Part shown: piece by piece, positions 1-64,000 of the stretch
Position numbering within the stretch: position 1 is the first letter of the stretch
Layout of the letters: every line of letters begins with the position of its first letter
DNA from: an uncultured Prevotellaceae bacterium
GTDB taxonomy: Bacteria; Bacteroidota; Bacteroidia; Bacteroidales; Muribaculaceae
Assembly (NCBI GenBank): GCA_900317325.1
Contig: ONGE01000001.1
Coordinates: 62,001 to 126,000 of the forward strand
Length of the DNA stretch: 64,000 nucleotides
Reading direction: 5' to 3'
Translations under genes and position numbers: made by a program
Notes under the pieces: generated by a model
What the model saw: only the letters and a program-made list of their open reading frames with translations
What the model was told of the DNA's origin: nothing
The model's database searches: none

Positions 1-2034
1 ACCTCCCATGCCGCTCAGGATAGTGTCGATCACTGCATTCACGTCGGCAATGTTCACCTCGCCGTCACCGTTCACGTCACCGTTCACGGCCACGTCATCC
101 AAACTGATGATATTATCAAACAATGTCCATATATCGGCACAATAGTAATCGTCGAACGATATATCGGGCACAATCAATGTCGTTGATGAATAACAGGTGC
201 TGGGGAAACTCTCCTCGCTGTCCACCACCGGGGGCAACTCGGGGTACATCTTCAAGCGGCTCAGCGACCGGCAACCGACAAAGGCATTCGGTCCTATCGA
301 GTCCACACTCAGGCCCACCGTCACGTCTTGCAGTGATGTGCAATTCGAGAACAATTCCCGGCCAATTACCCTCAGGTTGTTGCCGATGACCACCTCACTC
401 AACATGCGGCAGTTGGCGAAAGCCTTGTCGCCAATCTCTTCCACACCGTTCCCAGTGGTCAATCGCTTCATAGTGGTGCAGTTCATGAAGGCACCCTCAT
501 CGATACGCTTCATGCTCGACGGTAATGACAGTTGACTCAACATGCTGCAACCGTAGAAGGCATAGTAGCCGATCTCCTCCACGTGTCGCCCCATGGTCAG
601 CGTACTCATCAGCCAGCAATTCAAGAAGGCGAAGTCGGCAATCTCGGTCACCCCATCAGGGATGTTGATAGCCCTCAGCGAGGTACAGTCCTTGAAGGCG
701 TATTTGCCGATGCGCTTGATTGTCGGCGGCAAGGTGACAGTCCTCAATGAGGAGCAGTTCTTGAAGGCTCCGTCGGCTATGGCAGTGACAGGATAGGTCA
801 CACCCTGGCTGGTCACCTCGCTGGGGATGACGACAGCGCCACTGTAGGAACCGTATCGCCGCTCACGAGTGGTAACCGTGGCTTCGTGGCCATTCAACTT
901 GTAGCACACGCCATCCACATCGATGTCCCAAAGGGGAACATCCTCGGCTGGGTACAGCCTGTACAGCATCGACTGACCATAGGAGAATGACGAGCCGGCA
1001 ACATCAAAGGCGTCCAGCACAAAATAGTCATTATAATTACCTTCCCAGCCCCAGTTGATATGGAACAGCCATCCGATACAGCCATCCACGACATAGGCAT
1101 GACCGCCTACTTCACCCGAACCGCAGTACAGGATGGGACGGCCCTGAGTCAAATCCTCGTGCATCATGGCCAACCAGTCCTGAGTTTCATAGTCGTCGCG
1201 GTGAAGGAACCGCATCGCCTGGTTATAACCGAGCAGCATCATGGCCGAATACTGATTCCATGTGCCAGAGCCGCTGCCGTCGGTGCCATACTCCATCGAG
1301 GACGCCTGGCCGCAATAGCGCATCAGCGTGGCGACCGCCATGCCCTGAGCGGGCGTGTAAGGCATGGTATAGCCATCACACATCTCGGCCCAGTCGACGG
1401 GGGTTGCAGGCAGCGCAGGCAGATAGATATGATAAAAACCGGTTGTATAAGCAGGAAGATCGGGCAACACATCAGGATAATGCCAATAATACATCACCTG
1501 GGCCATCGCGGTTGCGACACAGCCTGTCACGCAACGCACACCCTTGTCGAACGGACACAGGTTATAGTAGGGCGCACCTTGTGACCACGTGCACGTCAAC
1601 AACGGTGAAACGACAACGACCTCGTTCGCCTCACGAGGCTTCACGCGGGCATCAGGGTGGGTTTGCAGCCACTCCATCTGCTCTTTGTAGTGGGACAGGA
1701 GGCCCTGCATATTGCAGGGAATGGTCTCGGGGTCAAATTGCCCGTCGCCGAAGCCCAAAACGCTCTCGGCACGGTCATCACCTGCCACAATCACATAACT
1801 GTCATCGGCATTAAATACATAATACGCGGGCATGTCTTGAACTCCCTTCTCAACTTGGACCAACTGCATCACCGAGGCTGCCGGTGCAGCCTTGAGATGA
1901 CCCTGAGCCACTTGACGATTCAAGAACTGCGACGCACACTGGGCTGCCGCGGCCTCATCGACAGGGGCCGCCCACGCCGACAACTGCGCCATGGCCACAG
2001 CCATCACTATAAGAATTGGTAATCGTTTCATCAT
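1..2034 (-). CDS. C10 family cysteine peptidase with leucine-rich repeats and dockerin-like end (3' end cut by window edge)
   Basis: The reading frame is open from the double ATG at 2034/2031 to the left edge of the window, so only the last residues are missing. The protein begins with a signal peptide (about 22 residues), then a Spi_N-type propeptide (about 25-130). The peptidase domain carries the C10 motif VTGCVATAMAQ, with the catalytic Cys near residue 172, and GEVGGHAYVVDG with the His near 311. From about 390 to 620 there are BspA-like leucine-rich repeats (units such as GAFKNCSSLRTVTLP). The visible C-terminus is a dockerin-like segment (GDVNGDGEVNIADVNAVIDT). The family (streptopain, SpeB, PrtT) contains secreted cysteine endopeptidases activated by propeptide cleavage. 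A secreted or surface protease is therefore expected. The peptidase call is strong; the target of the repeats is unknown. Confidence 0.9.
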   Translation of the reverse strand, partial: MMKRLPILIVMAVAMAQLSAWAAPVDEAAAAQCASQFLNRQVAQGHLKAAPAASVMQLVQVEKGVQDMPAYYVFNADDSYVIVAGDDRAESVLGFGDGQFDPETIPCNMQGLLSHYKEQMEWLQTHPDARVKPREANEVVVVSPLLTCTWSQGAPYYNLCPFDKGVRCVTGCVATAMAQVMYYWHYPDVLPDLPAYTTGFYHIYLPALPATPVDWAEMCDGYTMPYTPAQGMAVATLMRYCGQASSMEYGTDGSGSGTWNQYSAMMLLGYNQAMRFLHRDDYETQDWLAMMHEDLTQGRPILYCGSGEVGGHAYVVDGCIGWLFHINWGWEGNYNDYFVLDAFDVAGSSFSYGQSMLYRLYPAEDVPLWDIDVDGVCYKLNGHEATVTTRERRYGSYSGAVVIPSEVTSQGVTYPVTAIADGAFKNCSSLRTVTLPPTIKRIGKYAFKDCTSLRAINIPDGVTEIADFAFLNCWLMSTLTMGRHVEEIGYYAFYGCSMLSQLSLPSSMKRIDEGAFMNCTTMKRLTTGNGVEEIGDKAFANCRMLSEVVIGNNLRVIGRELFSNCTSLQDVTVGLSVDSIGPNAFVGCRSLSRLKMYPELPPVVDSEESFPSTCYSSTTLIVPDISFDDYYCADIWTLFDNIISLDDVAVNGDVNGDGEVNIADVNAVIDTILSGMGG

Positions 2035-2059
2035 ATCCTCACATGATTTTTAAGTGCTA

Positions 2060-2090
2060 CAAAAATACACAATATTCTTTTAAAAGTCAA
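2060..2090 (-). promoter_or_regulatory. Predicted promoter of the C10 peptidase gene
   Basis: Read on the minus strand, TTG at 2090-2088 is followed after 20 bases by TATTTTTG (2067-2060). This matches the Bacteroidota sigma factor consensus (-33 TTG, -7 TAnnTTTG). It is the same layout and the same -7 octamer found before the two other C10 genes near 41.4 and 45.3 kb. Confidence 0.6.
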
Positions 2091-2099
2091 TAAAAATGA

Positions 2100-2510
2100 C
2101 TAAAAATCATAATATCTGATCTTGACATCCTTACGAATCACAGTTCCTGTCATGCAGGCGCGGTGCAGCGTCGCGATACAGAAAAAATACTTGTAGGCCT
2201 CAGGGTGCTCATCGCGATAACGGTAATATATCCTGTCACACACTTGCACCACCTCCTTGTCATTGCCGTCAAGGGTGCGCTTGGAATAAACCGCCCTGAT
2301 CGAGTCCTTCATGATTCGGGTGATGACGTATGCCATATCGTCCTTGCTCACCGGATAATAATCGGGCGGCTTGCTGGCGATAGTGAAGTAATAATCGATC
2401 TTGGGGTCAGGAGTATCATCCTCACACGAGCTCAACAACGATGATAAGACAACGACCGCGACCGAGGCCAACACGAGCCTCAACATCTTGAAATATGATT
2501 GCTTTTCCAT
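2100..2510 (-). CDS. Small lipoprotein of unknown function
   Basis: A 136-residue protein with an N-terminal hydrophobic stretch ending in the lipobox LLSSC (Cys about residue 29), so it is probably lipidated. The mature part is acidic at first (EDDTPDPKID) and rich in Tyr, Arg and Lys later. I recognise no domain. It stands alone between two peptidase genes on the same strand, with about 65 bases to the C10 gene whose promoter lies in that gap, so it is probably transcribed separately. Confidence 0.65.
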   Translation of the reverse strand: MEKQSYFKMLRLVLASVAVVVLSSLLSSCEDDTPDPKIDYYFTIASKPPDYYPVSKDDMAYVITRIMKDSIRAVYSKRTLDGNDKEVVQVCDRIYYRYRDEHPEAYKYFFCIATLHRACMTGTVIRKDVKIRYYDF

Positions 2511-2632
2511 TTCGTTTGCAGGTTAGTTGTTAAACAATGCTTTAACACACATGAATGCCAGAGAAGGAAAGGGGACACATCCGGGCCGCTCGGCAGAGAC
2601 GTGCCCCCAACCTAACCACAATTATGAAAAAA

Positions 2633-2863
2633 TCATTTAGCACTCATATCAGGAAGGCAATCACCATTGCCGTGCGCCACATCGACAAGTGATGCCACGT
2701 GGCGCACATGATGGTGGCCCGTGGCTGTACCACGAGCGACAACACACGGCGGTGATTGCGGGAAACAAGACTCTGGCGGCGAAGCACCAGACAAAACAAC
2801 AACGGCAGCACCCGCAATAACGAGCACGACCGCCATAATCGGTTTAAATACAATTCGTCCCAT
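2633..2863 (-). CDS. Possible small membrane protein, unrecognised
   Basis: An open frame of 76 codons starting MGRIVFKPIMAVVLVIAG, which gives one hydrophobic segment (about residues 8-25). The rest is rich in Cys, Pro and His and low in complexity. The start used is the ATG at 2863; an upstream ATG at 2905 would add 14 residues. The tail of the frame contains a perfect 9-base inverted repeat (2672-2680 and 2699-2707), so the DNA may serve as a structure rather than a gene. No family is recognised. The call is weak. Confidence 0.3.
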   Translation of the reverse strand: MGRIVFKPIMAVVLVIAGAAVVVLSGASPPESCFPQSPPCVVARGTATGHHHVRHVASLVDVAHGNGDCLPDMSAK

Positions 2864-3037
2864 TACAGTAGATTTTAAATAATTAGGTATATTTGTGTTC
2901 CCCATCTAAAGGAACGCCGCAAATATAAGCAATATTCCATACAAAAGCAAGGATTTGCAACAAAAAATCACACTTTGTTGCAAATCCTTGTAATAATGTC
3001 TAAAAAATAGACAATCTGGCCGCTTTTTGCTATTTCG

Positions 3038-4774
3038 TCATTTCCCTGACAAAATGATGTTGATAAGGGCATTGACATCGCTGATGTTCACCTCGCCGTC
3101 GCCATCCACATCGAACACCTCGTCGCTCATGGTGCCCGATTTCAAGATGACGTCGATCAGAGCGTTCACGTCGCTGATGTTCACCTCGCCGTCACGGTTC
3201 ACGTCACCTTTCTGGTAAATGGGGGTTTGCGCCTTCATGAACCAGAAACCGGCCATCTGAGTCTGGACGTCGACGGTCATCTCGGTAATGGGCTTGTTCA
3301 TGTAGCCACCGGTATAGACCATGGCAGGGGGCGTCGAGTTGTTGGTGAGCGAGTCAAGACTGCCCTGAGGCCACAAGTCATACTTGTTTGAACCACCCGA
3401 CAACAGATTGTCGGCAGGAATGAGCGTCATGCGCTGGTGGTTGCTGTTGTTGTTGGGGGTATTGTCATCCCAGGCCTGCTTGTCATAATCCACATGCAGA
3501 ATCATGATGCCCTCGGCCGACAGGAAAGCGTCCCATCCAGTCTTGACACGGTATTCCAGCAGGTAATACTCATCGGGGTTGGCGTCGTTGGTCACCTTAA
3601 CGGCGGTGCCGCCATCGGTGTTGAGCGGAGCCATGCTGTAATGGGTGTTCTCCTCGGCATCGATGAGGTCCATCCAGCCCATGAAGTGACGCTCATAGGA
3701 AGTGTAACCTGCCGGACGATGGCCGTTGTTCAGGTAACAGCCGTTGTCCATGATGTCCCAGCTGCTCATGCCATAGGCGGAACCGTTGTTGGTCGGATAG
3801 AAATCGGGCAGACCCAGGCAATGACCGAACTCGTGGCAGAAGGTACCCACACCGTCGATATTCGTGCTGGTGTTGTTGCTGCCTTCCAGCTCGTTGAACA
3901 CGGCAAACTTGTCGATGGTCACCCCGTTGAGTTGGAACGGTCCAGTGGTGCTGCAACCCCAATCGTGGGCTTCTTTCATATCCCACTGGCAGGGCCAAAC
4001 GCTCTCGGGCACCGTGCGCCAAGCCTGTGATTCACCCACACCGGCATAGAGCACCACCACAACATCGACAAGGCCGTCGCCGTCGTTGTCATAGTTGGAG
4101 AAATCCACATCCCCAGATATGCCCATGCAGGCATCATAAATCATTGTGCCCAACTGGGTATCAAGTTCCTGACCGTAGCGATAAACGTTGGCACCGTAGA
4201 AAGCGCGGGTCTGAGGCAACGGCACTGGGCCCAAGATGTCGAAACGCGGCGAGAATTGTCCGCGCGACTGCGACTCGAAGTAGTGCAGACAGCTGTACTC
4301 CTTCTCGTTGAACTGGTTCTGGAAGGTGGACAGCGGATTCTCGTCAATGAACTGGACATCGGTGTAGTTCACCAGGATGACAGGAATGCGCGGCGAACCT
4401 AGCGTAGGCACCTGCGGCGAGTCATTCTCGTCGGTGCGGCGCGGCGAACGGCGGACACCGGCAGCAAGCGTCATCTGGTCTCGATAAGCCACGACAAAGG
4501 CTTGCTCCTCAATGCCACGGTTACCCTCGTCATGGGCACGCACATCGCTCAACGAGCCACCGACCGTGTAGCAGTAGTCACCGTTCAGGGCCTTGGCGAC
4601 CGTCAGCCCGTCAAGCGTCATCAGCGAGTGGTTGAACTCCCCACCCCGCATCTCGAGCGTCACGGTGCTGCCGTCACTCTGGACGTGTGTAAAGGGAACC
4701 GATTTGGCGGGTACTGCCCAGGCCATGCTCGAGCACACCACAGCCGTCAGAAATATCAACAGGAATTTTTTCAT
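3038..4774 (-). CDS. M6 family secreted metalloprotease with dockerin-like C-terminus
   Basis: A 578-residue secreted zinc protease with a 20-residue signal peptide. The catalytic site CHEFGHCLGLPDF gives zinc ligands His314, His318 and probably Asp324, with Glu315 as the general base. The acidic strand NYDNDGDGLVDVVVVLYAG before it is typical of the immune-inhibitor-A-like M6 group. Residues about 520-578 hold two Ca-binding dockerin-like half repeats (GDVNRDGEVNISDVNALIDV and DVDGDGEVNISDVNALINII). The gene starts 9 bases after the stop of the upstream lipoprotein gene and is probably co-transcribed with it. It is likely a protein-degrading enzyme at the surface or outside the cell. Confidence 0.92.
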   Translation of the reverse strand: MKKFLLIFLTAVVCSSMAWAVPAKSVPFTHVQSDGSTVTLEMRGGEFNHSLMTLDGLTVAKALNGDYCYTVGGSLSDVRAHDEGNRGIEEQAFVVAYRDQMTLAAGVRRSPRRTDENDSPQVPTLGSPRIPVILVNYTDVQFIDENPLSTFQNQFNEKEYSCLHYFESQSRGQFSPRFDILGPVPLPQTRAFYGANVYRYGQELDTQLGTMIYDACMGISGDVDFSNYDNDGDGLVDVVVVLYAGVGESQAWRTVPESVWPCQWDMKEAHDWGCSTTGPFQLNGVTIDKFAVFNELEGSNNTSTNIDGVGTFCHEFGHCLGLPDFYPTNNGSAYGMSSWDIMDNGCYLNNGHRPAGYTSYERHFMGWMDLIDAEENTHYSMAPLNTDGGTAVKVTNDANPDEYYLLEYRVKTGWDAFLSAEGIMILHVDYDKQAWDDNTPNNNSNHQRMTLIPADNLLSGGSNKYDLWPQGSLDSLTNNSTPPAMVYTGGYMNKPITEMTVDVQTQMAGFWFMKAQTPIYQKGDVNRDGEVNISDVNALIDVILKSGTMSDEVFDVDGDGEVNISDVNALINIILSGK

Positions 4775-4783
4775 TTCCAGTAA

Positions 4784-5317
4784 TTATTTTTCATTCATGT
4801 GCTCCTTCATGCCAGCCTTCCAGTCAAAGTCGTTGGTGACGTCGATGAAGTTGTCGATATTCCAAGCTCCGTTTTCGAGCAACATCTCCAGACGCACCGC
4901 CGACACATTGCCGCAGTTGTGGAGATTGAACTCAACCGTAGCGGTCGAGTCGGTCATGGCTGTGACACGGATATCGGTCGCCTTCAGGTCATTCCAATCC
5001 TGTCCCATGATCCAGTAATCGGCCTCAAAGAAGCCCATGCCGGAATCCTCTTTCTTATCAAAGGCATTAACGCGCTTCACACAAGAATTCCAGTCAGCGG
5101 TACAGAACATGCTGTCCAAGGAGTTCCCGATTTCGGCCGAATTGTGAGCTTCCTTATCGTTATACTGACCAAAGGCCACATCATAGATGTCGGTCACACG
5201 TTGAACCAGCGCGGCGGTGTCAAGGGTTGCCGACGCATCACTCTTCTCCACATTTGACTTGGACGAGCAAGCGCTCATCGCAACGATCACTAAGAATAAT
5301 AACAGTAATTTCTTCAT
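4784..5317 (-). CDS. Lipoprotein of unknown function, first gene of the M6 protease operon
   Basis: A 177-residue protein with the lipoprotein signal MKKLLLLFLVIVAMSAC (Cys 17). The mature part has alternating strands and a NTF2/DUF3828-like look (DSTATVEFNLHNCG, LLENGAWNIDNFID), but this is a resemblance only. It lies directly upstream of the M6 protease on the same strand. A TACCTTTG -7 element precedes it by 30 bases. It could assist the protease or be an unrelated envelope protein. Confidence 0.7.
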   Translation of the reverse strand: MKKLLLLFLVIVAMSACSSKSNVEKSDASATLDTAALVQRVTDIYDVAFGQYNDKEAHNSAEIGNSLDSMFCTADWNSCVKRVNAFDKKEDSGMGFFEADYWIMGQDWNDLKATDIRVTAMTDSTATVEFNLHNCGNVSAVRLEMLLENGAWNIDNFIDVTNDFDWKAGMKEHMNEK

Positions 5318-5346
5318 AACTATGCTTTTGTTTGTAAATGATGCGG

Positions 5347-5354
5347 CAAAGGTA
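5347..5354 (-). promoter_or_regulatory. -7 element (TACCTTTG) for the lipoprotein-M6 operon
   Basis: The minus strand reads TACCTTTG, a match to TAnnTTTG, 30 bases before the start codon. It is back-to-back with a plus-strand element 12 bases away, so this short gap carries divergent promoters. No clear -33 TTG was found. Confidence 0.5.
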
Positions 5355-5366
5355 GTATTTTTTATT

Positions 5367-5374
5367 TAATTTTG
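5367..5374 (+). promoter_or_regulatory. -7 element (TAATTTTG) for the lysO genes
   Basis: TAATTTTG lies only 8 bases before the ATG of the first lysO gene, which predicts a very short leader or a leaderless message. It is the divergent partner of the element at 5347-5354. Confidence 0.5.
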
Positions 5375-5382
5375 CCTGCGGT

Positions 5383-5661
5383 ATGCTCAAGGTTGTTGCC
5401 ATAATGCTCAGTGGAGTGGCCGTCGGATTCCTGATGAGGAAACGGCGACTGAAGGTGGTGCCGCACGCCGTGACGGTTTTCATTTGGGCCTTGTTGTTCC
5501 TGCTGGGCGTGGAGGTGGGCACCAACCCCCAGGTCATCGAGGGCATCACATCGCTGGGCCTCGAGGCCTTGTGGCTGTCGCTGGCAGGAGTGGCCGGTAC
5601 TGTGCTGTTCTCTTGGGGACTGTGGCACTGGGTGTCGCGCAAGAAAGGAGGTGACCGATGA
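5383..5661 (+). CDS. lysO: LysO family lysine exporter, N-terminal half protein
   Basis: A 92-residue membrane protein with three hydrophobic stretches (about 1-15, 25-45, 60-80). It corresponds to the first third of the LysO (YbjE, DUF340) family. E. coli LysO is about 299 residues in one chain and exports L-lysine. Here this protein and the next total 290 residues and overlap by 4 bases (ATGA), so they are translationally coupled and probably form one transporter. Split LysO genes are common in Bacteroidota, so this is not a fresh frameshift. Confidence 0.75.
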   Translation: MLKVVAIMLSGVAVGFLMRKRRLKVVPHAVTVFIWALLFLLGVEVGTNPQVIEGITSLGLEALWLSLAGVAGTVLFSWGLWHWVSRKKGGDR

Positions 5662-6254
5662 AGGGGAGCCTGATTATCGTGGGATTCTTCATCATGGGCA
5701 TCGTGTGCGGCCTCTTGGGCTGGGTGCCGGCATTGGGCGAGAACGTGAGTTTCTTGACGTTGTGTGGCCTGCTCTTCTGTGTGGGCATCACGGTGGGCAA
5801 CAACACCGAACTGTTGAAAAAATTTCGACACTTGGACCCGCGACTGATGCTGTTGCCGCTGATGACCATTATCGGCACGCTGGCCGCAACGGCCATTGCG
5901 ACAATCGGCCTGCCCCACCGCAGCCTCACCGACTGCCTGGCCGTGGGCTCGGGCTTTGGATACTACTCCTTGTCCAGCATTCTCATCACGCAATATCGCG
6001 GGCCTGAACTGGGCACTGTAGCCCTGCTGGCCAATATCATCCGCGAGGTCTTCACCTTGCTGGGCGCCCCGTTGCTCGTGCGTTTCTTCGGCCCCCTCTC
6101 CCCCATCTCTTGCGGCGGCGCCACCACCATGGACACCACACTGCCCATCATCACCCGCACCAGCGGTCAAGACTTCGTCTTGCTCTCGCTCTTCCACGGC
6201 TTTCTGGTCGATTTCTCGGTGCCGTTCCTCGTCACATTCTTCTGCTCCCTGTAA
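5658..6254 (+). CDS. lysO: LysO family lysine exporter, C-terminal half protein
   Basis: A 198-residue multi-spanning membrane protein. It covers the larger, conserved part of LysO, including segments such as VGSGFGYYSLSSILI, ANIIREVFTLLGAPLLVR and CGGATTMDTTLPIITR, which are typical of the family. It overlaps the preceding half gene by ATGA. The predicted role is export of lysine (and toxic analogues such as thialysine) across the inner membrane. Its stop codon is the first triplet of a short 9-base tandem array. Confidence 0.85.
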   Translation: MKGSLIIVGFFIMGIVCGLLGWVPALGENVSFLTLCGLLFCVGITVGNNTELLKKFRHLDPRLMLLPLMTIIGTLAATAIATIGLPHRSLTDCLAVGSGFGYYSLSSILITQYRGPELGTVALLANIIREVFTLLGAPLLVRFFGPLSPISCGGATTMDTTLPIITRTSGQDFVLLSLFHGFLVDFSVPFLVTFFCSL

Positions 6255-6287
6255 CGGATATAACGGACATAACGGACAAGACGGACT
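6252..6287 (+). repeat. Four degenerate 9-base tandem units starting at the lysO stop codon
   Basis: Units are taacggata, taacggaca, taacggaca and agacggact. The first unit begins with the TAA stop of lysO. No similar unit occurs at the other arrays except for the related aacggataa units at 19.0 kb. Confidence 0.85.
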
Positions 6288-6300
6288 TGCCAGCCTTAAA

Positions 6301-6377
6301 CTAAGGACTAGGGACTAGAGACTAAGGACTAAGGACTAAGGACTAAGGACTAAGGACTAAGGACTAAGAACTAAACT
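6301..6377 (-). repeat. Heptamer tandem array (ctaagga) between lysO and mtgA
   Basis: About ten units of ctaagga with variants ctaggga, ctagaga and ctaagaa, then ctaaact. Read on the minus strand the array is in register with the TAG stop of mtgA (6378-6376). There are no spacers, so it is not a CRISPR. Confidence 0.9.
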
Positions 6378-7068
6378 ACTTCGCGCAGGCCTCTTTGGGA
6401 AACTGGTCGATTTGTTTCATGCGCTTGAGGACAGTGTTGTGCATTCTTCTCATCTTGGCGGTGGGATGGGCGCTGTCACGCTCCAGCGGGTTGGGCAGCG
6501 ACACGGCGATATAGGCACACTGGTCCTTGGTCAAGCGGTCGGGCGTGGTGTTGAAGTTGTAGTGGGCCACGGCATCGGCGCCATAGATGCCCTTGCCCAT
6601 CTCGATGGAATTGAGATAGACTTCCATGATGCGCTCCTTGCCCCAAACGGCCTCAATCAGGAAAGTGAAATAGGCCTCCAGGCCCTTGCGCAGCCACGAG
6701 CGCTTTTGCCACAAGAAGACGTTGCGCGCCGTCTGCTGGCTGATGGTGCTCGCGCCGCGTTGACGCTTGCCCTCCTGGGCTTCGATCTGTGCCTTCTGAA
6801 TCTGCTCCAGGTCAAAACCCTTGTGTTTCAGGAACAAGTTGTCCTCGCTCGCCATCACAGCCTGCGGCAAATTATGGCTGATTTCCTCCAGCGGCACCCA
6901 GTGATGGCTGATTCGCGGCGATTTTCCGTCAATCATCTGCTCCACAGCGCGGATGAGCATCAGCGGGGTGATATAGACCGGGATATACTTCAAAATCACC
7001 ACCGACAATATCGTTGAGGTGAAAAAGAATATCAATATGTTGCGCAACCAGCGTGTAACCTTATTCAT
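6376..7068 (-). CDS. mtgA: Monofunctional biosynthetic peptidoglycan transglycosylase
   Basis: A 230-residue GT51 enzyme that polymerises lipid II into glycan strands at the outer face of the inner membrane. One N-terminal membrane anchor (about 10-32) is followed by the GT51 domain: EDNLFLKHKGFD (motif 1 with the catalytic Glu), RGASTISQQTARNVFLW (motif 2), KRSWLRKGLEAYFT, and EVYLNSIEMGKGIYGADAVA (motif 4). Length fits MtgA, with no transpeptidase domain. Its start overlaps the end of the Fur-family gene by 8 bases, so it is the last gene of the operon starting at 13.2 kb. Confidence 0.93.
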   Translation of the reverse strand: MNKVTRWLRNILIFFFTSTILSVVILKYIPVYITPLMLIRAVEQMIDGKSPRISHHWVPLEEISHNLPQAVMASEDNLFLKHKGFDLEQIQKAQIEAQEGKRQRGASTISQQTARNVFLWQKRSWLRKGLEAYFTFLIEAVWGKERIMEVYLNSIEMGKGIYGADAVAHYNFNTTPDRLTKDQCAYIAVSLPNPLERDSAHPTAKMRRMHNTVLKRMKQIDQFPKEACAK

Positions 7069-7516
7069 TTCTGACTCCTGAACTTAAAACACAATCGGGG
7101 CATAGGCCCTTGAGAACGTAGTTGATGCTGTGAACCTGAAAATTGCCGGGCAGGGAGACCAGCGGCACCTGGGTCGTCTGCAGGCAAAAGGTGCGGCCAC
7201 ACTTCTCGCAGTTGAAATGAGCGTGCATGTGGTCGATGGTGCCGTCATCCTCACCGCAATGGCAGTCGGGGCTGCACACGGCATACTTGAACATGCCCGT
7301 GCCGTCGTCGATGGCGTGGATGAGGTGATGGGTCAAGAACAAGGTGATGGTGCGGTAGATGGTCGATTTGTCCACCGTGTCCAACTCATCCTCAAGGCTT
7401 TGCAGCGAGAAAGCATCGTCGTGAGCCATCATCGTGCGCAACAGCAGCAGACGCAATGCCGTGGGCTTGACATCATGCTGCTCCAGGAGGGTGACATATT
7501 TACTCTCGTCTTTCAT
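7061..7516 (-). CDS. Fur family metal-responsive transcriptional regulator
   Basis: A 151-residue Fur-superfamily repressor. The N-terminal winged helix contains VKPTALRLLLLRTMMAH and STIYRTITLFLTHHLI (recognition helix region). The C-terminal dimer and metal domain has HMHAHFNCEKCGRTFCL and LKGLCPDC, giving two CxxC pairs for structural zinc and a His-rich sensing site. Whether it senses Fe, Zn, Mn or peroxide cannot be told. It sits between a SusD-like gene (13 bases upstream) and mtgA (overlap of 8 bases), unlike most Fur genes, and may control the importer encoded upstream of it. Confidence 0.88.
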   Translation of the reverse strand: MKDESKYVTLLEQHDVKPTALRLLLLRTMMAHDDAFSLQSLEDELDTVDKSTIYRTITLFLTHHLIHAIDDGTGMFKYAVCSPDCHCGEDDGTIDHMHAHFNCEKCGRTFCLQTTQVPLVSLPGNFQVHSINYVLKGLCPDCVLSSGVRNE

Positions 7517-7529
7517 TCCTCATTTCTGA

Positions 7530-9170
7530 TTAATAACCCGGGTTTTGTGTACTGCCACAAGCCGTCAATGTCTCGCCCGGGATGGGGAACACGAGCGTGT
7601 AGCCCATGCGGTCACCATCGGTCTGCGGACGGTCGGTATAAGGTCGTGTAAACAAGCCATAGCGGATGAGGTCGTTACGGCGCCATCCCTCCCAGGCAAA
7701 TTCCAGCATGCGTTCCTCGAGCACATTGTCGAGGGTCGCGGTGCGCTTTCCCATGTGGGAACGGGTACGCACCTGGTTGAGCAAGGCATCGGCTTCGGCC
7801 CCTGCCCTGCCGTCACGCAGCATCGCCTCACACCGCATCAGCAGCACGTCGGCATAACGGAACAGCACGATGTCGTTGCGACGCAACTGTCCGTCACTCA
7901 TCGCCGCCAGGTCGATCTCATACTTGTACATCCTCGCGCCTGCCGTCTTCTCATAAGGGTCATTTGACAGGTCCAGTTTCACGGCCAGCGGGTAGTAAAC
8001 CAGCGGCGAGCCGTCATCGAGCGTGACCACTTTGCCCGTCTTGTTGTGAAAGACATTGTCATAGTAGTAGGTCCAAAACAGACGCGTGTCGGCATCCACG
8101 CCCTTGTCATACCCGAAGGTCTTCATCGCCTCAATAGTGGCGCAGGGGCCATTCTCACCGTTCAGCCCCAACGCCGACGCATGGTTGTAATGCAGCGAGC
8201 GGAACTGCTGGGTGAAGCGGTTGGAGTAGTTGTAGATATCCATCGGGATGGTGAAAATCAACTCGGGCGATTCCTCGTTGCTGATGTCAAAATTATCTTT
8301 GAATGCATCAGCCAACGTGTAACCACTTGACTCGATGGTGACGCAATAGTGCTCCACAGCCTGCCAGGTGTTCAGCTTCTCGCCATCAACAAGCCACATC
8401 ATTACCGAGGCATCGGGGTGGTGGCTGTCGGTCCAGTCATCATCGGCATAGACCTCGGCATTCAACAGCACCTTAGCCAACAAGAAGTCCACCACATCGC
8501 GGGTCATGCGGCCATAGTACTCGCCCAGTTGCGGACTGCGCAAGACAGGCAGGTAACCCTCAGCGGCCTGCAGCTCATCAACGATGTGCCTGAATGCCAC
8601 CGAGCGGTCCTGCAGTTTCATTTCCTGCACCGTGGGGCTTGAATTCATGAACAGGGGAACACGGCCATAGAGATCCATCGCATAGAACAGGAACATCGCA
8701 CGCAAGGCACGCGCCTCGGCACGAATCTCGTCCACATCCTCACCGGGATGAGACTTGGCAAACGCGTCGATGCGCTCCAGCGCGCGGTTACAGGCGAGCA
8801 CTTCCTTGAACAGATAATTCCATGTGTCGCCCGTGAAATCGACATTGCCGAATCGATGCAGGAACAGGTTCTGCCAGATGCCTCCGTCATACCAGTCGGC
8901 ACCCCTCGTGGGAATCATCGCCTCATCTGTCGAGAACGTGTTCAGGTCCCACACACCGCGGGCAGTACCCTGCAGTCCCTGAGACGGAGCACTGCCGCCA
9001 ATGTTGAGATAAATGCTTCCCAACGCATTGTTCCACAGGTCTTTCACCGAATTATAGGCCTCGTCTTCAGGCAGGCGGTCGGTAGGGTTATCTTCCAGGA
9101 ACTTGTCGCAAGAGGTCATCAACAAGAATGCGGCGACCATCAACAGGCTATAGATGATATATCGTTTCAT
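7530..9170 (-). CDS. RagB/SusD family nutrient-binding outer-membrane lipoprotein
   Basis: A 546-residue SusD-like surface lipoprotein with the lipobox LLMTSC (Cys 20). The N-terminal SusD_N-type region begins DKFLEDNPTDRLPEDEAYNS. The middle is helical with TPR-like segments (EVLACNRALERIDAFAK, EIRAEARALRAMFLFYAMDLYG), and the C-terminal RagB/SusD domain includes RYADVLLMRCEAMLRDG and ERMLEFAWEGWRRNDLIRYG. SusD proteins form the lid of a SusC channel and capture ligand. It lies 12 bases after the SusC-like gene. The substrate is unknown; no glycosidase or sensor is in this operon. Confidence 0.93.
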   Translation of the reverse strand: MKRYIIYSLLMVAAFLLMTSCDKFLEDNPTDRLPEDEAYNSVKDLWNNALGSIYLNIGGSAPSQGLQGTARGVWDLNTFSTDEAMIPTRGADWYDGGIWQNLFLHRFGNVDFTGDTWNYLFKEVLACNRALERIDAFAKSHPGEDVDEIRAEARALRAMFLFYAMDLYGRVPLFMNSSPTVQEMKLQDRSVAFRHIVDELQAAEGYLPVLRSPQLGEYYGRMTRDVVDFLLAKVLLNAEVYADDDWTDSHHPDASVMMWLVDGEKLNTWQAVEHYCVTIESSGYTLADAFKDNFDISNEESPELIFTIPMDIYNYSNRFTQQFRSLHYNHASALGLNGENGPCATIEAMKTFGYDKGVDADTRLFWTYYYDNVFHNKTGKVVTLDDGSPLVYYPLAVKLDLSNDPYEKTAGARMYKYEIDLAAMSDGQLRRNDIVLFRYADVLLMRCEAMLRDGRAGAEADALLNQVRTRSHMGKRTATLDNVLEERMLEFAWEGWRRNDLIRYGLFTRPYTDRPQTDGDRMGYTLVFPIPGETLTACGSTQNPGY

Positions 9171-9182
9171 GATTTCTCGGAT

Positions 9183-11885
9183 TTAGAAGGTTACGGTAAC
9201 GCCCAGATAATAGGAACGGGTGACTGGATAGATGTTCTTGTCGTCAACACCCAGCGTGCCGTTAACCGAAGAGCTGTTGATGATGGGCGTCAAGCCTGAA
9301 TAGCCCGTGATCGTTCCCAATTCATCAATCGTGAGAGACAGGCGCAGGCGGCTGATCGTGTGCTTCACCTTCTCGTTCAAGGGCACGTTCCAACCCAGAG
9401 TGAGGTAATCAAAGTCCAAATAGTCGCCGCGTTCCAACCAGTAGTCGGTCGCCGTTTGGTCATAAATCGCACGAGCCGGAGCGTCGGCCAAGACATTATA
9501 GCCCGGCAGACTGTTCATGTTCATATAGGTCAAAGCGGTTCCGTTGTATATCTTGTGACCAAAAGCACCGTTGATCTGCAAGGTCACATCCCATTGCTTG
9601 AAACGGAAGTTGATGTTACTGCCCAGCAGCACCTTGGGCATCGCCTGTCCGCACACGCGACGGTCCTTGCCGTTGGCGATGTCGACATCGCCCGAATGGT
9701 CAAGGTCGGCGATTTCATACACATAGCCTCCAGCCCCGTCACTCTTCAAACCAGTGCAGTGCGGCAGATAGAACACACCCAGCGGTTGTCCCACCATCTG
9801 ATAGACGATGTGGTTGTTACCGCCGTGGAAGCCCGCTCCGTTCAAGTTCACCAAGTCCACCTCGCCAGGTGCCTCGAGCCAATAATCCTTATAATAGCCG
9901 CTCAAAGAAAGCAGTTTGTTGTACTGATAGGCGACATTGACATTGATATTCAATTCCATGTCGCGGGTAGTGAGCGGCGAGAGGCCCAACGCCAGTTCCA
10001 CACCACTGTTGCGCATCGAGCCCAGATTGTCGAGCAACTTGTTATAACTGAACGGCGGCACACCCACATTATACAGATAAAGCATGTCGTTCGTCTTGGA
10101 GGTATAGAAGTCCAGCGAGGCGATGATGCGGTTGCCCAAGAAAGCGGCACTCAAGCCAGTGTTGAAACTGCGCTTCACCTCCCATTTGAGGTCGGGATTG
10201 GCATTGCGCAACGCATCGAGCGTCACAACCAGATTCTGTCCCACAGGGGGGATACCCGCTGGAGTGAGCACGTTTTGGGCCATGTAACTGTCCACGGCAC
10301 CCTGATTACCGGCAAGACCATAGCCCACGCTCCACTTCAGGTCATCGAGCCAAGTCACATCGTTCAGGAACGCCTCGTTACCGATGTTCCATGATGCCGA
10401 GAGCGAGGGGAAGAAGCCCCATTTGTTGCCCGATGAGAACTTCGACGAACCGTCGGCACGAGCGGCAACAGTCAATGAGTAGCGGTTGTCGTAGTCATAG
10501 TTGACACGCGCCATGAAAGAAGCCAGCGACGGGGCGTTGCGATAACTGCCAGTGCCGTCCCACAGCGTCACGGCTCCCGCCTGGATGGCATCAATTCCGA
10601 TAGCGTTGTTTGAAAAACCTGTTGTGGTGGTATAAAATCCCGTGTGAGTGTTGCGTTCAACCTCGGCAAGTCCCATCACATTGACGTGACTGAGGCCCAA
10701 CGTCTTGTCCCACGTCACGGTGGCATTGCCAAGCCATGAATCGGTCTTGGCGCTGCTGCGGTAACCCTTACCGCCGCTCCAGATGCTCGTCGGCAGGAAC
10801 TGCGACGTTTGCACCTCGTTGTGGCTATAGGCACCGAAAACCGAGAGTTTCCAGTTGGGGCTCAGGTTGAACGTGAGTTTGGCATGGGTACTCAGGTGGG
10901 TCGTCTTGTCTTGAGTGCGGCTATCCATCAACGCCAGCGGATGGTTGATCTGGTTGGCATAGGTGAAACCGTCCCAACCGCCGTCGCTGTTGCGCTCGGT
11001 GCCGAAAGTGGGATTCCATGCCTGAGCCGAGTAGAAGGTCTTCTGCACGTCATAGACAGCAGTCAGGTCCTTTTGCACGTTGCCGAACATGCCCACCTCG
11101 ATCGTCAACAGGTCGTTGAACATGCGCTGATACATGTTCATGTTGCTCGTCAAGTTGTTAAGTTTGCCATGCAGGATGACTGCGTCATGGTCCATATATC
11201 CCAATGAGACACGGTAGCCCGAACGCTCGCCGCCACCCATAAAGGCGACATGATGATCTTGAATGAAGGCGGTTTGCTGGATGGCTTTTTGCCAATCAGT
11301 GGTAAAGCCCTTGTCGATGAGCATCCCGCCCTGACTCCTCACCGCATCGCGGTAGGCCGCGGCATCGAGCATCTTGAGGTTTTTGCTCACATGAGTGATG
11401 CCCATACTCCCGTTATAGGTGACGGTAGCACGATGAGCAGCGCCTTTCTTGGTCACCACCTCGATGACACCCGATGCACCTCGCGAGCCGTATTGGGCGG
11501 TCTCGCTGGCATCCTTGAGCACCGTGAAACTCTCGATATCCGACGGATAAATCGATGACAAGGTGCTCAGGTCGCCGAACACGCCGTCAATGATAATCAA
11601 CGGGTCGTTGCCACCCGTGACCGACGTGGTGCCACGCACGCGCACAGCGTTCATCGCCGCGGCGCCATTATTACTCTTCTGTATCGTCACACCAGCCACA
11701 CGGCCGTTGATGGCCTCCAGGGGGTTGGTCACCTGCTGCTGACTCATATCCTCGGAGGTGACGACTGTGGGCGACATCAAGCGGACGATACTGTCGGCGG
11801 GAATCAGGTTTTGAGAGGCCATCGGAATCACGACAGCCATCAAGCCTGCAACGGCGACAAACCTCAAGTATAGACTGATTCTCAT
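9183..11885 (-). CDS. SusC/RagA family TonB-dependent outer-membrane importer, short form
   Basis: A 900-residue TonB-dependent barrel. The plug domain starts soon after a signal peptide (about 1-24) and contains the SusC signature around NDPLIIIDGVFG, then SIYPSDIESFTVLKDASET and YGSRGASGVIEVVTKKG. The barrel ends ...RSYYLGVTVTF with the C-terminal Phe. It lacks the N-terminal carboxypeptidase-regulatory-like domain present in most SusC proteins (compare the 1062-residue one at 58.5-61.7 kb). Its ATG overlaps the last 4 bases of rsmD. Together with the following SusD-like gene it should import a nutrient that cannot be named from sequence. Confidence 0.92.
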   Translation of the reverse strand: MRISLYLRFVAVAGLMAVVIPMASQNLIPADSIVRLMSPTVVTSEDMSQQQVTNPLEAINGRVAGVTIQKSNNGAAAMNAVRVRGTTSVTGGNDPLIIIDGVFGDLSTLSSIYPSDIESFTVLKDASETAQYGSRGASGVIEVVTKKGAAHRATVTYNGSMGITHVSKNLKMLDAAAYRDAVRSQGGMLIDKGFTTDWQKAIQQTAFIQDHHVAFMGGGERSGYRVSLGYMDHDAVILHGKLNNLTSNMNMYQRMFNDLLTIEVGMFGNVQKDLTAVYDVQKTFYSAQAWNPTFGTERNSDGGWDGFTYANQINHPLALMDSRTQDKTTHLSTHAKLTFNLSPNWKLSVFGAYSHNEVQTSQFLPTSIWSGGKGYRSSAKTDSWLGNATVTWDKTLGLSHVNVMGLAEVERNTHTGFYTTTTGFSNNAIGIDAIQAGAVTLWDGTGSYRNAPSLASFMARVNYDYDNRYSLTVAARADGSSKFSSGNKWGFFPSLSASWNIGNEAFLNDVTWLDDLKWSVGYGLAGNQGAVDSYMAQNVLTPAGIPPVGQNLVVTLDALRNANPDLKWEVKRSFNTGLSAAFLGNRIIASLDFYTSKTNDMLYLYNVGVPPFSYNKLLDNLGSMRNSGVELALGLSPLTTRDMELNINVNVAYQYNKLLSLSGYYKDYWLEAPGEVDLVNLNGAGFHGGNNHIVYQMVGQPLGVFYLPHCTGLKSDGAGGYVYEIADLDHSGDVDIANGKDRRVCGQAMPKVLLGSNINFRFKQWDVTLQINGAFGHKIYNGTALTYMNMNSLPGYNVLADAPARAIYDQTATDYWLERGDYLDFDYLTLGWNVPLNEKVKHTISRLRLSLTIDELGTITGYSGLTPIINSSSVNGTLGVDDKNIYPVTRSYYLGVTVTF

Positions 11886-12436
11886 TTTTCAGAATTGGTA
11901 TTATTGATCTCAAACAGGGAGAAATTGACCTTGCCATAGACGCGCTGCTGCGAGAAATGCGGCAGTGCCGAGAAATCGTGCTCTCGCGGGTGCTCCATAA
12001 TGAACAACGTCCCGTCGTGCACCAGCGGCGATTCCAACACCAGTTTGGGAATGTCGCCGAAACGCGGCAAGTCGTAAGGGGGATCGGCAAAAATGACGTC
12101 AAACGACTGGCGGCAGGTGGCTACAAACTTGAACACATCGCCGCGCACCAGCGTCAGGTTGGGGTCTCCAAGCTGCTGCTGCACACGCTTGATGAATTCG
12201 GCCTGCACACGCGCCTTCTCGACAGCGGTGACATGGGCACATCCGCGCGAGAGGAACTCGAAACTCATAGCCCCCGTGCCGGCAAACAAGTCGAGCACCG
12301 TCACACCCTCCAGGTCAATAATGTTGCCTAACACGTTGAACAGGTTCTCGCGCGCCATGTCGGTTGTGGGACGCGCGGTGATGTTTGTCGGTACGTCAAA
12401 GCGGCGACGGCCATATTTTCCGCTGATTATTCGCAT
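11882..12436 (-). CDS. rsmD: 16S rRNA (guanine(966)-N(2))-methyltransferase
   Basis: A 184-residue SAM-dependent Rossmann methyltransferase that modifies G966 of 16S rRNA. Visible are the start MRIISGKYGRRR, motif DLFAGTGAMSFEFLSRG (SAM binding), and the catalytic motif FADPPYDLP. Length matches the family. It overlaps the DUF3822 gene by 10 bases upstream and the SusC gene by 4 bases downstream, so a housekeeping enzyme sits inside an importer operon. Confidence 0.93.
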   Translation of the reverse strand: MRIISGKYGRRRFDVPTNITARPTTDMARENLFNVLGNIIDLEGVTVLDLFAGTGAMSFEFLSRGCAHVTAVEKARVQAEFIKRVQQQLGDPNLTLVRGDVFKFVATCRQSFDVIFADPPYDLPRFGDIPKLVLESPLVHDGTLFIMEHPREHDFSALPHFSQQRVYGKVNFSLFEINNTNSEK

Positions 12437-13236
12437 AGGGCAAGCAGTATCAGTTCAAGCGGAGCCTGCATCGCATTGCGTCCCAGCTGCATCGCGGCAG
12501 TCGGATAGACAGCAGGCATCACATGTTTCACATATTCCCTTAACAAGGGGTTCATCGCGGCGCATCGGTCACTGTCACCCATCATCTGCAACTCGTCGGT
12601 CAGCTGGTCAAGGTCATGGGTGCGCCACGCGTTCAACACAAAATAGGCATCCGACTGGTCGTCGGTGACAGGATAGGAGTTGGCACATTGCAAGGCCCCG
12701 TCACGGTAGATGGCCAAATCCATGCGCTCATCTTCCAGATGGAGGAACATGCGGGACTTGTCGTCATCGCGGTTCTGCTCCACGAAATAACCGCAAAGGG
12801 GAGCCAGATGATGCACAACCTGCGGATAATTGAAGGTGCGGCCAAGGAAAGCCTGCATGCCACGCGGCATGAGCCAAGCCATCTTCACACCGTTTCCAGG
12901 CACGGGACACACAGCAGCATCACCGTCGTCATCGGGAAAAGCATGACGCACGAGTTCCTGACAATCGGCATCGGGCATTTCGCCCGGGAACAGCACAAAA
13001 TGGCTGGAATGAACCACCACCCGCACCCGCTTGTAGTCGTTCAGCAGGTCAGGTGTCTCGTACACGGCATCCTCAAGCCCCTGTAAGGACTCGTCGGCAC
13101 GTTCCACCTGCCCGATGGCTAATGAGCCGGGCACCGACGGCGAGAACAGGATGTAGTCCACCCGCTTGTCCTCGATCGAGACGAGCAGTTCCCAGGCCTC
13201 GGGATGCTGTATGTCAAATTTCTCTTTTCCTTCCAT
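12427..13236 (-). CDS. DUF3822 family protein
   Basis: A 269-residue protein matching the DUF3822 family of Bacteroidota, which typically lies next to rsmD as here. The family is thought to have an actin/PilM-like fold; its function is unknown. No signal peptide or membrane segment is seen. Segments such as RVRVVVHSSHFVLFP and RMFLHLEDERMDLAIYRDG suggest two related halves. It is the first gene of the operon DUF3822-rsmD-susC-susD-fur-mtgA. Confidence 0.75.
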   Translation of the reverse strand: MEGKEKFDIQHPEAWELLVSIEDKRVDYILFSPSVPGSLAIGQVERADESLQGLEDAVYETPDLLNDYKRVRVVVHSSHFVLFPGEMPDADCQELVRHAFPDDDGDAAVCPVPGNGVKMAWLMPRGMQAFLGRTFNYPQVVHHLAPLCGYFVEQNRDDDKSRMFLHLEDERMDLAIYRDGALQCANSYPVTDDQSDAYFVLNAWRTHDLDQLTDELQMMGDSDRCAAMNPLLREYVKHVMPAVYPTAAMQLGRNAMQAPLELILLALCE

Positions 13237-13243
13237 TACACGG

Positions 13244-13251
13244 CAAAATTA
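13244..13251 (-). promoter_or_regulatory. -7 element (TAATTTTG) for the DUF3822-rsmD operon
   Basis: Minus-strand TAATTTTG only 7 bases before the ATG, which implies a very short leader. A weak TTG lies about 23 bases further upstream. Confidence 0.4.
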
Positions 13252-13375
13252 CTAAAAACTCACCAATCGCCCCACAATCCCCTCGTTTTTTCGTCTTATC
13301 GAGCACAACAAGAGGCAAAAAACAGCCAGCACCATGTCCCGGACACAGCGCTGGCCGTGAAATCAGTGACTACGG

Positions 13376-16036
13376 TCAGTTACCCCATGAACCGCTCATG
13401 ACGTAGTTGATGAGCATGGTGACATCGGTGATGTTGATGCTCTTGCTGCTGTCACAGTCGGCATTGGCAAAGTTGATGTTGACATTACCGCTCAACATGT
13501 AGTTGATGAGTATGGTGACATCGGTGACGTTGACAACACCGTTGTCATCGACATCGCCAAGCAACAGGCCGCCGCGCTTGGTCAGTCTCCACACGGTGAG
13601 GTGTCCACCGGGATAATACTGGTAAACCATCACGTTGCGGGAGTCAACGACCTCGGCATTGAGCCAATTGGCCTGATAACCATTCATGTCGGTCGAAACG
13701 GTCTGCTCTACACTGGCCAGGGGTGAGGCTGCATTGACCTCGGCAACGGCAAAGCCGTCGTGGTAGTTACCCGGTGTGGGATAGACCATCAGTTCCATGC
13801 CATTCCAAATAAAGGGGAAGGTGCCATTGCAGTTGCCCTTATTGGGCAGTGAAATCACAGTTGCCGTGAATCCGTCACCGTCAAACGCCAGTTTCTTGAG
13901 CGAATTGGAACGGTTGACATACAGGAGAGCGTCATTACCGTCCAGGTCGGTGTAGTAGTTGAGCACTGTTCCGCTATTGGCGCCCACACCATCGCAGTTG
14001 GCAAGATAGGAATCATCGAGATTGATTTCGCCATCGGTGAACTTGATGCGGCTGATCATAGTGCCGCTATTGGCGCCCACAAGGTAGAGTTCGCCATCCT
14101 CCAGCAGATTGCCGCGTGCAAAGCCCATATTGTCACTGCGGCCGAAGTCGGTCAGCTCTGCAGGCAGGACATGGGTCACCACCTGGCCCGTCGAGGGATT
14201 GATGACCTTGATGCGTGGACTGCTGGTGTTCCAGGGGTCAGGGAACTTGGCATCACTCACGACGAAGTTTCCGGCCTCATCGCGCGCGAAGCCCACATTG
14301 CGTCCACCCTCATAGGTCTCGCCTGTCAATCCATTCTGATCCACCACAAGGATAGTGGCAGCGTTCTTGTCGTTGATATAGAACTTGCCGTTCATACCGA
14401 AGCCTTGACGCGCCTCGCTGGTAGTGAGGAAACTCAGGTCGTTGATTTCCCACACCTTCTCAAGATTGTAGCTCAGGGGCGTGGGTTGGAACGGGTCGGG
14501 TTCGCTCAAGCCCAGGCAAGCTGGCTCACTCTCGTTACCGTAGCCGTCGATGACACACACGGCATACCAGTAATCGGTATCGTAACCGTTGGGCAGACTG
14601 TACGTCGGGCGATAGGTGATATCCAGCAGGTAGTCACTCTTGATACCACCATAGACAGTGCTTGTCGCCTCGTCGAGTGTCATTTCGGCCGGAACGGCAT
14701 AGACCGCATACTTCACCAGCGTTCCCGATTGGGCATCCCATGTCAATGCAGCACCATTCTGAGTCAACCCTGTGGGTGCATCATAGCCGGGTGCATCCTT
14801 CCATGTCACGGCGGGTATCATGGCAGGGTGCTGGAAGGCATTGGCGAGCAGATAGTTGCCCAAGCCACTCACACCACTGTTGTTGCCGTTGATGTTCTTG
14901 GCGCTATAGAGCACGACGCCAGGGCAATTATCCTCGGTGTACTGGCGGGAATAACTGATCTGCTGGACTATCTCGGCCCAGTCGCTGGGCGTATTGCTAG
15001 ACGAGAGCAGAAACGAGATGCTGTGGCTGGCATAGTGGTGACGGCCATAGTGTCTGGCAATGTAGCTCCACCACTTGGTGAGCGGCCCGAAGGGATTGGT
15101 ATTGTGGTTGGTCTTCCAATAGATCTGCGGCGAGATGTAGTCGATGGTGCCCTGCTCCAGCCAAGCCAGCGGGTCACTGAAGATACCGTTGTACTGCCAG
15201 TCACTGCCCGTGGGACAAGGCGTGACGCCATGCTGATAGGCCGATGTGCTGGCCGTGCCAGCCACACCTGCCGGGCTGATGCCGAAACGCACCTCGGGCT
15301 TGGTCTGCTGAATCATGTTATAGACGTCGGCAACCATCATGTTGACGTTGTTGCGACGCCAGTCGGCAAAGGTCATGTCCACGTTTGAGTCATTCCACAG
15401 GTTATAGTCCTCGGCTTTATTGTTGGTGGGAATGCCGTTGGGATAGAAGTAATCGTCAAACACGATGCCGTCCACGTCGTAATTGGTGATGATTTCGCGG
15501 ATGACATTGACGATGCGCTCGCGTGTGGCGGGCAGACCGGGATTGAGGATCGTGGTTGTGGTGGAGCCGCTGGTGTAGGAGAGCAGCATGCCTGAGTTCT
15601 TCAGTTGCTGGTCTTGCGGGGTGTTCCAGTCGGGATTGGTGCTCCAACGATAGGGATTAACCCACGCATGGCACTGGATGCCGCGCGCATGGCACTGCTC
15701 GACCACATACTGCAAGGGGTCATAACCCGGATTAGCGCCGCGCGTACCCGTCAGATAACTCGACCAGGGCTCGTAGCTGGACTGGTACATCGCGTCGCAC
15801 ATCGAGCGCACCTGGAAGAAGATGGCGTTGAAGTTCTGGGCCTTCAGGTTGTCCAGATAGGAGTTGATCTCGTTCTTCTGGGCAGTAGCGTTGTTCAATG
15901 TCGTGGGCCAATCAATGCCATAGACGGTGGCGACCCACGCGGCACGCATCTCGCGCTTGCGCGCCTCGTCGGCATTAACGGTAATACCTGCCGCTAAAGC
16001 CATGACAACAAGCAAGAGTAATAATTTTCTCATCAT
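13376..16036 (-). CDS. Secreted GH10-like (GHL10/YngK type) glycoside hydrolase with dockerin-like C-terminus
   Basis: The start is taken at MMRKLLLLLVVMALAAG (16036), which gives a good signal peptide; an upstream in-frame ATG at 16153 would spoil it. The catalytic-like domain (about 25-430) begins REMRAAWVATVYGIDWPT and has NFNAIFFQVRSMCDAMY, GIQCHAWVNPYRWS, YDVDGIVFDDYFYP and YISPQIYWKTN, typical of the GHL10/DUF187 (YngK) family. Residues about 440-545 look like a fibronectin III module and about 560-815 like a beta-propeller-type region. The end (about 825-886) is a dockerin-like pair (VDDNGVVNVTDVTILINYML, then SKSINITDVTMLINYVMS). Substrate is unknown; peptidoglycan-related or plant glycans are possible. 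Confidence 0.85.
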   Translation of the reverse strand: MMRKLLLLLVVMALAAGITVNADEARKREMRAAWVATVYGIDWPTTLNNATAQKNEINSYLDNLKAQNFNAIFFQVRSMCDAMYQSSYEPWSSYLTGTRGANPGYDPLQYVVEQCHARGIQCHAWVNPYRWSTNPDWNTPQDQQLKNSGMLLSYTSGSTTTTILNPGLPATRERIVNVIREIITNYDVDGIVFDDYFYPNGIPTNNKAEDYNLWNDSNVDMTFADWRRNNVNMMVADVYNMIQQTKPEVRFGISPAGVAGTASTSAYQHGVTPCPTGSDWQYNGIFSDPLAWLEQGTIDYISPQIYWKTNHNTNPFGPLTKWWSYIARHYGRHHYASHSISFLLSSSNTPSDWAEIVQQISYSRQYTEDNCPGVVLYSAKNINGNNSGVSGLGNYLLANAFQHPAMIPAVTWKDAPGYDAPTGLTQNGAALTWDAQSGTLVKYAVYAVPAEMTLDEATSTVYGGIKSDYLLDITYRPTYSLPNGYDTDYWYAVCVIDGYGNESEPACLGLSEPDPFQPTPLSYNLEKVWEINDLSFLTTSEARQGFGMNGKFYINDKNAATILVVDQNGLTGETYEGGRNVGFARDEAGNFVVSDAKFPDPWNTSSPRIKVINPSTGQVVTHVLPAELTDFGRSDNMGFARGNLLEDGELYLVGANSGTMISRIKFTDGEINLDDSYLANCDGVGANSGTVLNYYTDLDGNDALLYVNRSNSLKKLAFDGDGFTATVISLPNKGNCNGTFPFIWNGMELMVYPTPGNYHDGFAVAEVNAASPLASVEQTVSTDMNGYQANWLNAEVVDSRNVMVYQYYPGGHLTVWRLTKRGGLLLGDVDDNGVVNVTDVTILINYMLSGNVNINFANADCDSSKSINITDVTMLINYVMSGSWGN

Positions 16037-16086
16037 ATAATCTCGATTTTTAAAGCGTTTATAAAAGTCTTTTTGCTTATTACCCA

Positions 16087-16094
16087 CAAAGTTA
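16087..16094 (-). promoter_or_regulatory. -7 element (TAACTTTG) for the GH10-like gene
   Basis: Minus-strand TAACTTTG about 50 bases before the start codon at 16036. No clean -33 was found. Confidence 0.4.
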
Positions 16095-16116
16095 GAGATT
16101 ATTTCCAAAAATTTTC

Positions 16117-16138
16117 TCATCTTTGTGCAACTTTTTTG
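16117..16138 (+). repeat. Left copy of a 22-base direct repeat flanking the transposase region
   Basis: A 22-base sequence (core catctttgtgcaac followed by a T run) that recurs exactly at 17061-17082. The catctttg part resembles a plus-strand -7 element. Confidence 0.8.
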
Positions 16139-16181
16139 ATGGCAAAGCATCAAAACGGATTTGAATGAGCCTGACGAGATA

Positions 16182-16303
16182 GCCTCGAAGAGGCAGACGG
16201 GTCGAAGACCCGATTTCTATGAGAAACACCATGCAAGACCCTCTACGAGGGGCGCCGCTTGGTGTCATGGCAGCACAAGGGAAAGTGCGTCGAAGACGAA
16301 CTT
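16182..16303 (+). repeat. Left group of four REP-like hairpins
   Basis: Four short palindromes: GCCTC-GAA-GAGGC (16182-16194), CGGGTC-GAA-GACCCG (16198-16212), CCCTC-TAC-GAGGG (16239-16251) and AAGTgCGTC-GAA-GACGaACTT (16283-16303). The third sits between caccatgcaag and cttggtg, which can pair to extend it. The right side of the transposase carries the same set in reverse order and orientation. Confidence 0.85.
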
Positions 16304-16318
16304 CTTCACACTCAAGGA

Positions 16319-16349
16319 TTGCTGCATCTAGAGTTTTGCGTTACCTTTG
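16319..16349 (+). promoter_or_regulatory. Predicted promoter of the transposase gene
   Basis: TTG at 16319-16321, then 20 bases, then TACCTTTG at 16342-16349: a good match to the Bacteroidota consensus. The ATG chosen lies 28 bases further on. Confidence 0.6.
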
Positions 16350-16377
16350 CAATTCAAACCTAAAACCGAATTTTGAT

Positions 16378-16821
16378 ATGAGCGCTGTCAGTTCGATGTA
16401 TCATGTCGTCATCAACACTTATCGCCGTCAGATGACTATTCCCGATGAGACGAGCGAGCATCTGTATCGTTACATCTGGTCAATTGTCAAGAGCCGTGGC
16501 TGTCGTCTGTATCGCATCAACGGTATCGGAAATCATATTCACATGCTCATTGAACTATCTCCAACTATTGCATTGAGCGACCTTGTGCGTGACATCAAAC
16601 AAGGCAGCAGCAAATGGGCAAAACAACAAGTCTATTTCCCGCAATTCAGCGGCTGGGGGAAGGAGTATGGGGCTTTCTCTTGCAGTTGTCGTGATAAGGA
16701 ACGGATTGTCAGTTACATTATCAATCAACGACAGCATCACCAGATGAGTTCGTTTGAGGAGGAGTATAGGCAAATGCTTGAGTTGTCGGGGCTTGAATGG
16801 AACGATAAGCGCCTGACATGA
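16378..16821 (+). CDS. REP-associated tyrosine transposase (IS200/Y1 family, RAYT-like)
   Basis: A 147-residue Y1 HUH single-strand transposase. The start MSAVSSMYHVVINTYRRQ fits the family; the 53 codons upstream run through the hairpins and are not believed. Key residues are the metal-binding HUH motif His53-Ile-His55 (GNHIHMLIEL) and the nucleophilic Tyr113 (RIVSYIINQRQHH); both are present, so the enzyme looks intact. There is no TnpB/IscB partner. Eight short palindromes surround it in mirror order, which is the hallmark of RAYT genes: domesticated relatives of IS200 that act on REP sequences rather than moving themselves. It carries its own promoter. Confidence 0.85.
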   Translation: MSAVSSMYHVVINTYRRQMTIPDETSEHLYRYIWSIVKSRGCRLYRINGIGNHIHMLIELSPTIALSDLVRDIKQGSSKWAKQQVYFPQFSGWGKEYGAFSCSCRDKERIVSYIINQRQHHQMSSFEEEYRQMLELSGLEWNDKRLT

Positions 16822-16834
16822 GTTGCCGAGGCCG

Positions 16835-16957
16835 AAGTTCCTCTTCGAGGCACTTGCCTGACGTGATAGCCGTCACCAAGCTGCGTGGGTCTTCGATCCA
16901 CTTGCATGGTGTTTTCCAACAAAGCCGGGTCTTCGACCCGTCAAGCCTCTTCGAGGC
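16835..16957 (+). repeat. Right group of four REP-like hairpins, mirror image of the left group
   Basis: Palindromes AAGTtCCTC-TTC-GAGGcACTT (16835-16855), GTGGgTC-TTC-GAtCCAC (16885-16901), CGGGTC-TTC-GACCCG (16926-16940) and GCCTC-TTC-GAGGC (16945-16957). The loops read TTC instead of GAA, so they are inverted relative to the left group, and the order is reversed. Between the second and third lies cttgcatggtg, the complement of caccatgcaag on the left. Confidence 0.85.
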
Positions 16958-17060
16958 TGGCCAAAAGCCATGAACAGGTTGGAACCAAGCACTTTAGAGA
17001 CAGAATGCTTTATTTGAATCGGGCCGTTTCAAGTCATTAAGTCACATTTCAAAAAAAATT

Positions 17061-17082
17061 TCATCTTTGTGCAACTTTTTTG
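17061..17082 (+). repeat. Right copy of the 22-base direct repeat
   Basis: Exact copy of 16117-16138. It lies about 77 bases before the DUF6249 gene and may include its -7 element (catctttg, one mismatch to TAnnTTTG). Confidence 0.8.
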
Positions 17083-17158
17083 GACCCGTGCTGCGTCTAA
17101 TGCATGAAAACGGCTTGAAGCCACAAACTATTAACAACAACTTAAAAGAAATAAAACA

Positions 17159-18073
17159 ATGAGAAAGACGATTTTAACATTAGCAATGATGCTGATAATG
17201 GCATTCTCGGCCACAGCAGCACCCACAATCTCGGCGACTCCTGCCAGCAAGACCGGCATGGAACTGAAGGGCGATTCGGTGACCGTGACAAGCGGTGACA
17301 AGTCGATCACCATTCCAAGCGTGGACCTGCAGAAGGTGAATGAGAAAATCAACAAGGCCCTGGACGATACCCTCACCGCCGGAGGCACGACCGTGGAAAT
17401 CGATGGCCACAAGGGCGAACTCACGTCCGATGACATCAGGGTGATCAGCAGCCAGTGGGCGGTAACGGCCCAGGCAATTAGCGTCGCTTCGATAGTGGGC
17501 TTGTTAGCCCTGGTGGCACTGGTGCTGTTCTTCCGTTTCTTGAACCGTCGCAACAAGTACCGCGTCATCGAGAAGGCCATCGAGAACAACTATCCGCTCA
17601 ATGAACTCTCGCTGAACGACACCAAGCACAGTGCCATCTATGTGCAGCAGCCGGTTGTGACTTCCACACCCCCCGCATTCAATGGCGCACCTGCACAGCA
17701 GCCCGGTCAGGTTCCAGTCGGCACGCCCCTCAGTGGCCAGACTCCCAACAATCCCGTCGTGATGACCGACATGGTCAACTGGCGCGCCCTGATGCCTGCT
17801 ATCAAGTGGATTGGCTGGGGAACAGTGTTGATACTCTTCAGCGTAGCGATAGGTGACATAGAGAATCCGTTCTGGCCCATCGGTTTAGCCTTGGTGGTTG
17901 TGGGAGTATGCAAGGGTTTCATCCTCTACAAGGAGCAAATTGCGTTGCAGGAAGCCTGGAAACGCAGCCAGCAGATGCACCCCCGTGAGCCGATGCGTGA
18001 GGGCATCCCCGTGCCGCCGCCCATGGACGAGGACTACAGGGATGACGACAACAATACCTACCAACCGTATTAA
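17159..18073 (+). CDS. DUF6249-type membrane protein
   Basis: A 304-residue envelope protein: signal peptide (1-20, ending SATAA), a periplasmic part of about 90 residues, a membrane segment (about 98-121, VASIVGLLALVALVLFF), a conserved cytosolic stretch RNKYRVIEKAIENNYPLNEL, a Pro/Gln/Thr-rich linker (about 160-195), then two more hydrophobic segments (about 215-257) and a charged tail. The RYRVIEKAIENNYPL region is the mark of DUF6249, which in Bacteroidota often lies next to an ECF sigma factor gene, as here (66 bases downstream). It may belong to the sigma factor's signalling set; the function is unknown. Confidence 0.7.
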   Translation: MRKTILTLAMMLIMAFSATAAPTISATPASKTGMELKGDSVTVTSGDKSITIPSVDLQKVNEKINKALDDTLTAGGTTVEIDGHKGELTSDDIRVISSQWAVTAQAISVASIVGLLALVALVLFFRFLNRRNKYRVIEKAIENNYPLNELSLNDTKHSAIYVQQPVVTSTPPAFNGAPAQQPGQVPVGTPLSGQTPNNPVVMTDMVNWRALMPAIKWIGWGTVLILFSVAIGDIENPFWPIGLALVVVGVCKGFILYKEQIALQEAWKRSQQMHPREPMREGIPVPPPMDEDYRDDDNNTYQPY

Positions 18074-18139
18074 TCCACCCATACACCATACACGCGGCGA
18101 TAGCCGCAAATACACCGCGCCCCCGGCGCAATAAAAAGA

Positions 18140-18670
18140 ATGCTATCCAAGCTTGATGAAATAAGACTGCTGTCGCAATGCGCCCTGGCCGACAATCGGG
18201 ACGCATTCGGCAGGCTCGTCGAGGCCTATCAGCCGCGCGTGCGTCGGTTCCTGCTGAACCTGACCATGGGCGACGAGATGCTGACCGACGATCTGTCGCA
18301 GGAGACGTTCATCAAGGCCTATGTGGGCATACGCAGTTTCAAGGGGCTTTCGTCTTTCGGCACTTGGCTATACCGTATCGCCTACAATGAGTTCTACACC
18401 CACACCCGACGCCATCACGAGGATCACGTCGACGACATGGCCCGTATAGGAGAAGTCAGCACTGCTGCTACCGATGCCATCGACGCCTCGATGACGGTCC
18501 AGGAGGCGCTGACCCACCTGAATGATAACGAGCGTGTCGCCGTCACCCTGTTCTATATCGAGGACCAACCCATCAAGCAGGTAGCCAAGATCATGCAGAT
18601 ACCCGAAGGCTCGGTAAAATCATTCATCCACCGGGCAAAAAGCAAAATGAGACAATTTATCGATAATTAA
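18140..18670 (+). CDS. ECF-type RNA polymerase sigma factor (sigma-70 family)
   Basis: A 176-residue sigma factor with only region 2 and region 4. Region 2 includes RFLLNLTMGDEMLTDDLSQETFIKAYVGIRSFKG and FGTWLYRIAYNEFYTHTRR; region 4 has LNDNERVAVTLFYIEDQPIKQVAKIMQIPEGSVKSFIHRAKSKMRQ with its helix-turn-helix. ECF sigma factors switch on small regulons in response to envelope or nutrient signals. The next gene starts 14 bases downstream and is a likely partner. Confidence 0.92.
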   Translation: MLSKLDEIRLLSQCALADNRDAFGRLVEAYQPRVRRFLLNLTMGDEMLTDDLSQETFIKAYVGIRSFKGLSSFGTWLYRIAYNEFYTHTRRHHEDHVDDMARIGEVSTAATDAIDASMTVQEALTHLNDNERVAVTLFYIEDQPIKQVAKIMQIPEGSVKSFIHRAKSKMRQFIDN

Positions 18671-18684
18671 TACGTTACTGAGAT

Positions 18685-19002
18685 ATGAATACCAACGAAG
18701 AAGACAAGAAACTGGCACAACTGCTCAAGCAGGGAGCGCATGACCCCGGGGAGAATCCCTGGTTCACACGTCGTGTGCTCAACAAACTGCCCGAGAAGCA
18801 GCCTCGCGGCTCATGGTCCACGACGGTGGTCTATGCCATCGCCCTGATGGTATGTGTCATCTGCTGGCTGATGATGTGGCGCGGCCAGGATTGGGGTATA
18901 GTCACCGTGCGCGATATCCTCTACAACATGTTGATGGGCGTCGTGACCCTCACTGTCTTGTGGCAGACCATCACATCGGCGCTTCATGCCGCCGACGTGT
19001 AA
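18685..19002 (+). CDS. Small membrane protein, candidate anti-sigma factor
   Basis: A 105-residue protein: a charged cytosolic N-terminus of about 45 residues (NEEDKKLAQLLKQG... NPWFTRRVLNKLPEK) followed by two membrane segments (about 48-65 and 78-95). It is co-transcribed with the ECF sigma gene (14-base gap) and followed by a strong terminator. The layout fits an ECF anti-sigma factor, and the short cytosolic domain would bind the sigma factor, but no zinc-type HxxxCxxC motif is present. The role is inferred from position. Confidence 0.65.
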   Translation: MNTNEEDKKLAQLLKQGAHDPGENPWFTRRVLNKLPEKQPRGSWSTTVVYAIALMVCVICWLMMWRGQDWGIVTVRDILYNMLMGVVTLTVLWQTITSALHAADV

Positions 19003-19017
19003 CCGACCATAGGAGAT

Positions 19018-19097
19018 AACGAATAAAACGGATAAAACGGAGATGACAGGTCCATAACAGCCCGTCATCTCCGTTCTATCCGTTATCTCCGTTTTTT
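19018..19097. terminator. Bidirectional terminator built from 9-base units
   Basis: A 21-base stem with one mismatch (19027-19047 pairing with 19064-19084) followed by a T run (19092-19097), between two convergent genes. Each arm is itself a tandem of 9-base units (aacgaataa, aacggataa, aacggagat; then tctccgttc, tatccgtta, tctccgttt), and the left units are in register with the upstream TAA stop. Confidence 0.85.
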
Positions 19098-19107
19098 CAG
19101 TCGGGAA

Positions 19108-20121
19108 TTACACCCCCATCAGCTTCCTGCTGCGGGCGAAGAGCTCAGGATCCTTGATGTTCTTGAGTTCATCGAGAACCCACTCGGGGTTGATGTCCTT
19201 GAAGCTGCTCACCAAGCCACGGGTGAGCTGGCTGTCGGGATGGTCACAGCACCATTGCATCATGCGTTGGGTGTCGCAATAGAGGCGGTTACCCACCAGA
19301 ACGCTGAAATCGCCCAGCAGCTGTGCAGGCTCGGTGATGTGGGCCTGGGCCTCGTTGAGAAAGGCCTCTACCCTATCGTAGAAGGTCGTGTCGCTCAGCG
19401 GAGTCCACGACAACACTTCGAGCGCGCGTTTGTCGCGCCAATAGTTGGTCAGCAAGGTGGTGTCAGCACTGAATACGGTACCTATTTTTCCCACGGTGAA
19501 AAGTCCGTCGTCACCGATGGTGACAGGCAACTCGTTGTGGATGAACCACAAGGTGGAGTCTGTGTCCACGCCATCGCGCTGCTCGTTATAGGAAATCCAG
19601 CGGCTCACGTGGATGGGTTTGCCCCACTTGTCGGGCATGACCATGCGCATCGAGTCGATGCCCATGTGACGGGTGTGCTCGTCGACGTCGTCCCAGTAGG
19701 ACAGGTTCACGGCGCCACCGCACTCGCCCAGACGCATGAAGTCAATCATGCCGTCCTTGCCATAGGTTGCCAGCCAACCGGTGCGCATGTCGCTGTAGGA
19801 CGTGTGTCCCAGCAACAGGGTGATACCCTTGTCGGGATAGTCCTTTACACCCCACACACTTACAATTGTGTTCATGGTGTCCACATACATCACCTTGTCA
19901 AGGCCCAAAGCCTGGCAGTCGGCCAGGTCAAGGAACCGGTGGGGATATTTCTCGCCATCGTTATCGTAGCGAAGGTCGTTGCTGCTGAGGTTCAGCGAGT
20001 CGTCAAAGACGCCCACTTTGCACAAGAAATCGTGGCCGTTGTTGATGGTGTCACCATGTTGCCACTTGCTGGTACATGAAACAATGGCCAGCGTCAGGAT
20101 GATTAAAACTAAATGTCTCAT
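19108..20121 (-). CDS. Lipoprotein of unknown function
   Basis: A 337-residue protein with the signal MRHLVLIILTLAIVSC (lipobox, Cys 16). The mature part is soluble and mixed alpha/beta. I recognise no domain; segments such as KGITLLLGHTSYSDMRTGWLATYG, LGECGGAVNLSYWDDV and a helical C-terminus (INPEWVLDELKNIKDPELFARSRKL) can be seen. It lies 25 bases upstream of, and in the same direction as, the end of no other lipoprotein gene; the neighbouring ettA is upstream. Probably an envelope protein specific to this group. Confidence 0.65.
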   Translation of the reverse strand: MRHLVLIILTLAIVSCTSKWQHGDTINNGHDFLCKVGVFDDSLNLSSNDLRYDNDGEKYPHRFLDLADCQALGLDKVMYVDTMNTIVSVWGVKDYPDKGITLLLGHTSYSDMRTGWLATYGKDGMIDFMRLGECGGAVNLSYWDDVDEHTRHMGIDSMRMVMPDKWGKPIHVSRWISYNEQRDGVDTDSTLWFIHNELPVTIGDDGLFTVGKIGTVFSADTTLLTNYWRDKRALEVLSWTPLSDTTFYDRVEAFLNEAQAHITEPAQLLGDFSVLVGNRLYCDTQRMMQWCCDHPDSQLTRGLVSSFKDINPEWVLDELKNIKDPELFARSRKLMGV

Positions 20122-20146
20122 ATTCTTATTTCTTTAGCTATAAAAA

Positions 20147-21841
20147 TCACACTTCTAACTTGCGATAGCGCACGCGGGTGGGTTCTTCCTTGCCCAAGCG
20201 CTTCAATTTATTCTCCTCATACTCGCTGTAGCTGCCCTCGAAGAAGAACACGTTAGAGTTACCCTCGAAGGCGAGGATGTGGGTACAAATGCGATCCAGG
20301 AACCAGCGGTCATGGCTGATGACCACGGCACATCCGGCGAAGTCTTCCAGACCTTCCTCAAGAGCGCGCAGGGTGTTCACGTCGATGTCGTTGGTGGGCT
20401 CATCGAGCAACAGGACGTTGCCCTCCTCCTTGAGTGCCAATGCCAGTTGCAAGCGGTTACGCTCACCGCCCGAGAGGACGCCGCACTTCTTCTGCTGGTC
20501 CACGCCGCTGAAGTTGAAGCGCGACAGGTAGGCGCGGGCATTCACGTCGCGGCCGCCCATGCGCAACAGTTCCACTCCGCCTGAGATGACCTCATAGACG
20601 GTCTTGTCGGGGTCGATGCTCGTGTGCTGCTGATCGACATAGACCGCCTTGACGGTCTCACCGACCTCAAAGATACCGCTATCGGGTTTCTCCAGTCCCA
20701 TAATCAGGCGGAACAGCGTCGTCTTGCCGGCGCCGTTGGGGCCGATGACACCCACGATGCCGTTAGGCGGCAGCATGAAGTTCAGGTCGTCGAACAGCAG
20801 CTTGTCGCCGAAGGCTTTGGCCACGTGTTGTGCCTCGATGACCTTGTTGCCCAAGCGGGGACCGTTGGGGATGAAGATCTCGAGTTTCTCCTCTTTCTCC
20901 TTGACGGTCTCGTTCAACAGTTTATCGTAACTATTCAAGCGCGCCTTACCTTTGGCCTGACGGGCCTTGGGAGCCATGCGCACCCATTCCAACTCGCGCT
21001 GCAGGGTCTTCTGACGCTTGCTCTCGGTCTTCTCTTCCTGGGCCAGACGCTGAGTCTTCTGCTCCAACCAACTGCTGTAGTTGCCCTTCCAGGGGATACC
21101 CTCGCCACGGTCCAGTTCCAGAATCCAGCCAGCCACGTTGTCAAGGAAATAGCGGTCATGGGTCACGGCGATAACCGTGCCCTCGTATTGCTGCAGGTGC
21201 TGCTCCAGCCAATCGATGGACTCGGCGTCGAGGTGGTTGGTGGGCTCATCGAGCAGGAGGACGTCGGGCTTCTGCAACAACAGGCGGCACAAGGCCACAC
21301 GGCGTCGCTCACCACCGCTCAGATGCTCGGTCAACTGGTCGCCCTCGGGACAACGCAGGGCGTCCATTGCACGCTCGAGGCGGTTGTCGAGATTCCATGC
21401 GTCGGTAGCATCAATGATGTCCTGCAGCTCGGCTTGACGGGCAAACAGCTTGTCCATCTTCTCGGGGTCCTCATAGTACTCGGGCATACCGAACTTAAGG
21501 TTGATTTCCTCAAACTCCTTCAACGTGTCAACCACGTGCTGCACGCCCTCTTGCACCACCTCCTTGACCGTCTTGGTGGGGTCAAGTTGCGGGTCCTGGG
21601 GCAGGTAACCCACCGAGTAGCCCGGCGCGAACACCACTTGGCCCTGATACTGTGTCTCCAGGCCGGCGATGATCTTCATCAGCGTTGATTTACCAGCGCC
21701 GTTAAGACCGATGATGCCGATCTTGGCGCCATAGTAGAACGAGAGGTAGATATTCTTGAGAATTTGTTTCTGATTCTGCTGGATGGTTTTGCTCACACCC
21801 ACCATCGAGAAAATGATTTTCTTGTCGTCAACTGTTGCCAT
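20147..21841 (-). CDS. ettA: Energy-dependent translational throttle protein EttA (ABC-F)
   Basis: A 564-residue ABC-F protein with two ATPase domains and no membrane segment. The start MATVDDKKIIFSMVGVSK (21841) is preferred over a longer frame with four extra residues. Domain 1 has GLNGAGKS and HLSGGERRRVALCRLLL; the P-site tRNA-interaction linker lies between the domains (LEQKTQRLAQEEKTESKRQ); domain 2 has GPNGAGKT and GVLSGGERNRLQLALAL. EttA binds the ribosomal E site and gates the first peptide bond according to the ATP/ADP ratio. Length fits EttA rather than Uup. Confidence 0.92.
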   Translation of the reverse strand: MATVDDKKIIFSMVGVSKTIQQNQKQILKNIYLSFYYGAKIGIIGLNGAGKSTLMKIIAGLETQYQGQVVFAPGYSVGYLPQDPQLDPTKTVKEVVQEGVQHVVDTLKEFEEINLKFGMPEYYEDPEKMDKLFARQAELQDIIDATDAWNLDNRLERAMDALRCPEGDQLTEHLSGGERRRVALCRLLLQKPDVLLLDEPTNHLDAESIDWLEQHLQQYEGTVIAVTHDRYFLDNVAGWILELDRGEGIPWKGNYSSWLEQKTQRLAQEEKTESKRQKTLQRELEWVRMAPKARQAKGKARLNSYDKLLNETVKEKEEKLEIFIPNGPRLGNKVIEAQHVAKAFGDKLLFDDLNFMLPPNGIVGVIGPNGAGKTTLFRLIMGLEKPDSGIFEVGETVKAVYVDQQHTSIDPDKTVYEVISGGVELLRMGGRDVNARAYLSRFNFSGVDQQKKCGVLSGGERNRLQLALALKEEGNVLLLDEPTNDIDVNTLRALEEGLEDFAGCAVVISHDRWFLDRICTHILAFEGNSNVFFFEGSYSEYEENKLKRLGKEEPTRVRYRKLEV

Positions 21842-21885
21842 AAAAAAAGTCAATATTTCTTTTCTACTGAGTTGTATATTCTTCT

Positions 21886-21939
21886 ATCGGAGCTCTCGGA
21901 GTTCTCAGAGATCTCAGAGTTCTCGGAGTTCTCGGAATT
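21886..21939 (-). repeat. Six 9-base tandem units (ctcggagtt type) after the four-helix-bundle gene
   Basis: Units atcggagct, ctcggagtt, ctcagagat, ctcagagtt, ctcggagtt and ctcggaatt abut the TAA stop of the four-helix-bundle gene (21942-21940). A longer array of the same unit lies on its other side at 22587-22685. Confidence 0.9.
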
Positions 21940-22494
21940 TTAATAGTTGCGGTATTTTTTACGAGCATTGAACATCTGATCCTTTATGCCACCGTTTTCC
22001 AGAAAACGCCGTTTGATGCTTTCGATGAGTCTCATCATCAGATAATCAAACTGGTGAATCATAGTCAAAGCGATATTGGCGATGGTCTCGGGCGAACGTT
22101 CCTTCATCTTCTCTATAAAAACGATGGGATCGCAGTTGCTTCGACAGTAGTTTCTGGTAGCCAGGGTTCGAGGGTCATCGATGGACCATTGCTTCAAGCC
22201 ATGGTGCAACAGGTAGTCCTCATAATCAGCTTTCAATTCATGCATGCTACCGCGAGCAACGTTCATGAGTTTGATTTCCATTTCGGTCGATGTATTGCCA
22301 TCAACGCTGCCCTCGGCGATGTTCTGTTTCCCGCTTCGAGCGGCCTGCACCATTTGGTCAATGGTTCGGTCTCCCTTAGAAAAGAAGGCATTAGCGAAGT
22401 AATAGGTGACGGCATAGATGCATGTCGCCAACTTATAAACCGCCAAGTTCTCATAATTTCCACGCTGCGGCAGGAAATCCCTATTGTCGTCCAT
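21940..22494 (-). CDS. Four-helix-bundle suffix-domain protein (23S rRNA IVS-protein-like)
   Basis: A 184-residue helical protein. The ATG at 22494 (MDDNRDFLPQRGNYENLAVYK) is preferred to the TTG two codons earlier. The first 120 residues match the four-helix-bundle family related to proteins encoded in 23S rRNA intervening sequences and to the DGR accessory protein Avd: NLAVYKLATCIYAVTYYFANAFF, DRTIDQMVQAARSGKQNIAEGS and LMNVARGSMHELKADYEDYLLHHG. The C-terminal part is the 'suffix' region. Known relatives bind nucleic acid or act as pentameric scaffolds; the function here is unknown. Arrays of the same 9-base repeat flank the gene on both sides, which suggests the gene and repeats travel together. 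Confidence 0.8.
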   Translation of the reverse strand: MDDNRDFLPQRGNYENLAVYKLATCIYAVTYYFANAFFSKGDRTIDQMVQAARSGKQNIAEGSVDGNTSTEMEIKLMNVARGSMHELKADYEDYLLHHGLKQWSIDDPRTLATRNYCRSNCDPIVFIEKMKERSPETIANIALTMIHQFDYLMMRLIESIKRRFLENGGIKDQMFNARKKYRNY

Positions 22495-22522
22495 AGTCAA
22501 TCATTGATTGATTTAATTCTCG

Positions 22523-22553
22523 CAAATTTACATTAAAGCCCCCAAACCAGCAA
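22523..22553 (-). promoter_or_regulatory. Predicted promoter of the four-helix-bundle gene
   Basis: Minus strand: TTG (22553-22551), 20 bases, TAAATTTG (22530-22523). The start codon at 22494 is 28 bases downstream, which supports that ATG. Confidence 0.6.
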
Positions 22554-22586
22554 CATTTCTCCTAATTTTTTTAGAAAATAGAGCCG

Positions 22587-22685
22587 CTTGGAGCTCTCTG
22601 AGTTCTCGGAGTTCTCGGAGCTCTCGGAGCTCTCGGAGTTCTCTGAGTTCTCTGAGTGCTCTGTGTTCTCCGAGAACTCAGAATG
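22587..22685 (-). repeat. Eleven 9-base tandem units (ctcggagtt type) upstream of the four-helix-bundle gene
   Basis: Units include cttggagct, ctctgagtt, ctcggagtt, ctcggagct (twice), ctctgagtg, ctctgtgtt, ctccgagaa and ctcagaatg. They fill the gap between the stop of the next lipoprotein gene (22696) and the promoter of the four-helix-bundle gene. Confidence 0.9.
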
Positions 22686-22695
22686 GTATTCCCGG

Positions 22696-23739
22696 CTACA
22701 GGTGCTTGGTCAGCGGCTTGTCGTCCCAGGCGTTGACGATGGACGTGAGCCACTGGCGGGTGGCGGGGTTATCGAGGCGGGCTATTTCCTTCAGCAAGGC
22801 GGGACGGTCATAGGGCGGTAACTTGAACACCGGCAGCAGACGGTTGCCTTGATCACGGTGCGCACCCATCCAACTGAGGAAACGCTGCGGGTTCATCTTG
22901 TACAGTTGCGCCACATCCCACGGGAATGGATTGTACTGGTAATCGGGGTCATAGGTTGAGTTGACCAACTCGCTGTAGCCGTTCCAGGTGTCCATGATGC
23001 TGGGGTCGTGCATTGAGCAAACGAGCATGTCCCAAGACTTGAAGTCGAGCGCGGCATAGTAGTCGATGTCACCCTTCTCCTTGGTAACGCGCTGTCCTTG
23101 CATGACAAAGTGCCCCTTGGCATTGATGACATACTCCTGTTGCCACTCCTGCTGCCATATCGGGGCGCCCTTGAGGTCACCGTCAAAGTCCATCACACAG
23201 CGGCCCATCATGCGGTGCAGCGTCACACGGTCACCATCGAAGGTGAAACGTCCGTCGAGCGTGAATGCCGTGTCGTTGTCGGCATTCGAGAAGTCGATGC
23301 GCCACACGACGTGCTGCTCACGGCCATTGATGGCATCAAGCAAACGGCCCTGCCGGTCATAGGTCATCAAATCCACACTATAACCCGCACCGCTTCCCGA
23401 ATAGATGGCGGCCAGGGTGATGCCAGTGCCCATGTCGCGCACACCCAGGAGCAGCCAGTTACCCATTTCATCGACGAAGCTTTTACCTGCCGGAACCACA
23501 AGCGCATCATACTGCTCACGATTGAGTTTCACGCCCTTGAGGTCGTCAACATCCTGATCAGGATCGCCGCAATAGACATCGGGCATAACGAGGCTGTCAC
23601 CCAACAGCAATTCATCGGTGACAGTGATACCCAGTTTGTCAAGGAAATCGAATTGTTCATCCTCGACCTTGTTCCCTCCTGAACAGGCCCATAACGCCAT
23701 TGCCAGCACAGCAATCGCCCAAAAGTGTATTTTTTTCAT
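22696..23739 (-). CDS. Lipoprotein of unknown function
   Basis: A 347-residue protein. The start MKKIHFWAIAVLAMALWAC gives a clean lipoprotein signal (Cys 19); an in-frame ATG 24 codons upstream is not believed. The mature protein starts SGGNKVEDEQFDFLDKLG and seems to be mostly beta (repeated strands such as TFDGDRVTLHRMMGRCVMDFDG, YVINAKGHFVMQGQRVTK), ending in a helical segment (DRPALLKEIARLDNPATRQWLTSIVNAW). No family is recognised. It stands alone and is followed by the 9-base repeat array. Confidence 0.65.
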   Translation of the reverse strand: MKKIHFWAIAVLAMALWACSGGNKVEDEQFDFLDKLGITVTDELLLGDSLVMPDVYCGDPDQDVDDLKGVKLNREQYDALVVPAGKSFVDEMGNWLLLGVRDMGTGITLAAIYSGSGAGYSVDLMTYDRQGRLLDAINGREQHVVWRIDFSNADNDTAFTLDGRFTFDGDRVTLHRMMGRCVMDFDGDLKGAPIWQQEWQQEYVINAKGHFVMQGQRVTKEKGDIDYYAALDFKSWDMLVCSMHDPSIMDTWNGYSELVNSTYDPDYQYNPFPWDVAQLYKMNPQRFLSWMGAHRDQGNRLLPVFKLPPYDRPALLKEIARLDNPATRQWLTSIVNAWDDKPLTKHL

Positions 23740-23867
23740 AAAACCAGAAATGTTTGCTCTCGTTGCTGCAAATGTAAGGAAAAATCCTATAACCGACGCC
23801 ACTTGCTGCATTTTTTACCTCAAAAAACACGCTGAAGACGGATTTAGGCAAATAATTGGCACGCAAT

Positions 23868-23898
23868 TTGCCTATGTGCGCTAAGAACACTAATTTTG
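23868..23898 (+). promoter_or_regulatory. Predicted promoter of panC
   Basis: TTG at 23868-23870, 20 bases, TAATTTTG at 23891-23898, then about 33 bases to the ATG at 23932: a close match to the Bacteroidota consensus. Confidence 0.65.
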
Positions 23899-23931
23899 CA
23901 GTTTGAATTCACATCTTATATATTGAAAAGA

Positions 23932-24777
23932 ATGAAAATTATCAGCAAGGTCAATGAGTTGCGCGAGGCCGTCGAGGCTTTTCGCCAGGCAGGTAAGTCG
24001 GTAGGTCTGGTGCCCACCATGGGTGCCCTGCACGAGGGTCACAAGTCGCTCATCGAGCGTGCCCGACGCGAGAACGACGCCGTTGTGGTGAGTTGCTTCC
24101 TCAATCCCACGCAGTTCAACAACAAGGAGGACTTGCGCACCTATCCCCGCACTGCCGAGCGCGACGCCGCGATGCTCGAGGCCTGTGGTGTGGATGTGGC
24201 TTTCATGCCCACCGTCGAGGAGATTTATCCCGAACCCGACACCCGCGTGTTTGACCTCGGCCCCGTCCAGCAGGTGATGGAAGGCGCCATGCGCCCCGGC
24301 CACTTCAACGGCGTGTGCCAGATTGTGAGCAAGCTCTTCTCATGGGTGATGCCCGACCGTGCCTACTTCGGCGAGAAGGACTTCCAGCAGATTGCCGTCA
24401 TCCGCGCGATGATCAAGCAATTGGAATTCAATATCGATATCGTGCAATGCCCCTGTGTGCGCGAGGATGATGGTCTGGCCAAGAGCAGCCGCAATGTGCG
24501 CCTCACTCCCGAGGTTCGCAAGGTCGCTCCGCAGATTTATGCCACGCTCAAGCGCAGCCTGGAGTTCGCTAAGGACCACACCGTAGAGCAGACCCACGAC
24601 TGGGTGGTAGCCACCATCGACGCTTGGCCCGAAATGGAGACCGAATACTTCTCGATCTGCGACGGCATCACGCTCCAGCCAGTCACCAACTGGGACGACA
24701 GCGACTACATCGTGGGCTGCATCACCGTCTATTGCGGCGATGTGCGCGAGATCGACAACATCACTTACAAGAAGTGA
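23932..24777 (+). CDS. panC: Pantoate--beta-alanine ligase
   Basis: A 281-residue enzyme that joins pantoate and beta-alanine with ATP to make pantothenate (coenzyme A pathway). It shows the HIGH-like site [14 protein letters not shown], the pantoate-binding region [20 protein letters not shown], and the KMSKS-like [12 protein letters not shown]. The start [14 protein letters not shown] lies downstream of the promoter; an in-frame ATG 12 codons upstream falls too close to the -7 element. panD follows 64 bases later on the same strand, so beta-alanine supply and use are linked. Confidence 0.95.
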
Positions 24778-24841
24778 GTGCCTGCGGCACAGATTAGTGA
24801 CTAGAGATTAGAGAAACTGACAACTAAAAGCTGAAAGAGAT

Positions 24842-25201
24842 ATGTACATTCAGGTCATGAAATCCAAGATCCACCGTGTGACCGTCACCGATGCCAACCT
24901 CAACTACATCGGCAGTATCACCATTGACCAGGATCTGATGGACGCCGCCGGCATCATCGAGGGCGAGCGCGTGTATATCGTTGACGTGAACAATGGTGAG
25001 CGACTGGACACCTACACCATCGCCGGTGAACGCGGCAGCGGCACCATCTGCTTGAACGGCGCCGCAGCACGCAAGGTCGAGGTGGGCGATATCGTCATCA
25101 TCATGGCTTATGCCATTGTCACCCCCGAGGAAGGCCGCGACTTCAAGCCGCAGATCGTCTTCCCCGACACGGCCACTAACCGCTTGATCAAGAAGAAATA
25201 A
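24842..25201 (+). CDS. panD: Aspartate 1-decarboxylase
   Basis: A 119-residue pyruvoyl enzyme that makes beta-alanine from aspartate. The self-cleavage site is visible as [17 protein letters not shown], where the Gly-Ser bond breaks and the Ser becomes the pyruvoyl group. Other family motifs are [38 protein letters not shown] and VIIMAYA. The start [20 protein letters not shown] aligns with the E. coli protein. The gap to panC holds loose repeats of attagag/actagag. Confidence 0.95.
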
Positions 25202-25270
25202 TATATTTTGTAACACCCCCCGACATAATCATCGGGAACTCCACGAAATAATAAAAACCTCACATACAAC

Positions 25271-26620
25271 ATGTTTGAAAATTTATCAGAGAAACTCGAA
25301 CGGTCATTCAAGGTCCTGAAAGGACAAGGCCGCATCACCGAAATCAATGTAGCAGCGACCCTTAAGGAAGTGCGCCGTGCACTGGTTGACGCCGATGTCA
25401 GCTACCCCGTCGCCAAGAAATTTGTCGATGACGTCAAGGCCAAAGCCATCGGCCAAAACGTGATCAACGCCGTGAACCCGAGCCAGTTGATGGTCAAAAT
25501 CGTTCACGACGAACTGGCAACGCTCATGGGTGGCGAGGAAGCTACCTTCAGCATCGAAGGCAATCCTGCCATCATCCTGATGTCGGGTCTGCAAGGTTCC
25601 GGTAAGACCACTTTCACCGGAAAACTCGCCAACCGCCTCAAGACCGGTAAGGAAAAGCGCAAACCGCTGCTCGTGGCCTGTGACGTTTATCGCCCCGCCG
25701 CCATCGACCAGCTGAAGACCATTGCCGAGCAAATCGAGGTGCCTGTCTATAGCGAGCCCGAAAGCAAGGATCCCGTCGCCATCGCCCTGCACGCCATCGA
25801 GCATGCCAAGAGCAACGGCTACGACCTGGTGATTGTCGATACCGCCGGCCGCCTCGCTGTTGACGAGGCCATGATGGTCGAGATCAAGGCCATCAAGGAC
25901 GCCATCCATCCTAACGAGACCCTGTTCGTCGTCGACTCGATGACCGGTCAGGATGCCGTCAACACCGCCAAGGCCTTCAACGAGCGCCTTGACTTTGACG
26001 GCGTTGTCCTCACCAAGCTCGACGGTGACACCCGTGGTGGTGCCGCTCTGTCGATCCGTGCCGTCGTCGACAAGCCCATCAAGTTTGTGGGTATCGGCGA
26101 GAAGATGACCGACCTCGACCCCTTCCGTCCCGCCGGTATGGCCGACCGCATCCTGGGCATGGGCGACATCGTGTCGTTCGTGGACCGCATGCAGCAGCAA
26201 TACGACGAGGAAGAAGCCGAAAAGCTGGAGAAGAAAATCAAGCAGAACAAGTTCGACTTCGATGACTTCATCAAGCAGATCAAGCAAATCAAGAAGATGG
26301 GTAACCTCAAGAGCCTGGCATCGATGATTCCCGGCGTGGGTAAGGCCATCAAGGATATTGACATCCCCGACGACGCCTTCAAGGGTGTGGAAGCCATCAT
26401 CGGCTCGATGACACCCGAGGAGCGCTCCAACCCCGACATCATCGACGCCAGCCGTCGCAAGCGCATCGCTGCCGGTAGCGGTACCAGTGTTGAGGAAGTG
26501 AACCGCCTGTTGAAGCAGTTCCTGTCGATGCGCAAGGTGATGCACCAGGTTTCGACCAATCCCATGCAGATGATGCGCAACGCCAAGGCCCAAGCCAAGG
26601 CTGCCAAGCGCGGACGCTAA
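25271..26620 (+). CDS. ffh: Signal recognition particle protein Ffh
   Basis: A 449-residue GTPase that, with 4.5S RNA, delivers nascent membrane proteins to FtsY. The NG domain shows GLQGSGKTTFTGKLANRL (P-loop), DVYRPAAIDQL, VDTAGR and TKLDGDTRGGAALS. The M domain (about 300-449) has the Met-rich groove and RNA-binding helix (SKRKRIAAGSG-type: SRRKRIAAGSGTSVEEVNRLLKQF). Length is normal. No SRP RNA gene was found in the window. Confidence 0.96.
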   Translation: MFENLSEKLERSFKVLKGQGRITEINVAATLKEVRRALVDADVSYPVAKKFVDDVKAKAIGQNVINAVNPSQLMVKIVHDELATLMGGEEATFSIEGNPAIILMSGLQGSGKTTFTGKLANRLKTGKEKRKPLLVACDVYRPAAIDQLKTIAEQIEVPVYSEPESKDPVAIALHAIEHAKSNGYDLVIVDTAGRLAVDEAMMVEIKAIKDAIHPNETLFVVDSMTGQDAVNTAKAFNERLDFDGVVLTKLDGDTRGGAALSIRAVVDKPIKFVGIGEKMTDLDPFRPAGMADRILGMGDIVSFVDRMQQQYDEEEAEKLEKKIKQNKFDFDDFIKQIKQIKKMGNLKSLASMIPGVGKAIKDIDIPDDAFKGVEAIIGSMTPEERSNPDIIDASRRKRIAAGSGTSVEEVNRLLKQFLSMRKVMHQVSTNPMQMMRNAKAQAKAAKRGR

Positions 26621-26639
26621 ACCTCGTCAACCCCGCGAC

Positions 26640-27590
26640 ATGAAGGCCGAGAGAAACAGGACCCTGACGATAGCTGATGATGAGCGCTTTGCCCTGAAAC
26701 AGGACATCACGACGCTCGATCAGATATCGTCGGGGTTCTCCTTTGACAACACGACGATTCAGGCCGACCTGTTCGACGTCCTGCCCCTCATGCCCGATGC
26801 GTTTGCCGACTTGATCATCATCGACCCGCCCTACAACCTGGCCAAGGACTTCAACGGCACCAAGTTCAAATCCATGAGCAACGATGACTACGAGAATTAC
26901 CTGCGCTCATGGTTCGGCAAGGTGTGCGACAAACTGAAGCCTGACGGCTCCTTGTACCTGTGCGGTGACTGGAAATCGACTGCCGCCATGCAGCGGGTCA
27001 TCGAAGAATCGGGACTCACCATCCTCAATCGCATCACCTGGCAGCGAGAGAAAGGACGCGGTGCCAAGACCAACTGGAAAAACGGCATGGAAGACATCTG
27101 GTTCGCGGTCAAGAACCCCAAGAACTATTACTTCAATGTCGAAGCCGTGATGATGAAGCGAAAAGTCATCGCCCCCTACCGTGTGGACGGCGTGGCCAAG
27201 GACTGGATGGAGACCGAGGAAGGTAACTTCAGGATTACCTACCCTTCCAACTTCTGGGACGACATCAGCATCCCCTTCTGGTCTATGCCCGAGAACACCG
27301 ACCATCCCACACAGAAGCCCGAAAAACTGATTGCCAAGCTCATCTTGGCTTCATCACAGCCCGGCGATGTGGTCTTTGACCCCTTCCTGGGAAGCGGGAC
27401 GACCAGCGTTGTGGCCAAGAAACTGGGACGCATCTACTGTGGCGTGGAACTCAACGAGTTGTACTGCCTGTTCGCAGCCAAACGCCTGCAGACGGCCGAT
27501 CACGACACGTCCATCCAGGGCTATAAAGACCAAGTCTTCTGGGAACGCAACACCCTCCAGGAACAATCAAAGAAAACCATACCTGCCTAG
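26640..27590 (+). CDS. Orphan beta-class DNA methyltransferase
   Basis: A 316-residue SAM-dependent DNA methyltransferase (N6_N4_Mtase family). The catalytic motif IV IIDPPYNLAKDF is at about 61-72 and the SAM motif FDPFLGSGTTSVVAKKLGR comes near the C-terminus, so the order is that of the beta class (adenine-N6 or cytosine-N4). A target-recognition region lies between them (GRGAKTNWKNGMEDIWFAV, HPTQKPEKLI). There is no restriction endonuclease or specificity gene beside it: ffh lies 19 bases upstream and a CapA-like gene 25 bases downstream. It may act in gene regulation or replication timing, or be a relic of an R-M system. Confidence 0.88.
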   Translation: MKAERNRTLTIADDERFALKQDITTLDQISSGFSFDNTTIQADLFDVLPLMPDAFADLIIIDPPYNLAKDFNGTKFKSMSNDDYENYLRSWFGKVCDKLKPDGSLYLCGDWKSTAAMQRVIEESGLTILNRITWQREKGRGAKTNWKNGMEDIWFAVKNPKNYYFNVEAVMMKRKVIAPYRVDGVAKDWMETEEGNFRITYPSNFWDDISIPFWSMPENTDHPTQKPEKLIAKLILASSQPGDVVFDPFLGSGTTSVVAKKLGRIYCGVELNELYCLFAAKRLQTADHDTSIQGYKDQVFWERNTLQEQSKKTIPA

Positions 27591-27615
27591 TCAGGTCATA
27601 ACAGTTACTTAGCCT

Positions 27616-28674
27616 ATGAAACTGCTCTCCATATTGATGCTGTCGGTCGTGTCGTTGCTGCAAAGCAACCACACGGTGAATTTGACGTTTGTGGGCGACG
27701 CGATGCAGCACGCGCCGCAAATCACGGCTGCCGAGCAGCCTGACGGCACCTACGACTACAGCCCCTGTTTCCAGCACCTTATCGACGACATCGCATGGGC
27801 CGACCTCGCCGTCGTCAACCTGGAATGCCCACTGGGCGGCAAGCCCTACACGGGCTACCCCTGCTTCAGTGCCCCCGACAGCTACGCCAAGCAGCTGCGC
27901 GACGTAGGCTTTGACCTGTTCTTGACGGCCAACAACCACTGTCTGGACCGTCGCGACAAGGGATTGATGCGCACATGCCAGATGCTGGATTCCCTGGGAA
28001 TCCCCCACATCGGCACCTACCGCAATCAGCAGGAGCGAGACCAGCACATCCCCTACATCGTCAACGTCAAGGGCATTAAGATCGCCTTTCTGGACTATAC
28101 CTACGGCACGAACGGCATCCCCATCCAGGGTAATGTCATCGTCGATTTCATCGATCAGCAACTCATCGAGAACGACATCGCGCTGGCACGCGAGCGCGGG
28201 GCGCACGCCATCTGCGTGAACCTGCATTGGGGCATCGAGTATCAGCTCAAGCCCGTTGCCACGCAACGCACGCTCGCCGATTGGCTCGTCACCCAGGGCG
28301 TGGACCTCATCATCGGCGGCCATCCCCATGTGGTCGAGCCCATGGAGATGCGTTACAGCAAGGAACACGACAAGAATGTGCTGCTCGTCTATAGCATGGG
28401 CAACTTCATCAGCAACCAGAGCGACATCGACACCCGTGGCGGCGCCATGGTCAAGGTATCACTGAGGATGGAAAACGGACGAGCCGTCGTCGCTGAGCCA
28501 CGATACAAACTCTTCTTTGTCCAGAAGCCCGTTGCCCGCGGCGAGAACTACGTCCTCATCCCCGAAGCGCGGCCCGACCTCCTGCGTCCCGACAGCAAAG
28601 CAGAGTTCACCCGCTTCATGACCCGCACCCACGACCTTGTCACCTCACACAACATCGACGTCCCCCAAGAATAA
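27616..28674 (+). CDS. CapA family protein (PGA_cap metallophosphoesterase-like)
   Basis: A 352-residue exported protein: a short signal (1-20, no lipobox), then the CapA/PgsA domain with LTFVGDAMQHAP, VVNLECPLGG, LTANNHCLDRRDKGL, HWGIEYQLKP, GGHPHVVEPME and YSMGNFISNQ. The metal-binding Asp/His/Asn residues are all present. CapA proteins take part in poly-gamma-glutamate capsule formation in Bacillus; in Bacteroidota the role is unproven. It is packed behind the DNA methyltransferase and probably co-transcribed. Confidence 0.88.
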   Translation: MKLLSILMLSVVSLLQSNHTVNLTFVGDAMQHAPQITAAEQPDGTYDYSPCFQHLIDDIAWADLAVVNLECPLGGKPYTGYPCFSAPDSYAKQLRDVGFDLFLTANNHCLDRRDKGLMRTCQMLDSLGIPHIGTYRNQQERDQHIPYIVNVKGIKIAFLDYTYGTNGIPIQGNVIVDFIDQQLIENDIALARERGAHAICVNLHWGIEYQLKPVATQRTLADWLVTQGVDLIIGGHPHVVEPMEMRYSKEHDKNVLLVYSMGNFISNQSDIDTRGGAMVKVSLRMENGRAVVAEPRYKLFFVQKPVARGENYVLIPEARPDLLRPDSKAEFTRFMTRTHDLVTSHNIDVPQE

Positions 28675-28749
28675 GGGGCACGAGGGCAGTTCTTCGGCCC
28701 CATGACGAGAGTTTTTAGCGAGATTTATGGATGATTGAGTGATTTTGTC

Positions 28750-28757
28750 TATCTTTG
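28750..28757 (+). promoter_or_regulatory. -7 element (TATCTTTG) of glnS
   Basis: TATCTTTG about 47 bases before the glnS ATG; a weak TTTA lies at the -33 distance. Confidence 0.5.
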
Positions 28758-28804
28758 CAGGTTAATTAATGAGAAAAAATTAAAAAGAGATACATTTATA
28801 TATT

Positions 28805-30526
28805 ATGGCGGAGAATATTGAGAATATCAACGCAGCGGGCGAGGAGAAGAAGCCCTTGAATTTTGTACAGCAGATTGTCGCCGATGATTTGGCGGCTGGT
28901 AAGAACGGCGGACGCTTGAACACGCGTTTCCCGCCTGAACCTAACGGTTACCTGCACATCGGCCATGCCAAGGCCATCTGCATGGACTTCGGCGTAGCCG
29001 AAATGTTCGGTGGCACGTGCAACCTGCGCTTCGATGACACCAATCCTCAGAAGGAGGATACCGAGTATGTCGAGGCCATCATGCGTGACATCCACTGGCT
29101 GGGTTATGACTGGGGCGACCGTCTGTACTATGCCAGCGACTACTTCCCCAAATTGTATGATTTCGCCATCCGCCTGATCAAGGAGGGTAAGGCCTATGTT
29201 GACGACCAGACCAGTGAGCAGATCGCCCAGCAGAAGGGCACGCCCACCACACCTGGCACCAACAGCCCCTACCGCGACCGCACTGTCGAGGAGAACCTGG
29301 ACCTGTTCCAGAGGATGAATGCCGGCGAGTTTGAGGAGGGCAGCCATGTGCTGCGTGCCAAGATCGACATGGCGTCGAGCAACATGCACTTCCGCGACCC
29401 GATCATCTACCGCATCATCAAGACGCCGCATTGGCGCACGGGCAACAAGTGGAACGTGTATCCCATGTATGACTTCGCCCACGGCCAGAGCGACTACTTC
29501 GAGGGCGTGACCCACTCGATCTGCACGCTGGAGTTTGTCCCCCACCGCGACCTGTACGACTACTTCGTGCACGAGTTGGCCGGTGAGAGCGCCAGCGAGT
29601 ACTGCCCCCGCCAGATTGAGTTCAACCGTCTGAACCTCACCTATACCGTGATGAGCAAGCGCAAACTGCTGCAGCTCGTCAAGGAGGGTCTCGTGGCCGG
29701 CTGGGATGATCCCCGCATGCCGACCCTGTGCGGTCTGCGTCGCCGCGGCTACACGCCCCAGGCCATCAAGAACTTCATCGAGGATATCGGCTATACCAAA
29801 TATGAAGCGCTGAACGACATCGGTCTGCTGGAGCACAACATCCGCGAGGAGCTCAACCACCACGCCAACCGCGTGAGCGCCGTGTTGAATCCCGTCAAGG
29901 TCGTCATCACCAACTATCCCGAGGACAAGGTCGAGATGATGGAGATGGACAACAACCCCGAGCAGGAGAACGCCGGCAAGCACCAGATGCCCTTCTCGCG
30001 CGAACTGTACATCGAGCGTGACGACTTCATGGAGGAGCCTCCCAAGAAGTTCTTCCGCCTCACGCCGGGCAAGGAAGTGCGTCTCAAAGGTGCCTACATC
30101 ATCATGTGCACCGGCTGCACCAAGGATGCCGACGGCAACGTGACCGAGATCCAGTGCACCTATGACCCCGACACACTGAGCGGCAGCGCCGGCAGTCAGC
30201 GCAAGGTCAAGGGCACCCTGCACTGGGTTAGCGCCCGCCACTGTGTGGACGCCGAGGTAAGGCTGTACGACCGCTTGTTCGCTGTGGAGAATCCCAGCGC
30301 CGACACCGAGCACGACTTCCGTGAGCTGTTGAACCCCGACTCGCTGCGCGTTATCAACGATGCCAAGATCGAACCGTTCCTGGCCGAGACCGCCAAGGTG
30401 AGCGACACCTTCCAGTTCCAGCGCATCGGCTACTTCACCGTCGATCCCGACACGACTGAGGGTCACCTGGTCTTCAACCGCACCATCGGCCTGAAAGACA
30501 GTTGGGCCAAACAGCAAGGGAAGTAA
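28805..30526 (+). CDS. glnS: Glutamine--tRNA ligase
   Basis: A 573-residue class I synthetase charging tRNA-Gln. It has the ATP site [17 protein letters not shown] (HIGH), the loop [14 protein letters not shown] (KMSKS), and the two C-terminal beta-barrel anticodon-binding domains (from about residue 350; for example [14 protein letters not shown] and [23 protein letters not shown]). Length is typical and there is no extra YqeY domain. It is transcribed alone, with a 9-base-like repeat (aataagtac, aataaatac) after its stop. Confidence 0.96.
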
Positions 30527-30545
30527 CCGCCAACGACAACACGTT

Positions 30546-30580
30546 CTAAAAGGAAGACAATAAGTACAATAAATACAAAG
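30546..30580 (+). repeat. 9-base repeat remnant after glnS
   Basis: Units aggaagaca, ataagtaca and ataaataca, in register with the glnS stop. They are nearly the same as the left arm of the palindrome at 53.8 kb. Confidence 0.55.
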
Positions 30581-30608
30581 GGCATCCGCGCTTGTGTATT
30601 TAAAGACA

Positions 30609-30661
30609 ACTTGGACAACTCAGTACAACTTTTTTAGGGTTGCAACTGAGTTGCCCAAGTT
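30609..30661 (+). terminator. Strong hairpin downstream of glnS
   Basis: A 16-base stem with one mismatch (acttggacaactcagt pairing with actgagttgcccaagt), extended by CAAC/GTTG, loop with six T. The following tail (taatttt) is a poor U run, so it may be a terminator or an RNA-protecting structure. Confidence 0.5.
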
Positions 30662-30724
30662 AATTTTGTAATCAATGTGCCTTTAATTGTTGGTCATTAT
30701 ATGGTTAACTTGTTACTCTTGAAC

Positions 30725-30985
30725 ATGCTCCGGGTGTTTCGCACACATGAGCAAGTGTCACTGACTGCTATATCTTAAATTATTACTGCCTCATAGCGGC
30801 CACGCCAAGGCGAGGCACTACATGCCTGCAGCTTCTACACCCATACGATTTTACGGGACACTGATAGCAAAAAACACTTGGTGCCCTAGCCTAGTCCATG
30901 ATGCAGACCGTTGCTGGCCTTTCGTGCGTGAAGTGCCAGAGCAGTAACGATTCGGCAAAAAGTCATGCCGCAGTGTTGCGGGTAT
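30725..30985 (+). ncRNA. Structured gene-free region, possible small RNA (6S-like?)
   Basis: About 260 bases with no credible frame but many local pairings: TGCTC..GTGT..ACAC..GAGCA (about 30726-30752), GCC-a-CGCC-AA-GGCG-a-GGC (near 30800), and a possible long-range closing pair ACTGC/GCAGT between about 30785 and 30973. A one-mismatch -7 element (TACTCTTG) precedes it. No signature of tmRNA, RNase P RNA or SRP RNA was seen. The 6S idea rests only on size and a closing stem. Confidence 0.25.
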
Positions 30986-31006
30986 TCTAACTTTGCATTA
31001 TCTTTG
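30976..31006 (+). promoter_or_regulatory. Promoter of the tsaC-like/sugar transferase/ClC genes
   Basis: TTG at 30976-30978, 20 bases, TATCTTTG at 30999-31006; a second element TAACTTTG overlaps at 30988-30995. The ATG at 31027 is 20 bases downstream. Confidence 0.65.
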
Positions 31007-31026
31007 CATATTGCAAAACAACAGAA

Positions 31027-31629
31027 ATGAGTTCAAAAAAGGAAGAAACACAGAAAAACAGGTCTCAACAGGAAGCCGATATCGTTCAGTGTCTCAAGGT
31101 GTTGAGCGCCGGAGGGTTGATTCTCTACCCTACCGACACGGTGTGGGGCATCGGCTGTGATGCGACCAACCCCGAAGCCGTCAACCGCGTTTATCAACTC
31201 AAGCAGCGTGACGACAGCAAGGCATTGCTCGTGCTCATCGACAGCGCCGAGCATCTGGACCACTACGTGGTGGATGTGCCCATCATCGCCCGTGAACTCA
31301 TCGACGTGGCCGTCAAACCCCTGACTATCATTTTTGAAGGGGCCTACAACCTGGCTCCCAACCTGTTGGGCGACAAGGACAGCGTGGGCATTCGCATTCC
31401 CAATGATGAATTCTGCCACCGCCTGTGCGAGCGTTACGGCAAACCCATCGTGTCCACCTCGGCCAACCTGAGCGGAGCGCCCACAGCCAAGACCTTTGCC
31501 GACATCAACCCTGCCATCGTGCAGGGTGTTGACTATGCCGTGCAATATCGCCGCAGTGACAGCACTGCCCACGAGCCGTCGAACATCATTCTGTTGAGCC
31601 GCGACAACACTTTTAAGATCATCCGCTAA
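31027..31629 (+). CDS. L-threonylcarbamoyladenylate synthase (Sua5/YciO/YrdC family)
   Basis: A 200-residue YrdC-domain protein that makes threonylcarbamoyl-AMP for the t6A37 tRNA modification. Motifs include GGLILYPTDTVWGIGCDATN, KQRDDSKALLVLID, PLTIIFEG, DSVGIRIPNDEFCHRLCERYGKPIVSTSANLSG. There is no C-terminal Sua5 domain, so it is of the short TsaC type; a YciO paralogue cannot be excluded. It is the first gene of a plus-strand run with a sugar transferase (14 bases) and a ClC channel. Confidence 0.9.
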   Translation: MSSKKEETQKNRSQQEADIVQCLKVLSAGGLILYPTDTVWGIGCDATNPEAVNRVYQLKQRDDSKALLVLIDSAEHLDHYVVDVPIIARELIDVAVKPLTIIFEGAYNLAPNLLGDKDSVGIRIPNDEFCHRLCERYGKPIVSTSANLSGAPTAKTFADINPAIVQGVDYAVQYRRSDSTAHEPSNIILLSRDNTFKIIR

Positions 31630-31643
31630 ACCTGCCAGAACCT

Positions 31644-33080
31644 ATGAAAATCAAGCTAGACCTCAAAAACAAAGCCCATCGACAGCGCATCAAGTATGTG
31701 GTGAGCGACTTTGTGATGTCCAACCTGGCTTGGTTTGTCTATTACATCGTGCGCTACAAGATGGGCACCGTGGTGGGTTGGCCCTATCTTGTGAGTTACC
31801 TCAAGAGCGACATGGTGCTGCTCGGTCAGCTGTTATTCCCGCTGATCATGATGGTGACCTACATCTTCAGCGGCTACTACAACAATGTTTGCCGCAAGTC
31901 ACGGGTTCAAGAATTGCTCACGACGGTAGCCAGTTCGGGCATCAATACACTGATTATCTTCTTCATCGCCCTCATCAACGACGTTATCGGCGTCAGGGTC
32001 AACGATTATGAGATGATTTTCATCCTGTGGGGCCTGCTCTTCGGATTCGTCTATCTGGGAAGAGCCATTATCACCAATCGGGCCTCCAGCGCCATCAAGT
32101 CGCGGCGTTGGACCTTCCCCACGCTCATCATCGGCAGCGGTTCGGCTGCCGTGAACTTCGCCAACAAGGAGAACAGTCGCCGCGATTCGGCAGGCTATGA
32201 ATTCATGGGATTTGTCAACATCCCCGGCGAGAACCCCGTCAAGGGCAACCCCTTGCCCTGCTATGAGCTCGACGAACTCAAGGAAGTGTGTGAGCGTGAA
32301 AACATCTGGGAACTTATTGTCATGCCCACACGCGACGACACCCAGCAGACGATGAACGCCCTCAACAAGCTCTTCAGCCTGGGTTTGCCCATCATGATTT
32401 CGCCCGAGTATTTCAACAAGATGCAGACTCCGGTGTCCATCTCGGACATCTACGGTGAGCCCCTGGTGAACATCTCGCGCAGCAGCATGAGCGACAGCGG
32501 CAAGAACCTCAAGCGGGCCATCGATATCATCGTCTCGCTGGCAGCGCTGATTGTGCTCACCCCGCTCTATGCCATCGTCTCGATCATCATCAAGAGCACC
32601 AGTCCCGGCCCCGTGCTGTACAAGCAGGAACGTGTGGGGCTGCACAACAAGCCCTACAAAATCATCAAGTTCCGTTCGATGGTACAGGATGCCGAGAAAA
32701 ACGGGCAGCCGCAGTTGTCGTCGGACAACGACCCGCGCATCACACCCTTCGGCCGGTTCATGCGCAAATATCGCATCGATGAACTGCCCCAGTTTTGGAA
32801 CGTACTCAAGGGAGAAATGTCGATTGTGGGTCCCCGCCCCGAGCGCAAATACTATGTTGACCAGATTCTGGAGCGCGTACCCGCCTATGCGTTGCTGCAT
32901 CAAGTCAGACCAGGCATCACATCGATGGGCATGGTCAAATTCGGATATGCCAAGAATGTCGATGAGATGGTGGAGCGTGTCAAGTATGACCTGATGTACC
33001 TGAAGAACATGTCGTTGCTCAACGACATCAAGATTCTTATCTATACAATTAAAATCGTCTTCACCGGACGTGGAGTGTGA
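31644..33080 (+). CDS. Polyprenyl-phosphate sugar-1-phosphate transferase (WcaJ/WbaP type)
   Basis: A 478-residue membrane enzyme that starts capsule or exopolysaccharide repeat units by moving a sugar-1-phosphate onto undecaprenyl phosphate. The N-terminal part has four membrane helices and a Rossmann-like CoA_binding_3 region (TLIIGSGSAAVNFANKE). The catalytic domain (about 285-478) has KRAIDIIVSLAALIVLTPLY, KSTSPGPVLYKQERVG, KFRSMVQDAE, RKYRIDELPQFWNVLKGEMS and VGPRPERKYYVDQ. No other polysaccharide genes are nearby. Its stop overlaps the start of the ClC gene by one base. Confidence 0.92.
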   Translation: MKIKLDLKNKAHRQRIKYVVSDFVMSNLAWFVYYIVRYKMGTVVGWPYLVSYLKSDMVLLGQLLFPLIMMVTYIFSGYYNNVCRKSRVQELLTTVASSGINTLIIFFIALINDVIGVRVNDYEMIFILWGLLFGFVYLGRAIITNRASSAIKSRRWTFPTLIIGSGSAAVNFANKENSRRDSAGYEFMGFVNIPGENPVKGNPLPCYELDELKEVCERENIWELIVMPTRDDTQQTMNALNKLFSLGLPIMISPEYFNKMQTPVSISDIYGEPLVNISRSSMSDSGKNLKRAIDIIVSLAALIVLTPLYAIVSIIIKSTSPGPVLYKQERVGLHNKPYKIIKFRSMVQDAEKNGQPQLSSDNDPRITPFGRFMRKYRIDELPQFWNVLKGEMSIVGPRPERKYYVDQILERVPAYALLHQVRPGITSMGMVKFGYAKNVDEMVERVKYDLMYLKNMSLLNDIKILIYTIKIVFTGRGV

Positions 33081-34921
33081 TGGCACAGGGCAGCACAGCA
33101 ACAATCGACCACGACACCAGCGGCAAGATGAACAAGGTGGCCTCATGGTGGATAAGAATGCTCACCTGGCGGGAAAAACACATCCCCGACAAGACATTCG
33201 TCGCCCTGCTGTCGCTCGTGGTGGGCATTGCCGCCGGACTTGCCGCCGTGCTGCTCAAGACGCTCATCGCCCTGATCGCTAATTTCCTCACCAGCCGTTT
33301 CATCACCGAGCAGGGTAACCTGTTGTACTTGGTCTTCCCTGCCATCGGTATCCTGCTGGCGAGCCTATATGTCTATTATATCGCCCGGGAACCCATCTCG
33401 CATGGTGTGACGCGTGTGCTGTATGCGTTGGCGCTGAAGAAAAGCCGCCTGAAGATTCACAACATGTACTCATCGCTCATCGCCTCGTCGGTGACCATCG
33501 GGTTCGGTGGTTCGGTCGGAGCCGAGGGTCCTATCGTGTTCACCGGTGCCGCCATCGGCAGCAACCTGGGACAAGCTTTCAGGCTCACGCCGCAGACGAT
33601 GGCCATGCTGGTGGCTTGCGGCGCCGCAGCAGGTATCGCGGGCATCTTCAAAGCCCCTATTGCAGGACTGCTATTCACCGTCGAGGTGCTCATGCTTGAC
33701 CTCACTGCAGGAGCAGCCATCCCGCTGATCACGGCATCGGTTGCCGGAGCGACGGTGGCCTACGTCTTCACGGGCTACAACGTGGAGTTCTTCTTCTCGC
33801 AGAGCGAGCCGTTCTACGCCTCACGCATTCCCTTCGTGTTGCTGTTGGGCGTATTCTGCGGCTTTGTCTCGCTTTATTTCATCACCTTCATCGACCGCAT
33901 CGAGGCCCGCTTCAAGCGGCTGCGCAACCGTTGGGTAAGATTTGCCGTGGGCGGAATCACCCTGAGTATCCTCATCTTCCTGATGCCTCCGCTCTACGGC
34001 GAAGGCTACGAGGGCATCACTCAGCTCATCAATGGCGATGTGACCGGCATCTTCAACAACAGCCTCTTCTACGGCTACCGTGACAACACGGTGGCAGTGT
34101 TGCTGTTCCTGTTCGCCCTGGGAGCCTTCAAGGTGTTTGCCACGGCGGCGACCAATGGCGGCGGCGGTGTGGGCGGAACCTTCGCCCCCTCGTTGTTCGT
34201 CGGCGTGATGAGTGGCGTGTTCTTCGCCTACCTGATCAATCACTTGGGGATTATTGACCCCGATATGCCGCTGAGCATCAAGAACTTTGCCCTCATGGGC
34301 ATGGCGGGCGTGATGGCGGGCGTGATGCATGCGCCCTTGATGGCCATCTTCCTCACGGCCGAGATGACCGGCGGCTACGACCTGTTCCTGCCGTTGCTCA
34401 TCGTGTCGGCCAGCAGCTATGGAATCAGCCGCATTTTCACCCCTTACGGCATCTACTCACGACGTCTTGCCAAGCGCGGCGAGTTGCTCACACACCAGAA
34501 GGACCGTTCAGTCCTCACTCTGCTCAAGATGGACAGTGTCATCGAGAAAGATTTTTCGGTTGTACACCCCGACATGAGCCTCAAAGACATGGTTGACGTC
34601 ATCGCCAAGAGTCACCGCAACCTCTTCCCCGTTACCGACGACGACGGCAAACTGCTGGGCGTGGTGCAACTCGATGATATCCGCAACATCATGTTCAGGC
34701 CCGATTTGTACCGCCGCATGCAGGTTCACCGGTTCATGGCCATTCCACCGGCCAAGGTCGTCCTCGGCACTCCGATGGAGAAAGTCATGAAAACCTTCGA
34801 CGACACTGGCGCATGGAACCTGCCTGTCATCGACGAGGAGAACAACTATGTGGGCTTCGTTTCCAAGAGCAAAATCTTCAACAGCTACCGTCAGGTGCTC
34901 AAACACTACACATACGATTAA
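33080..34921 (+). CDS. ClC family chloride channel/transporter with CBS domains
   Basis: A 613-residue ClC protein. The ATG at 33080 overlaps the previous stop by one base (a GTG one codon earlier is possible). The membrane part (about 30-440) contains the selectivity region GGSVGAEGPIVFTGAAIGSNLGQ with the gating Glu, AGIAGIFKAPIAGLLFTVEVLM, and GGGGVGGTFAPSLFVG. Two CBS domains follow (about 475-610: DMVDVIAKSHRNLFPVTDDDGKLLGVVQLDDI, then GAWNLPVIDEENNYVGFVSKSKI). It moves chloride, perhaps with proton exchange; the CBS pair may sense nucleotides. Confidence 0.92.
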   Translation: MAQGSTATIDHDTSGKMNKVASWWIRMLTWREKHIPDKTFVALLSLVVGIAAGLAAVLLKTLIALIANFLTSRFITEQGNLLYLVFPAIGILLASLYVYYIAREPISHGVTRVLYALALKKSRLKIHNMYSSLIASSVTIGFGGSVGAEGPIVFTGAAIGSNLGQAFRLTPQTMAMLVACGAAAGIAGIFKAPIAGLLFTVEVLMLDLTAGAAIPLITASVAGATVAYVFTGYNVEFFFSQSEPFYASRIPFVLLLGVFCGFVSLYFITFIDRIEARFKRLRNRWVRFAVGGITLSILIFLMPPLYGEGYEGITQLINGDVTGIFNNSLFYGYRDNTVAVLLFLFALGAFKVFATAATNGGGGVGGTFAPSLFVGVMSGVFFAYLINHLGIIDPDMPLSIKNFALMGMAGVMAGVMHAPLMAIFLTAEMTGGYDLFLPLLIVSASSYGISRIFTPYGIYSRRLAKRGELLTHQKDRSVLTLLKMDSVIEKDFSVVHPDMSLKDMVDVIAKSHRNLFPVTDDDGKLLGVVQLDDIRNIMFRPDLYRRMQVHRFMAIPPAKVVLGTPMEKVMKTFDDTGAWNLPVIDEENNYVGFVSKSKIFNSYRQVLKHYTYD

Positions 34922-34932
34922 AAACTACCATT

Positions 34933-36714
34933 ATGAAGAAAGTACATATCTTAATCCTATTGGCAACTGCATTACTGCCATTCACCACCAGGGCCACTGA
35001 ACAGACCGACCCCAGCGACCCGATTCCCGTTGACTCGCTCGCAACGATTGTCGAGGAAACCGTACAGGCCATCAACGATGCTGACACTGTACCCGTTACA
35101 GTTGTCGATAGTGTTTCGAGGCAAACGATTGAAAGCTCTATTAAGGGTGGTGCGGGTGATTTCTATATGTTGAAGGAAAGGAATAAGTTTCGGGAGTATC
35201 AAGGCCCCGATTTCCATTTTCTGAAGAACACCACCAACCCTGCCGTCCAACCCTACACCTTCATGCAGGACCAGACGTGGGTTGGCATCCCGGTGTTTGT
35301 AGCCGGTATGATAGCCAAGGGCGAGAAAGAGGCTTTCCGCCAAAACTACAACAATACGAACACCAAAATCCGCCTCGTTAAATACAACTTCCATAGCGAA
35401 ATCGACAATTACACCCAGTTCTCGGGCATTGCACTGACCGCAGGCCTGAAGATGGCTGGAGTTGAGGGCCGTTCATCGTGGCCACGACTGTTCGCCTCGT
35501 CACTCGCTTCCTACGGTGTGATGGCGGCCTTTGTCAACGGCATCAAATACACCGCCAGCGAGATGCGTCCTGATGGCTCGACCCGCAACTCGTGGCCCTC
35601 GGGGCACACGGCGACAGCCTTCGTCGGTGCGACCATCCTGCACAAGGAATACGGCCTGACGCGCTCGCCGTGGTACTCCATCGGCGGCTACACGGTAGCT
35701 ACCGCCACTGGTGTGATGCGCGTGCTCAACAACCGTCACTGGATCAGTGACGTGCTTTCGGGAGCCGGCATCGGTATTCTTTCCACTGAGTTGGTCTATG
35801 GCATCTGCGACCTGCTGTTCAAGGATAAAGGCTTGCTGATGAATGACCTCGCCTACTACCCCGACCTGAGGACGAATCCATCGTTTTTCTCCGTCTCGAT
35901 GGGTATCGGACTGGGGAACAAGAACTTGAACCTGCCCGGGTTCTCCTACGGTCTCCATTTTCCTGGTGACGACACTGATTACGGTCCTGATACAGAAACG
36001 CTCAAGCTCCAATTCCGCTCTGCGACAGCTGTGGGCGTGGAGGGAGCCTATTTCTTCAATCCCTACATCGGTATCGGCGGACGTCTTCGCGTCAAGAGCA
36101 CGCCTATCAATGGCTGGTCACAATTTGCCAATATCGAGAGAGAAAGTATGGAAGACATCACCCATGATCCCGATTATCTGGGCGCCATCCAATACTTTGA
36201 CCTCGAGATTGAAAGTGACCACATTACCGAATTCGCGGCCGATGCCGGCCTATACTTCAGCCTGCCGCTATCCAGCCGTTTTGCCATCGGCTCCAAGTTA
36301 CTCATTGGCCGCAGCATTATGGACGACATTGATGTGAATTCCAAATTCGTTGGAAAAGTGCTTCACTATGATGGAGATGACCATTTCTCGGTAGACGAAG
36401 AACACGTTGCCTACTGTGACTGGGACTACATTGATGTCCATGCCTCCAACTCGATGAAATTCGGTACAGGCCTGTCTCTTACCTGGGCTTATAAAAACGC
36501 ATTCTCGTGGCGCGTGTTCTGTGATTATGATTATTCCCACAAAACCTATACAGCCACCTACGCCCCGTTCATATACTTGGAAGATTTTTGTCCAGATCTG
36601 CGTAATTATTACATTACTGAATACAACTGGGATCCCGTGCAGGAGTTCAAATCCAGTGCGAGCAAACACCTGCACCAGTGGGTACTGGGCGGATCGCTGT
36701 GCATCTCCTTTTAA
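34933..36714 (+). CDS. PAP2 family phosphatase with C-terminal outer-membrane-barrel-like domain
   Basis: A 593-residue protein. The start MKKVHILILLATALLPFTTRA gives a signal peptide; a longer frame reaching into the ClC gene is rejected. The PAP2 domain (about 105-295) has KYTASEMRP (motif 1), WPSGHTATAF (motif 2, catalytic His225) and VMRVLNNRHWISDVLSG (motif 3, His269 and Asp273), so it should be active on a lipid phosphate or diphosphate. From about 310 to the last residue (Phe) alternating strands such as VGVEGAYFFNPYIGIGGRLRVKS and VLGGSLCISF look like an outer-membrane barrel. It may be an envelope lipid phosphatase; undecaprenyl pyrophosphate or lipid A are candidate substrates. Confidence 0.82.
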   Translation: MKKVHILILLATALLPFTTRATEQTDPSDPIPVDSLATIVEETVQAINDADTVPVTVVDSVSRQTIESSIKGGAGDFYMLKERNKFREYQGPDFHFLKNTTNPAVQPYTFMQDQTWVGIPVFVAGMIAKGEKEAFRQNYNNTNTKIRLVKYNFHSEIDNYTQFSGIALTAGLKMAGVEGRSSWPRLFASSLASYGVMAAFVNGIKYTASEMRPDGSTRNSWPSGHTATAFVGATILHKEYGLTRSPWYSIGGYTVATATGVMRVLNNRHWISDVLSGAGIGILSTELVYGICDLLFKDKGLLMNDLAYYPDLRTNPSFFSVSMGIGLGNKNLNLPGFSYGLHFPGDDTDYGPDTETLKLQFRSATAVGVEGAYFFNPYIGIGGRLRVKSTPINGWSQFANIERESMEDITHDPDYLGAIQYFDLEIESDHITEFAADAGLYFSLPLSSRFAIGSKLLIGRSIMDDIDVNSKFVGKVLHYDGDDHFSVDEEHVAYCDWDYIDVHASNSMKFGTGLSLTWAYKNAFSWRVFCDYDYSHKTYTATYAPFIYLEDFCPDLRNYYITEYNWDPVQEFKSSASKHLHQWVLGGSLCISF

Positions 36715-36765
36715 CCAATTGGACCAATTGGACTTATTAGACCAATTTGACCAATTCAACCAACA
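36712..36765 (+). repeat. 9-base tandem array starting at the PAP2 gene stop codon
   Basis: Units taaccaatt, ggaccaatt, ggacttatt, agaccaatt, tgaccaatt and caaccaaca. The TAA of the first unit is the stop codon, and the array fills the whole gap to fmt. Confidence 0.9.
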
Positions 36766-36770
36766 ACAAT

Positions 36771-37751
36771 ATGACTAAAGAGGATTTGAAGATTGTTTTT
36801 TTCGGGACCCCCGACTTTGCTGTCGAGAGCCTGAGTCGTCTCGTTGACGGTGGCTATAACGTGGCTGCCGTGGTCACCATGCCCGACAAGCCTGCTGGAC
36901 GCGGCCGCCAGCTGCAACAGAGCGATGTGAAGCGCTATGCTGTGAAACACGGCCTGCCAGTGCTGCAGCCCGTGAGCCTCAAGGACGAGGCCTTTATCGA
37001 GGAGTTGCGCGCATTCAATGCCCAGCTGTTCATCGTCATCGCCTTCAGGATGCTGCCCGAGGCCGTGTGGCAAATGCCGCCGTTGGGCACCTTCAATCTG
37101 CACGCCTCGCTGCTGCCGCGTTACCGCGGCGCCGCCCCCATCAACTGGGCCGTTATGAACGGCGACACCGAGACAGGCGTGACCACTTTTTTCCTCAAGC
37201 ATGAAATCGACACGGGCGACGTCATCCAGCAGCGCTCCTGCCCCATCGGCCGTCAAGAGAACGTGGAGGACATCCACGACCGCCTGATGGTCATGGGTGC
37301 CGACATGGTGCTCGAGACCGTCGATGCCATCATCGCCGGCACAGTCAAGCCTATCCCGCAGGACCAGTTGCTCACAGCAGGCCAGCAAGCCACTCCGGCA
37401 CCCAAGATTTTCAAGGACACCTGCCGCATTGACTGGAGCCGTCCCGCCGAGTCTCTGTATAACCACATCCGCGGCCTGTCGCCCTACCCTGCAGCCTGGA
37501 CGACACTAGAGAACGAGGATGGCAAGGAGGCCGTTACCCTCAAGGTCTATACCACCGGCGAGCCTGAACCGTTCACCGCCAGTGAAACCCCTGTTCCCGG
37601 CACCATCAAGGCCGACCGCAAAACCATGCGCGTGGCCTGTGCCGACGGCTGGCTGCAATTGATTTCCCTGCAGCAGTCAGGCAAGAAGCGAATGGAGACC
37701 GACGCGTTCCTGCGCGGCTTCGTGCTCTCGCCAACCGCACATTGCCAGTAA
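36771..37751 (+). CDS. fmt: Methionyl-tRNA formyltransferase
   Basis: A 326-residue enzyme that formylates initiator Met-tRNA. The start MTKEDLKIVFFGTPDFAVESL is chosen; an in-frame ATG eight codons earlier lies inside the repeat array. Motifs: PDKPAGRGRQLQ, the catalytic region GTFNLHASLLPRYRGAAPINWAV (Asn, His), TFFLKHEIDTGDVI, and the C-terminal tRNA-binding domain (from about 210, APKIFKDTCRIDW). The downstream hairpins end the transcript. Confidence 0.95.
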   Translation: MTKEDLKIVFFGTPDFAVESLSRLVDGGYNVAAVVTMPDKPAGRGRQLQQSDVKRYAVKHGLPVLQPVSLKDEAFIEELRAFNAQLFIVIAFRMLPEAVWQMPPLGTFNLHASLLPRYRGAAPINWAVMNGDTETGVTTFFLKHEIDTGDVIQQRSCPIGRQENVEDIHDRLMVMGADMVLETVDAIIAGTVKPIPQDQLLTAGQQATPAPKIFKDTCRIDWSRPAESLYNHIRGLSPYPAAWTTLENEDGKEAVTLKVYTTGEPEPFTASETPVPGTIKADRKTMRVACADGWLQLISLQQSGKKRMETDAFLRGFVLSPTAHCQ

Positions 37752-37767
37752 TCACACAGCACATTCT

Positions 37768-37832
37768 ACAGGCGATTGCTATCGCCTGTGAGACACAAGA
37801 GAGGCGCCCCAGTTCGGGACGCCCCTCTTTTT
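37768..37832 (+). terminator. Tandem hairpins after fmt
   Basis: A perfect 9-base stem (ACAGGCGAT/ATCGCCTGT, 37768-37789) and then a GC-rich stem (agaggcgcccc/gggacgcccctct, 37800-37827) with a five-T run. The second is nearly the same as the hairpin at 41581-41611. It lies between the convergent fmt and C10 genes. Confidence 0.8.
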
Positions 37833-37884
37833 CAGTAGTATTCACATGCCAGACCGTTTTGACGGTCTGATGAGAACGTCAGCA

Positions 37885-40800
37885 TCATTCAATCACCAGA
37901 AGTCGGTTGGTGCTAACGACATTAGGCTTCGATGCATTGGCGCTGGTGGATACCAGGTTGATCATTGCCGTAACGTCCGAGACGTTGATTTCGCCATCTC
38001 CATTAACGTCGCCACAGATCGGGCAAACCTCACCACCAGCTACCACAGCATTGATAACGGCAGTCACGTCCGAGATGTTGATAGCGCCATCGTGGTTCGC
38101 GTCACCACGCTCGTAGCCATGACCGTTCTCGAACAGGGTTACTTCCTCGACGTTGCTCCAGTCGCTCTCGGTGCCGTCGGCATAATAAGCCTTCACCTTA
38201 TAGAGGAAGGTGCCCTCGGCCGTGAGGTCGTTCACGATGTAGCTCTTGTTGGTAATGCCCTCAATCAAGCGATAGTTGGCATCGCCGGTCTCGGTAGCTT
38301 TGAGCTTGGCAGTCTCGGTAATGTCACCGGGATAAACCGTAATGCTCTTGATAGCGATATAGTTGGCACGACCTTGTACTCTTACCTGATCGCTGGACGA
38401 GCAGTTCAAGACGACAGTGATGGTCTGGAATTCATCCTCATCAGTCGAACCGAGGGTGTAGTCCTGGTATGCCGAGTTGGTTGCAATGCGTACCTGGCCT
38501 ACACCATAATTGGACGGATAGTAAGATTTCACGTTAACCACTACAGTCACCTTGTCATAGCCGGTAAGGTCAAGCGTCGGGCTTATAATAGAACCATAGG
38601 TCGTCGTCGACCACCAACCGGAGCCTGTCGTTGCGCCGGTGATAACAAAGCCGTCGTTGATGTAGAGATAGTTCTCGGCCGTCCAGCCCTCGGGCAGGTA
38701 TTGCGAAGCCGTGCTGGCGCAGTTGGGCAACTGATTATTATCGTTGGTAACAGCTTCGATGCCGGTGAGGTCGCAAACACTGACGGGATCGGGAGTCACG
38801 GGCTCGGCGGGCTTAGCCGATACCTCGAGGGTGTAGCTGGTCACGTTGTTGTCGGGTGTCTCGTCGGTCCATTCGGCACAGAATCTGGTCAAGTTGATGT
38901 AGCTCTCATTAGCGGGCAGCATCACGGGAGCATACTTCACGAGGTCAGCCTGGCCGTTGAGCGTTACGGTAACGGGCTGAGCATTGGGACTGGTGAGAGT
39001 CACGGTGCCCGTGTGGATGCCGAATGCCGTCGGCGTGTAGGTCACGTTGACAGTAGCATTGTCAGCCTCACCCGATACGATCTCGGTCTTGTCGATGGTG
39101 AAGCCCTCGCCCTCAACTGCCAACGACACGTTACCCTCGAGGAATGCGCTGTTCACAACAAACGACTTGGTGACAGGTGTACCAACGGTGGTGACAAAGT
39201 CGAGAGTCGTGGGATTAGCGGTAATGGTGGGTGTCGTGGTTGCGATACCGCTGAGCGTAACAGTAACGGGCTGTGCACCATTGCTGGTCAGAGTGACAGT
39301 GCCCGTAGAAGAGCCGCCAGTGGTAGGACGATACGTCACGGTAACCTCTGCACCTTCGGCAGCAGCGGCCCTGGTGATGTTAGTCTTGTTGATTGAGAAG
39401 CCATTGCCCGAAACGGCCAGCGAAACATTAGCGGTCAAGTCGGTTCCAGTCACGGTAAATGTCTTGGTCACCTCATCGCCGACATTGGCGTTGAACGACA
39501 GTGACCTGGGATTAGCTGCCAATGTTGGAACACCAACGGCTGTACCACTGAGGGCCACGGTAACATCTTGTGCACCGTTGCATTTCAGCACAACGTTGCC
39601 ATTGTAAGTGCCACTGGCAGTGGGATTGAAAGTAACGGTAACCGTTACAGTTTTACCATTGACAGCATTACGGGTGATGTTCGTCTTATCAATGGTGTAG
39701 CCTGTTCCGCTGCACGACAGGGTAACCACGCTACCTGAAGTCAGGTTGGAACCTGTCACGTCAAAGGTCTGGGTTACAGGAGTGCCGACGTTGGTTGAGA
39801 AATTCAACGATGTGGGATTAACCGTCAACTTGGGCACGGTGGTGGAAGTACCCGTGAGACTGATGGTCTGACTCTGGGCGTTAGAACTGCTCACGGTAAT
39901 CGTTCCGGTCTGAGTGCCGGCAGCTGTGGGAGCATAGGTTACAGTGACCTGGGCGCCAGCCTTGGCCTGGGCTGCCGTCAGGGTATTGGGAGACACACTG
40001 TAAACCGCGCTGCCGCTCTTGGAAATGGTGACATCACCCAGCAGGTTGGAACCAGTTACAGTGAAGGTCTGGGTATAAGTCTCACCCGTGTTGCCGGTGA
40101 ATGACAACGAGGTGGGAGTTACACTCAATTCAGGAACGGTAGAAGCACCACCGGGGGGCTGGATGCCCACGATAGCCTGCTGTTGAGAGCTGAAGGTGTA
40201 ACCGCCGTAGGTGAATGAGTTCATCGCATACCAGCTGTTACCATCACCACTCCAACCGAAGTTCACGTGGTACTTGCCATCGCTGTCACGGTAACCATCC
40301 ACGTTGAAGGCGTGACCGCCACCCTGGGTATCAACACCCAGATAAACAACGGGACGGCCTGCAGCCATCTCATTCTGAATCAAAGCGCCCCAGTTGGCCT
40401 CGCTATAAGACGACTTGTTGGCCAATCGGGTGTTGGAATCATAACCCAAAGTCTTGAACATGGTAGCAATGATCTGTGAGTTGGTGGTGTAGATACCACT
40501 GCCACCGGCAGCTTCTGTACCATACATCATCTTCTCAAGCTGACCCACATAACGCATCAGCGTGGCCACGGCATTGGACTGAGTTGAGTTGTAACTGGTG
40601 TAAGTATCCTTCATGTTTGCCCAATCAAAGGTAGTGGCAGCCACCGAAGGATAAGTGAAGTTTACACTCTGATAATATGATAATTCAAGGGCAGCAGTGT
40701 AAGAGGCTACTGCAGGAACCTGAGTGGTCGGGTATTTCCAGTAGTACAGCACCATCGATGCCGAAGTTGCGGGGCAACCCGTCAAGCACTGGTAAGATTT

Positions 40801-41307
40801 ATTGTTATAGGTGAAAGCGCACTGACTCCAGTACGGGGCCATCTGATCCCATTTCGCCGTAAGCAGCGGGCCGTAGGTGACAGCACGCAACTTGGGAGTC
40901 AATGACTGTGAAGGTTTCTCGACCTGAATGTTGGGATGATTATGAAGGTACTCGATTTCCCCCTTGTACTGGTCGAGCACGGCTTGCATCGACGGCGCCA
41001 GGCGGTTGATATCCTTCAGCGGCTCATCACCGACCATGAGGATTTCCTCAGCACGGTCGTCACCTGCCACAACCAGGAAGGTGGACGAGGTGTTGAAGAT
41101 ATAATACACGGGCTTATTCAGCTTGGTATCGCCAATCTCGGTCTTGAGCAAGACGGGCTTTAAAGCTGAGGAAGCCATCATTTTACCTGCATACATTTGA
41201 TTCAGGTAACTTTGAGCTGTTCTCTGGGCCTTTGCCAAATCGACAGGTGCGGCCGACAGAGACAATGTCGCAATAGCGACAGTCAACAAAAGCAAAAATT
41301 TTTTCAT
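37885..41307 (-). CDS. C10 family cysteine peptidase with Ig-like repeats and dockerin-like end (copy 1)
   Basis: An 1140-residue secreted protein; the start MKKFLLLLTVAIATLSLSA gives a signal peptide. Propeptide about 20-140, peptidase about 145-405 with LTGCPATSASMVLYYW (catalytic Cys178) and GGGHAFNVDGY (His332). Then five Ig-like repeats of about 85 residues, each with VTGSNL-like and VTVTYxPT segments and ending in xxVTLSG. After that there are a carbohydrate-binding-like module (about 830-1040) and two dockerin-like half repeats (GDANHDGAINISDVTAVINA, GDVNGDGEINVSDVTAMINL). It is a tandem paralogue of the next gene, with the same promoter type and the same 3' hairpin. Confidence 0.9.
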   Translation of the reverse strand: MKKFLLLLTVAIATLSLSAAPVDLAKAQRTAQSYLNQMYAGKMMASSALKPVLLKTEIGDTKLNKPVYYIFNTSSTFLVVAGDDRAEEILMVGDEPLKDINRLAPSMQAVLDQYKGEIEYLHNHPNIQVEKPSQSLTPKLRAVTYGPLLTAKWDQMAPYWSQCAFTYNNKSYQCLTGCPATSASMVLYYWKYPTTQVPAVASYTAALELSYYQSVNFTYPSVAATTFDWANMKDTYTSYNSTQSNAVATLMRYVGQLEKMMYGTEAAGGSGIYTTNSQIIATMFKTLGYDSNTRLANKSSYSEANWGALIQNEMAAGRPVVYLGVDTQGGGHAFNVDGYRDSDGKYHVNFGWSGDGNSWYAMNSFTYGGYTFSSQQQAIVGIQPPGGASTVPELSVTPTSLSFTGNTGETYTQTFTVTGSNLLGDVTISKSGSAVYSVSPNTLTAAQAKAGAQVTVTYAPTAAGTQTGTITVSSSNAQSQTISLTGTSTTVPKLTVNPTSLNFSTNVGTPVTQTFDVTGSNLTSGSVVTLSCSGTGYTIDKTNITRNAVNGKTVTVTVTFNPTASGTYNGNVVLKCNGAQDVTVALSGTAVGVPTLAANPRSLSFNANVGDEVTKTFTVTGTDLTANVSLAVSGNGFSINKTNITRAAAAEGAEVTVTYRPTTGGSSTGTVTLTSNGAQPVTVTLSGIATTTPTITANPTTLDFVTTVGTPVTKSFVVNSAFLEGNVSLAVEGEGFTIDKTEIVSGEADNATVNVTYTPTAFGIHTGTVTLTSPNAQPVTVTLNGQADLVKYAPVMLPANESYINLTRFCAEWTDETPDNNVTSYTLEVSAKPAEPVTPDPVSVCDLTGIEAVTNDNNQLPNCASTASQYLPEGWTAENYLYINDGFVITGATTGSGWWSTTTYGSIISPTLDLTGYDKVTVVVNVKSYYPSNYGVGQVRIATNSAYQDYTLGSTDEDEFQTITVVLNCSSSDQVRVQGRANYIAIKSITVYPGDITETAKLKATETGDANYRLIEGITNKSYIVNDLTAEGTFLYKVKAYYADGTESDWSNVEEVTLFENGHGYERGDANHDGAINISDVTAVINAVVAGGEVCPICGDVNGDGEINVSDVTAMINLVSTSANASKPNVVSTNRLLVIE

Positions 41308-41372
41308 AAGCGAAAAATGGTAATTAATTACAATATATGAATTGGTTAATCTTCGGTCTATGTTTGGACTGG

Positions 41373-41404
41373 CAAAAATACAACACTCAATCGGAAATAA
41401 CAAA
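41373..41404 (-). promoter_or_regulatory. Predicted promoter of C10 gene copy 1
   Basis: Minus strand: TTTG (41404-41401), 20 bases, TATTTTTG (41380-41373). The sequence around it is also found before copy 2. The rest of the 356-base gap holds the hairpin at 41581 and no credible gene. Confidence 0.65.
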
Positions 41405-41580
41405 TTATTTCTTTTTATTTATCAATATTTCACGACAAAAGGTGATATACCGAAACAAGTAGCCCAAAATCCCCAGGGGTGACTGCTTCATCGACCAGAA
41501 CCGCCCCACCGGGATTCTATACAGCAGCGCATAACCACTGAGCACCTGCTCACATGGATTGCAATCGCCAGCATGACACA

Positions 41581-41616
41581 AGAGGGGCGCCCCGAATCGG
41601 GACGCCCCTCTATTTT
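41581..41616. terminator. GC-rich hairpin after C10 gene copy 2
   Basis: Stem agaggggcg-c-cccg / cggg-a-cgcccctct with loop aat, then tatttt. Followed by cagacc..ggtctg, as after copy 1 (37851-37870). It shows that the 3' flank was duplicated with the gene. Confidence 0.75.
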
Positions 41617-41663
41617 CAGTATTCACACGGCAGACCATCAAAACGGTCTGTCAGGAATTGTCA

Positions 41664-44600
41664 TTAAAACTCAACAAGGCGGTTGATGTTAACGGCCTGA
41701 ACCTTGGGAGCATTGGTGCTGTTGGCCACCAGGTTGATCATTGCGGTTACATCCGAGATGTTGACATTTCCATCGCCATTGAGGTCACCACAGATCGGGC
41801 AAACCTCACCACCGGCAACTACTGCATTGATCACGGCAGTCACATCAGAGATGTTGACAGCGCCATCGTGGTTCACGTCACCAAGCTCATAGCCATGGCC
41901 GTTCTCGAACAGGGTTACCTCCTCGATGTTACTCCAATCGCTCTCGGTGCCATCCTGGTACAGAGCCTTAACCCTGTAGAGGAAGGTACCCTCGGCGGTC
42001 AGATTCTCAACGTTGTAGAACCTGTCGGTGATGCCAGTGATCAGACGGCTGTTCTCATCGCCGGTCTCCTGGGCAAGGAGCATGGTGTAGGTTGCGTTGG
42101 TGTCGCCAGCATAGATCTTGATGTCCTGGATGGCGAACAGGTTCTCAACACCCTCAAATACCACCTGGTCGTTCTCGGCAACATCAAGCACTACGGTATA
42201 GGTGTTGAAGTTATCGGTGCCAAGAACAACTTCCTGTGATCCGGCACTGGTCTTCACGCGGATGGTTGCAGCGCCATAATAGCTTGCATAGTAGGAATAA
42301 GCACTCATCACAACGGTTACCTTGTCATAGCCGGTGAAGTCATAGGTCTTAGAAGTGACACCGCAAGCGTTGCTGCTCAGGTAACCCGAGATGATGTATC
42401 CGTTATTGATCCACAGACCAGTCTGGGCAGTCCAACCATCAGGCAGATAGTCACTTGCCGAGCTGGCAACGTTGGTCAACTGGTTACTCGAGTTAGTCAC
42501 TGAAGTCAAGCTGGTGAAGTCGGCATCCTCGAGCAGGACGGGATCGAGAATCACGGGAGTTTCGGGCTTGAGCGTCACCTCAAGGGTGTAGCTTTCCACG
42601 TTAGCCTCGGGGGTAGCATCGGTCCAGTCGGCACGGAACTTGGTCAAGTTGATGAACTGCTCGTTGGCGGGCAGCATTACGGGAGTATACTTGGCAAGAT
42701 TAGCAGTACCGTTCAGGGCGACTGTCACATCTTCGGCACCAGCACTGGTCAGTGTGATCATAGCATTGTCGGTGCCAAGAGCGGTCGGGGTATAGGTAAC
42801 GGTAACGTCCACGCCGTTCAAGGCATCGGCGGCGGTGATGGTCATCGGCTCGATGCTGTAAACGCCATTCTCGTCGTTCAATGCCAGGTTCACATCACCG
42901 GTAAGGTTGGAACCGGAAACATGGAAGGTGGCAGTGGTGGGCTCGCCAATATTGGTGGTCAGGTCAAGAGCAGCGGGATTCACCACGATGGTGGGATCGC
43001 TGTTCTCCAGGAGGGTCACTTGCTTAACCTCGCTGTCGGCGACACCGCCATTGATGTAGTTGGCCACAACATAGAAGTTGAACGTGCCGGCCTCGGTGAG
43101 ACCAGTAACGGTATAGCTCTTGCTGGTGATACCGGTAATCACACGATAAGTGGCGTCACCGGTTTCGCTGGCCTTGAGCTGATTAGCAGCGGTGGGATCA
43201 CCGGCATAAATCTTCACGTACCTCATGTCGGGCATACCCGAGGTGGTGATCCTAACACGGTCGCTAGTGTTGCAATCCAGAACGAAGGTGTACCAGCTGA
43301 ACGAGTTACCGGACAGGTTAACGGTCTTGGTCTGGGCGTTGGTAGCCACAGTCATGGTGTTGTTGGACTGGTAGGGCTCAGAGTAAACCATCACGGTCAC
43401 CTTGTCATAGCCAGTGAGGTCGTAGGTTGCAGTCTGCACATAGGACGAGCTGCTTGATGACAAGTAGGCGGCACTATTGGAGCTATAATAGGTCAGACCG
43501 TTCTGCGACCATCCAGAAGGAATTGCGGCCGAAGAAGTCCAGTCGACAGAGTCAATCAGCGCATAGGGGGGCATGAACGGCTGGTCGCTCACATAGAGGG
43601 TGTAACTCTCCACGTTAGCGGCAGGAGTCTCGTCGGTCCAGCTAGCGGTGAACGAGGTGGAGGTGATATTGCTGGCATCGAGCAATACGGGATCGTAAGT
43701 CTCGAGGTCGGCGTTACCGTTGATCTTGAGCGTCACGGTCTCGGCACCGGTGCTGGTCAAGGTGACAGTAGCCTCGTGGGAACCGAATGTTGCAGGATTA
43801 TAGGTAACAGTTACAGTAGCTTCGTTCTGGGCCTGAGTTGCACTGACACTGGTGGTGCTCAGTGAGAAGGCATTGCTGCCGCTGAGGCTCAAGTTCACAT
43901 TGTCGGTGAGGTTGGCACCCTTAACGGTGAAGGTTGCGGTGACAGCATTGCCCACAATGGTGTTCATCATGAGCGAGGTGGGGTTAACCGTGATCCTGGG
44001 ATCGGTGAGAGCACCTGCGGGGGGCTCAATACCGATAATCATGGCCTCGCCATAGTTGAAGACATAAGAACCAGACTGGCCGGTTGCACCGGTAGCGGTG
44101 GTGAAGTTGTGCAGCGTGCAATAGCCGTTGCTGTCGCCGCTCCAGCCCCAGTTCACATAGTACTGACCGTTGGCGTTGCAGCCAAACACGTTGAAGGCGT
44201 GACCCGAAACGCTGTAGCCACCACTGACATCATAGGCCAGATACTCGATGGGACGACCGTTGTGCAACTCGTTCAACATATACTCGTTCCACTCGGCGTC
44301 GGTATACTGTTGCGGGCCATTAGTGTAGGTCCAACCCGAGCTAACAAGCTCGGTGAGCAGGAGGTACTGGGCATCGGTGTAACCCATGTTGAGGCAGCCC
44401 TGGTAAATCTCGGGGTCGTTGGCACCACTGGCACTGGTGCTGTACTGGTAATCGGGAATTGCCTGGCCGGCATAGCGCATCAGCCATGCCACGGCATCGG
44501 CCTGGGCCGATGTGTAGTTGTAATTGGACGGTCCGGTATATTCGTCGATGATGTTATCCCAATCGGCTTGGCGCTCGGGCAGAGCAGCAGCACTGAGGCC

Positions 44601-45194
44601 GCCGGTACCCGAAAGCGCTGCTACAGCGGGATAGGTCTCGGGCCATTTCCACTTGTAGTAGCACATGGACAGCGAGGTGGCCGGGCAACCGGTAACAGCA
44701 TGCCTACCGCCGCTGGACGGGCACTGGTTATTATAAGGAGCACTCTGGTCCCAGTTGGCGTTTACCAGCGGTGCAACGGGCGTGGTAGCAAACTTGGGCA
44801 GCTTCACGGGCACCATGGTACCTGCCTTGAGACCGTCAATCTGATATTTGTACTTGTTGAGCAACCACTGCATGCCGGGAGGAACGTTGTTCATGTCGAG
44901 AGCACCTTCCTCACCGTACATCAGGATCTGGGGTGCCAGGTCATCACCGGCAACCACTACATAGGACCTTTCGGTGTTGAAGATGTAGTAGTCCACAGCA
45001 CTGGGCCTGGCAACCGATTTTTCAGCCTTGACAAGCTGAAGGTTAGAAGCCGCAGAGGCTTTAAGACGGCCAGCGGTCACTTGTTTTCTAAGAAACGCGT
45101 TGGCAGCGGCCTGAGCCTGTGACGTGGTCACATCGGCGGCCGACAGTGACAATGTCGCCATAGCGACAGTCATCAAAAGCAAGAATTTTTTCAT
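41664..45194 (-). CDS. C10 family cysteine peptidase with Ig-like repeats and dockerin-like end (copy 2)
   Basis: A 1176-residue secreted paralogue of the preceding gene. Signal peptide 1-19 (MKKFLLLMTVAMATLSLSA), propeptide to about 140, peptidase about 145-420 with VTGCPATSLSMCYYKW (Cys170) and VSGHAFNVFGC (His332). It has only two Ig-like repeats (PRITVNPTSLMMNT..., PTIVVNPAALDLTT...), each followed by a module with TSFTASWTDETP-type and DYTL/CDxxDRVRI-type strands. The tail is two dockerin-like half repeats and NINRLVEF. It probably differs from copy 1 in substrate or surface binding. Confidence 0.9.
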   Translation of the reverse strand: MKKFLLLMTVAMATLSLSAADVTTSQAQAAANAFLRKQVTAGRLKASAASNLQLVKAEKSVARPSAVDYYIFNTERSYVVVAGDDLAPQILMYGEEGALDMNNVPPGMQWLLNKYKYQIDGLKAGTMVPVKLPKFATTPVAPLVNANWDQSAPYNNQCPSSGGRHAVTGCPATSLSMCYYKWKWPETYPAVAALSGTGGLSAAALPERQADWDNIIDEYTGPSNYNYTSAQADAVAWLMRYAGQAIPDYQYSTSASGANDPEIYQGCLNMGYTDAQYLLLTELVSSGWTYTNGPQQYTDAEWNEYMLNELHNGRPIEYLAYDVSGGYSVSGHAFNVFGCNANGQYYVNWGWSGDSNGYCTLHNFTTATGATGQSGSYVFNYGEAMIIGIEPPAGALTDPRITVNPTSLMMNTIVGNAVTATFTVKGANLTDNVNLSLSGSNAFSLSTTSVSATQAQNEATVTVTYNPATFGSHEATVTLTSTGAETVTLKINGNADLETYDPVLLDASNITSTSFTASWTDETPAANVESYTLYVSDQPFMPPYALIDSVDWTSSAAIPSGWSQNGLTYYSSNSAAYLSSSSSSYVQTATYDLTGYDKVTVMVYSEPYQSNNTMTVATNAQTKTVNLSGNSFSWYTFVLDCNTSDRVRITTSGMPDMRYVKIYAGDPTAANQLKASETGDATYRVITGITSKSYTVTGLTEAGTFNFYVVANYINGGVADSEVKQVTLLENSDPTIVVNPAALDLTTNIGEPTTATFHVSGSNLTGDVNLALNDENGVYSIEPMTITAADALNGVDVTVTYTPTALGTDNAMITLTSAGAEDVTVALNGTANLAKYTPVMLPANEQFINLTKFRADWTDATPEANVESYTLEVTLKPETPVILDPVLLEDADFTSLTSVTNSSNQLTNVASSASDYLPDGWTAQTGLWINNGYIISGYLSSNACGVTSKTYDFTGYDKVTVVMSAYSYYASYYGAATIRVKTSAGSQEVVLGTDNFNTYTVVLDVAENDQVVFEGVENLFAIQDIKIYAGDTNATYTMLLAQETGDENSRLITGITDRFYNVENLTAEGTFLYRVKALYQDGTESDWSNIEEVTLFENGHGYELGDVNHDGAVNISDVTAVINAVVAGGEVCPICGDLNGDGNVNISDVTAMINLVANSTNAPKVQAVNINRLVEF

Positions 45195-45258
45195 AAGCAA
45201 AAAATGGTAATTAATTACAATATAAAATATATGAAATTTTGGTCTATGCTTGGACTGG

Positions 45259-45290
45259 CAAAAATACAACACTCAGCCGTAAATAACAAA
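45259..45290 (-). promoter_or_regulatory. Predicted promoter of C10 gene copy 2
   Basis: Minus strand: TTTG (45290-45287), 20 bases, TATTTTTG (45266-45259), the same as before copy 1; similarity of the two upstream regions goes on for about 60 bases more. The rest of the 320-base gap is AT-rich with nothing else seen. Confidence 0.65.
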
Positions 45291-45496
45291 TAATTTCTTC
45301 ATATTCGTCGATATTTTTCAACAAATGATGACACACCGGAATAAGTCATTACCAGTCTATTGAAAATCCACAACCAACATAAACAACTGAATAACAACAG
45401 ATTTTCAAAACCACTAATCTAAATTCAGAAATTAAACTTACAAACCGAAACTTAGAATTTATAAGCCAATTGATATGTGGTATGGAAGGTTTTGAG

Positions 45497-45504
45497 TAAT
45501 TTTG
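45497..45504 (+). promoter_or_regulatory. -7 element (TAATTTTG) of the CDF transporter gene
   Basis: TAATTTTG 10 bases before the ATG; the nearest TTG is 24 bases upstream, longer than usual. Confidence 0.45.
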
Positions 45505-45514
45505 TGCCCTGACA

Positions 45515-46456
45515 ATGAATGACGACCGTAATATCAATATGCATGCTACAAGGCAGAACCGCGAGGAGAAGCGTTGCACCCTCGTGGGCATGACCTGTGA
45601 CATCGGCTTGTCGGCACTGAAAATTGCCTCGGGTATCCTTGGCCGTTCCAGCGCCATTCTGGCCGACGGCATCCATTCCATCAGCGACACCGTGACCGAT
45701 GTCCTGGTCTATGCTATGGTGAGGCTGTCGGGTAAGGGGGTTGATGAGCGTTACCGCTATGGTCGCGGCAAGTACGAGACGCTGGCGGCCTTCCTGATCA
45801 GCATCATCCTGGTGGTAGTCGCCATCGGGCTCATGAGCGACGGCTTGCAGGATGTGTGGACGGCTCTCAACGGCGAGACGCTGGAGCGCCCTCACAATAT
45901 CGCCCTGACGGTGGGTATCGTCGCGGTCATCATCAAGGAAGGGTTGTACCGATACACGCGCCACAAGGGCAACAAGACCGGCAGTTCGGCCCTCAAGGCC
46001 TACGCCTGGCATCACCGTGCCGACGCCTTGTCAACGGCCGCGACGCTGCTCGGCGTAGCAGGTGCCATGTTCCTGGGCGAGCGTTGGCGCGTGCTTGACC
46101 CGATTGCCGCTATCGCCGTGAGTGTGCTCATCCTCGTGCTGGCCTACCGCATGGGACGCCCCGCTGTAGAGGAGTTACTCGAGGTATCCCTGCCTCCCGA
46201 GGAACAGGACCGCATCGCCACCGTGGTGACCGGAACTCCGGGGGTCAAGGCGTTTCACAACCTGCGCACCCGCCGCAACGGCAACCTGCGTGTGGTGGAT
46301 ATCCATGTCAAGGTCGATGGCGACATGAGCGTCGCCAAGTCCCACGATATCACCCGTGACATCGAGCAACGGTTGAACGACGAGCTGGGCGAGGTGATGA
46401 CCAACATTCATGTCGAGCCTTACCACGGCCACAACCAGTGCGAGAAAAACAATTAA
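45515..46456 (+). CDS. Cation diffusion facilitator family metal transporter
   Basis: A 313-residue CDF protein exporting divalent metal (Zn, Fe, Mn or Co) by proton exchange. Six membrane helices are seen; the metal sites are ADGIHSISDTVTDVLVYAMV (helix 2) and AWHHRADALSTAATLLGV (helix 5), both of the His-Asp type. The cytosolic C-terminal domain (about 220-310) ends VHVEPYHGHNQ. The signature YRYGRGKYETLAAF after helix 2 is typical. The exact metal cannot be told. An ABC exporter follows on the same strand. Confidence 0.92.
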   Translation: MNDDRNINMHATRQNREEKRCTLVGMTCDIGLSALKIASGILGRSSAILADGIHSISDTVTDVLVYAMVRLSGKGVDERYRYGRGKYETLAAFLISIILVVVAIGLMSDGLQDVWTALNGETLERPHNIALTVGIVAVIIKEGLYRYTRHKGNKTGSSALKAYAWHHRADALSTAATLLGVAGAMFLGERWRVLDPIAAIAVSVLILVLAYRMGRPAVEELLEVSLPPEEQDRIATVVTGTPGVKAFHNLRTRRNGNLRVVDIHVKVDGDMSVAKSHDITRDIEQRLNDELGEVMTNIHVEPYHGHNQCEKNN

Positions 46457-46505
46457 ACAATTTTCTGGAACGTCCAGAATATCCCGATTCTAACAACAGT
46501 AAGAT

Positions 46506-47150
46506 TTGAAACAGATCACGTTACAGAATACCCTGCCCCGCGTGTTTGCCGGCCATGACGGCATCAGCAGCGAGATTTGGCGACAAGACGTCACGCTGGA
46601 GCGAGGCAAGCGTTACCTCATCAGCGCCGAGAGCGGCACGGGCAAATCATCGATGTGCAGCTACATCTACGGCTACCGTCAGGACTACAGCGGTGTCATC
46701 GCCTTCGACGGGCAGGATATCCGCCAGCTCACCGTTGCTCAGTGGTGCGACATCAGGCAGCGCCACATCGCCTATCTGCCGCAGGAGATGCGCCTGTTTG
46801 CCGAACTCACGGCGATGGAGAATGTCGAGCTCAAGAACGACCTGACGGGCTTCAAGAGCCGCGACGAGATATGCCGCCTGTTCCAGGCCCTGGGTATCGA
46901 GGACAAGCAGGACAGCCTGGTAGCTAAACTCTCGATCGGTCAGCAGCAGCGTGTTGCCATCATCCGCGCGTTGTGCCAGCCGTGTGATTTCATCATGCTT
47001 GACGAGCCTGTGAGCCATCTCGACGACGAGAACAACCGCATTGCCGCCGACTTGATTACCCAGGAGGCCGCCCGTCAGGGTGCAGGCATCATCGCCACCT
47101 CGGTGGGCAACCACCTCAAAATGCAAGTGGATTTCACGTTCAATTTATAA
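46506..47150 (+). CDS. ABC transporter ATPase
   Basis: A 214-residue ATPase. It seems to start with TTG (no ATG until the signature region would be lost). Walker A ESGTGKSSM, Q-loop YLPQEMRLF, signature LSIGQQQRVAI, Walker B FIMLDEPVSHLDD, and a weak H-loop region (IIATSVGNHL, without the usual His at the end of the beta strand). It belongs with the permease that starts 47 bases downstream, giving a MacB/LolD-like exporter or envelope machine. Confidence 0.88.
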   Translation: MKQITLQNTLPRVFAGHDGISSEIWRQDVTLERGKRYLISAESGTGKSSMCSYIYGYRQDYSGVIAFDGQDIRQLTVAQWCDIRQRHIAYLPQEMRLFAELTAMENVELKNDLTGFKSRDEICRLFQALGIEDKQDSLVAKLSIGQQQRVAIIRALCQPCDFIMLDEPVSHLDDENNRIAADLITQEAARQGAGIIATSVGNHLKMQVDFTFNL

Positions 47151-47183
47151 AGACCTTCAGGACCTTAAAGACTTTAAGGCCCC
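47148..47183 (+). repeat. 9-base tandem units starting at the ABC ATPase stop codon
   Basis: Units taaagacct, tcaggacct, taaagactt and taaggcccc; the first TAA is the stop codon. They fill most of the gap to the permease gene. Confidence 0.75.
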
Positions 47184-47197
47184 TCATCATATAACTC

Positions 47198-48394
47198 ATG
47201 AACAATATCATCTGGAAGCTGCTGCGGCAGCACATCAGCAAGGGACAGCTCATCGGCTTTGCCATCGCCAACCTCATCGGCCTGACCATCGTGTTGCTCG
47301 CGGTGCAGTTCTACCGCGACGTGAGGCCCGTGTTCAACGACGAGGAGAGCTTCATCAGCAAGGATTACCTGATCATCACCCGTGCCGTGACCGGTGCCGG
47401 AGCGATGATGGGCAGCAACGGCGAATTCAGCGATGACGATATCAGCGACCTCGAGAGCCAGCCCTGGTGCCGTCAGGTGGGCCGTTTCCTGAACAGCGAC
47501 TTTGCCGTCGATGCGCGGCTGGGCGTGGGCAGCGGGCACGCGATGCACACCCAGTTCTTCTTCGAGGCCATCCCCGACGAGTTCATCGACATCGACCCCA
47601 ATGCCTGGGGCTTCAACCCCAATGATCCTGTGGTGCCTGTAGTCATCTCGCGCGACTACCTGTCGCTCTACAATTTCGGCTTCGCGGCCACCCAGGGAAT
47701 GCCCAAGATCAGCGAGGGACAGGCCGAGATGCTGCCGCTGGAGTTCACCCTGAGCGGCAACGGCCAGCGCCTGGACATGCCCGGTCGCATCGTGGGTTTC
47801 TCCAACCGATTGAACACTGTCATCGTGCCGCAGGAATTCATGGAATGGGCCAACCAGCGCTTCGGCACTGGCGAAATCCAGCACCCGCAGCGTCTCATCG
47901 TCGAGGTGAACAGCCCTGGTGATGTAAAAATCGAGAAATACATGGAGGACCACCACTACGAGGTGGCAGGCGACAAGATGTCATCGAGCAAGGCCAATTA
48001 TTTCCTCACCGTTATCAGCAGCATCGTCATCGCCGTGGGCATCATCATCAGCCTGCTGGCCTTCTTTGTACTGATGCTCAGCATCTACCTGCTGTTGCAG
48101 AAGAACACCCGCAAGTTGCAAGACCTGCTGTTGCTGGGCTTCTCGCCTAACCAGGTCTCCAAGCCTTATATCCTGCTCGTGGTGGGGCTCAATGCCATTG
48201 TCCTCGTGCTTGCCATCGTGCTCATGCTGATCGGCCGTCTAGCCTATATGGACATGATTCACGCCTTCGGGGTCAGCGGCTCGTCGATATTTGTCGCCGT
48301 GCTCGTGGGTCTGCTCATCATGGGCGCCATCACGGCGGGCAACATCATCGCCATTCGCCGCAAGGTCGCCTCGCTGTGGCTCCACGAGAAATAA
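47198..48394 (+). CDS. FtsX-like ABC transporter permease
   Basis: A 398-residue permease with the MacB/FtsX layout: one helix (about 18-38), a large periplasmic domain (about 40-265, starting VFNDEESFISKDYLIITRAV), then three helices (about 268-298, 318-345, 368-390). The FtsX-type stretch KNTRKLQDLLLLGFSPNQV links helices 2 and 3. Works with the ATPase encoded just upstream. The cargo is unknown; lipoproteins, peptides or cell-wall enzyme control are the usual roles. Confidence 0.85.
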   Translation: MNNIIWKLLRQHISKGQLIGFAIANLIGLTIVLLAVQFYRDVRPVFNDEESFISKDYLIITRAVTGAGAMMGSNGEFSDDDISDLESQPWCRQVGRFLNSDFAVDARLGVGSGHAMHTQFFFEAIPDEFIDIDPNAWGFNPNDPVVPVVISRDYLSLYNFGFAATQGMPKISEGQAEMLPLEFTLSGNGQRLDMPGRIVGFSNRLNTVIVPQEFMEWANQRFGTGEIQHPQRLIVEVNSPGDVKIEKYMEDHHYEVAGDKMSSSKANYFLTVISSIVIAVGIIISLLAFFVLMLSIYLLLQKNTRKLQDLLLLGFSPNQVSKPYILLVVGLNAIVLVLAIVLMLIGRLAYMDMIHAFGVSGSSIFVAVLVGLLIMGAITAGNIIAIRRKVASLWLHEK

Positions 48395-48423
48395 CATCGC
48401 CATCCCCCACCCTGCGATAAAAC

Positions 48424-48458
48424 AAGGCTGTGTCATCATTCAATGACACAGCCTTTTC
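48424..48458. terminator. Terminator between the ABC permease and trxB
   Basis: A perfect 13-base stem (AAGGCTGTGTCAT / ATGACACAGCCTT) with a 6-base loop and T tail, between convergent genes. Confidence 0.85.
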
Positions 48459-48479
48459 AGTTCTATACTGCGTGCTGGG

Positions 48480-49409
48480 TTACCGGTTAAGGTATTCCTT
48501 CACGTCGATGGCGGCGCGGCAACCACCGGCAGCGGCCACGATGGCCTGGCGGTAGTGCGGGTCGGCAACATCACCGGCGGCAAACACGCCCTCGACGTTG
48601 GTGGCTGTGTTGTGGCCCGTCAATTTGATGTAGCCCTGCTCATCAAGGTCAATCTGCCCTCCCAGGAAGTCGGTGTTGGGACGGTGGCCGATGGCCAGGA
48701 AAAAGCCGTCGATGGCGATATCGAACAGTTCCTCCTTGTCGGTGCCCTTGAAGCGCACCAGGTGGGCGCCTTCCACACCATTGTCACCGAACAAGCCCAC
48801 GGTGTTGGTGTTGAACAGGATTTCGATCTTGTCGTTCTCCTTGACGCGCTGCTGCATGGCCTCGCTGGCACGCAGGTAGTCCTTGCGGACGATGAGATAG
48901 ACCTTGCTGGCCAGGTGGCTCAGGTAGTCGGCCTCCTCACAGGCGGTGTCGCCGCCACCCACGACGGCAACGACCTTCTTGCGGTAGAAGAAGCCGTCAC
49001 AGGTCGCACAGGCCGATACGCCCTGCCCCGCATATTTTGTCTCGTCGGGCAGACCCAGGTACTTGGCCGTGGCGCCAGTGGCCACGATCACGGTGTCGGC
49101 AGTCATCTGCTCGCCACCGTCGAGGGTGATGAGGAACGGGCGCTGGCTCATGTCGATGCCGGCCACGAGGCCCGATTTCATCTTCGCTCCCAGGTTAACG
49201 GCTTGCTGGCGCATGTTGTCCATCAACTGAAAGCCGTCAACACCCTCGGGGAAGCCCGGGAAATTCTCGATCGTGGTCGTCTGAGTGAGCTGGCCGCCCA
49301 CCTGCAGTCCCTCGATGAGGAGACAGTCGATGGCCGAACGCACCAAATATATCGCAGCGGTGTAACCAGCTGGGCCGGAACCGATAATCAAACACTTTGT
49401 ATGATTCAT
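48480..49409 (-). CDS. trxB: Thioredoxin reductase
   Basis: A 309-residue flavoenzyme that passes electrons from NADPH to thioredoxin. FAD site IIGSGPAGYTAAIYLVRS, redox-active CATC (SACATCDGFFYRKKVVAVVGGGDTACEEA) joined to the NADPH site, and the C-terminal FAD motif GVFAAGDVADPHYRQAIVAAAGGCRAA. Length is normal. It lies beside a TlpA-like and a DsbD-like gene. Confidence 0.95.
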   Translation of the reverse strand: MNHTKCLIIGSGPAGYTAAIYLVRSAIDCLLIEGLQVGGQLTQTTTIENFPGFPEGVDGFQLMDNMRQQAVNLGAKMKSGLVAGIDMSQRPFLITLDGGEQMTADTVIVATGATAKYLGLPDETKYAGQGVSACATCDGFFYRKKVVAVVGGGDTACEEADYLSHLASKVYLIVRKDYLRASEAMQQRVKENDKIEILFNTNTVGLFGDNGVEGAHLVRFKGTDKEELFDIAIDGFFLAIGHRPNTDFLGGQIDLDEQGYIKLTGHNTATNVEGVFAAGDVADPHYRQAIVAAAGGCRAAIDVKEYLNR

Positions 49410-49414
49410 AATTG

Positions 49415-49515
49415 GTTAGAAGTTAGGAGTTAGGAATTAGGAGTTAGGAATTAGGAATTAGGAGTTAGAAGTAGCAACTGTTCTCTTTTAACTATTAACT
49501 GTTAACTGTTAACTA
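49415..49515 (-). repeat. Heptamer arrays filling the gap before trxB
   Basis: Eight units of gttagga/attagga (49415-49470) and four of ttaactg/ttaacta (49488-49515). On the minus strand the second set starts with the TAG stop of the TlpA-like gene (TAGTTAA, CAGTTAA, CAGTTAA, TAGTTAA). Confidence 0.9.
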
Positions 49516-50643
49516 TTTCAACACCTCGTCGAGGTAATCGTAGAAGGCAGGATCCTCGCCCACGATGACCTTGGCCACCTTGCCTTCGGGGTCAATGACG
49601 ACCTTAGTGGGAAATCCACGTACAGCGTACATATCCACGGGGTTGTCACCCTTTTCCTTGTCCCAATAGACATGCAGCCAGGGTATCTCATGCTTGGCAA
49701 CAGCGGCTTTCCACTTCTCGACGGTGTCGTTGCAGTCCACACCCAGGATTTCGAGTTTGTCCTGATATTTGGCATAGTATTCCTTCATCTTGGGCATACC
49801 CTTGATGCACCAGCTGCACCACGAGCCCCAGAAGTCGAGAATCACCCACTTGCCACGCAGCGAACTCAGAGCCAACGGCTTGCCGTTGATGTCATTGAGC
49901 GTGAAGTCGGGGGCCAAATTACCCTCAAGTCCCTCTTGGAGTGACTGACTGGCTTCTTCCTTCTCGGCAGCGGCAAGCATTGCCTTATAGAGATTGGCGG
50001 CAACACTGCCACGGGCACGCTCGGTCAGCAAAGCCGCACCCTCTTTCATGTGCTCGGCATCACTGCCCAAATCGGAGAGCAGCACAGCCGATGCGTCAGC
50101 ATCGGGATGAGCCTTGACATAGCCCAGTACAACATCAGCCAGAGCCTGTTCCAGAGCGGGATATTTCTCCTCATACTCCTTGTTTATCTCCTCCAAGGGG
50201 ACTCCTTGACTATACTTGGTCTGACACTCCTTTACGAAGGCACGAACCGCCTCTTGAGGAGCCTTGATCAGATTAGAGGCCTCGTTATAGTCACAATAGG
50301 GCTGTGAGCCGCCCATGGTGTAATCGTCGCCTGCGCCCTCGATGATCGCATGTTCACCCGGTAAAGCAGGAATGGCAAACCCATTTTCAGCACTCAATTG
50401 GCCATCTTTCAAGCCGAACATATAGAAGAATCCCACATCATCCAGGTCAAACGTCATGTTGAACTTGTCACCATCGATAGCACGAATCTCCTGAACCAGC
50501 ATATCACCGTTTGCATTCATAAGAAAGACCTTCACCGAGTCACCCAGCCCCTTTAAGGAGCCGTTTACCGTGAATTTACCTTCCTGGGCCATTGCGCCCA
50601 GCGCCATCATGCCCGCAAGCATGTACAAAAATAATTTCTTCAT
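49513..50643 (-). CDS. TlpA-like thiol-disulfide oxidoreductase with DUF4369-type N-terminus
   Basis: A 376-residue exported protein: signal peptide (MKKLFLYMLAGMMALGAMA; an ATG three codons earlier is possible), an N-terminal DUF4369-like domain (about 20-125, KFTVNGSLKGLGDSVKVFLMN), a helical middle (about 130-225), and an AhpC/TSA-Redoxin domain (about 235-376) starting APDFTLNDINGKPLALSSLRG with the active site FWGSWCSWCIKGMPKM (CxxC). It probably reduces or isomerises disulfides in the periplasm, fed by the DsbD-like protein. A neighbouring paralogue lacks the redox domain. Confidence 0.9.
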   Translation of the reverse strand: MKKLFLYMLAGMMALGAMAQEGKFTVNGSLKGLGDSVKVFLMNANGDMLVQEIRAIDGDKFNMTFDLDDVGFFYMFGLKDGQLSAENGFAIPALPGEHAIIEGAGDDYTMGGSQPYCDYNEASNLIKAPQEAVRAFVKECQTKYSQGVPLEEINKEYEEKYPALEQALADVVLGYVKAHPDADASAVLLSDLGSDAEHMKEGAALLTERARGSVAANLYKAMLAAAEKEEASQSLQEGLEGNLAPDFTLNDINGKPLALSSLRGKWVILDFWGSWCSWCIKGMPKMKEYYAKYQDKLEILGVDCNDTVEKWKAAVAKHEIPWLHVYWDKEKGDNPVDMYAVRGFPTKVVIDPEGKVAKVIVGEDPAFYDYLDEVLK

Positions 50644-50729
50644 ATCAGACATTTTATTTTAGTTTCATTAAAATCAGAATGCAAATCTACATATAAGCGT
50701 GAGATTTGCAAAATGAAAACACATTAATT

Positions 50730-51377
50730 TTAATATTGAGGCATCATCAGACTTCTCTCTTTTGCCGCGGGAAGTTTTGACTTATACAAGTTGGCGGCCA
50801 CACTATTATTCACTTGCTCGAGCAGCGCATAATGGCCAATCTCAAGAGTCTCATCATCGGCAAAGATTCCCAGCAGTGCTGCCGATGCTTCCTGTTCGGG
50901 ATGATTCTCGACATACGCCAATAAGGCATCTTCATATTTTTCAAGCACTTCCAGATACCGATCACTATGAGCATCCACTTCAAAAAGCTCAATCGCTTGA
51001 GGCTCGATAGCCTGAACAGCCTCATCATAATCAATATAAAACTGCGAACCACCCAAACCGTAATAAGGTTCACCCTCCATATAAAAAAGGACCGTATCAC
51101 CAGGAATGGCTGGTACTGTATGATGCCTCTGATAACCCTCTTGGCCGTCGTCCACAATGAGCAACGCAGCATCCTTCAGATCAAACGACAACTCCAACAT
51201 CTCGGCACTCGCGGCACGAGTCTCCTCGTATAGGAGTTGATAGTCACAATCAATGATCTGTAATGTCACCGAGTCGCCCTCGCATAAAAACCAGCCCTGC
51301 ACAGTGAATTTCCCCCCCCCGGCCATGGCGCCCAGCGCCATCATGCCCACAAGCATGGCCAGCATCAATCTTCTCAT
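50730..51377 (-). CDS. Truncated paralogue of the TlpA-like protein, lacking the thioredoxin domain
   Basis: A 215-residue protein similar to the first 220 residues of the gene just downstream: signal peptide MRRLMLAMLVGMMALGAMA, GKFTVQGWFLCEGDSVTLQI, then VPAIPGDTVLFYMEG, YYGLGGSQFYIDYDEAVQAI and the helical NNSVAANLYKSKLPAAKE. It stops where the paralogue goes on into its redox domain, so there is no CxxC. A run of nine C (51312-51320) lies within codons 20-22. It may be a decaying duplicate or a protein that works without redox chemistry. Confidence 0.75.
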   Translation of the reverse strand: MRRLMLAMLVGMMALGAMAGGGKFTVQGWFLCEGDSVTLQIIDCDYQLLYEETRAASAEMLELSFDLKDAALLIVDDGQEGYQRHHTVPAIPGDTVLFYMEGEPYYGLGGSQFYIDYDEAVQAIEPQAIELFEVDAHSDRYLEVLEKYEDALLAYVENHPEQEASAALLGIFADDETLEIGHYALLEQVNNSVAANLYKSKLPAAKERSLMMPQY

Positions 51378-51469
51378 TATAACAAGTATCTTTAGTTATT
51401 ATCTTTCGGCAAAGTTAGTAACAATCAAATTGATATGCAAATCTGTCAATAAAATACTCATCCCTAGGT

Positions 51470-51613
51470 CTCACGCTAAGCCGCTAAGCCACGAAGTGTT
51501 TATTAAACATTTGCTCGCTAGAGGCTCGCAAAAAAATAATTATCCTTAATATTTTGCGTGCCTCTCGCGAGCAAACATATGTTCTTAGCGCCTTAGCGGC
51601 TTTGCGTGCACAT
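51470..51613. repeat. Long palindrome made of 9-base-like units
   Basis: The left half (cacgctaag, ccgctaagc, ... ttgctcgctagaggctcgc) matches the reverse complement of the right half (cacgcaaag, ccgctaagg, cgctaagaac ... ttgctcgcgagaggcacgc), with a short AT-rich centre. It fills most of the 351-base gap between divergent genes, which otherwise holds only the -7 element at 51687. Confidence 0.85.
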
Positions 51614-51686
51614 AACGCCGGCGAGTACACAAACAGAAAAACGCACAAAATCACCATAGAATTTTTCTACTAAAAGCTTTTTTCAT

Positions 51687-51694
51687 TAATTTTG
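51687..51694 (+). promoter_or_regulatory. -7 element (TAATTTTG) of the DsbD-like gene
   Basis: TAATTTTG 34 bases before the ATG. Confidence 0.5.
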
Positions 51695-51728
51695 CAGGTT
51701 GAACTATAACCAAAAACCAAAGTAGAAG

Positions 51729-53807
51729 ATGAAGAGAATTGCGACATTGTTGACGATGGTGACGGTGGTGATGATGGCCGTTGCCCAGATGGCTAATCCT
51801 GTCACATTTACTTCCCAGCTTAAAACGACCAATGGTTCCAGCGAGGGCGAGATTGTCTTTACCGGCAAGATCGACAAGGGCTGGCATGTGTATTCAACCA
51901 ACCTGGGCGACGCCGGCCCCACCGAGGCCAGCATCACCTTCCACAAGAAGGATGGTGTGGAGCCTGTGGGCAAACTGAAAGCCGTGGGCAAGGAAATCTC
52001 GCAATTTGACGAGTTGTTCGGCGCCAAGCTGCGCTACTTCGAGAACAACGTGCAGTTTGTGCAAAAGGTGAAGTTCACCAAGCCCAACTATGACATCGAC
52101 TGCGACCTGGAATACGGCGCGTGCAACGACCAGTCGTGCCTGCCGCCATCGAGCTCAAGCCTGAAGAAGGCCGGCAAGTCGCCCGCCGTTGACGGCGAGG
52201 CCGACAAGAACAAGGAGGAAGAGGACAAGGCAAAGGCCGAAGCCGAAGCCAAGGCCAAAGCCGACTCGCTCGCAGCCCTGGCCGCCCTGGCTGCCGACAG
52301 TGCAGCGATGGGGGCTCCCGTCGACAGTGCAGCACTCGCAGCCCTGGACCACGACGCGCTGTGGAAACCCGTGGTGGGTGACATCCAGCGCATCGACGGC
52401 ACCGACGGCGGCAGCAGCAGCCGCTCGCTGTGGTGGATTTTCCTGATGGGCATACTGGGCGGCCTGGTGGCCCTGTTCACCCCGTGCGTGTGGCCCATCA
52501 TCCCGATGACGGTGAGCTTCTTCCTCAAGCGTGCCAAGAATGACAAGAAAAAAGGCATCAAGGATGCCATCACCTACGGCATCTCGATTGTCGTCATCTA
52601 CCTGGCTCTGGGCCTGATCGTGACTGCCATCTTCGGCCCCAGTGCCCTGAACGCCCTGTCGACCAATGCGGTGTTCAACATCTTCCTGTGTCTGCTGCTG
52701 GTAGTGTTCGCGCTGTCGTTCTTCGGCATGTTCGAGATCAAGCTGCCCAGCAAGTGGTCTAACGCCGTCGACAACAAGGCCAGCAACACCAGCGGCCTGC
52801 TGTCCATCTTCCTGATGGCCTTCACCCTGGCCCTCGTGTCGTTCTCGTGCACGGGTCCCATCATCGGTTTCCTGCTCGTGGATTTCGCCACCAGCGGCAA
52901 CTTCTGGGGTCCCGCCATCGGCATGCTGGGCTTTGCATTGGCCCTGGCGCTGCCGTTCACGCTGTTTGCCCTCTTCCCCTCGTGGCTGAAGTCGGCTCCC
53001 AAGTCGGGCGGCTGGATGAACATCCTCAAGGTGACCCTCGGCTTCATCGAGTTGGCCTTTGCCTGCAAATTCTTCTCGGTGGCCGACCTGGCCTACGGCT
53101 GGCACCTGATGGACCGTGAGGTGTTCCTGTGCCTGTGGATCGCCATCTTCGGTCTGCTGGGCCTCTACCTCATCGGCAAACTCAAGTTCCAGAGCGACAT
53201 CGTCATGCCCGGCGACGAGAGCAGGCCCATGCCCGTGATCTGCATCATGGGCGGACTGATCTCGCTGGCCTTCGCCATCTATATGATTCCTGGCCTGTGG
53301 GGCGCACCGTGCAAGGCCGTGAGCGCTTTTGCACCGCCCATGAACACCCAGGACTTCAACCTTAACACCAAGGAGGTGCGCGCCGCCTACACCGACTACG
53401 AGCAGGGCATGGCCGCCGCTGCCGCTGCCGGCAAGCCCGTGTTCCTGGACTTCACCGGATTTGGCTGCGTGAACTGCCGCAAGATGGAGGCCGCCGTGTG
53501 GACCGATCCCAGCGTGGCCGACAAGCTGAACAAGGACTATGTGCTCATCTCGCTCTTTGTCGATGACAAGCGCCCGCTTCCCGAGCCCGTCGAGGTGACC
53601 GAGGCAACCGGTGAGAAACGCACGCTGCGCACCATCGGCGACAAGTGGAGCTACCTGCAGCGCTACAAGTTCGGCAGCAACACCCAGCCGTTCTACGTCT
53701 GTGTGGACCCGCAGGGCAACGCCCTGAGCGGCTCGTTCAGCTACAAGGAGGACGTCCCCGCCTTCCTCGACTTCCTCACCGGCGCCCTTGACCAGTTCCG
53801 ACAATAA
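51729..53807 (+). CDS. DsbD-like thiol:disulfide interchange protein
   Basis: A 692-residue inner-membrane electron relay with all three DsbD parts. The periplasmic alpha domain (about 20-140) has LEYGACNDQSCLPPS with its Cys pair. A low-complexity Lys/Ala/Asp linker follows (about 150-205). The membrane domain (about 230-545) has one Cys in FTPCVWPIIPMTVSFFLKR and one in LVSFSCTGPIIGFLLVDF. The C-terminal thioredoxin domain carries FTGFGCVNCRKMEAAVWTD (CxxC). It carries electrons from cytosolic thioredoxin to periplasmic partners such as the TlpA-like protein nearby. No lipobox. Confidence 0.92.
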   Translation: MKRIATLLTMVTVVMMAVAQMANPVTFTSQLKTTNGSSEGEIVFTGKIDKGWHVYSTNLGDAGPTEASITFHKKDGVEPVGKLKAVGKEISQFDELFGAKLRYFENNVQFVQKVKFTKPNYDIDCDLEYGACNDQSCLPPSSSSLKKAGKSPAVDGEADKNKEEEDKAKAEAEAKAKADSLAALAALAADSAAMGAPVDSAALAALDHDALWKPVVGDIQRIDGTDGGSSSRSLWWIFLMGILGGLVALFTPCVWPIIPMTVSFFLKRAKNDKKKGIKDAITYGISIVVIYLALGLIVTAIFGPSALNALSTNAVFNIFLCLLLVVFALSFFGMFEIKLPSKWSNAVDNKASNTSGLLSIFLMAFTLALVSFSCTGPIIGFLLVDFATSGNFWGPAIGMLGFALALALPFTLFALFPSWLKSAPKSGGWMNILKVTLGFIELAFACKFFSVADLAYGWHLMDREVFLCLWIAIFGLLGLYLIGKLKFQSDIVMPGDESRPMPVICIMGGLISLAFAIYMIPGLWGAPCKAVSAFAPPMNTQDFNLNTKEVRAAYTDYEQGMAAAAAAGKPVFLDFTGFGCVNCRKMEAAVWTDPSVADKLNKDYVLISLFVDDKRPLPEPVEVTEATGEKRTLRTIGDKWSYLQRYKFGSNTQPFYVCVDPQGNALSGSFSYKEDVPAFLDFLTGALDQFRQ

Positions 53808-53885
53808 AACAAAAAGGAAAACAATAAGTACAACAAATACAATGATTTAAATAATTGTCATTATTGTATTTATTGTTTTCTTTTT
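53805..53885. repeat. Palindromic 9-base array after the DsbD-like gene, probable terminator
   Basis: In register with the TAA stop: taaaacaaa, aaggaaaac, aataagtac, aacaaatac, aatgattta, aataattgt, cattattgt, atttattgt, tttcttttt. The second half is roughly the reverse complement of the first, giving a long AT-rich hairpin ending in T. Confidence 0.8.
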
Positions 53886-53903
53886 AGAAAAACTATAGAT
53901 AGA

Positions 53904-55214
53904 ATGATTGAAGAGAAGATTAGAGAACAGATTATCGCGCTGATGAAACGCGAGGTGGTTCCTGCCGTGGGATGTACCGAGCCCATGGCAGTGGCCTTGT
54001 GTGTGAGCCGCGCCACCGAGGTGCTGGGCTGCCGTCCTGAGAAAATCACCGTCCTGCTGAGTGCCAACATCCTGAAGAACGCCATGGGTGTGGGCATCCC
54101 TGGCACCGGCATGATAGGCCTGCCCATCGCCATCGCACTGGGCGCCATCGTCGGCAAGAGCGAGTACAAGCTCGAGGTGCTCAAGGACATCACCCCCGAG
54201 GCCCTAGAAGAGGGCAAGCGCTTCATCGACGAGGACCGCATCGTTATCAACCTGAAAGAGGACTGCTGCGACAAGCTCTATGTCGAAGCCATCTGCGAGG
54301 GCGGCGGACACACCGCCAGCGCCATCATTCAGGGTTCGCACACTGGCTTTGTGAGTACCTCCTATGATAACGCCATCATGCTCATCGACGATATGCCCGA
54401 CGGCATTTCCCGCGACAGCAGCGATGACGATATCGCGCTGAACCTGCGTCTGGTCTATGACTTCGCCATGACGGCCCCGCTCAACGAGATCAAGTTCATC
54501 CTCGAGACCCGTGACTACAACCTCAAAGCTGCCCAGGAATCGCTCAAATACAATTACGGGCACTGCCTGGGCAAGACCATGGACCGGCCGCTGAGCCACG
54601 GCATCTTCGGCAACACCATCTTCTCTCGCATCCTCTCCAAGACCGCCCTCGCCACCGATGCACGCATGGGCGGCGCCTTGATTCCCGTGATGAGCAACAG
54701 CGGCTCGGGCAACCAGGGCATCTGCGCAACCAATCCCGTGGCCGTCTATGCCATGGAGAACGAGAACACCGAGGAGGAACTTATCCGTGCTCTCACCCTG
54801 AGCCACCTCACGGCCATCTACATCAAGCAGAGCCTGGGCAAACTAAGCGCCCTGTGTGGCTGCGTCGTGGCCTCGATAGGCAGTTCTTGTGGCATCACCT
54901 ACTTGATGGGCGGCAGCTTTGAACGCATCTGCTATGCGGTCAAAAACATGATTGCCAACCTCACGGGCATGATCTGTGACGGTGCCAAGCCCAGCTGTGC
55001 CCTGAAGATTGCCTCGGGCGTATCGACTGCCCTGCTGAGTGCCGTTCTCGCCATGGAGGGCCGCCACGTCACCAGCGCCGAGGGCATTATCGACGACGAT
55101 GTGGACCGCAGCATCCGCAACCTCACCATCATCGGTGCCGACGCCATGTGCGCCACCGACCAGATGGTCCTCGACATCATGACCAGCAAGAAACAACAAG
55201 CCACCAACAAATAA
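53904..55214 (+). CDS. L-cysteine desulfidase / serine dehydratase-alpha-like protein (UPF0597)
   Basis: A 436-residue protein of the CdsB/YhaM family, related to the iron-sulfur serine dehydratase alpha chain. Conserved Cys for a [4Fe-4S] cluster are seen in PAVGCTEPMAVALC, CGCVVASIGSSCGITYLMGG and GMICDGAKPSCALKIASG. The family breaks down cysteine to pyruvate, ammonia and sulfide, or acts on serine; which one cannot be told. It starts after the palindromic array, so it is probably separate from the DsbD-like gene. Confidence 0.87.
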   Translation: MIEEKIREQIIALMKREVVPAVGCTEPMAVALCVSRATEVLGCRPEKITVLLSANILKNAMGVGIPGTGMIGLPIAIALGAIVGKSEYKLEVLKDITPEALEEGKRFIDEDRIVINLKEDCCDKLYVEAICEGGGHTASAIIQGSHTGFVSTSYDNAIMLIDDMPDGISRDSSDDDIALNLRLVYDFAMTAPLNEIKFILETRDYNLKAAQESLKYNYGHCLGKTMDRPLSHGIFGNTIFSRILSKTALATDARMGGALIPVMSNSGSGNQGICATNPVAVYAMENENTEEELIRALTLSHLTAIYIKQSLGKLSALCGCVVASIGSSCGITYLMGGSFERICYAVKNMIANLTGMICDGAKPSCALKIASGVSTALLSAVLAMEGRHVTSAEGIIDDDVDRSIRNLTIIGADAMCATDQMVLDIMTSKKQQATNK

Positions 55215-55296
55215 AAAAGACTCCCCCCTGCAATCACTGCTGTGGGATGTCTTATCACTATTGTATCAATTAAGATAGTATAACTGGTATCATCAC

Positions 55297-55322
55297 GTCC
55301 GTGCCTAGTTTTAGGCACGGAC
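55297..55322 (+). terminator. Terminator-like hairpin after the desulfidase gene
   Basis: A perfect 11-base stem GTCCGTGCCTA/TAGGCACGGAC with loop GTTT, then tatgtttta. The rest of the 460-base gap (to 55610) is AT-rich with no credible gene. Confidence 0.7.
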
Positions 55323-55610
55323 TATGTTTTACATGGTTGACAACACAACCAGCATCAACGATCCGGCTGCCATCAGTCAACATTTCACTTATTCGGTATC
55401 CTATACTTGGTCTCAGTTATGATATTCACCCTATTCTATCTCGTGTACTTTTCATCCTTGATTCATCACTTCAAATTCTATGCCATAAGTGATGAATACA
55501 CGGCAAAGATAATAAAAAAATGCAATAGATACTTACATTTATTCCAAAAAAAATGCACCTACAGCCTACAAATTATCATTTAAGATAGGAAGACCCCCAC
55601 AGAAAACAAT

Positions 55611-55641
55611 CAGGGCGCGCCGAATTCCTCGGCACGCCCTG
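55611..55641 (-). terminator. Terminator of the SusCD operon
   Basis: Stem cagggcg-c-gccga / tcggc-a-cgccctg, loop 5; on the minus strand it is followed by attgttttc. It sits 36 bases after the last operon gene. Confidence 0.75.
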
Positions 55642-55676
55642 AGATATCAGAGTTTATCGTGTTAACCTATTCCAGA

Positions 55677-56177
55677 TCAGAATCCGGCATAGCGTACACC
55701 ATGGATGTAATAGATCGTACCGGGATCGTCGGTAAACTCGATCTTGTACTCAATGGCATCGGTCGGCATGCCGTTCACGTTCTTGCCACCGTTCTCGATG
55801 ATTTTGCCATCGGTGATGGTGCAGAACTCTTCACCTGCATCAGAATCGTAGATATACACTTTCTGGCAAGAGAAGGTCTTAGCATTGAGGTCAATGGGCA
55901 CCTTAATGGTATAACCCCAGAAATTGTTACCATCGCTCAACCACATCTGATCAGCATCATCGTTGGCGGTATTGTAGGTGTACATGTCCCACTGGCCAAT
56001 GCCATAAGGATCCTCATCCACTTCGCCATTCTCGATGATGTCGGCTACAACTACCCAATGGCCGGCCATCTTCTCAACAGCCGTTCCACCAGCAGGCTCG
56101 TCGGTCTCGGTATTGCATGATGCGAAACCGAGGCACAACCCGAGGGTCAAAGCAAAAATTGAAATATATTTCTTCAT
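55677..56177 (-). CDS. Lipid_bd-type outer-membrane lipoprotein (BT2261-like)
   Basis: A 166-residue lipoprotein; the start MKKYISIFALTLGLCLGFASC gives the lipobox (Cys 21), three codons after an alternative ATG. The mature part (AGHWVVVADIIENGEVDEDPYG, MWLSDGNNFWGYTIKVPIDLN, DAIEYKIEFTDDPGTIYYIHG) fits the PF12888 'lipid-binding putative hydrolase' family of small beta proteins. It is the last gene of the SusC-SusD-DUF5012-Lipid_bd operon. In B. thetaiotaomicron the same four types (BT2261-2264) form one outer-membrane complex. Confidence 0.8.
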   Translation of the reverse strand: MKKYISIFALTLGLCLGFASCNTETDEPAGGTAVEKMAGHWVVVADIIENGEVDEDPYGIGQWDMYTYNTANDDADQMWLSDGNNFWGYTIKVPIDLNAKTFSCQKVYIYDSDAGEEFCTITDGKIIENGGKNVNGMPTDAIEYKIEFTDDPGTIYYIHGVRYAGF

Positions 56178-56201
56178 AATCTGCAATATTAAGAATTAGT
56201 G

Positions 56202-56918
56202 TTATTGGAGAATGATGTGGAACTGCATCGATCCTGCATAATCCATGTCGAAGGTCACAGTCTGGGTTTCGGGATCATACGAACCATCATATAAATCGTC
56301 GTAACTATCACCCCAGCCAGGAACAACAGCTGAAAGTGCAAAAATCTCATTGTCACCAGTGAGCTGGAGGTAGCCATTCATAGCATATCTGGGACCATAG
56401 CCAGCACGCACGTCATAGTAACCACCCATCATGTCACTAATAGAGAAGATACCCGGAACGATTCTTTCGATGCTGACAGGATAACCTGAGAACGGTACGG
56501 TTGCACCACTGGAGAACGAATAGCGATAAGAACCTTCCTGAACGGTATAGTCACCCGACATGTCGGTAGTCACGCTCGGGTCATAGACGCATACCGTACG
56601 CTCAACCGAAGCAGGATATCCATCACTGCCCACGGCCGAATAAGTAATGTAATAGAATCCCGGGGAGTTGGGATCAACATCATCGGCACCTTCAACAATG
56701 ATTTTGTTGGTGATATCCTCGCCAGCGAGGGTGCCAGTGCAACCAGGGTCAACAAAAGTGCTGCCAATAGGCACCAGCATAAATTCGTCACCCTGCAGTT
56801 GAAGGTCGGCATAGTAAGTCAAGCGAGAATCGGTCAGCTCGTCTTTGTCATCGTTACACGATGTCAAGCCAAGCAGCACACCCGCCATCAATAAGCCAAA
56901 TAAATATATCTTTTTCAT
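56202..56918 (-). CDS. DUF5011/DUF5012 (BT_2262-like) surface lipoprotein
   Basis: A 238-residue lipoprotein (MKKIYLFGLLMAGVLLGLTSC, Cys 21). Residues about 40-115 form an Ig-like DUF5011 domain (FVDPGCTGTLAGEDITNKIIVEG, SPGFYYITYSAVGSDGYPASVERTVCVYD), and the C-terminal part matches the BT_2262 (DUF5012) type (SGDYTVQEGSYRYSFSSG... QTVTFDMDYAGSMQFHIILQ). In the BT2261-2264 complex the counterpart sits on the cell surface beside the SusD lid. The gap to the SusD gene is 47 bases. Confidence 0.82.
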   Translation of the reverse strand: MKKIYLFGLLMAGVLLGLTSCNDDKDELTDSRLTYYADLQLQGDEFMLVPIGSTFVDPGCTGTLAGEDITNKIIVEGADDVDPNSPGFYYITYSAVGSDGYPASVERTVCVYDPSVTTDMSGDYTVQEGSYRYSFSSGATVPFSGYPVSIERIVPGIFSISDMMGGYYDVRAGYGPRYAMNGYLQLTGDNEIFALSAVVPGWGDSYDDLYDGSYDPETQTVTFDMDYAGSMQFHIILQ

Positions 56919-56965
56919 ATTTAATCGATTTTATGTTATTCTACTATTTATATGGTAGTTCACAA

Positions 56966-58447
56966 TTACTTGGCGTCCCAGAATACACGATCGCTGAGCA
57001 ATTTGGCCGCAGGGGTATTCTTGTTCAGCTGACGAGCAGTGCTGGGATAAGGCACGCGCTTGCACAGGCCACCAGCCTGGATATAGTTCAGAGCAGGAAC
57101 AATCATCTGGCCAGCGCTGTAAACGGTAGGATCCTCAAAGACCTGTCTTGCAGGAGCGGCGCAGGTAGTAGGCACATCGGTGCGGCGAACCTCACTCCAT
57201 GCCTCCATGTGGTCACGATAGAACAGGGCGGCCCACTTCTGCATGTAAATCAGGTTCAGGCGGTCGCCATCGCTGGCCTGGGCATCCCAGTTGACACGGT
57301 TGCCAGCCAGGAACGAGCCAACGCTCATGCCACGCGAAGCGAAGTCGGCAGCAACACCAGCCTCATAGGCAGCCTTAGCGGCAGCCTTGTTGCCCCAGCG
57401 CAGCTGGGTCTCGGCGATGAGGAACTGGAGCTCACTCTGGGTGAAGAAGTAGATGGGAGCGAAGGTAGCGGGCGCATAGTCGATGGCGCTCACGTCCTTG
57501 TTCTTCCATTCAACACCCCAAGATTTATAAACGGTCTTGGCACCGGGAATCTGACCTACATACTCACCAGCGTCATTCTTCATGATAGCATACTCCATGC
57601 GCGGGTCGTTGGTAGCCATGTAGTAGCTCACGATAGGATAGGAAGCCACGTGATTCTTGGTACCCAGGGCGCGAGCCACATCATACCAGGGGTTGTACTG
57701 GCCCTCGGCGTTGCTGTAAACGTCCCAAGCCACGTTGCCGTTGAAGAAGTTGTTGGCATTGACCAGGGCAACAGCCTTGCTCTGATACTCGGCGGCATTG
57801 ATACCACCGTCGATCAGACGCAGATACATGCGCAGACGCAGAGCGTTGGCAAAACCACGCCACTGGTTCAAGTTCTTGTTGAGCAGCGGGTCGGTAAGGG
57901 TCATGGGAAGACCCTCGAGGAGATCCTCGGCTTCATCCATCTCGGCAAGAACGCCCTTATATACGTCCTCGCCCTTGTCCCAAACGGGATTGGAATTAGC
58001 GCTACCCTGCAGGGCCTCGGAATAGGGCACCTGATCCAGGTTGTCCACCAGAATCTGGAAGGCATAGGCACGCAAGACGGTGCAAGCAAACAGGTCGCTC
58101 GGGTTCTCGGTGCGATCCATCACGTCCTTGATGTCGGCCAAAGCGCCGGCATAGAGCGTGCGGTAGCAACGGTCGAACAGGTTGGTCGACTCATCAATGT
58201 TCAGCTCGGCCTCGTTGTTGTACTGGTTGGCCTCGGGACGCTGCTCAAAGTACTGGGCAAAGAAGCCACTGTAGTTGAACATGGCATCGCCCACAGCTGC
58301 AGCGACAGCATTCTCAGCAGCCGGGAACACCAGGTCGGGCGTGACGTCACTGCTCGACGGGTAGTTGGGGTCGTCGTTAATGTCAAGATTACATGACGAC
58401 AGGCTCAACACAGCTGCAAAAGTCAGTAATAAATATATCTTTTTCAT
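56966..58447 (-). CDS. SusD-like_2 family nutrient-binding lipoprotein
   Basis: A 493-residue SusD-type lipoprotein (lipobox LSLSSC, Cys 19) of the SusD-like_2 (PF12771) group: NLDINDDPNYPSSSDVTPDLVFPAAENAVA, FNYSGFFAQYFEQRPEANQYNN, KDVMDRTENPSDLFACTVLRAYAFQILVDN, ELQFLIAETQLRWGNKAAAKAAYEAGV. This group is often tied to peptide uptake. It starts 18 bases after the SusC gene. Should act as the hinged lid of that importer. Confidence 0.93.
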   Translation of the reverse strand: MKKIYLLLTFAAVLSLSSCNLDINDDPNYPSSSDVTPDLVFPAAENAVAAAVGDAMFNYSGFFAQYFEQRPEANQYNNEAELNIDESTNLFDRCYRTLYAGALADIKDVMDRTENPSDLFACTVLRAYAFQILVDNLDQVPYSEALQGSANSNPVWDKGEDVYKGVLAEMDEAEDLLEGLPMTLTDPLLNKNLNQWRGFANALRLRMYLRLIDGGINAAEYQSKAVALVNANNFFNGNVAWDVYSNAEGQYNPWYDVARALGTKNHVASYPIVSYYMATNDPRMEYAIMKNDAGEYVGQIPGAKTVYKSWGVEWKNKDVSAIDYAPATFAPIYFFTQSELQFLIAETQLRWGNKAAAKAAYEAGVAADFASRGMSVGSFLAGNRVNWDAQASDGDRLNLIYMQKWAALFYRDHMEAWSEVRRTDVPTTCAAPARQVFEDPTVYSAGQMIVPALNYIQAGGLCKRVPYPSTARQLNKNTPAAKLLSDRVFWDAK

Positions 58448-58465
58448 GTCTGTTTCAGTTTTTGA

Positions 58466-61400
58466 TTAGAATTTAACCTGTACATTGAAACCAAACTTGC
58501 GTGAACTCGGGTTGGCCGAGAACTCACCGTAGTTACCTTCCAAGTCATTACCGAAGGTAGAAGTCTCGGGATCGATAAAGGTGTTGCTCTTGGGCGTCCA
58601 CAAGAACAGGTTGTTACCGAAGAACGACAGGTTCACACCAGTGATGAAGCAATTAGCAAACCACTTGGTGGGCATCTGCCAGGAGAGGATCACACTACGC
58701 AGTTTCACGTAGCTCTTGTCAACGAGGAATGCACGGTCCAGGTCGGGACCACCAGCATCCCAGTAGGTGAAGATACCCGTCTCGTCGAGCGGAGTGGTGT
58801 TCTCATCGTACACGGGGTTACCATTCTCATCGGTGCCAATCTCCTGTACCGAGTTGGGAACGATGAACGGGTTACGGCTGTTGAAGGCCGTCTGGATTGC
58901 GTTACCGGTAAAGTAGCTGATGTCCTTGGTGCGCGAGTAGAGCAAACCACCATGACGAACGTCGAGGTTGGCGGTCAGGCTAACGCCCTTGTAGCTCAGC
59001 GTGGTACCGAAGCCCATCAAATACTTGTAGTTCATGCTGCCGACAATCTGCTGCTCGGGGTTAACCAGCGGCTGACCCTCGCCGTCGCAGATGATCTTGC
59101 CGTCCTCGGTCATCTGGGGAACGTAAGCCTTGAATACGCCAAGGGGCTCACCCTCGATAGCGTAGAGGCTCGTACCGCCGCTCAGACCGTAGATGGTAGC
59201 GATGCCGCCCAACTCCTCAGGCAGCTTGATAACCTTACTCCAGTTCTTGGTGTAGTTCCAGTTGATATCCCACTGGAAGTCGCCGATCTTGACGGGAGTC
59301 ACGTTAACCAACAGCTCGACACCACGGTTGCGGATCTTACCCAGGTTCATGTTCTGGGCAGTGTAACCGGTGGCGGGATCCATGTTCAGCGAGAAGATCT
59401 GCTTGTCGGTATTGCGATCGTAGTAAGCAGCATCGAAGCTGAAGCGGTTCTGGAAGAAGGCCATGTTCAAACCAAGCTCGAACTCAGTGGTCATCTCAGG
59501 ACTCAGATTCTGGCTACCCAGCACATTGCCCATCGAGTAAGCATTCACGCCCACCTTGGTGAAGGGGAACGAGCTACCGTTACCGAAACCGCTGGTTGCG
59601 GCTGCAGCCTGGGCATATACAGAGTTGGTCATGTAAACACCGGCATCGTTACCAGTGCGACCCCAAGCCACGCGGAACTTACCGAAGGTGAGAATGTCAC
59701 GCTGTTCGGGCTTGAGCAGCTCGCTGAACAGGAACGACAAGCTCACACCGGGATAGAAGTAGGAGCGGTTGTCCCTGGGAAGGGTTGATGACCAGTCGTT
59801 ACGGCCTTGCAGGGTCAAGTAAACCATGTTCCTCCATGCGAACTCGGCACTGCCGAATACGGCCAGATAACGACGCTTCCACTCAGACTGCGAGGTCGAG
59901 GGAATCTCGGCGCTGTTACCCAGGTTGTACCACATGGGGATGGTCAGGTTGGTTACCGTCGAGCCCAGATACTTGTAGCTGCGCTCATTGCCGTTGAAAC
60001 CGAGCTGAGCATTCACGTGCCAGTCTTCCAGAATCTGCTGATCGTAGGTCAACATGAAGTTCTGGTCGATCTCACGACGACGGGTGATGCTCTGCGATAC
60101 CTCACCGGTGAGGTCCTTCAAAGCGTCTTCATAGTTGGGGGTATCCTTGAACAATGCCGACATGTTGGGCGAACCAAAGTTGTGGTGACCCGTGTTGGTA
60201 TCCAAACCGAAGCGGTAGGTTGCCGTGAAGTATTTCAAGAATGCATAGTCGAGCTGCAGGTTGCCGTAGAAGCGCTCCTGCTCATACTCGTTCTGGTAAT
60301 TATTAATAATGTAGTACGGGTTGGTAACACCGTAGGGGGTGTAGTAGTAACCCGGGGTGTTGAACGGATTGTCCAGATCCTTCATCTCAACGATAGAGAT
60401 GTCACGCGGTGTCTGCATGATACTGTTGTACATCGAACCCGTCTTCTGACCGGTGGTCACGAAGTGGTTGCGCTGGAAGGCATAGTTCAGCGAGGTGCTG
60501 AAGGTGAAGTTACCCTCGCGGTGGCTACCACGGGCCGATACCGTGTACTTGGTATAGGTGTCGGCATCCTCGGGGATGATACCGTTATCGTTAATCTGCG
60601 ACAGCGAAACGAAGTAGGTGCTCTTGTCGGTTGCACCATTGAACGAGATGCTGTTGTTGTAACGGAAACCGGTAGCGAAGAAGTCCTTAATGTTGCTCTT
60701 GATGGGAAGGTAGGACTTCATGTTCTGGCTACTGTTGTAAACCCAACCGTAAAGCTGCTGAGATCCGTCAAAGGCAGGACCCCACGAACCGTTCTCAATC
60801 TCGGTGTGGTCGCCATACCAACCCATACCGAACTGGTTCTGCATCTGCGGCAGACGCATTACAGACTCCCACTGCAGGCCACCGTTGTACTCGATGCCCA
60901 CGCCACGGTTCTGCTTGGAACCTTTCTTGGTGGTGATCAGGATGACACCGGCACCGGCACGGCTACCGTACAGGGCGGTAGCGGCAGCACCCTTCAGAAT
61001 GGTCATGCTCTCAACGTCGTTGGGGTTAACGGCGCTGGCACCGTTACCGAAGTCGTAACCGCTGTTCAGACCATCACTGCTGTAAGTTGCCGAGTTGTTC
61101 AGGGGCACACCGTCCACTACATACAGCGGCTGGTTGCTGCCCGAGAGCGAGCTCACACCACGAATGATAACCGACTTGGAGGTACCAGGGTCGGATGATG
61201 TCTCAGCGATCTGGACACCGGCCACCTTACCTGCAAGGCTCGACATAATGTCGTTGGTGCGTGCCTGGGCGATGACGTCACCCTTAATGGGAGTGGCCGA
61301 CACACCCAGCGCCTTGGCTTCACGCTTGATACCCATCGCAGTAACCACGATTTCATCAAGCGCCGTGTTGTCCTCCTCAAGGGCAACGGTCACATAACTC

Positions 61401-61654
61401 GAAACCGCAACGACCTGGGTCTTGTAACCCAAGCAACTGATTCGGAGTTGCGTCACGTTGTCATTGACGGTTACTGTGAATTGACCGTCGATGTCGGTGG
61501 CGGTGCCTTGAGACGAGCCGATTGCTTGCACAGTGGCACCAATCAGCGGCTCATTGTCACTAGCACTGACGACTTTACCGTTCACGGTCTTGTTGGCATA
61601 TGCGCTCATCGCAATGAGGCATATCACCATGAGAGTTGATAAAAGTCTCTTCAT
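58466..61654 (-). CDS. SusC/RagA family TonB-dependent importer, full-length
   Basis: A 1062-residue barrel. Signal peptide 1-20; CarboxypepD_reg-like domain about 22-95 ([22 protein letters not shown]... [10 protein letters not shown]); plug about 105-230 with [53 protein letters not shown] (SusC signature); then the barrel ending [10 protein letters not shown]. It heads the operon with SusD, DUF5012 and Lipid_bd genes. The combination matches the B. thetaiotaomicron BT2261-2264 system, whose structure held bound peptides, so peptide import is the best guess here. Confidence 0.94.
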   Translation of the reverse strand: [1062 protein letters not shown]

Positions 61655-61665
61655 ACAGTAAACAA

Positions 61666-61929
61666 TTAGTTAACCCACGGGCAACTCCAAGCGAGCGCAG
61701 AACCGGGAACTGCCTGTGGATTGATGTTGATTATCTCTAAAAAGTTGTGAACAGCAAGTGCGCTCTTCTTACTGATTTTTGTCTTTACAAAAACGACAGT
61801 CCGGAAAAAAGGAAAAGCCACGACACAAGGCAGCAATAGCCGTAGTGTGCCAGCCATATTACTGAATGCCGTTAGCAAATGAGTCTTTCCAAACATCGAA
61901 TTTAAGGTCTTTATACCACAAAATTTCAT
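61666..61929 (-). other. Leader region of the SusC operon with an 87-codon open frame
   Basis: From the predicted promoter (61974-62002) to the SusC start lie about 310 bases. Almost all of it is one open frame starting MKFCGIKTLNSMFGKTHLLT and stopping 11 bases before the SusC ATG. It is unlike any protein I know. It could be a translated leader that controls the operon, a regulatory RNA, or chance. Confidence 0.35.
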
Positions 61930-61973
61930 TCACTTATCCCCCGTCAAGCGACAGAGAGACCTGCAAAGATAAA

Positions 61974-62002
61974 CATTTTTTCACTCAAGCAATAACTTAT
62001 AA
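61974..62002 (-). promoter_or_regulatory. Predicted promoter of the SusC-SusD-DUF5012-Lipid_bd operon
   Basis: Minus strand: TTG (62002-62000), 18 bases, TATCTTTG (61981-61974). About 100 bases of AT-rich DNA with no gene separate it from the hairpin at 62119-62165. Confidence 0.55.
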
Positions 62003-62118
62003 TTAAAAAAAATGAAAAAAACACCAAGTATTCAACCAATACAAGCTATTTCTAAGTATAAGCATTCTCGCCAATGGCATTCAAATTCTAGGGTTTATGC
62101 CTGTCTGTGACCAGTTTA

Positions 62119-62165
62119 CATAAAATCACGAAGGGCAACCTGGTGTTGTCCTTCGTGATTTTATG
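62119..62165. terminator. Terminator downstream of the GH97 gene
   Basis: A 21-base stem with one mismatch (cataaaatcacgaagg... pairing with ...ccttcgtgattttatg), loop of five. On the minus strand it lies 100 bases after the GH97 stop and separates that gene from the SusC operon. Confidence 0.8.
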
Positions 62166-62268
62166 GTCTGTTAACTTTTCGCCAGACGGGAACCAACAAA
62201 AATTTTGTGGTTCTGCGGACTGTTCCCATCGGCCTGTTCAGCGATGACAGTCGTAGCTTACCGCTTTT

Positions 62269-64000
62269 TTAATATTTGAGTATTTGGATGGCGGCACCAC
62301 CGCCGGGGGCAAGATGCAGATGGAGGACACCGGTCTTGTCCACGTCGAGGCGACGGATGGTCATGGGATAAGGATTGGTGCGATAGTCGGCATCGGGACC
62401 GTCCTCATAGATGATGGCCATGTAGCGGCCGTCGGCGAGGAAGTCGAGCGGCAACTCCAGGTCACGGGCCTGGGCATCGGTCACACTGCCCACATACCAG
62501 TTGTCGGTGCCGCGTTCCTGGCGCACATAGGTCACATACTGACCCATCGCGGCATGAGGCACGAGGGTGCGCTCCCAGTTGGTGGGCACGTCCTCGATGA
62601 ACTTGAAGGCGGGCTGATGCTCGTAGTTCTCGATCTGGTCGGCAGCCATGTGACCCGGGCTGTAGATGACGATGTACTCGGCCAGCTGATGGGCCAGCGT
62701 GTTCTGCGGACGCGTGCCGGGCACCGAGTCGTTGCGGTACTCAAAGATGCCGGGCGTGAAGTCCATCGGGCCGCCCAAACCGCGTGTGAACGGCAGGATG
62801 CACTCGTGGTAAGGCGGATTGCCGCCACGACGGTCAAAGGCGTTGTACTCCTGGCCGCGCATGCTCTCAGTAGCAATGAGGTTGGGCCACGTGCGCTGGA
62901 TGCCGCTGGGAATGGCGCCCTCGTGGTTGACGATCATCAGGTGATAGCGGGCAGCCGTCTCGATGACCTTGCGGAAGTGCTGAATGCCCCACTGCGAGTG
63001 CTGCAACTCGCCGTTATAGAAGTGGGAGTTGACATAACCCGTCTTGACCGTATTGATGCCCAGCGACTCATAGAGGCGGTAGGCATCCTCGAGCTGGTTC
63101 TCGTAGTTCTGGGCTGCACCACCCGTCTCGTTGTGGGCAATGATGCGCACGCCACGCTCGGCGCCATAGCGGCACAAGCTCTGCAGGTCATAATCGGGAT
63201 AGGCCCGGGTGAACGAGAAACCGTCGCCGTGCTTGGTCCAATCGGTGTCCCAGCCATAGTTCCAACCCTCGACCAGCACGCCGCCCAAACCATGACGAGC
63301 GGCGAAGTCGATGTAGCGCTTGGTGTTCTCGGTCGTGGCACCGTGGCGGTCACCCTGCGACCAGGTCCAGCGCTGTTTCTGCAGCGCCCACCAGATGCCC
63401 ACATACTTGGTGGGCTTGATCCACGAGGTGTCCTCGATCTTGCACGGGTCATTGAGGTTCAACGGCATGCGCGAGAGCAGGATATCGGCAGCCGTGCGGC
63501 CGATGATCACGGCACGCCACGGCGACACACGGGTGTCCCTCACCCTCACTTTATCGCCATTTTTCCAGGGCACGAGGTCGGCCTTGAGCGTTGTTCCCTG
63601 ATGCGAGAAATTCATGGTCGAGTAGTCGGTGAGATTGGCATCCATGATGGCCATGTAGAGTCTATCGTTCACCTCCAGGGCGACAGGACCCGACATGTTG
63701 CTCTTCTGACTCACGGGCTCACGGGTATAGATGCCCTCGTAGTAAGGCGTCAAGGCAGGAATCGACCACGCCTGGGCGTCGCTGGGCAGAGCGAACTCGG
63801 TTGCCTCGTCCATGATCACAAAGTCCTGCAGACCTCGCTGGCGCGGGAACTCGTAGCGGAAAGCGACACCGTCGTCAAAGGCGCGGAACACCACGCCCAA
63901 CTGACGTTTTTGCCCGCCCTTTTCCTGCAGCATCACGCGCAGCTCGTTGTAACGGTTGCGCACCTGAGCATCCTCGCCCCAAGGCTGGCTCCAGGTCTCG
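62269..64000 (-). CDS. Glycoside hydrolase family 97 enzyme, SusB-like (5' end beyond window)
   Basis: The frame is open to the right edge; upstream of residue MRNRYNEL the frame reads on as ETWSQPWGEDAQ, as in SusB (WxxxWGE...RNHYNE), so the N-terminus lies outside. About 576 residues are seen. The catalytic barrel has KYVGIWWALQKQRWTWSQG, GVLVEGWNYGWDTDW, HNETGGAAQNYE and VKTGYVNSHFYNGELQHSQWG, then VNHEGAIPSGIQRTWPNLIATESMRGQEYNAF. The Glu residues of NGELQHSQ, NHEG, ATES and RGQE match those used by SusB for base/acid catalysis and calcium, and the nucleophile Asp of retaining members is absent. An inverting alpha-glucosidase is predicted. Confidence 0.92.
   Translation of the reverse strand, partial: ETWSQPWGEDAQVRNRYNELRVMLQEKGGQKRQLGVVFRAFDDGVAFRYEFPRQRGLQDFVIMDEATEFALPSDAQAWSIPALTPYYEGIYTREPVSQKSNMSGPVALEVNDRLYMAIMDANLTDYSTMNFSHQGTTLKADLVPWKNGDKVRVRDTRVSPWRAVIIGRTAADILLSRMPLNLNDPCKIEDTSWIKPTKYVGIWWALQKQRWTWSQGDRHGATTENTKRYIDFAARHGLGGVLVEGWNYGWDTDWTKHGDGFSFTRAYPDYDLQSLCRYGAERGVRIIAHNETGGAAQNYENQLEDAYRLYESLGINTVKTGYVNSHFYNGELQHSQWGIQHFRKVIETAARYHLMIVNHEGAIPSGIQRTWPNLIATESMRGQEYNAFDRRGGNPPYHECILPFTRGLGGPMDFTPGIFEYRNDSVPGTRPQNTLAHQLAEYIVIYSPGHMAADQIENYEHQPAFKFIEDVPTNWERTLVPHAAMGQYVTYVRQERGTDNWYVGSVTDAQARDLELPLDFLADGRYMAIIYEDGPDADYRTNPYPMTIRRLDVDKTGVLHLHLAPGGGAAIQILKY

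Follow-up and report, generated by a model that had tools for sequence, protein, structure and literature searches.

A Y1 transposase gene between mirror-image hairpin arrays

The 64-kb window (the whole stretch of DNA that was analyzed) carries an intact gene of the Y1/HUH transposase class at positions 16378..16821 of the plus strand. Its product of 147 aa displays the HUH motif at residues 53-55 (His53-Ile-His55) together with Tyr113, exactly as the initial annotation had it, and matches Y1_Tnp as its sole Pfam domain (E=6e-21). In the source genome (3.47 Mb in 44 contigs), the window gene is the single match to PF01797. H53, H55 and Y113 are invariant among 23 aligned relatives, as are N52, Q117, H120 and H121; in these relatives the HUH motif reads NHIH or NHVH, the Y motif Y---Q--HH and the W motif GWG. 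Homologues (E<=1e-3) are present in 81 of the 101 genomes of the genus, and matches to a Y1 profile (E<=1e-10) in 132 of 296 genomes of the phylum, the source genome being included in both counts. The median dN/dS of 0.036, obtained from 21 of 55 pairs (in the other 34, left out, synonymous change was saturated or not computable), indicates purifying selection. The profile also matches eight sequences of solved structure (E<=0.01; best 2f4f, E 4e-8), all labelled transposases and with ISHp608 named outright among them; judging by the entry codes, we take all eight to be IS200/IS605 TnpAs and none to be a TnpA-REP. A promoter-like -7 box read from the sequence (GTTACCTTTG, 16340..16349, plus strand) lies 5' of the gene, the Bacteroidales promoter consensus being TAnnTTTG.

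On each side of the gene, four hairpins in mirror order make up an array of about 125 nt. On the left, in plus-strand orientation, these are H1 (GCCTC-GAA-GAGGC, 16182..16194), H2 (CGGGTC-GAA-GACCCG, 16198..16212), the two-tier H3 (16226..16265), in which the outer stem CACCAtGC/GCtTGGTG encloses a variable inner stem and the loop TAC, and H4 of the CGTC type (16283..16303), with a conserved G.A mismatch; all four are supported by covariation and by DNA folding. On the right, in minus-strand orientation, H4 of the CCTC type (16835..16855), located 13 nt 3' of the stop codon, is followed by the two-tier H3 (16874..16911), H2 (16926..16940) and H1 (16944..16958); covariation supports each of them and DNA folding also H2 and H1, H3 being incomplete in the single-sequence DNA fold. 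The two groups are indeed inverted copies with the same outside-in order, as first proposed, and include a 69-nt inverted pair (16196-16264/16874-16942) that is 74% identical. The loops originally described as GAA on the left and TTC on the right are so in seven of the eight hairpins, the exception being left H3 with its TAC loop and reversed apical stem. Likewise, the third stem, said to be variable and to stand beside caccatgcaag, does have a variable inner part, but caccatgcaag itself is largely an arm of the two-tier outer stem. Folded as single-stranded DNA, the window arrays reach z values of -3.0 to -4.0, the number of equally stable dinucleotide shuffles being 0 to 2 out of 200; depending on the strand, alternative pairings displace right H3 and some of the H4 hairpins. 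Counting both strands, the whole window has 11 C(GNA)G hairpins with a stem of at least 5, and 5 of them lie at this locus. The hairpin observation is confirmed, and the covariation and loop counts given below show that it is not due to chance.

The unit is flanked by a promoter-like 36-nt direct repeat, with the left copy at 16103..16138 and the right copy, 5' of the next gene, at 17047..17082 (both plus strand). Among the 30 loci of that next gene shown, 13 have array anchors upstream (two or more in 11; one in two, the right array being absent) and 17 are empty. Each of the 17 empty sites has a single copy of the repeat; of the 13 occupied sites, ten have two copies, two have one and one has three. 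In nine loci the repeat copies agree at 37.2 of 50 positions within a species vs 34.5 of 50 between species (permutation p=0.008), and four of these nine pairs (22, 30, 31 and 32 of 50) fall below the between-species mean. The copies are near-identical in L147 (45 nt) and L169 (49 nt), but not in L157. We did not accept the direct repeat of 36-50 nt as a normal target duplication, for it is far longer than 8 bp. At the window's site in G071 and G082 (L161, L167), the left array and the promoter-like box are kept and the gene and the right array are absent. The window copy occupies a site common to several species and is probably no longer hopping.

Conservation of the arrays and their gene-less copies

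The unit, a Y1 gene between mirror-image four-hairpin end arrays, is kept by compensatory change. The relevant set comprises the 60 flanks of the 30 best loci, set to one orientation, from which a fixed pattern extracted 50 arrays (ten flanks yielded none, two of them through a contig end); seven of the 50 were excluded beforehand and 43 aligned. Array lengths were counted from a fixed cut 58 nt before the anchor and are a free measure for the 3' part only. A structure of 34 pairs is valid in 95.9% of paired cells of the 43 arrays, vs 83.8% in shuffled and 30-46% in slid controls, and both-sided changes are seen in 18 of the 34 pairs vs 11.3 upon shuffling. RNAalifold recovers the same helices unaided (30 pairs). 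The outer stem of H3, for instance, varies from CACC/GGTG to GACC/GGTC and, in one sequence, to CCCC/GGGG.

Conservation around orthologous transposases, for which the initial annotation had called, extends down to about 45% identity: most of 16 relatives at 45-64% identity have the same hairpin plan with unrelated stem letters, and 14 of the 16 have a perfect stem of at least 6 bp within 250 nt on both sides, vs 2.5% of shuffled flanks. In L101 and L102 an array is found on one side only, which counts against the interpretation favored below, and L100 has, by eye, apparently three left hairpins. In other Bacteroidota families, among 25 of 29 relatives that were fetched, a perfect hairpin of at least 6 bp occurs on both sides in 15 (vs 3.2% shuffled) and on one side only in eight (vs 31% shuffled); by eye, a 3' tag such as AATGTNNATAG is common among these hairpins. 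Several hairpins of the array are tandemly duplicated on the right side of L007 and in L066 and L094. In L047/L015 (G020:C72), which have a different extended-end type, the sequence outside the arrays also matches, in inverted orientation, from one flank to the other over long stretches (54 matching windows).

Array pairs that lack the gene, again in inverted orientation, are scattered across the genus. A covariance model of the gene-flanking arrays (R1) finds arrays in 90 of the 101 genus genomes (E<=1e-3), with at least 34 in one genome. The source genome has nine matches at E<=1 (the weakest two at 0.02 and 0.04), of which two flank the Y1 gene and another two, separated by 29 nt, are an inverted pair without the gene, so that hairpin copies outside the locus do exist, as had been predicted. 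R1 pairs were found in 25 of 43 loci chosen among the matches listed, a share not to be read as a genome-wide rate, because many loci were picked for having both arrays listed. All 25 pairs are inverted, with gaps of 29 nt in 20, 28 in three, 26 in one and 18 in one, and in 24 of them the CGTC end is joined to the CCTC end. The structure is kept in 98.8% of cells of 66 R1 arrays from gene-less loci, in an alignment that was fitted to the model and leans towards it. A second array family, for which a separate model (R2) was built (two of 21 arrays were excluded from its alignment beforehand), is present in 71 of the 101 genomes (E<=1e-5). The 28 R2 pairs inspected have gaps of 51 nt in 12, 34 in nine, 19 in four and 38 in one, and two pairs enclose a remnant of the Y1 gene. 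G061 contains 20 arrays and no Y1 match; genomes of this kind, which are incomplete assemblies, weigh against the favored interpretation. In L289 and L290 (G094) only a 3' remnant of the Y1 gene stands between the paired arrays, and L114 (G000:C40, ~9787-10084) is a gene-less inverted R2 pair whose genome gave no matching transposase hit.

Terminal repeats, target duplications and the search for a partner transposase

Terminal inverted repeats, together with perfect 8-bp duplications, delimit the element in a few relatives that have the gene. The motif GGSWCASCYG is found on both sides in five of 57 such relatives, and four of these five, L050 (G086), L056 (G016), L078 and L080 (both G094), show a perfect 8-bp target duplication; in a cross-locus control, none of 85 pairs agreed at 7 or more of the 8 positions. 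Reversed flanks gave 2 candidates for the motif a side vs 10 and 9. The motif was partly derived from the same four loci, already seen, and the duplication test is independent of its letters. The other 52 of the 57 loci are without such a pair, which we count against the favored interpretation, and the window copy has no GGSWCASCYG ends, no 8-bp duplication and no recognized terminal repeat. Under a strict 13-of-14 rule for terminal repeats, nine of the 57 loci matched and only L050 was read as having a terminal repeat. One such terminus has 31 copies within two mismatches in G094, of which eight or more lie no further than 82 bp from the end of a contig, a position that suggests collapsed repeats. 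The terminal repeats and duplications of these relatives are a new finding of the present analysis; like the two-tier third hairpin and the miniature elements made of inverted array pairs, they had escaped the initial annotation. IS200/IS605 members have been described as having neither terminal inverted repeats nor larger target duplications, in the sections consulted of PMC2817692.

Many gene-less copies have a terminal repeat other than that of the gene-bearing units, and duplications of about 9-10 bp. ATTRGTGTCCGG stands on both sides, with up to two mismatches, in 16 of the 25 R1 pairs, and nine of 18 testable pairs show a duplication with 8 or more of 9 bases in agreement, vs six of 306 mismatched pairs; seven of the 25 pairs had been excluded (six by judgement, one by the terminus rule), and among the 27 length and offset settings tried the enriched ones share one register. 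The ends of R2 copies in G094 and G020 are likewise marked by ATTRGTGTCCGG, as are those of two or more further elements in the source genome. Its presence around array families that are unrelated to one another, and around a copy reduced to a single hairpin, counts against the favored interpretation, and so does the occurrence of R2 arrays with either of two terminal repeats. In the 14 R2 pairs with gaps of 34, 38 or 19 nt, ATTRGTGTCCGG is never present on both sides, so array pairs also exist without it. Plain internal deletion of the gene-bearing unit was rejected as the source of the ATTRGTGTCCGG-framed miniatures, because, with up to two mismatches allowed, five of 58 gene-bearing loci have the repeat on one side and none has it on both. 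A third miniature element, L219 (G000:C20:147025), has GCCCC hairpins, the terminal repeat ATTAGTGTCCGG and the duplication TAAAAAAAC; L217 (G000:C17:315655-315787), 133 bp long, is a derivative that has the same terminal repeat and retains a single hairpin.

Terminal repeats with duplications of 8-10 bp are typical of DDE transposases. The strongest rival explanation, to which we give a chance not far short of even, is that the arrays and the Y1 gene are passengers, and that a DDE transposase acting in trans recognizes the terminal repeats and moves both the miniatures and the gene-bearing elements, the Y1 protein being irrelevant to insertion. Such a scenario is compatible with the identity that we propose for the locus. 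It is favored by the terminal repeats and 8-bp duplications around gene-bearing relatives, by the excess of 9-10-bp duplications around gene-less pairs, and by the sharing of one terminal repeat by unrelated array families while one array family has different repeats. Against it stands the search for the enzyme itself: in G094, neither of the two intact elements (826 and 828 bp) has a further open frame of 100 codons, and Pfam identified no DDE transposase among 19 open frames beside 14 terminal-repeat loci in these incomplete assemblies (two frames are IS110-type, five have no match and the others are housekeeping genes or belong to other families). Of these 19 frames, nine come from nine ATTRGTGTCCGG loci (two IS110-type, none DDE) and ten, none of them a transposase, from five GGYTCACC loci. 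ISL3, the one DDE family searched genome-wide, has no matches in G094, G016, G086 and G051; G020 has a fragment at a contig end and the source genome one match below the cut-off. By Pfam, L256 and L276 have IS110-type transposase genes near an ATTAGTGTCCGG end.

Working form of the arrays, class assignment and possible mechanism

With respect to the form in which the arrays work, 148 of 172 loops have the form C-GNA-G with a free middle base, and the GNA loop is described, in the portion of PMC4686876 consulted, as an extraordinarily stable DNA mini-hairpin. On the GNA strand (top in the left array, bottom in the right), the stems contain 32 G-T pairs vs 9 A-C mismatches, with other mismatches in 51 further cells; the second hairpin of the second array family departs from the GNA rule. 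These two observations favor the GNA strand and a DNA form, which does not exclude an additional role as RNA. That the arrays act mainly as RNA, for instance by blocking transcription that enters from outside promoters, and so protecting a weakly expressed transposase gene, and by stabilizing its mRNA, would accord with a right array beginning 13 nt past the stop codon and with a left array that separates the gene and its promoter-like box from the promoter-like repeat further out. Nevertheless, an RNA role has no need of mirror symmetry, GNA loops or gene-less inverted pairs with fixed gaps, and we consider it improbable.

The initial annotation had labelled the protein a RAYT, and this label is not supported: the Y motif is Y---Q--HH rather than the Y---NP of the RAYT/TnpA-REP class 2, the solved relatives are, judging by their entry codes, not TnpA-REPs, and a GTAG or GTGG foot directly 5' of the hairpin on the GNA strand is found in none of the eight window hairpins. 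The description of the hairpins as REP-like survives as regards their dispersal as gene-less arrays in the source genome and across the genus, and fails as regards the foot. A canonical REPtron, that is, a RAYT with its REPs, would account for inverted hairpins on both sides and dispersed copies elsewhere, features that the locus has in common with the REPtron/RAYT/REPIN systems as portrayed in the pertinent part of PMC2817692 (a gene flanked by inverted hairpins; gene-less inverted pairs dispersed). It is largely contradicted by the class 1 Y motif, and the solved relatives, the missing foot, the ordered four-hairpin arrays of about 125 nt in place of single REPs, and the terminal repeats and duplications in relatives also speak against it, making it very improbable. 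An ordinary IS200-like relic with chance palindromes, which the single copy in the source genome might suggest and which would leave the hairpins confined to this locus and unconserved, is already contradicted by the conserved architecture, covariation, purifying selection and copies elsewhere in the genome and its relatives, and is barely credible.

The motifs place the protein in class 1, nearest to TnpA-Y1 subclass 1.2 except for NHIH and WG. In the part of the survey available to us (Quentin et al., 2018, PMC6006769), this subclass is characterized by a length of about 148 aa, Y---Q--HH, low copy number and occurrence in Bacteroidetes, all as here, and by DH[IV]H and a WQ W motif, in contrast to NHIH/NHVH and WG in the present family. 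In that account no REPs are listed for it and its members are generally without the typical terminal IS200 structures, terminal hairpins included, whereas arrays flank the window gene. With IS200/IS605 elements such as IS608 and ISDra2 the family shares the Y1/HUH motifs, the nearest solved structures and hairpins near the ends; it differs in its inverted ends, its four hairpins per end, and the terminal repeats and 8-bp duplications of some relatives. As for TIRtrons, the relevant passages of PMC3733652 describe a Y1 gene within terminal inverted repeats (here, GGSWCASCYG stands on both sides in five of 57 relatives, not around the window gene) and repeat families elsewhere in the genome, and the TIRtron/TIRYT motif GGGGWSAS resembles the GGSWCASC of the relatives; those passages do not mention target duplications or ordered four-hairpin arrays. 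Most TIRYTs, unlike the window protein with its short length and sole Y1_Tnp domain, are longer proteins of class 2.1 with an added C-terminal HTH domain, according to the part of PMC6006769 that treats them. The portions seen of the literature outside subscription journals and preprints contain no report of hairpin arrays in subclass 1.2 or of target duplications of Y1 elements.

Taken together, we favor, with moderate confidence, the view that the locus represents a long-resident, still intact copy, the only one in its genome, of a Bacteroidales family related to IS200/IS605, of the TnpA-Y1 subclass 1.2 kind, in which the arrays serve as the sites of the Y1 protein. Processing of the hairpins by this protein, as first suggested, is plausible. 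A Y1 dimer may bind the arrays as putative single-stranded DNA sites on the GNA-loop strand; because the arrays are mirror images, the two ends would be read on opposite strands, the top strand on the left and the bottom strand on the right. IS608, unlike the family proposed here, has both ends on one strand. The family would move, or be moved, leaving miniature array-pair elements behind. If the Y1 protein also cut at the arrays, staggered nicks in the target would yield the duplication; that it inserts a double-stranded element with terminal inverted repeats in this way, with strands read oppositely at the two ends and target nicks 8 bases apart, we regard as unlikely.

The family combines, in one place, features of REPtrons, TIRtrons and IS200 elements. 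Subclass 1.2, reported as REP-less, gains a definite candidate substrate. Moreover, the intact relatives with terminal repeats and duplications offer material for asking whether a Y1 transposase can insert double-stranded DNA.
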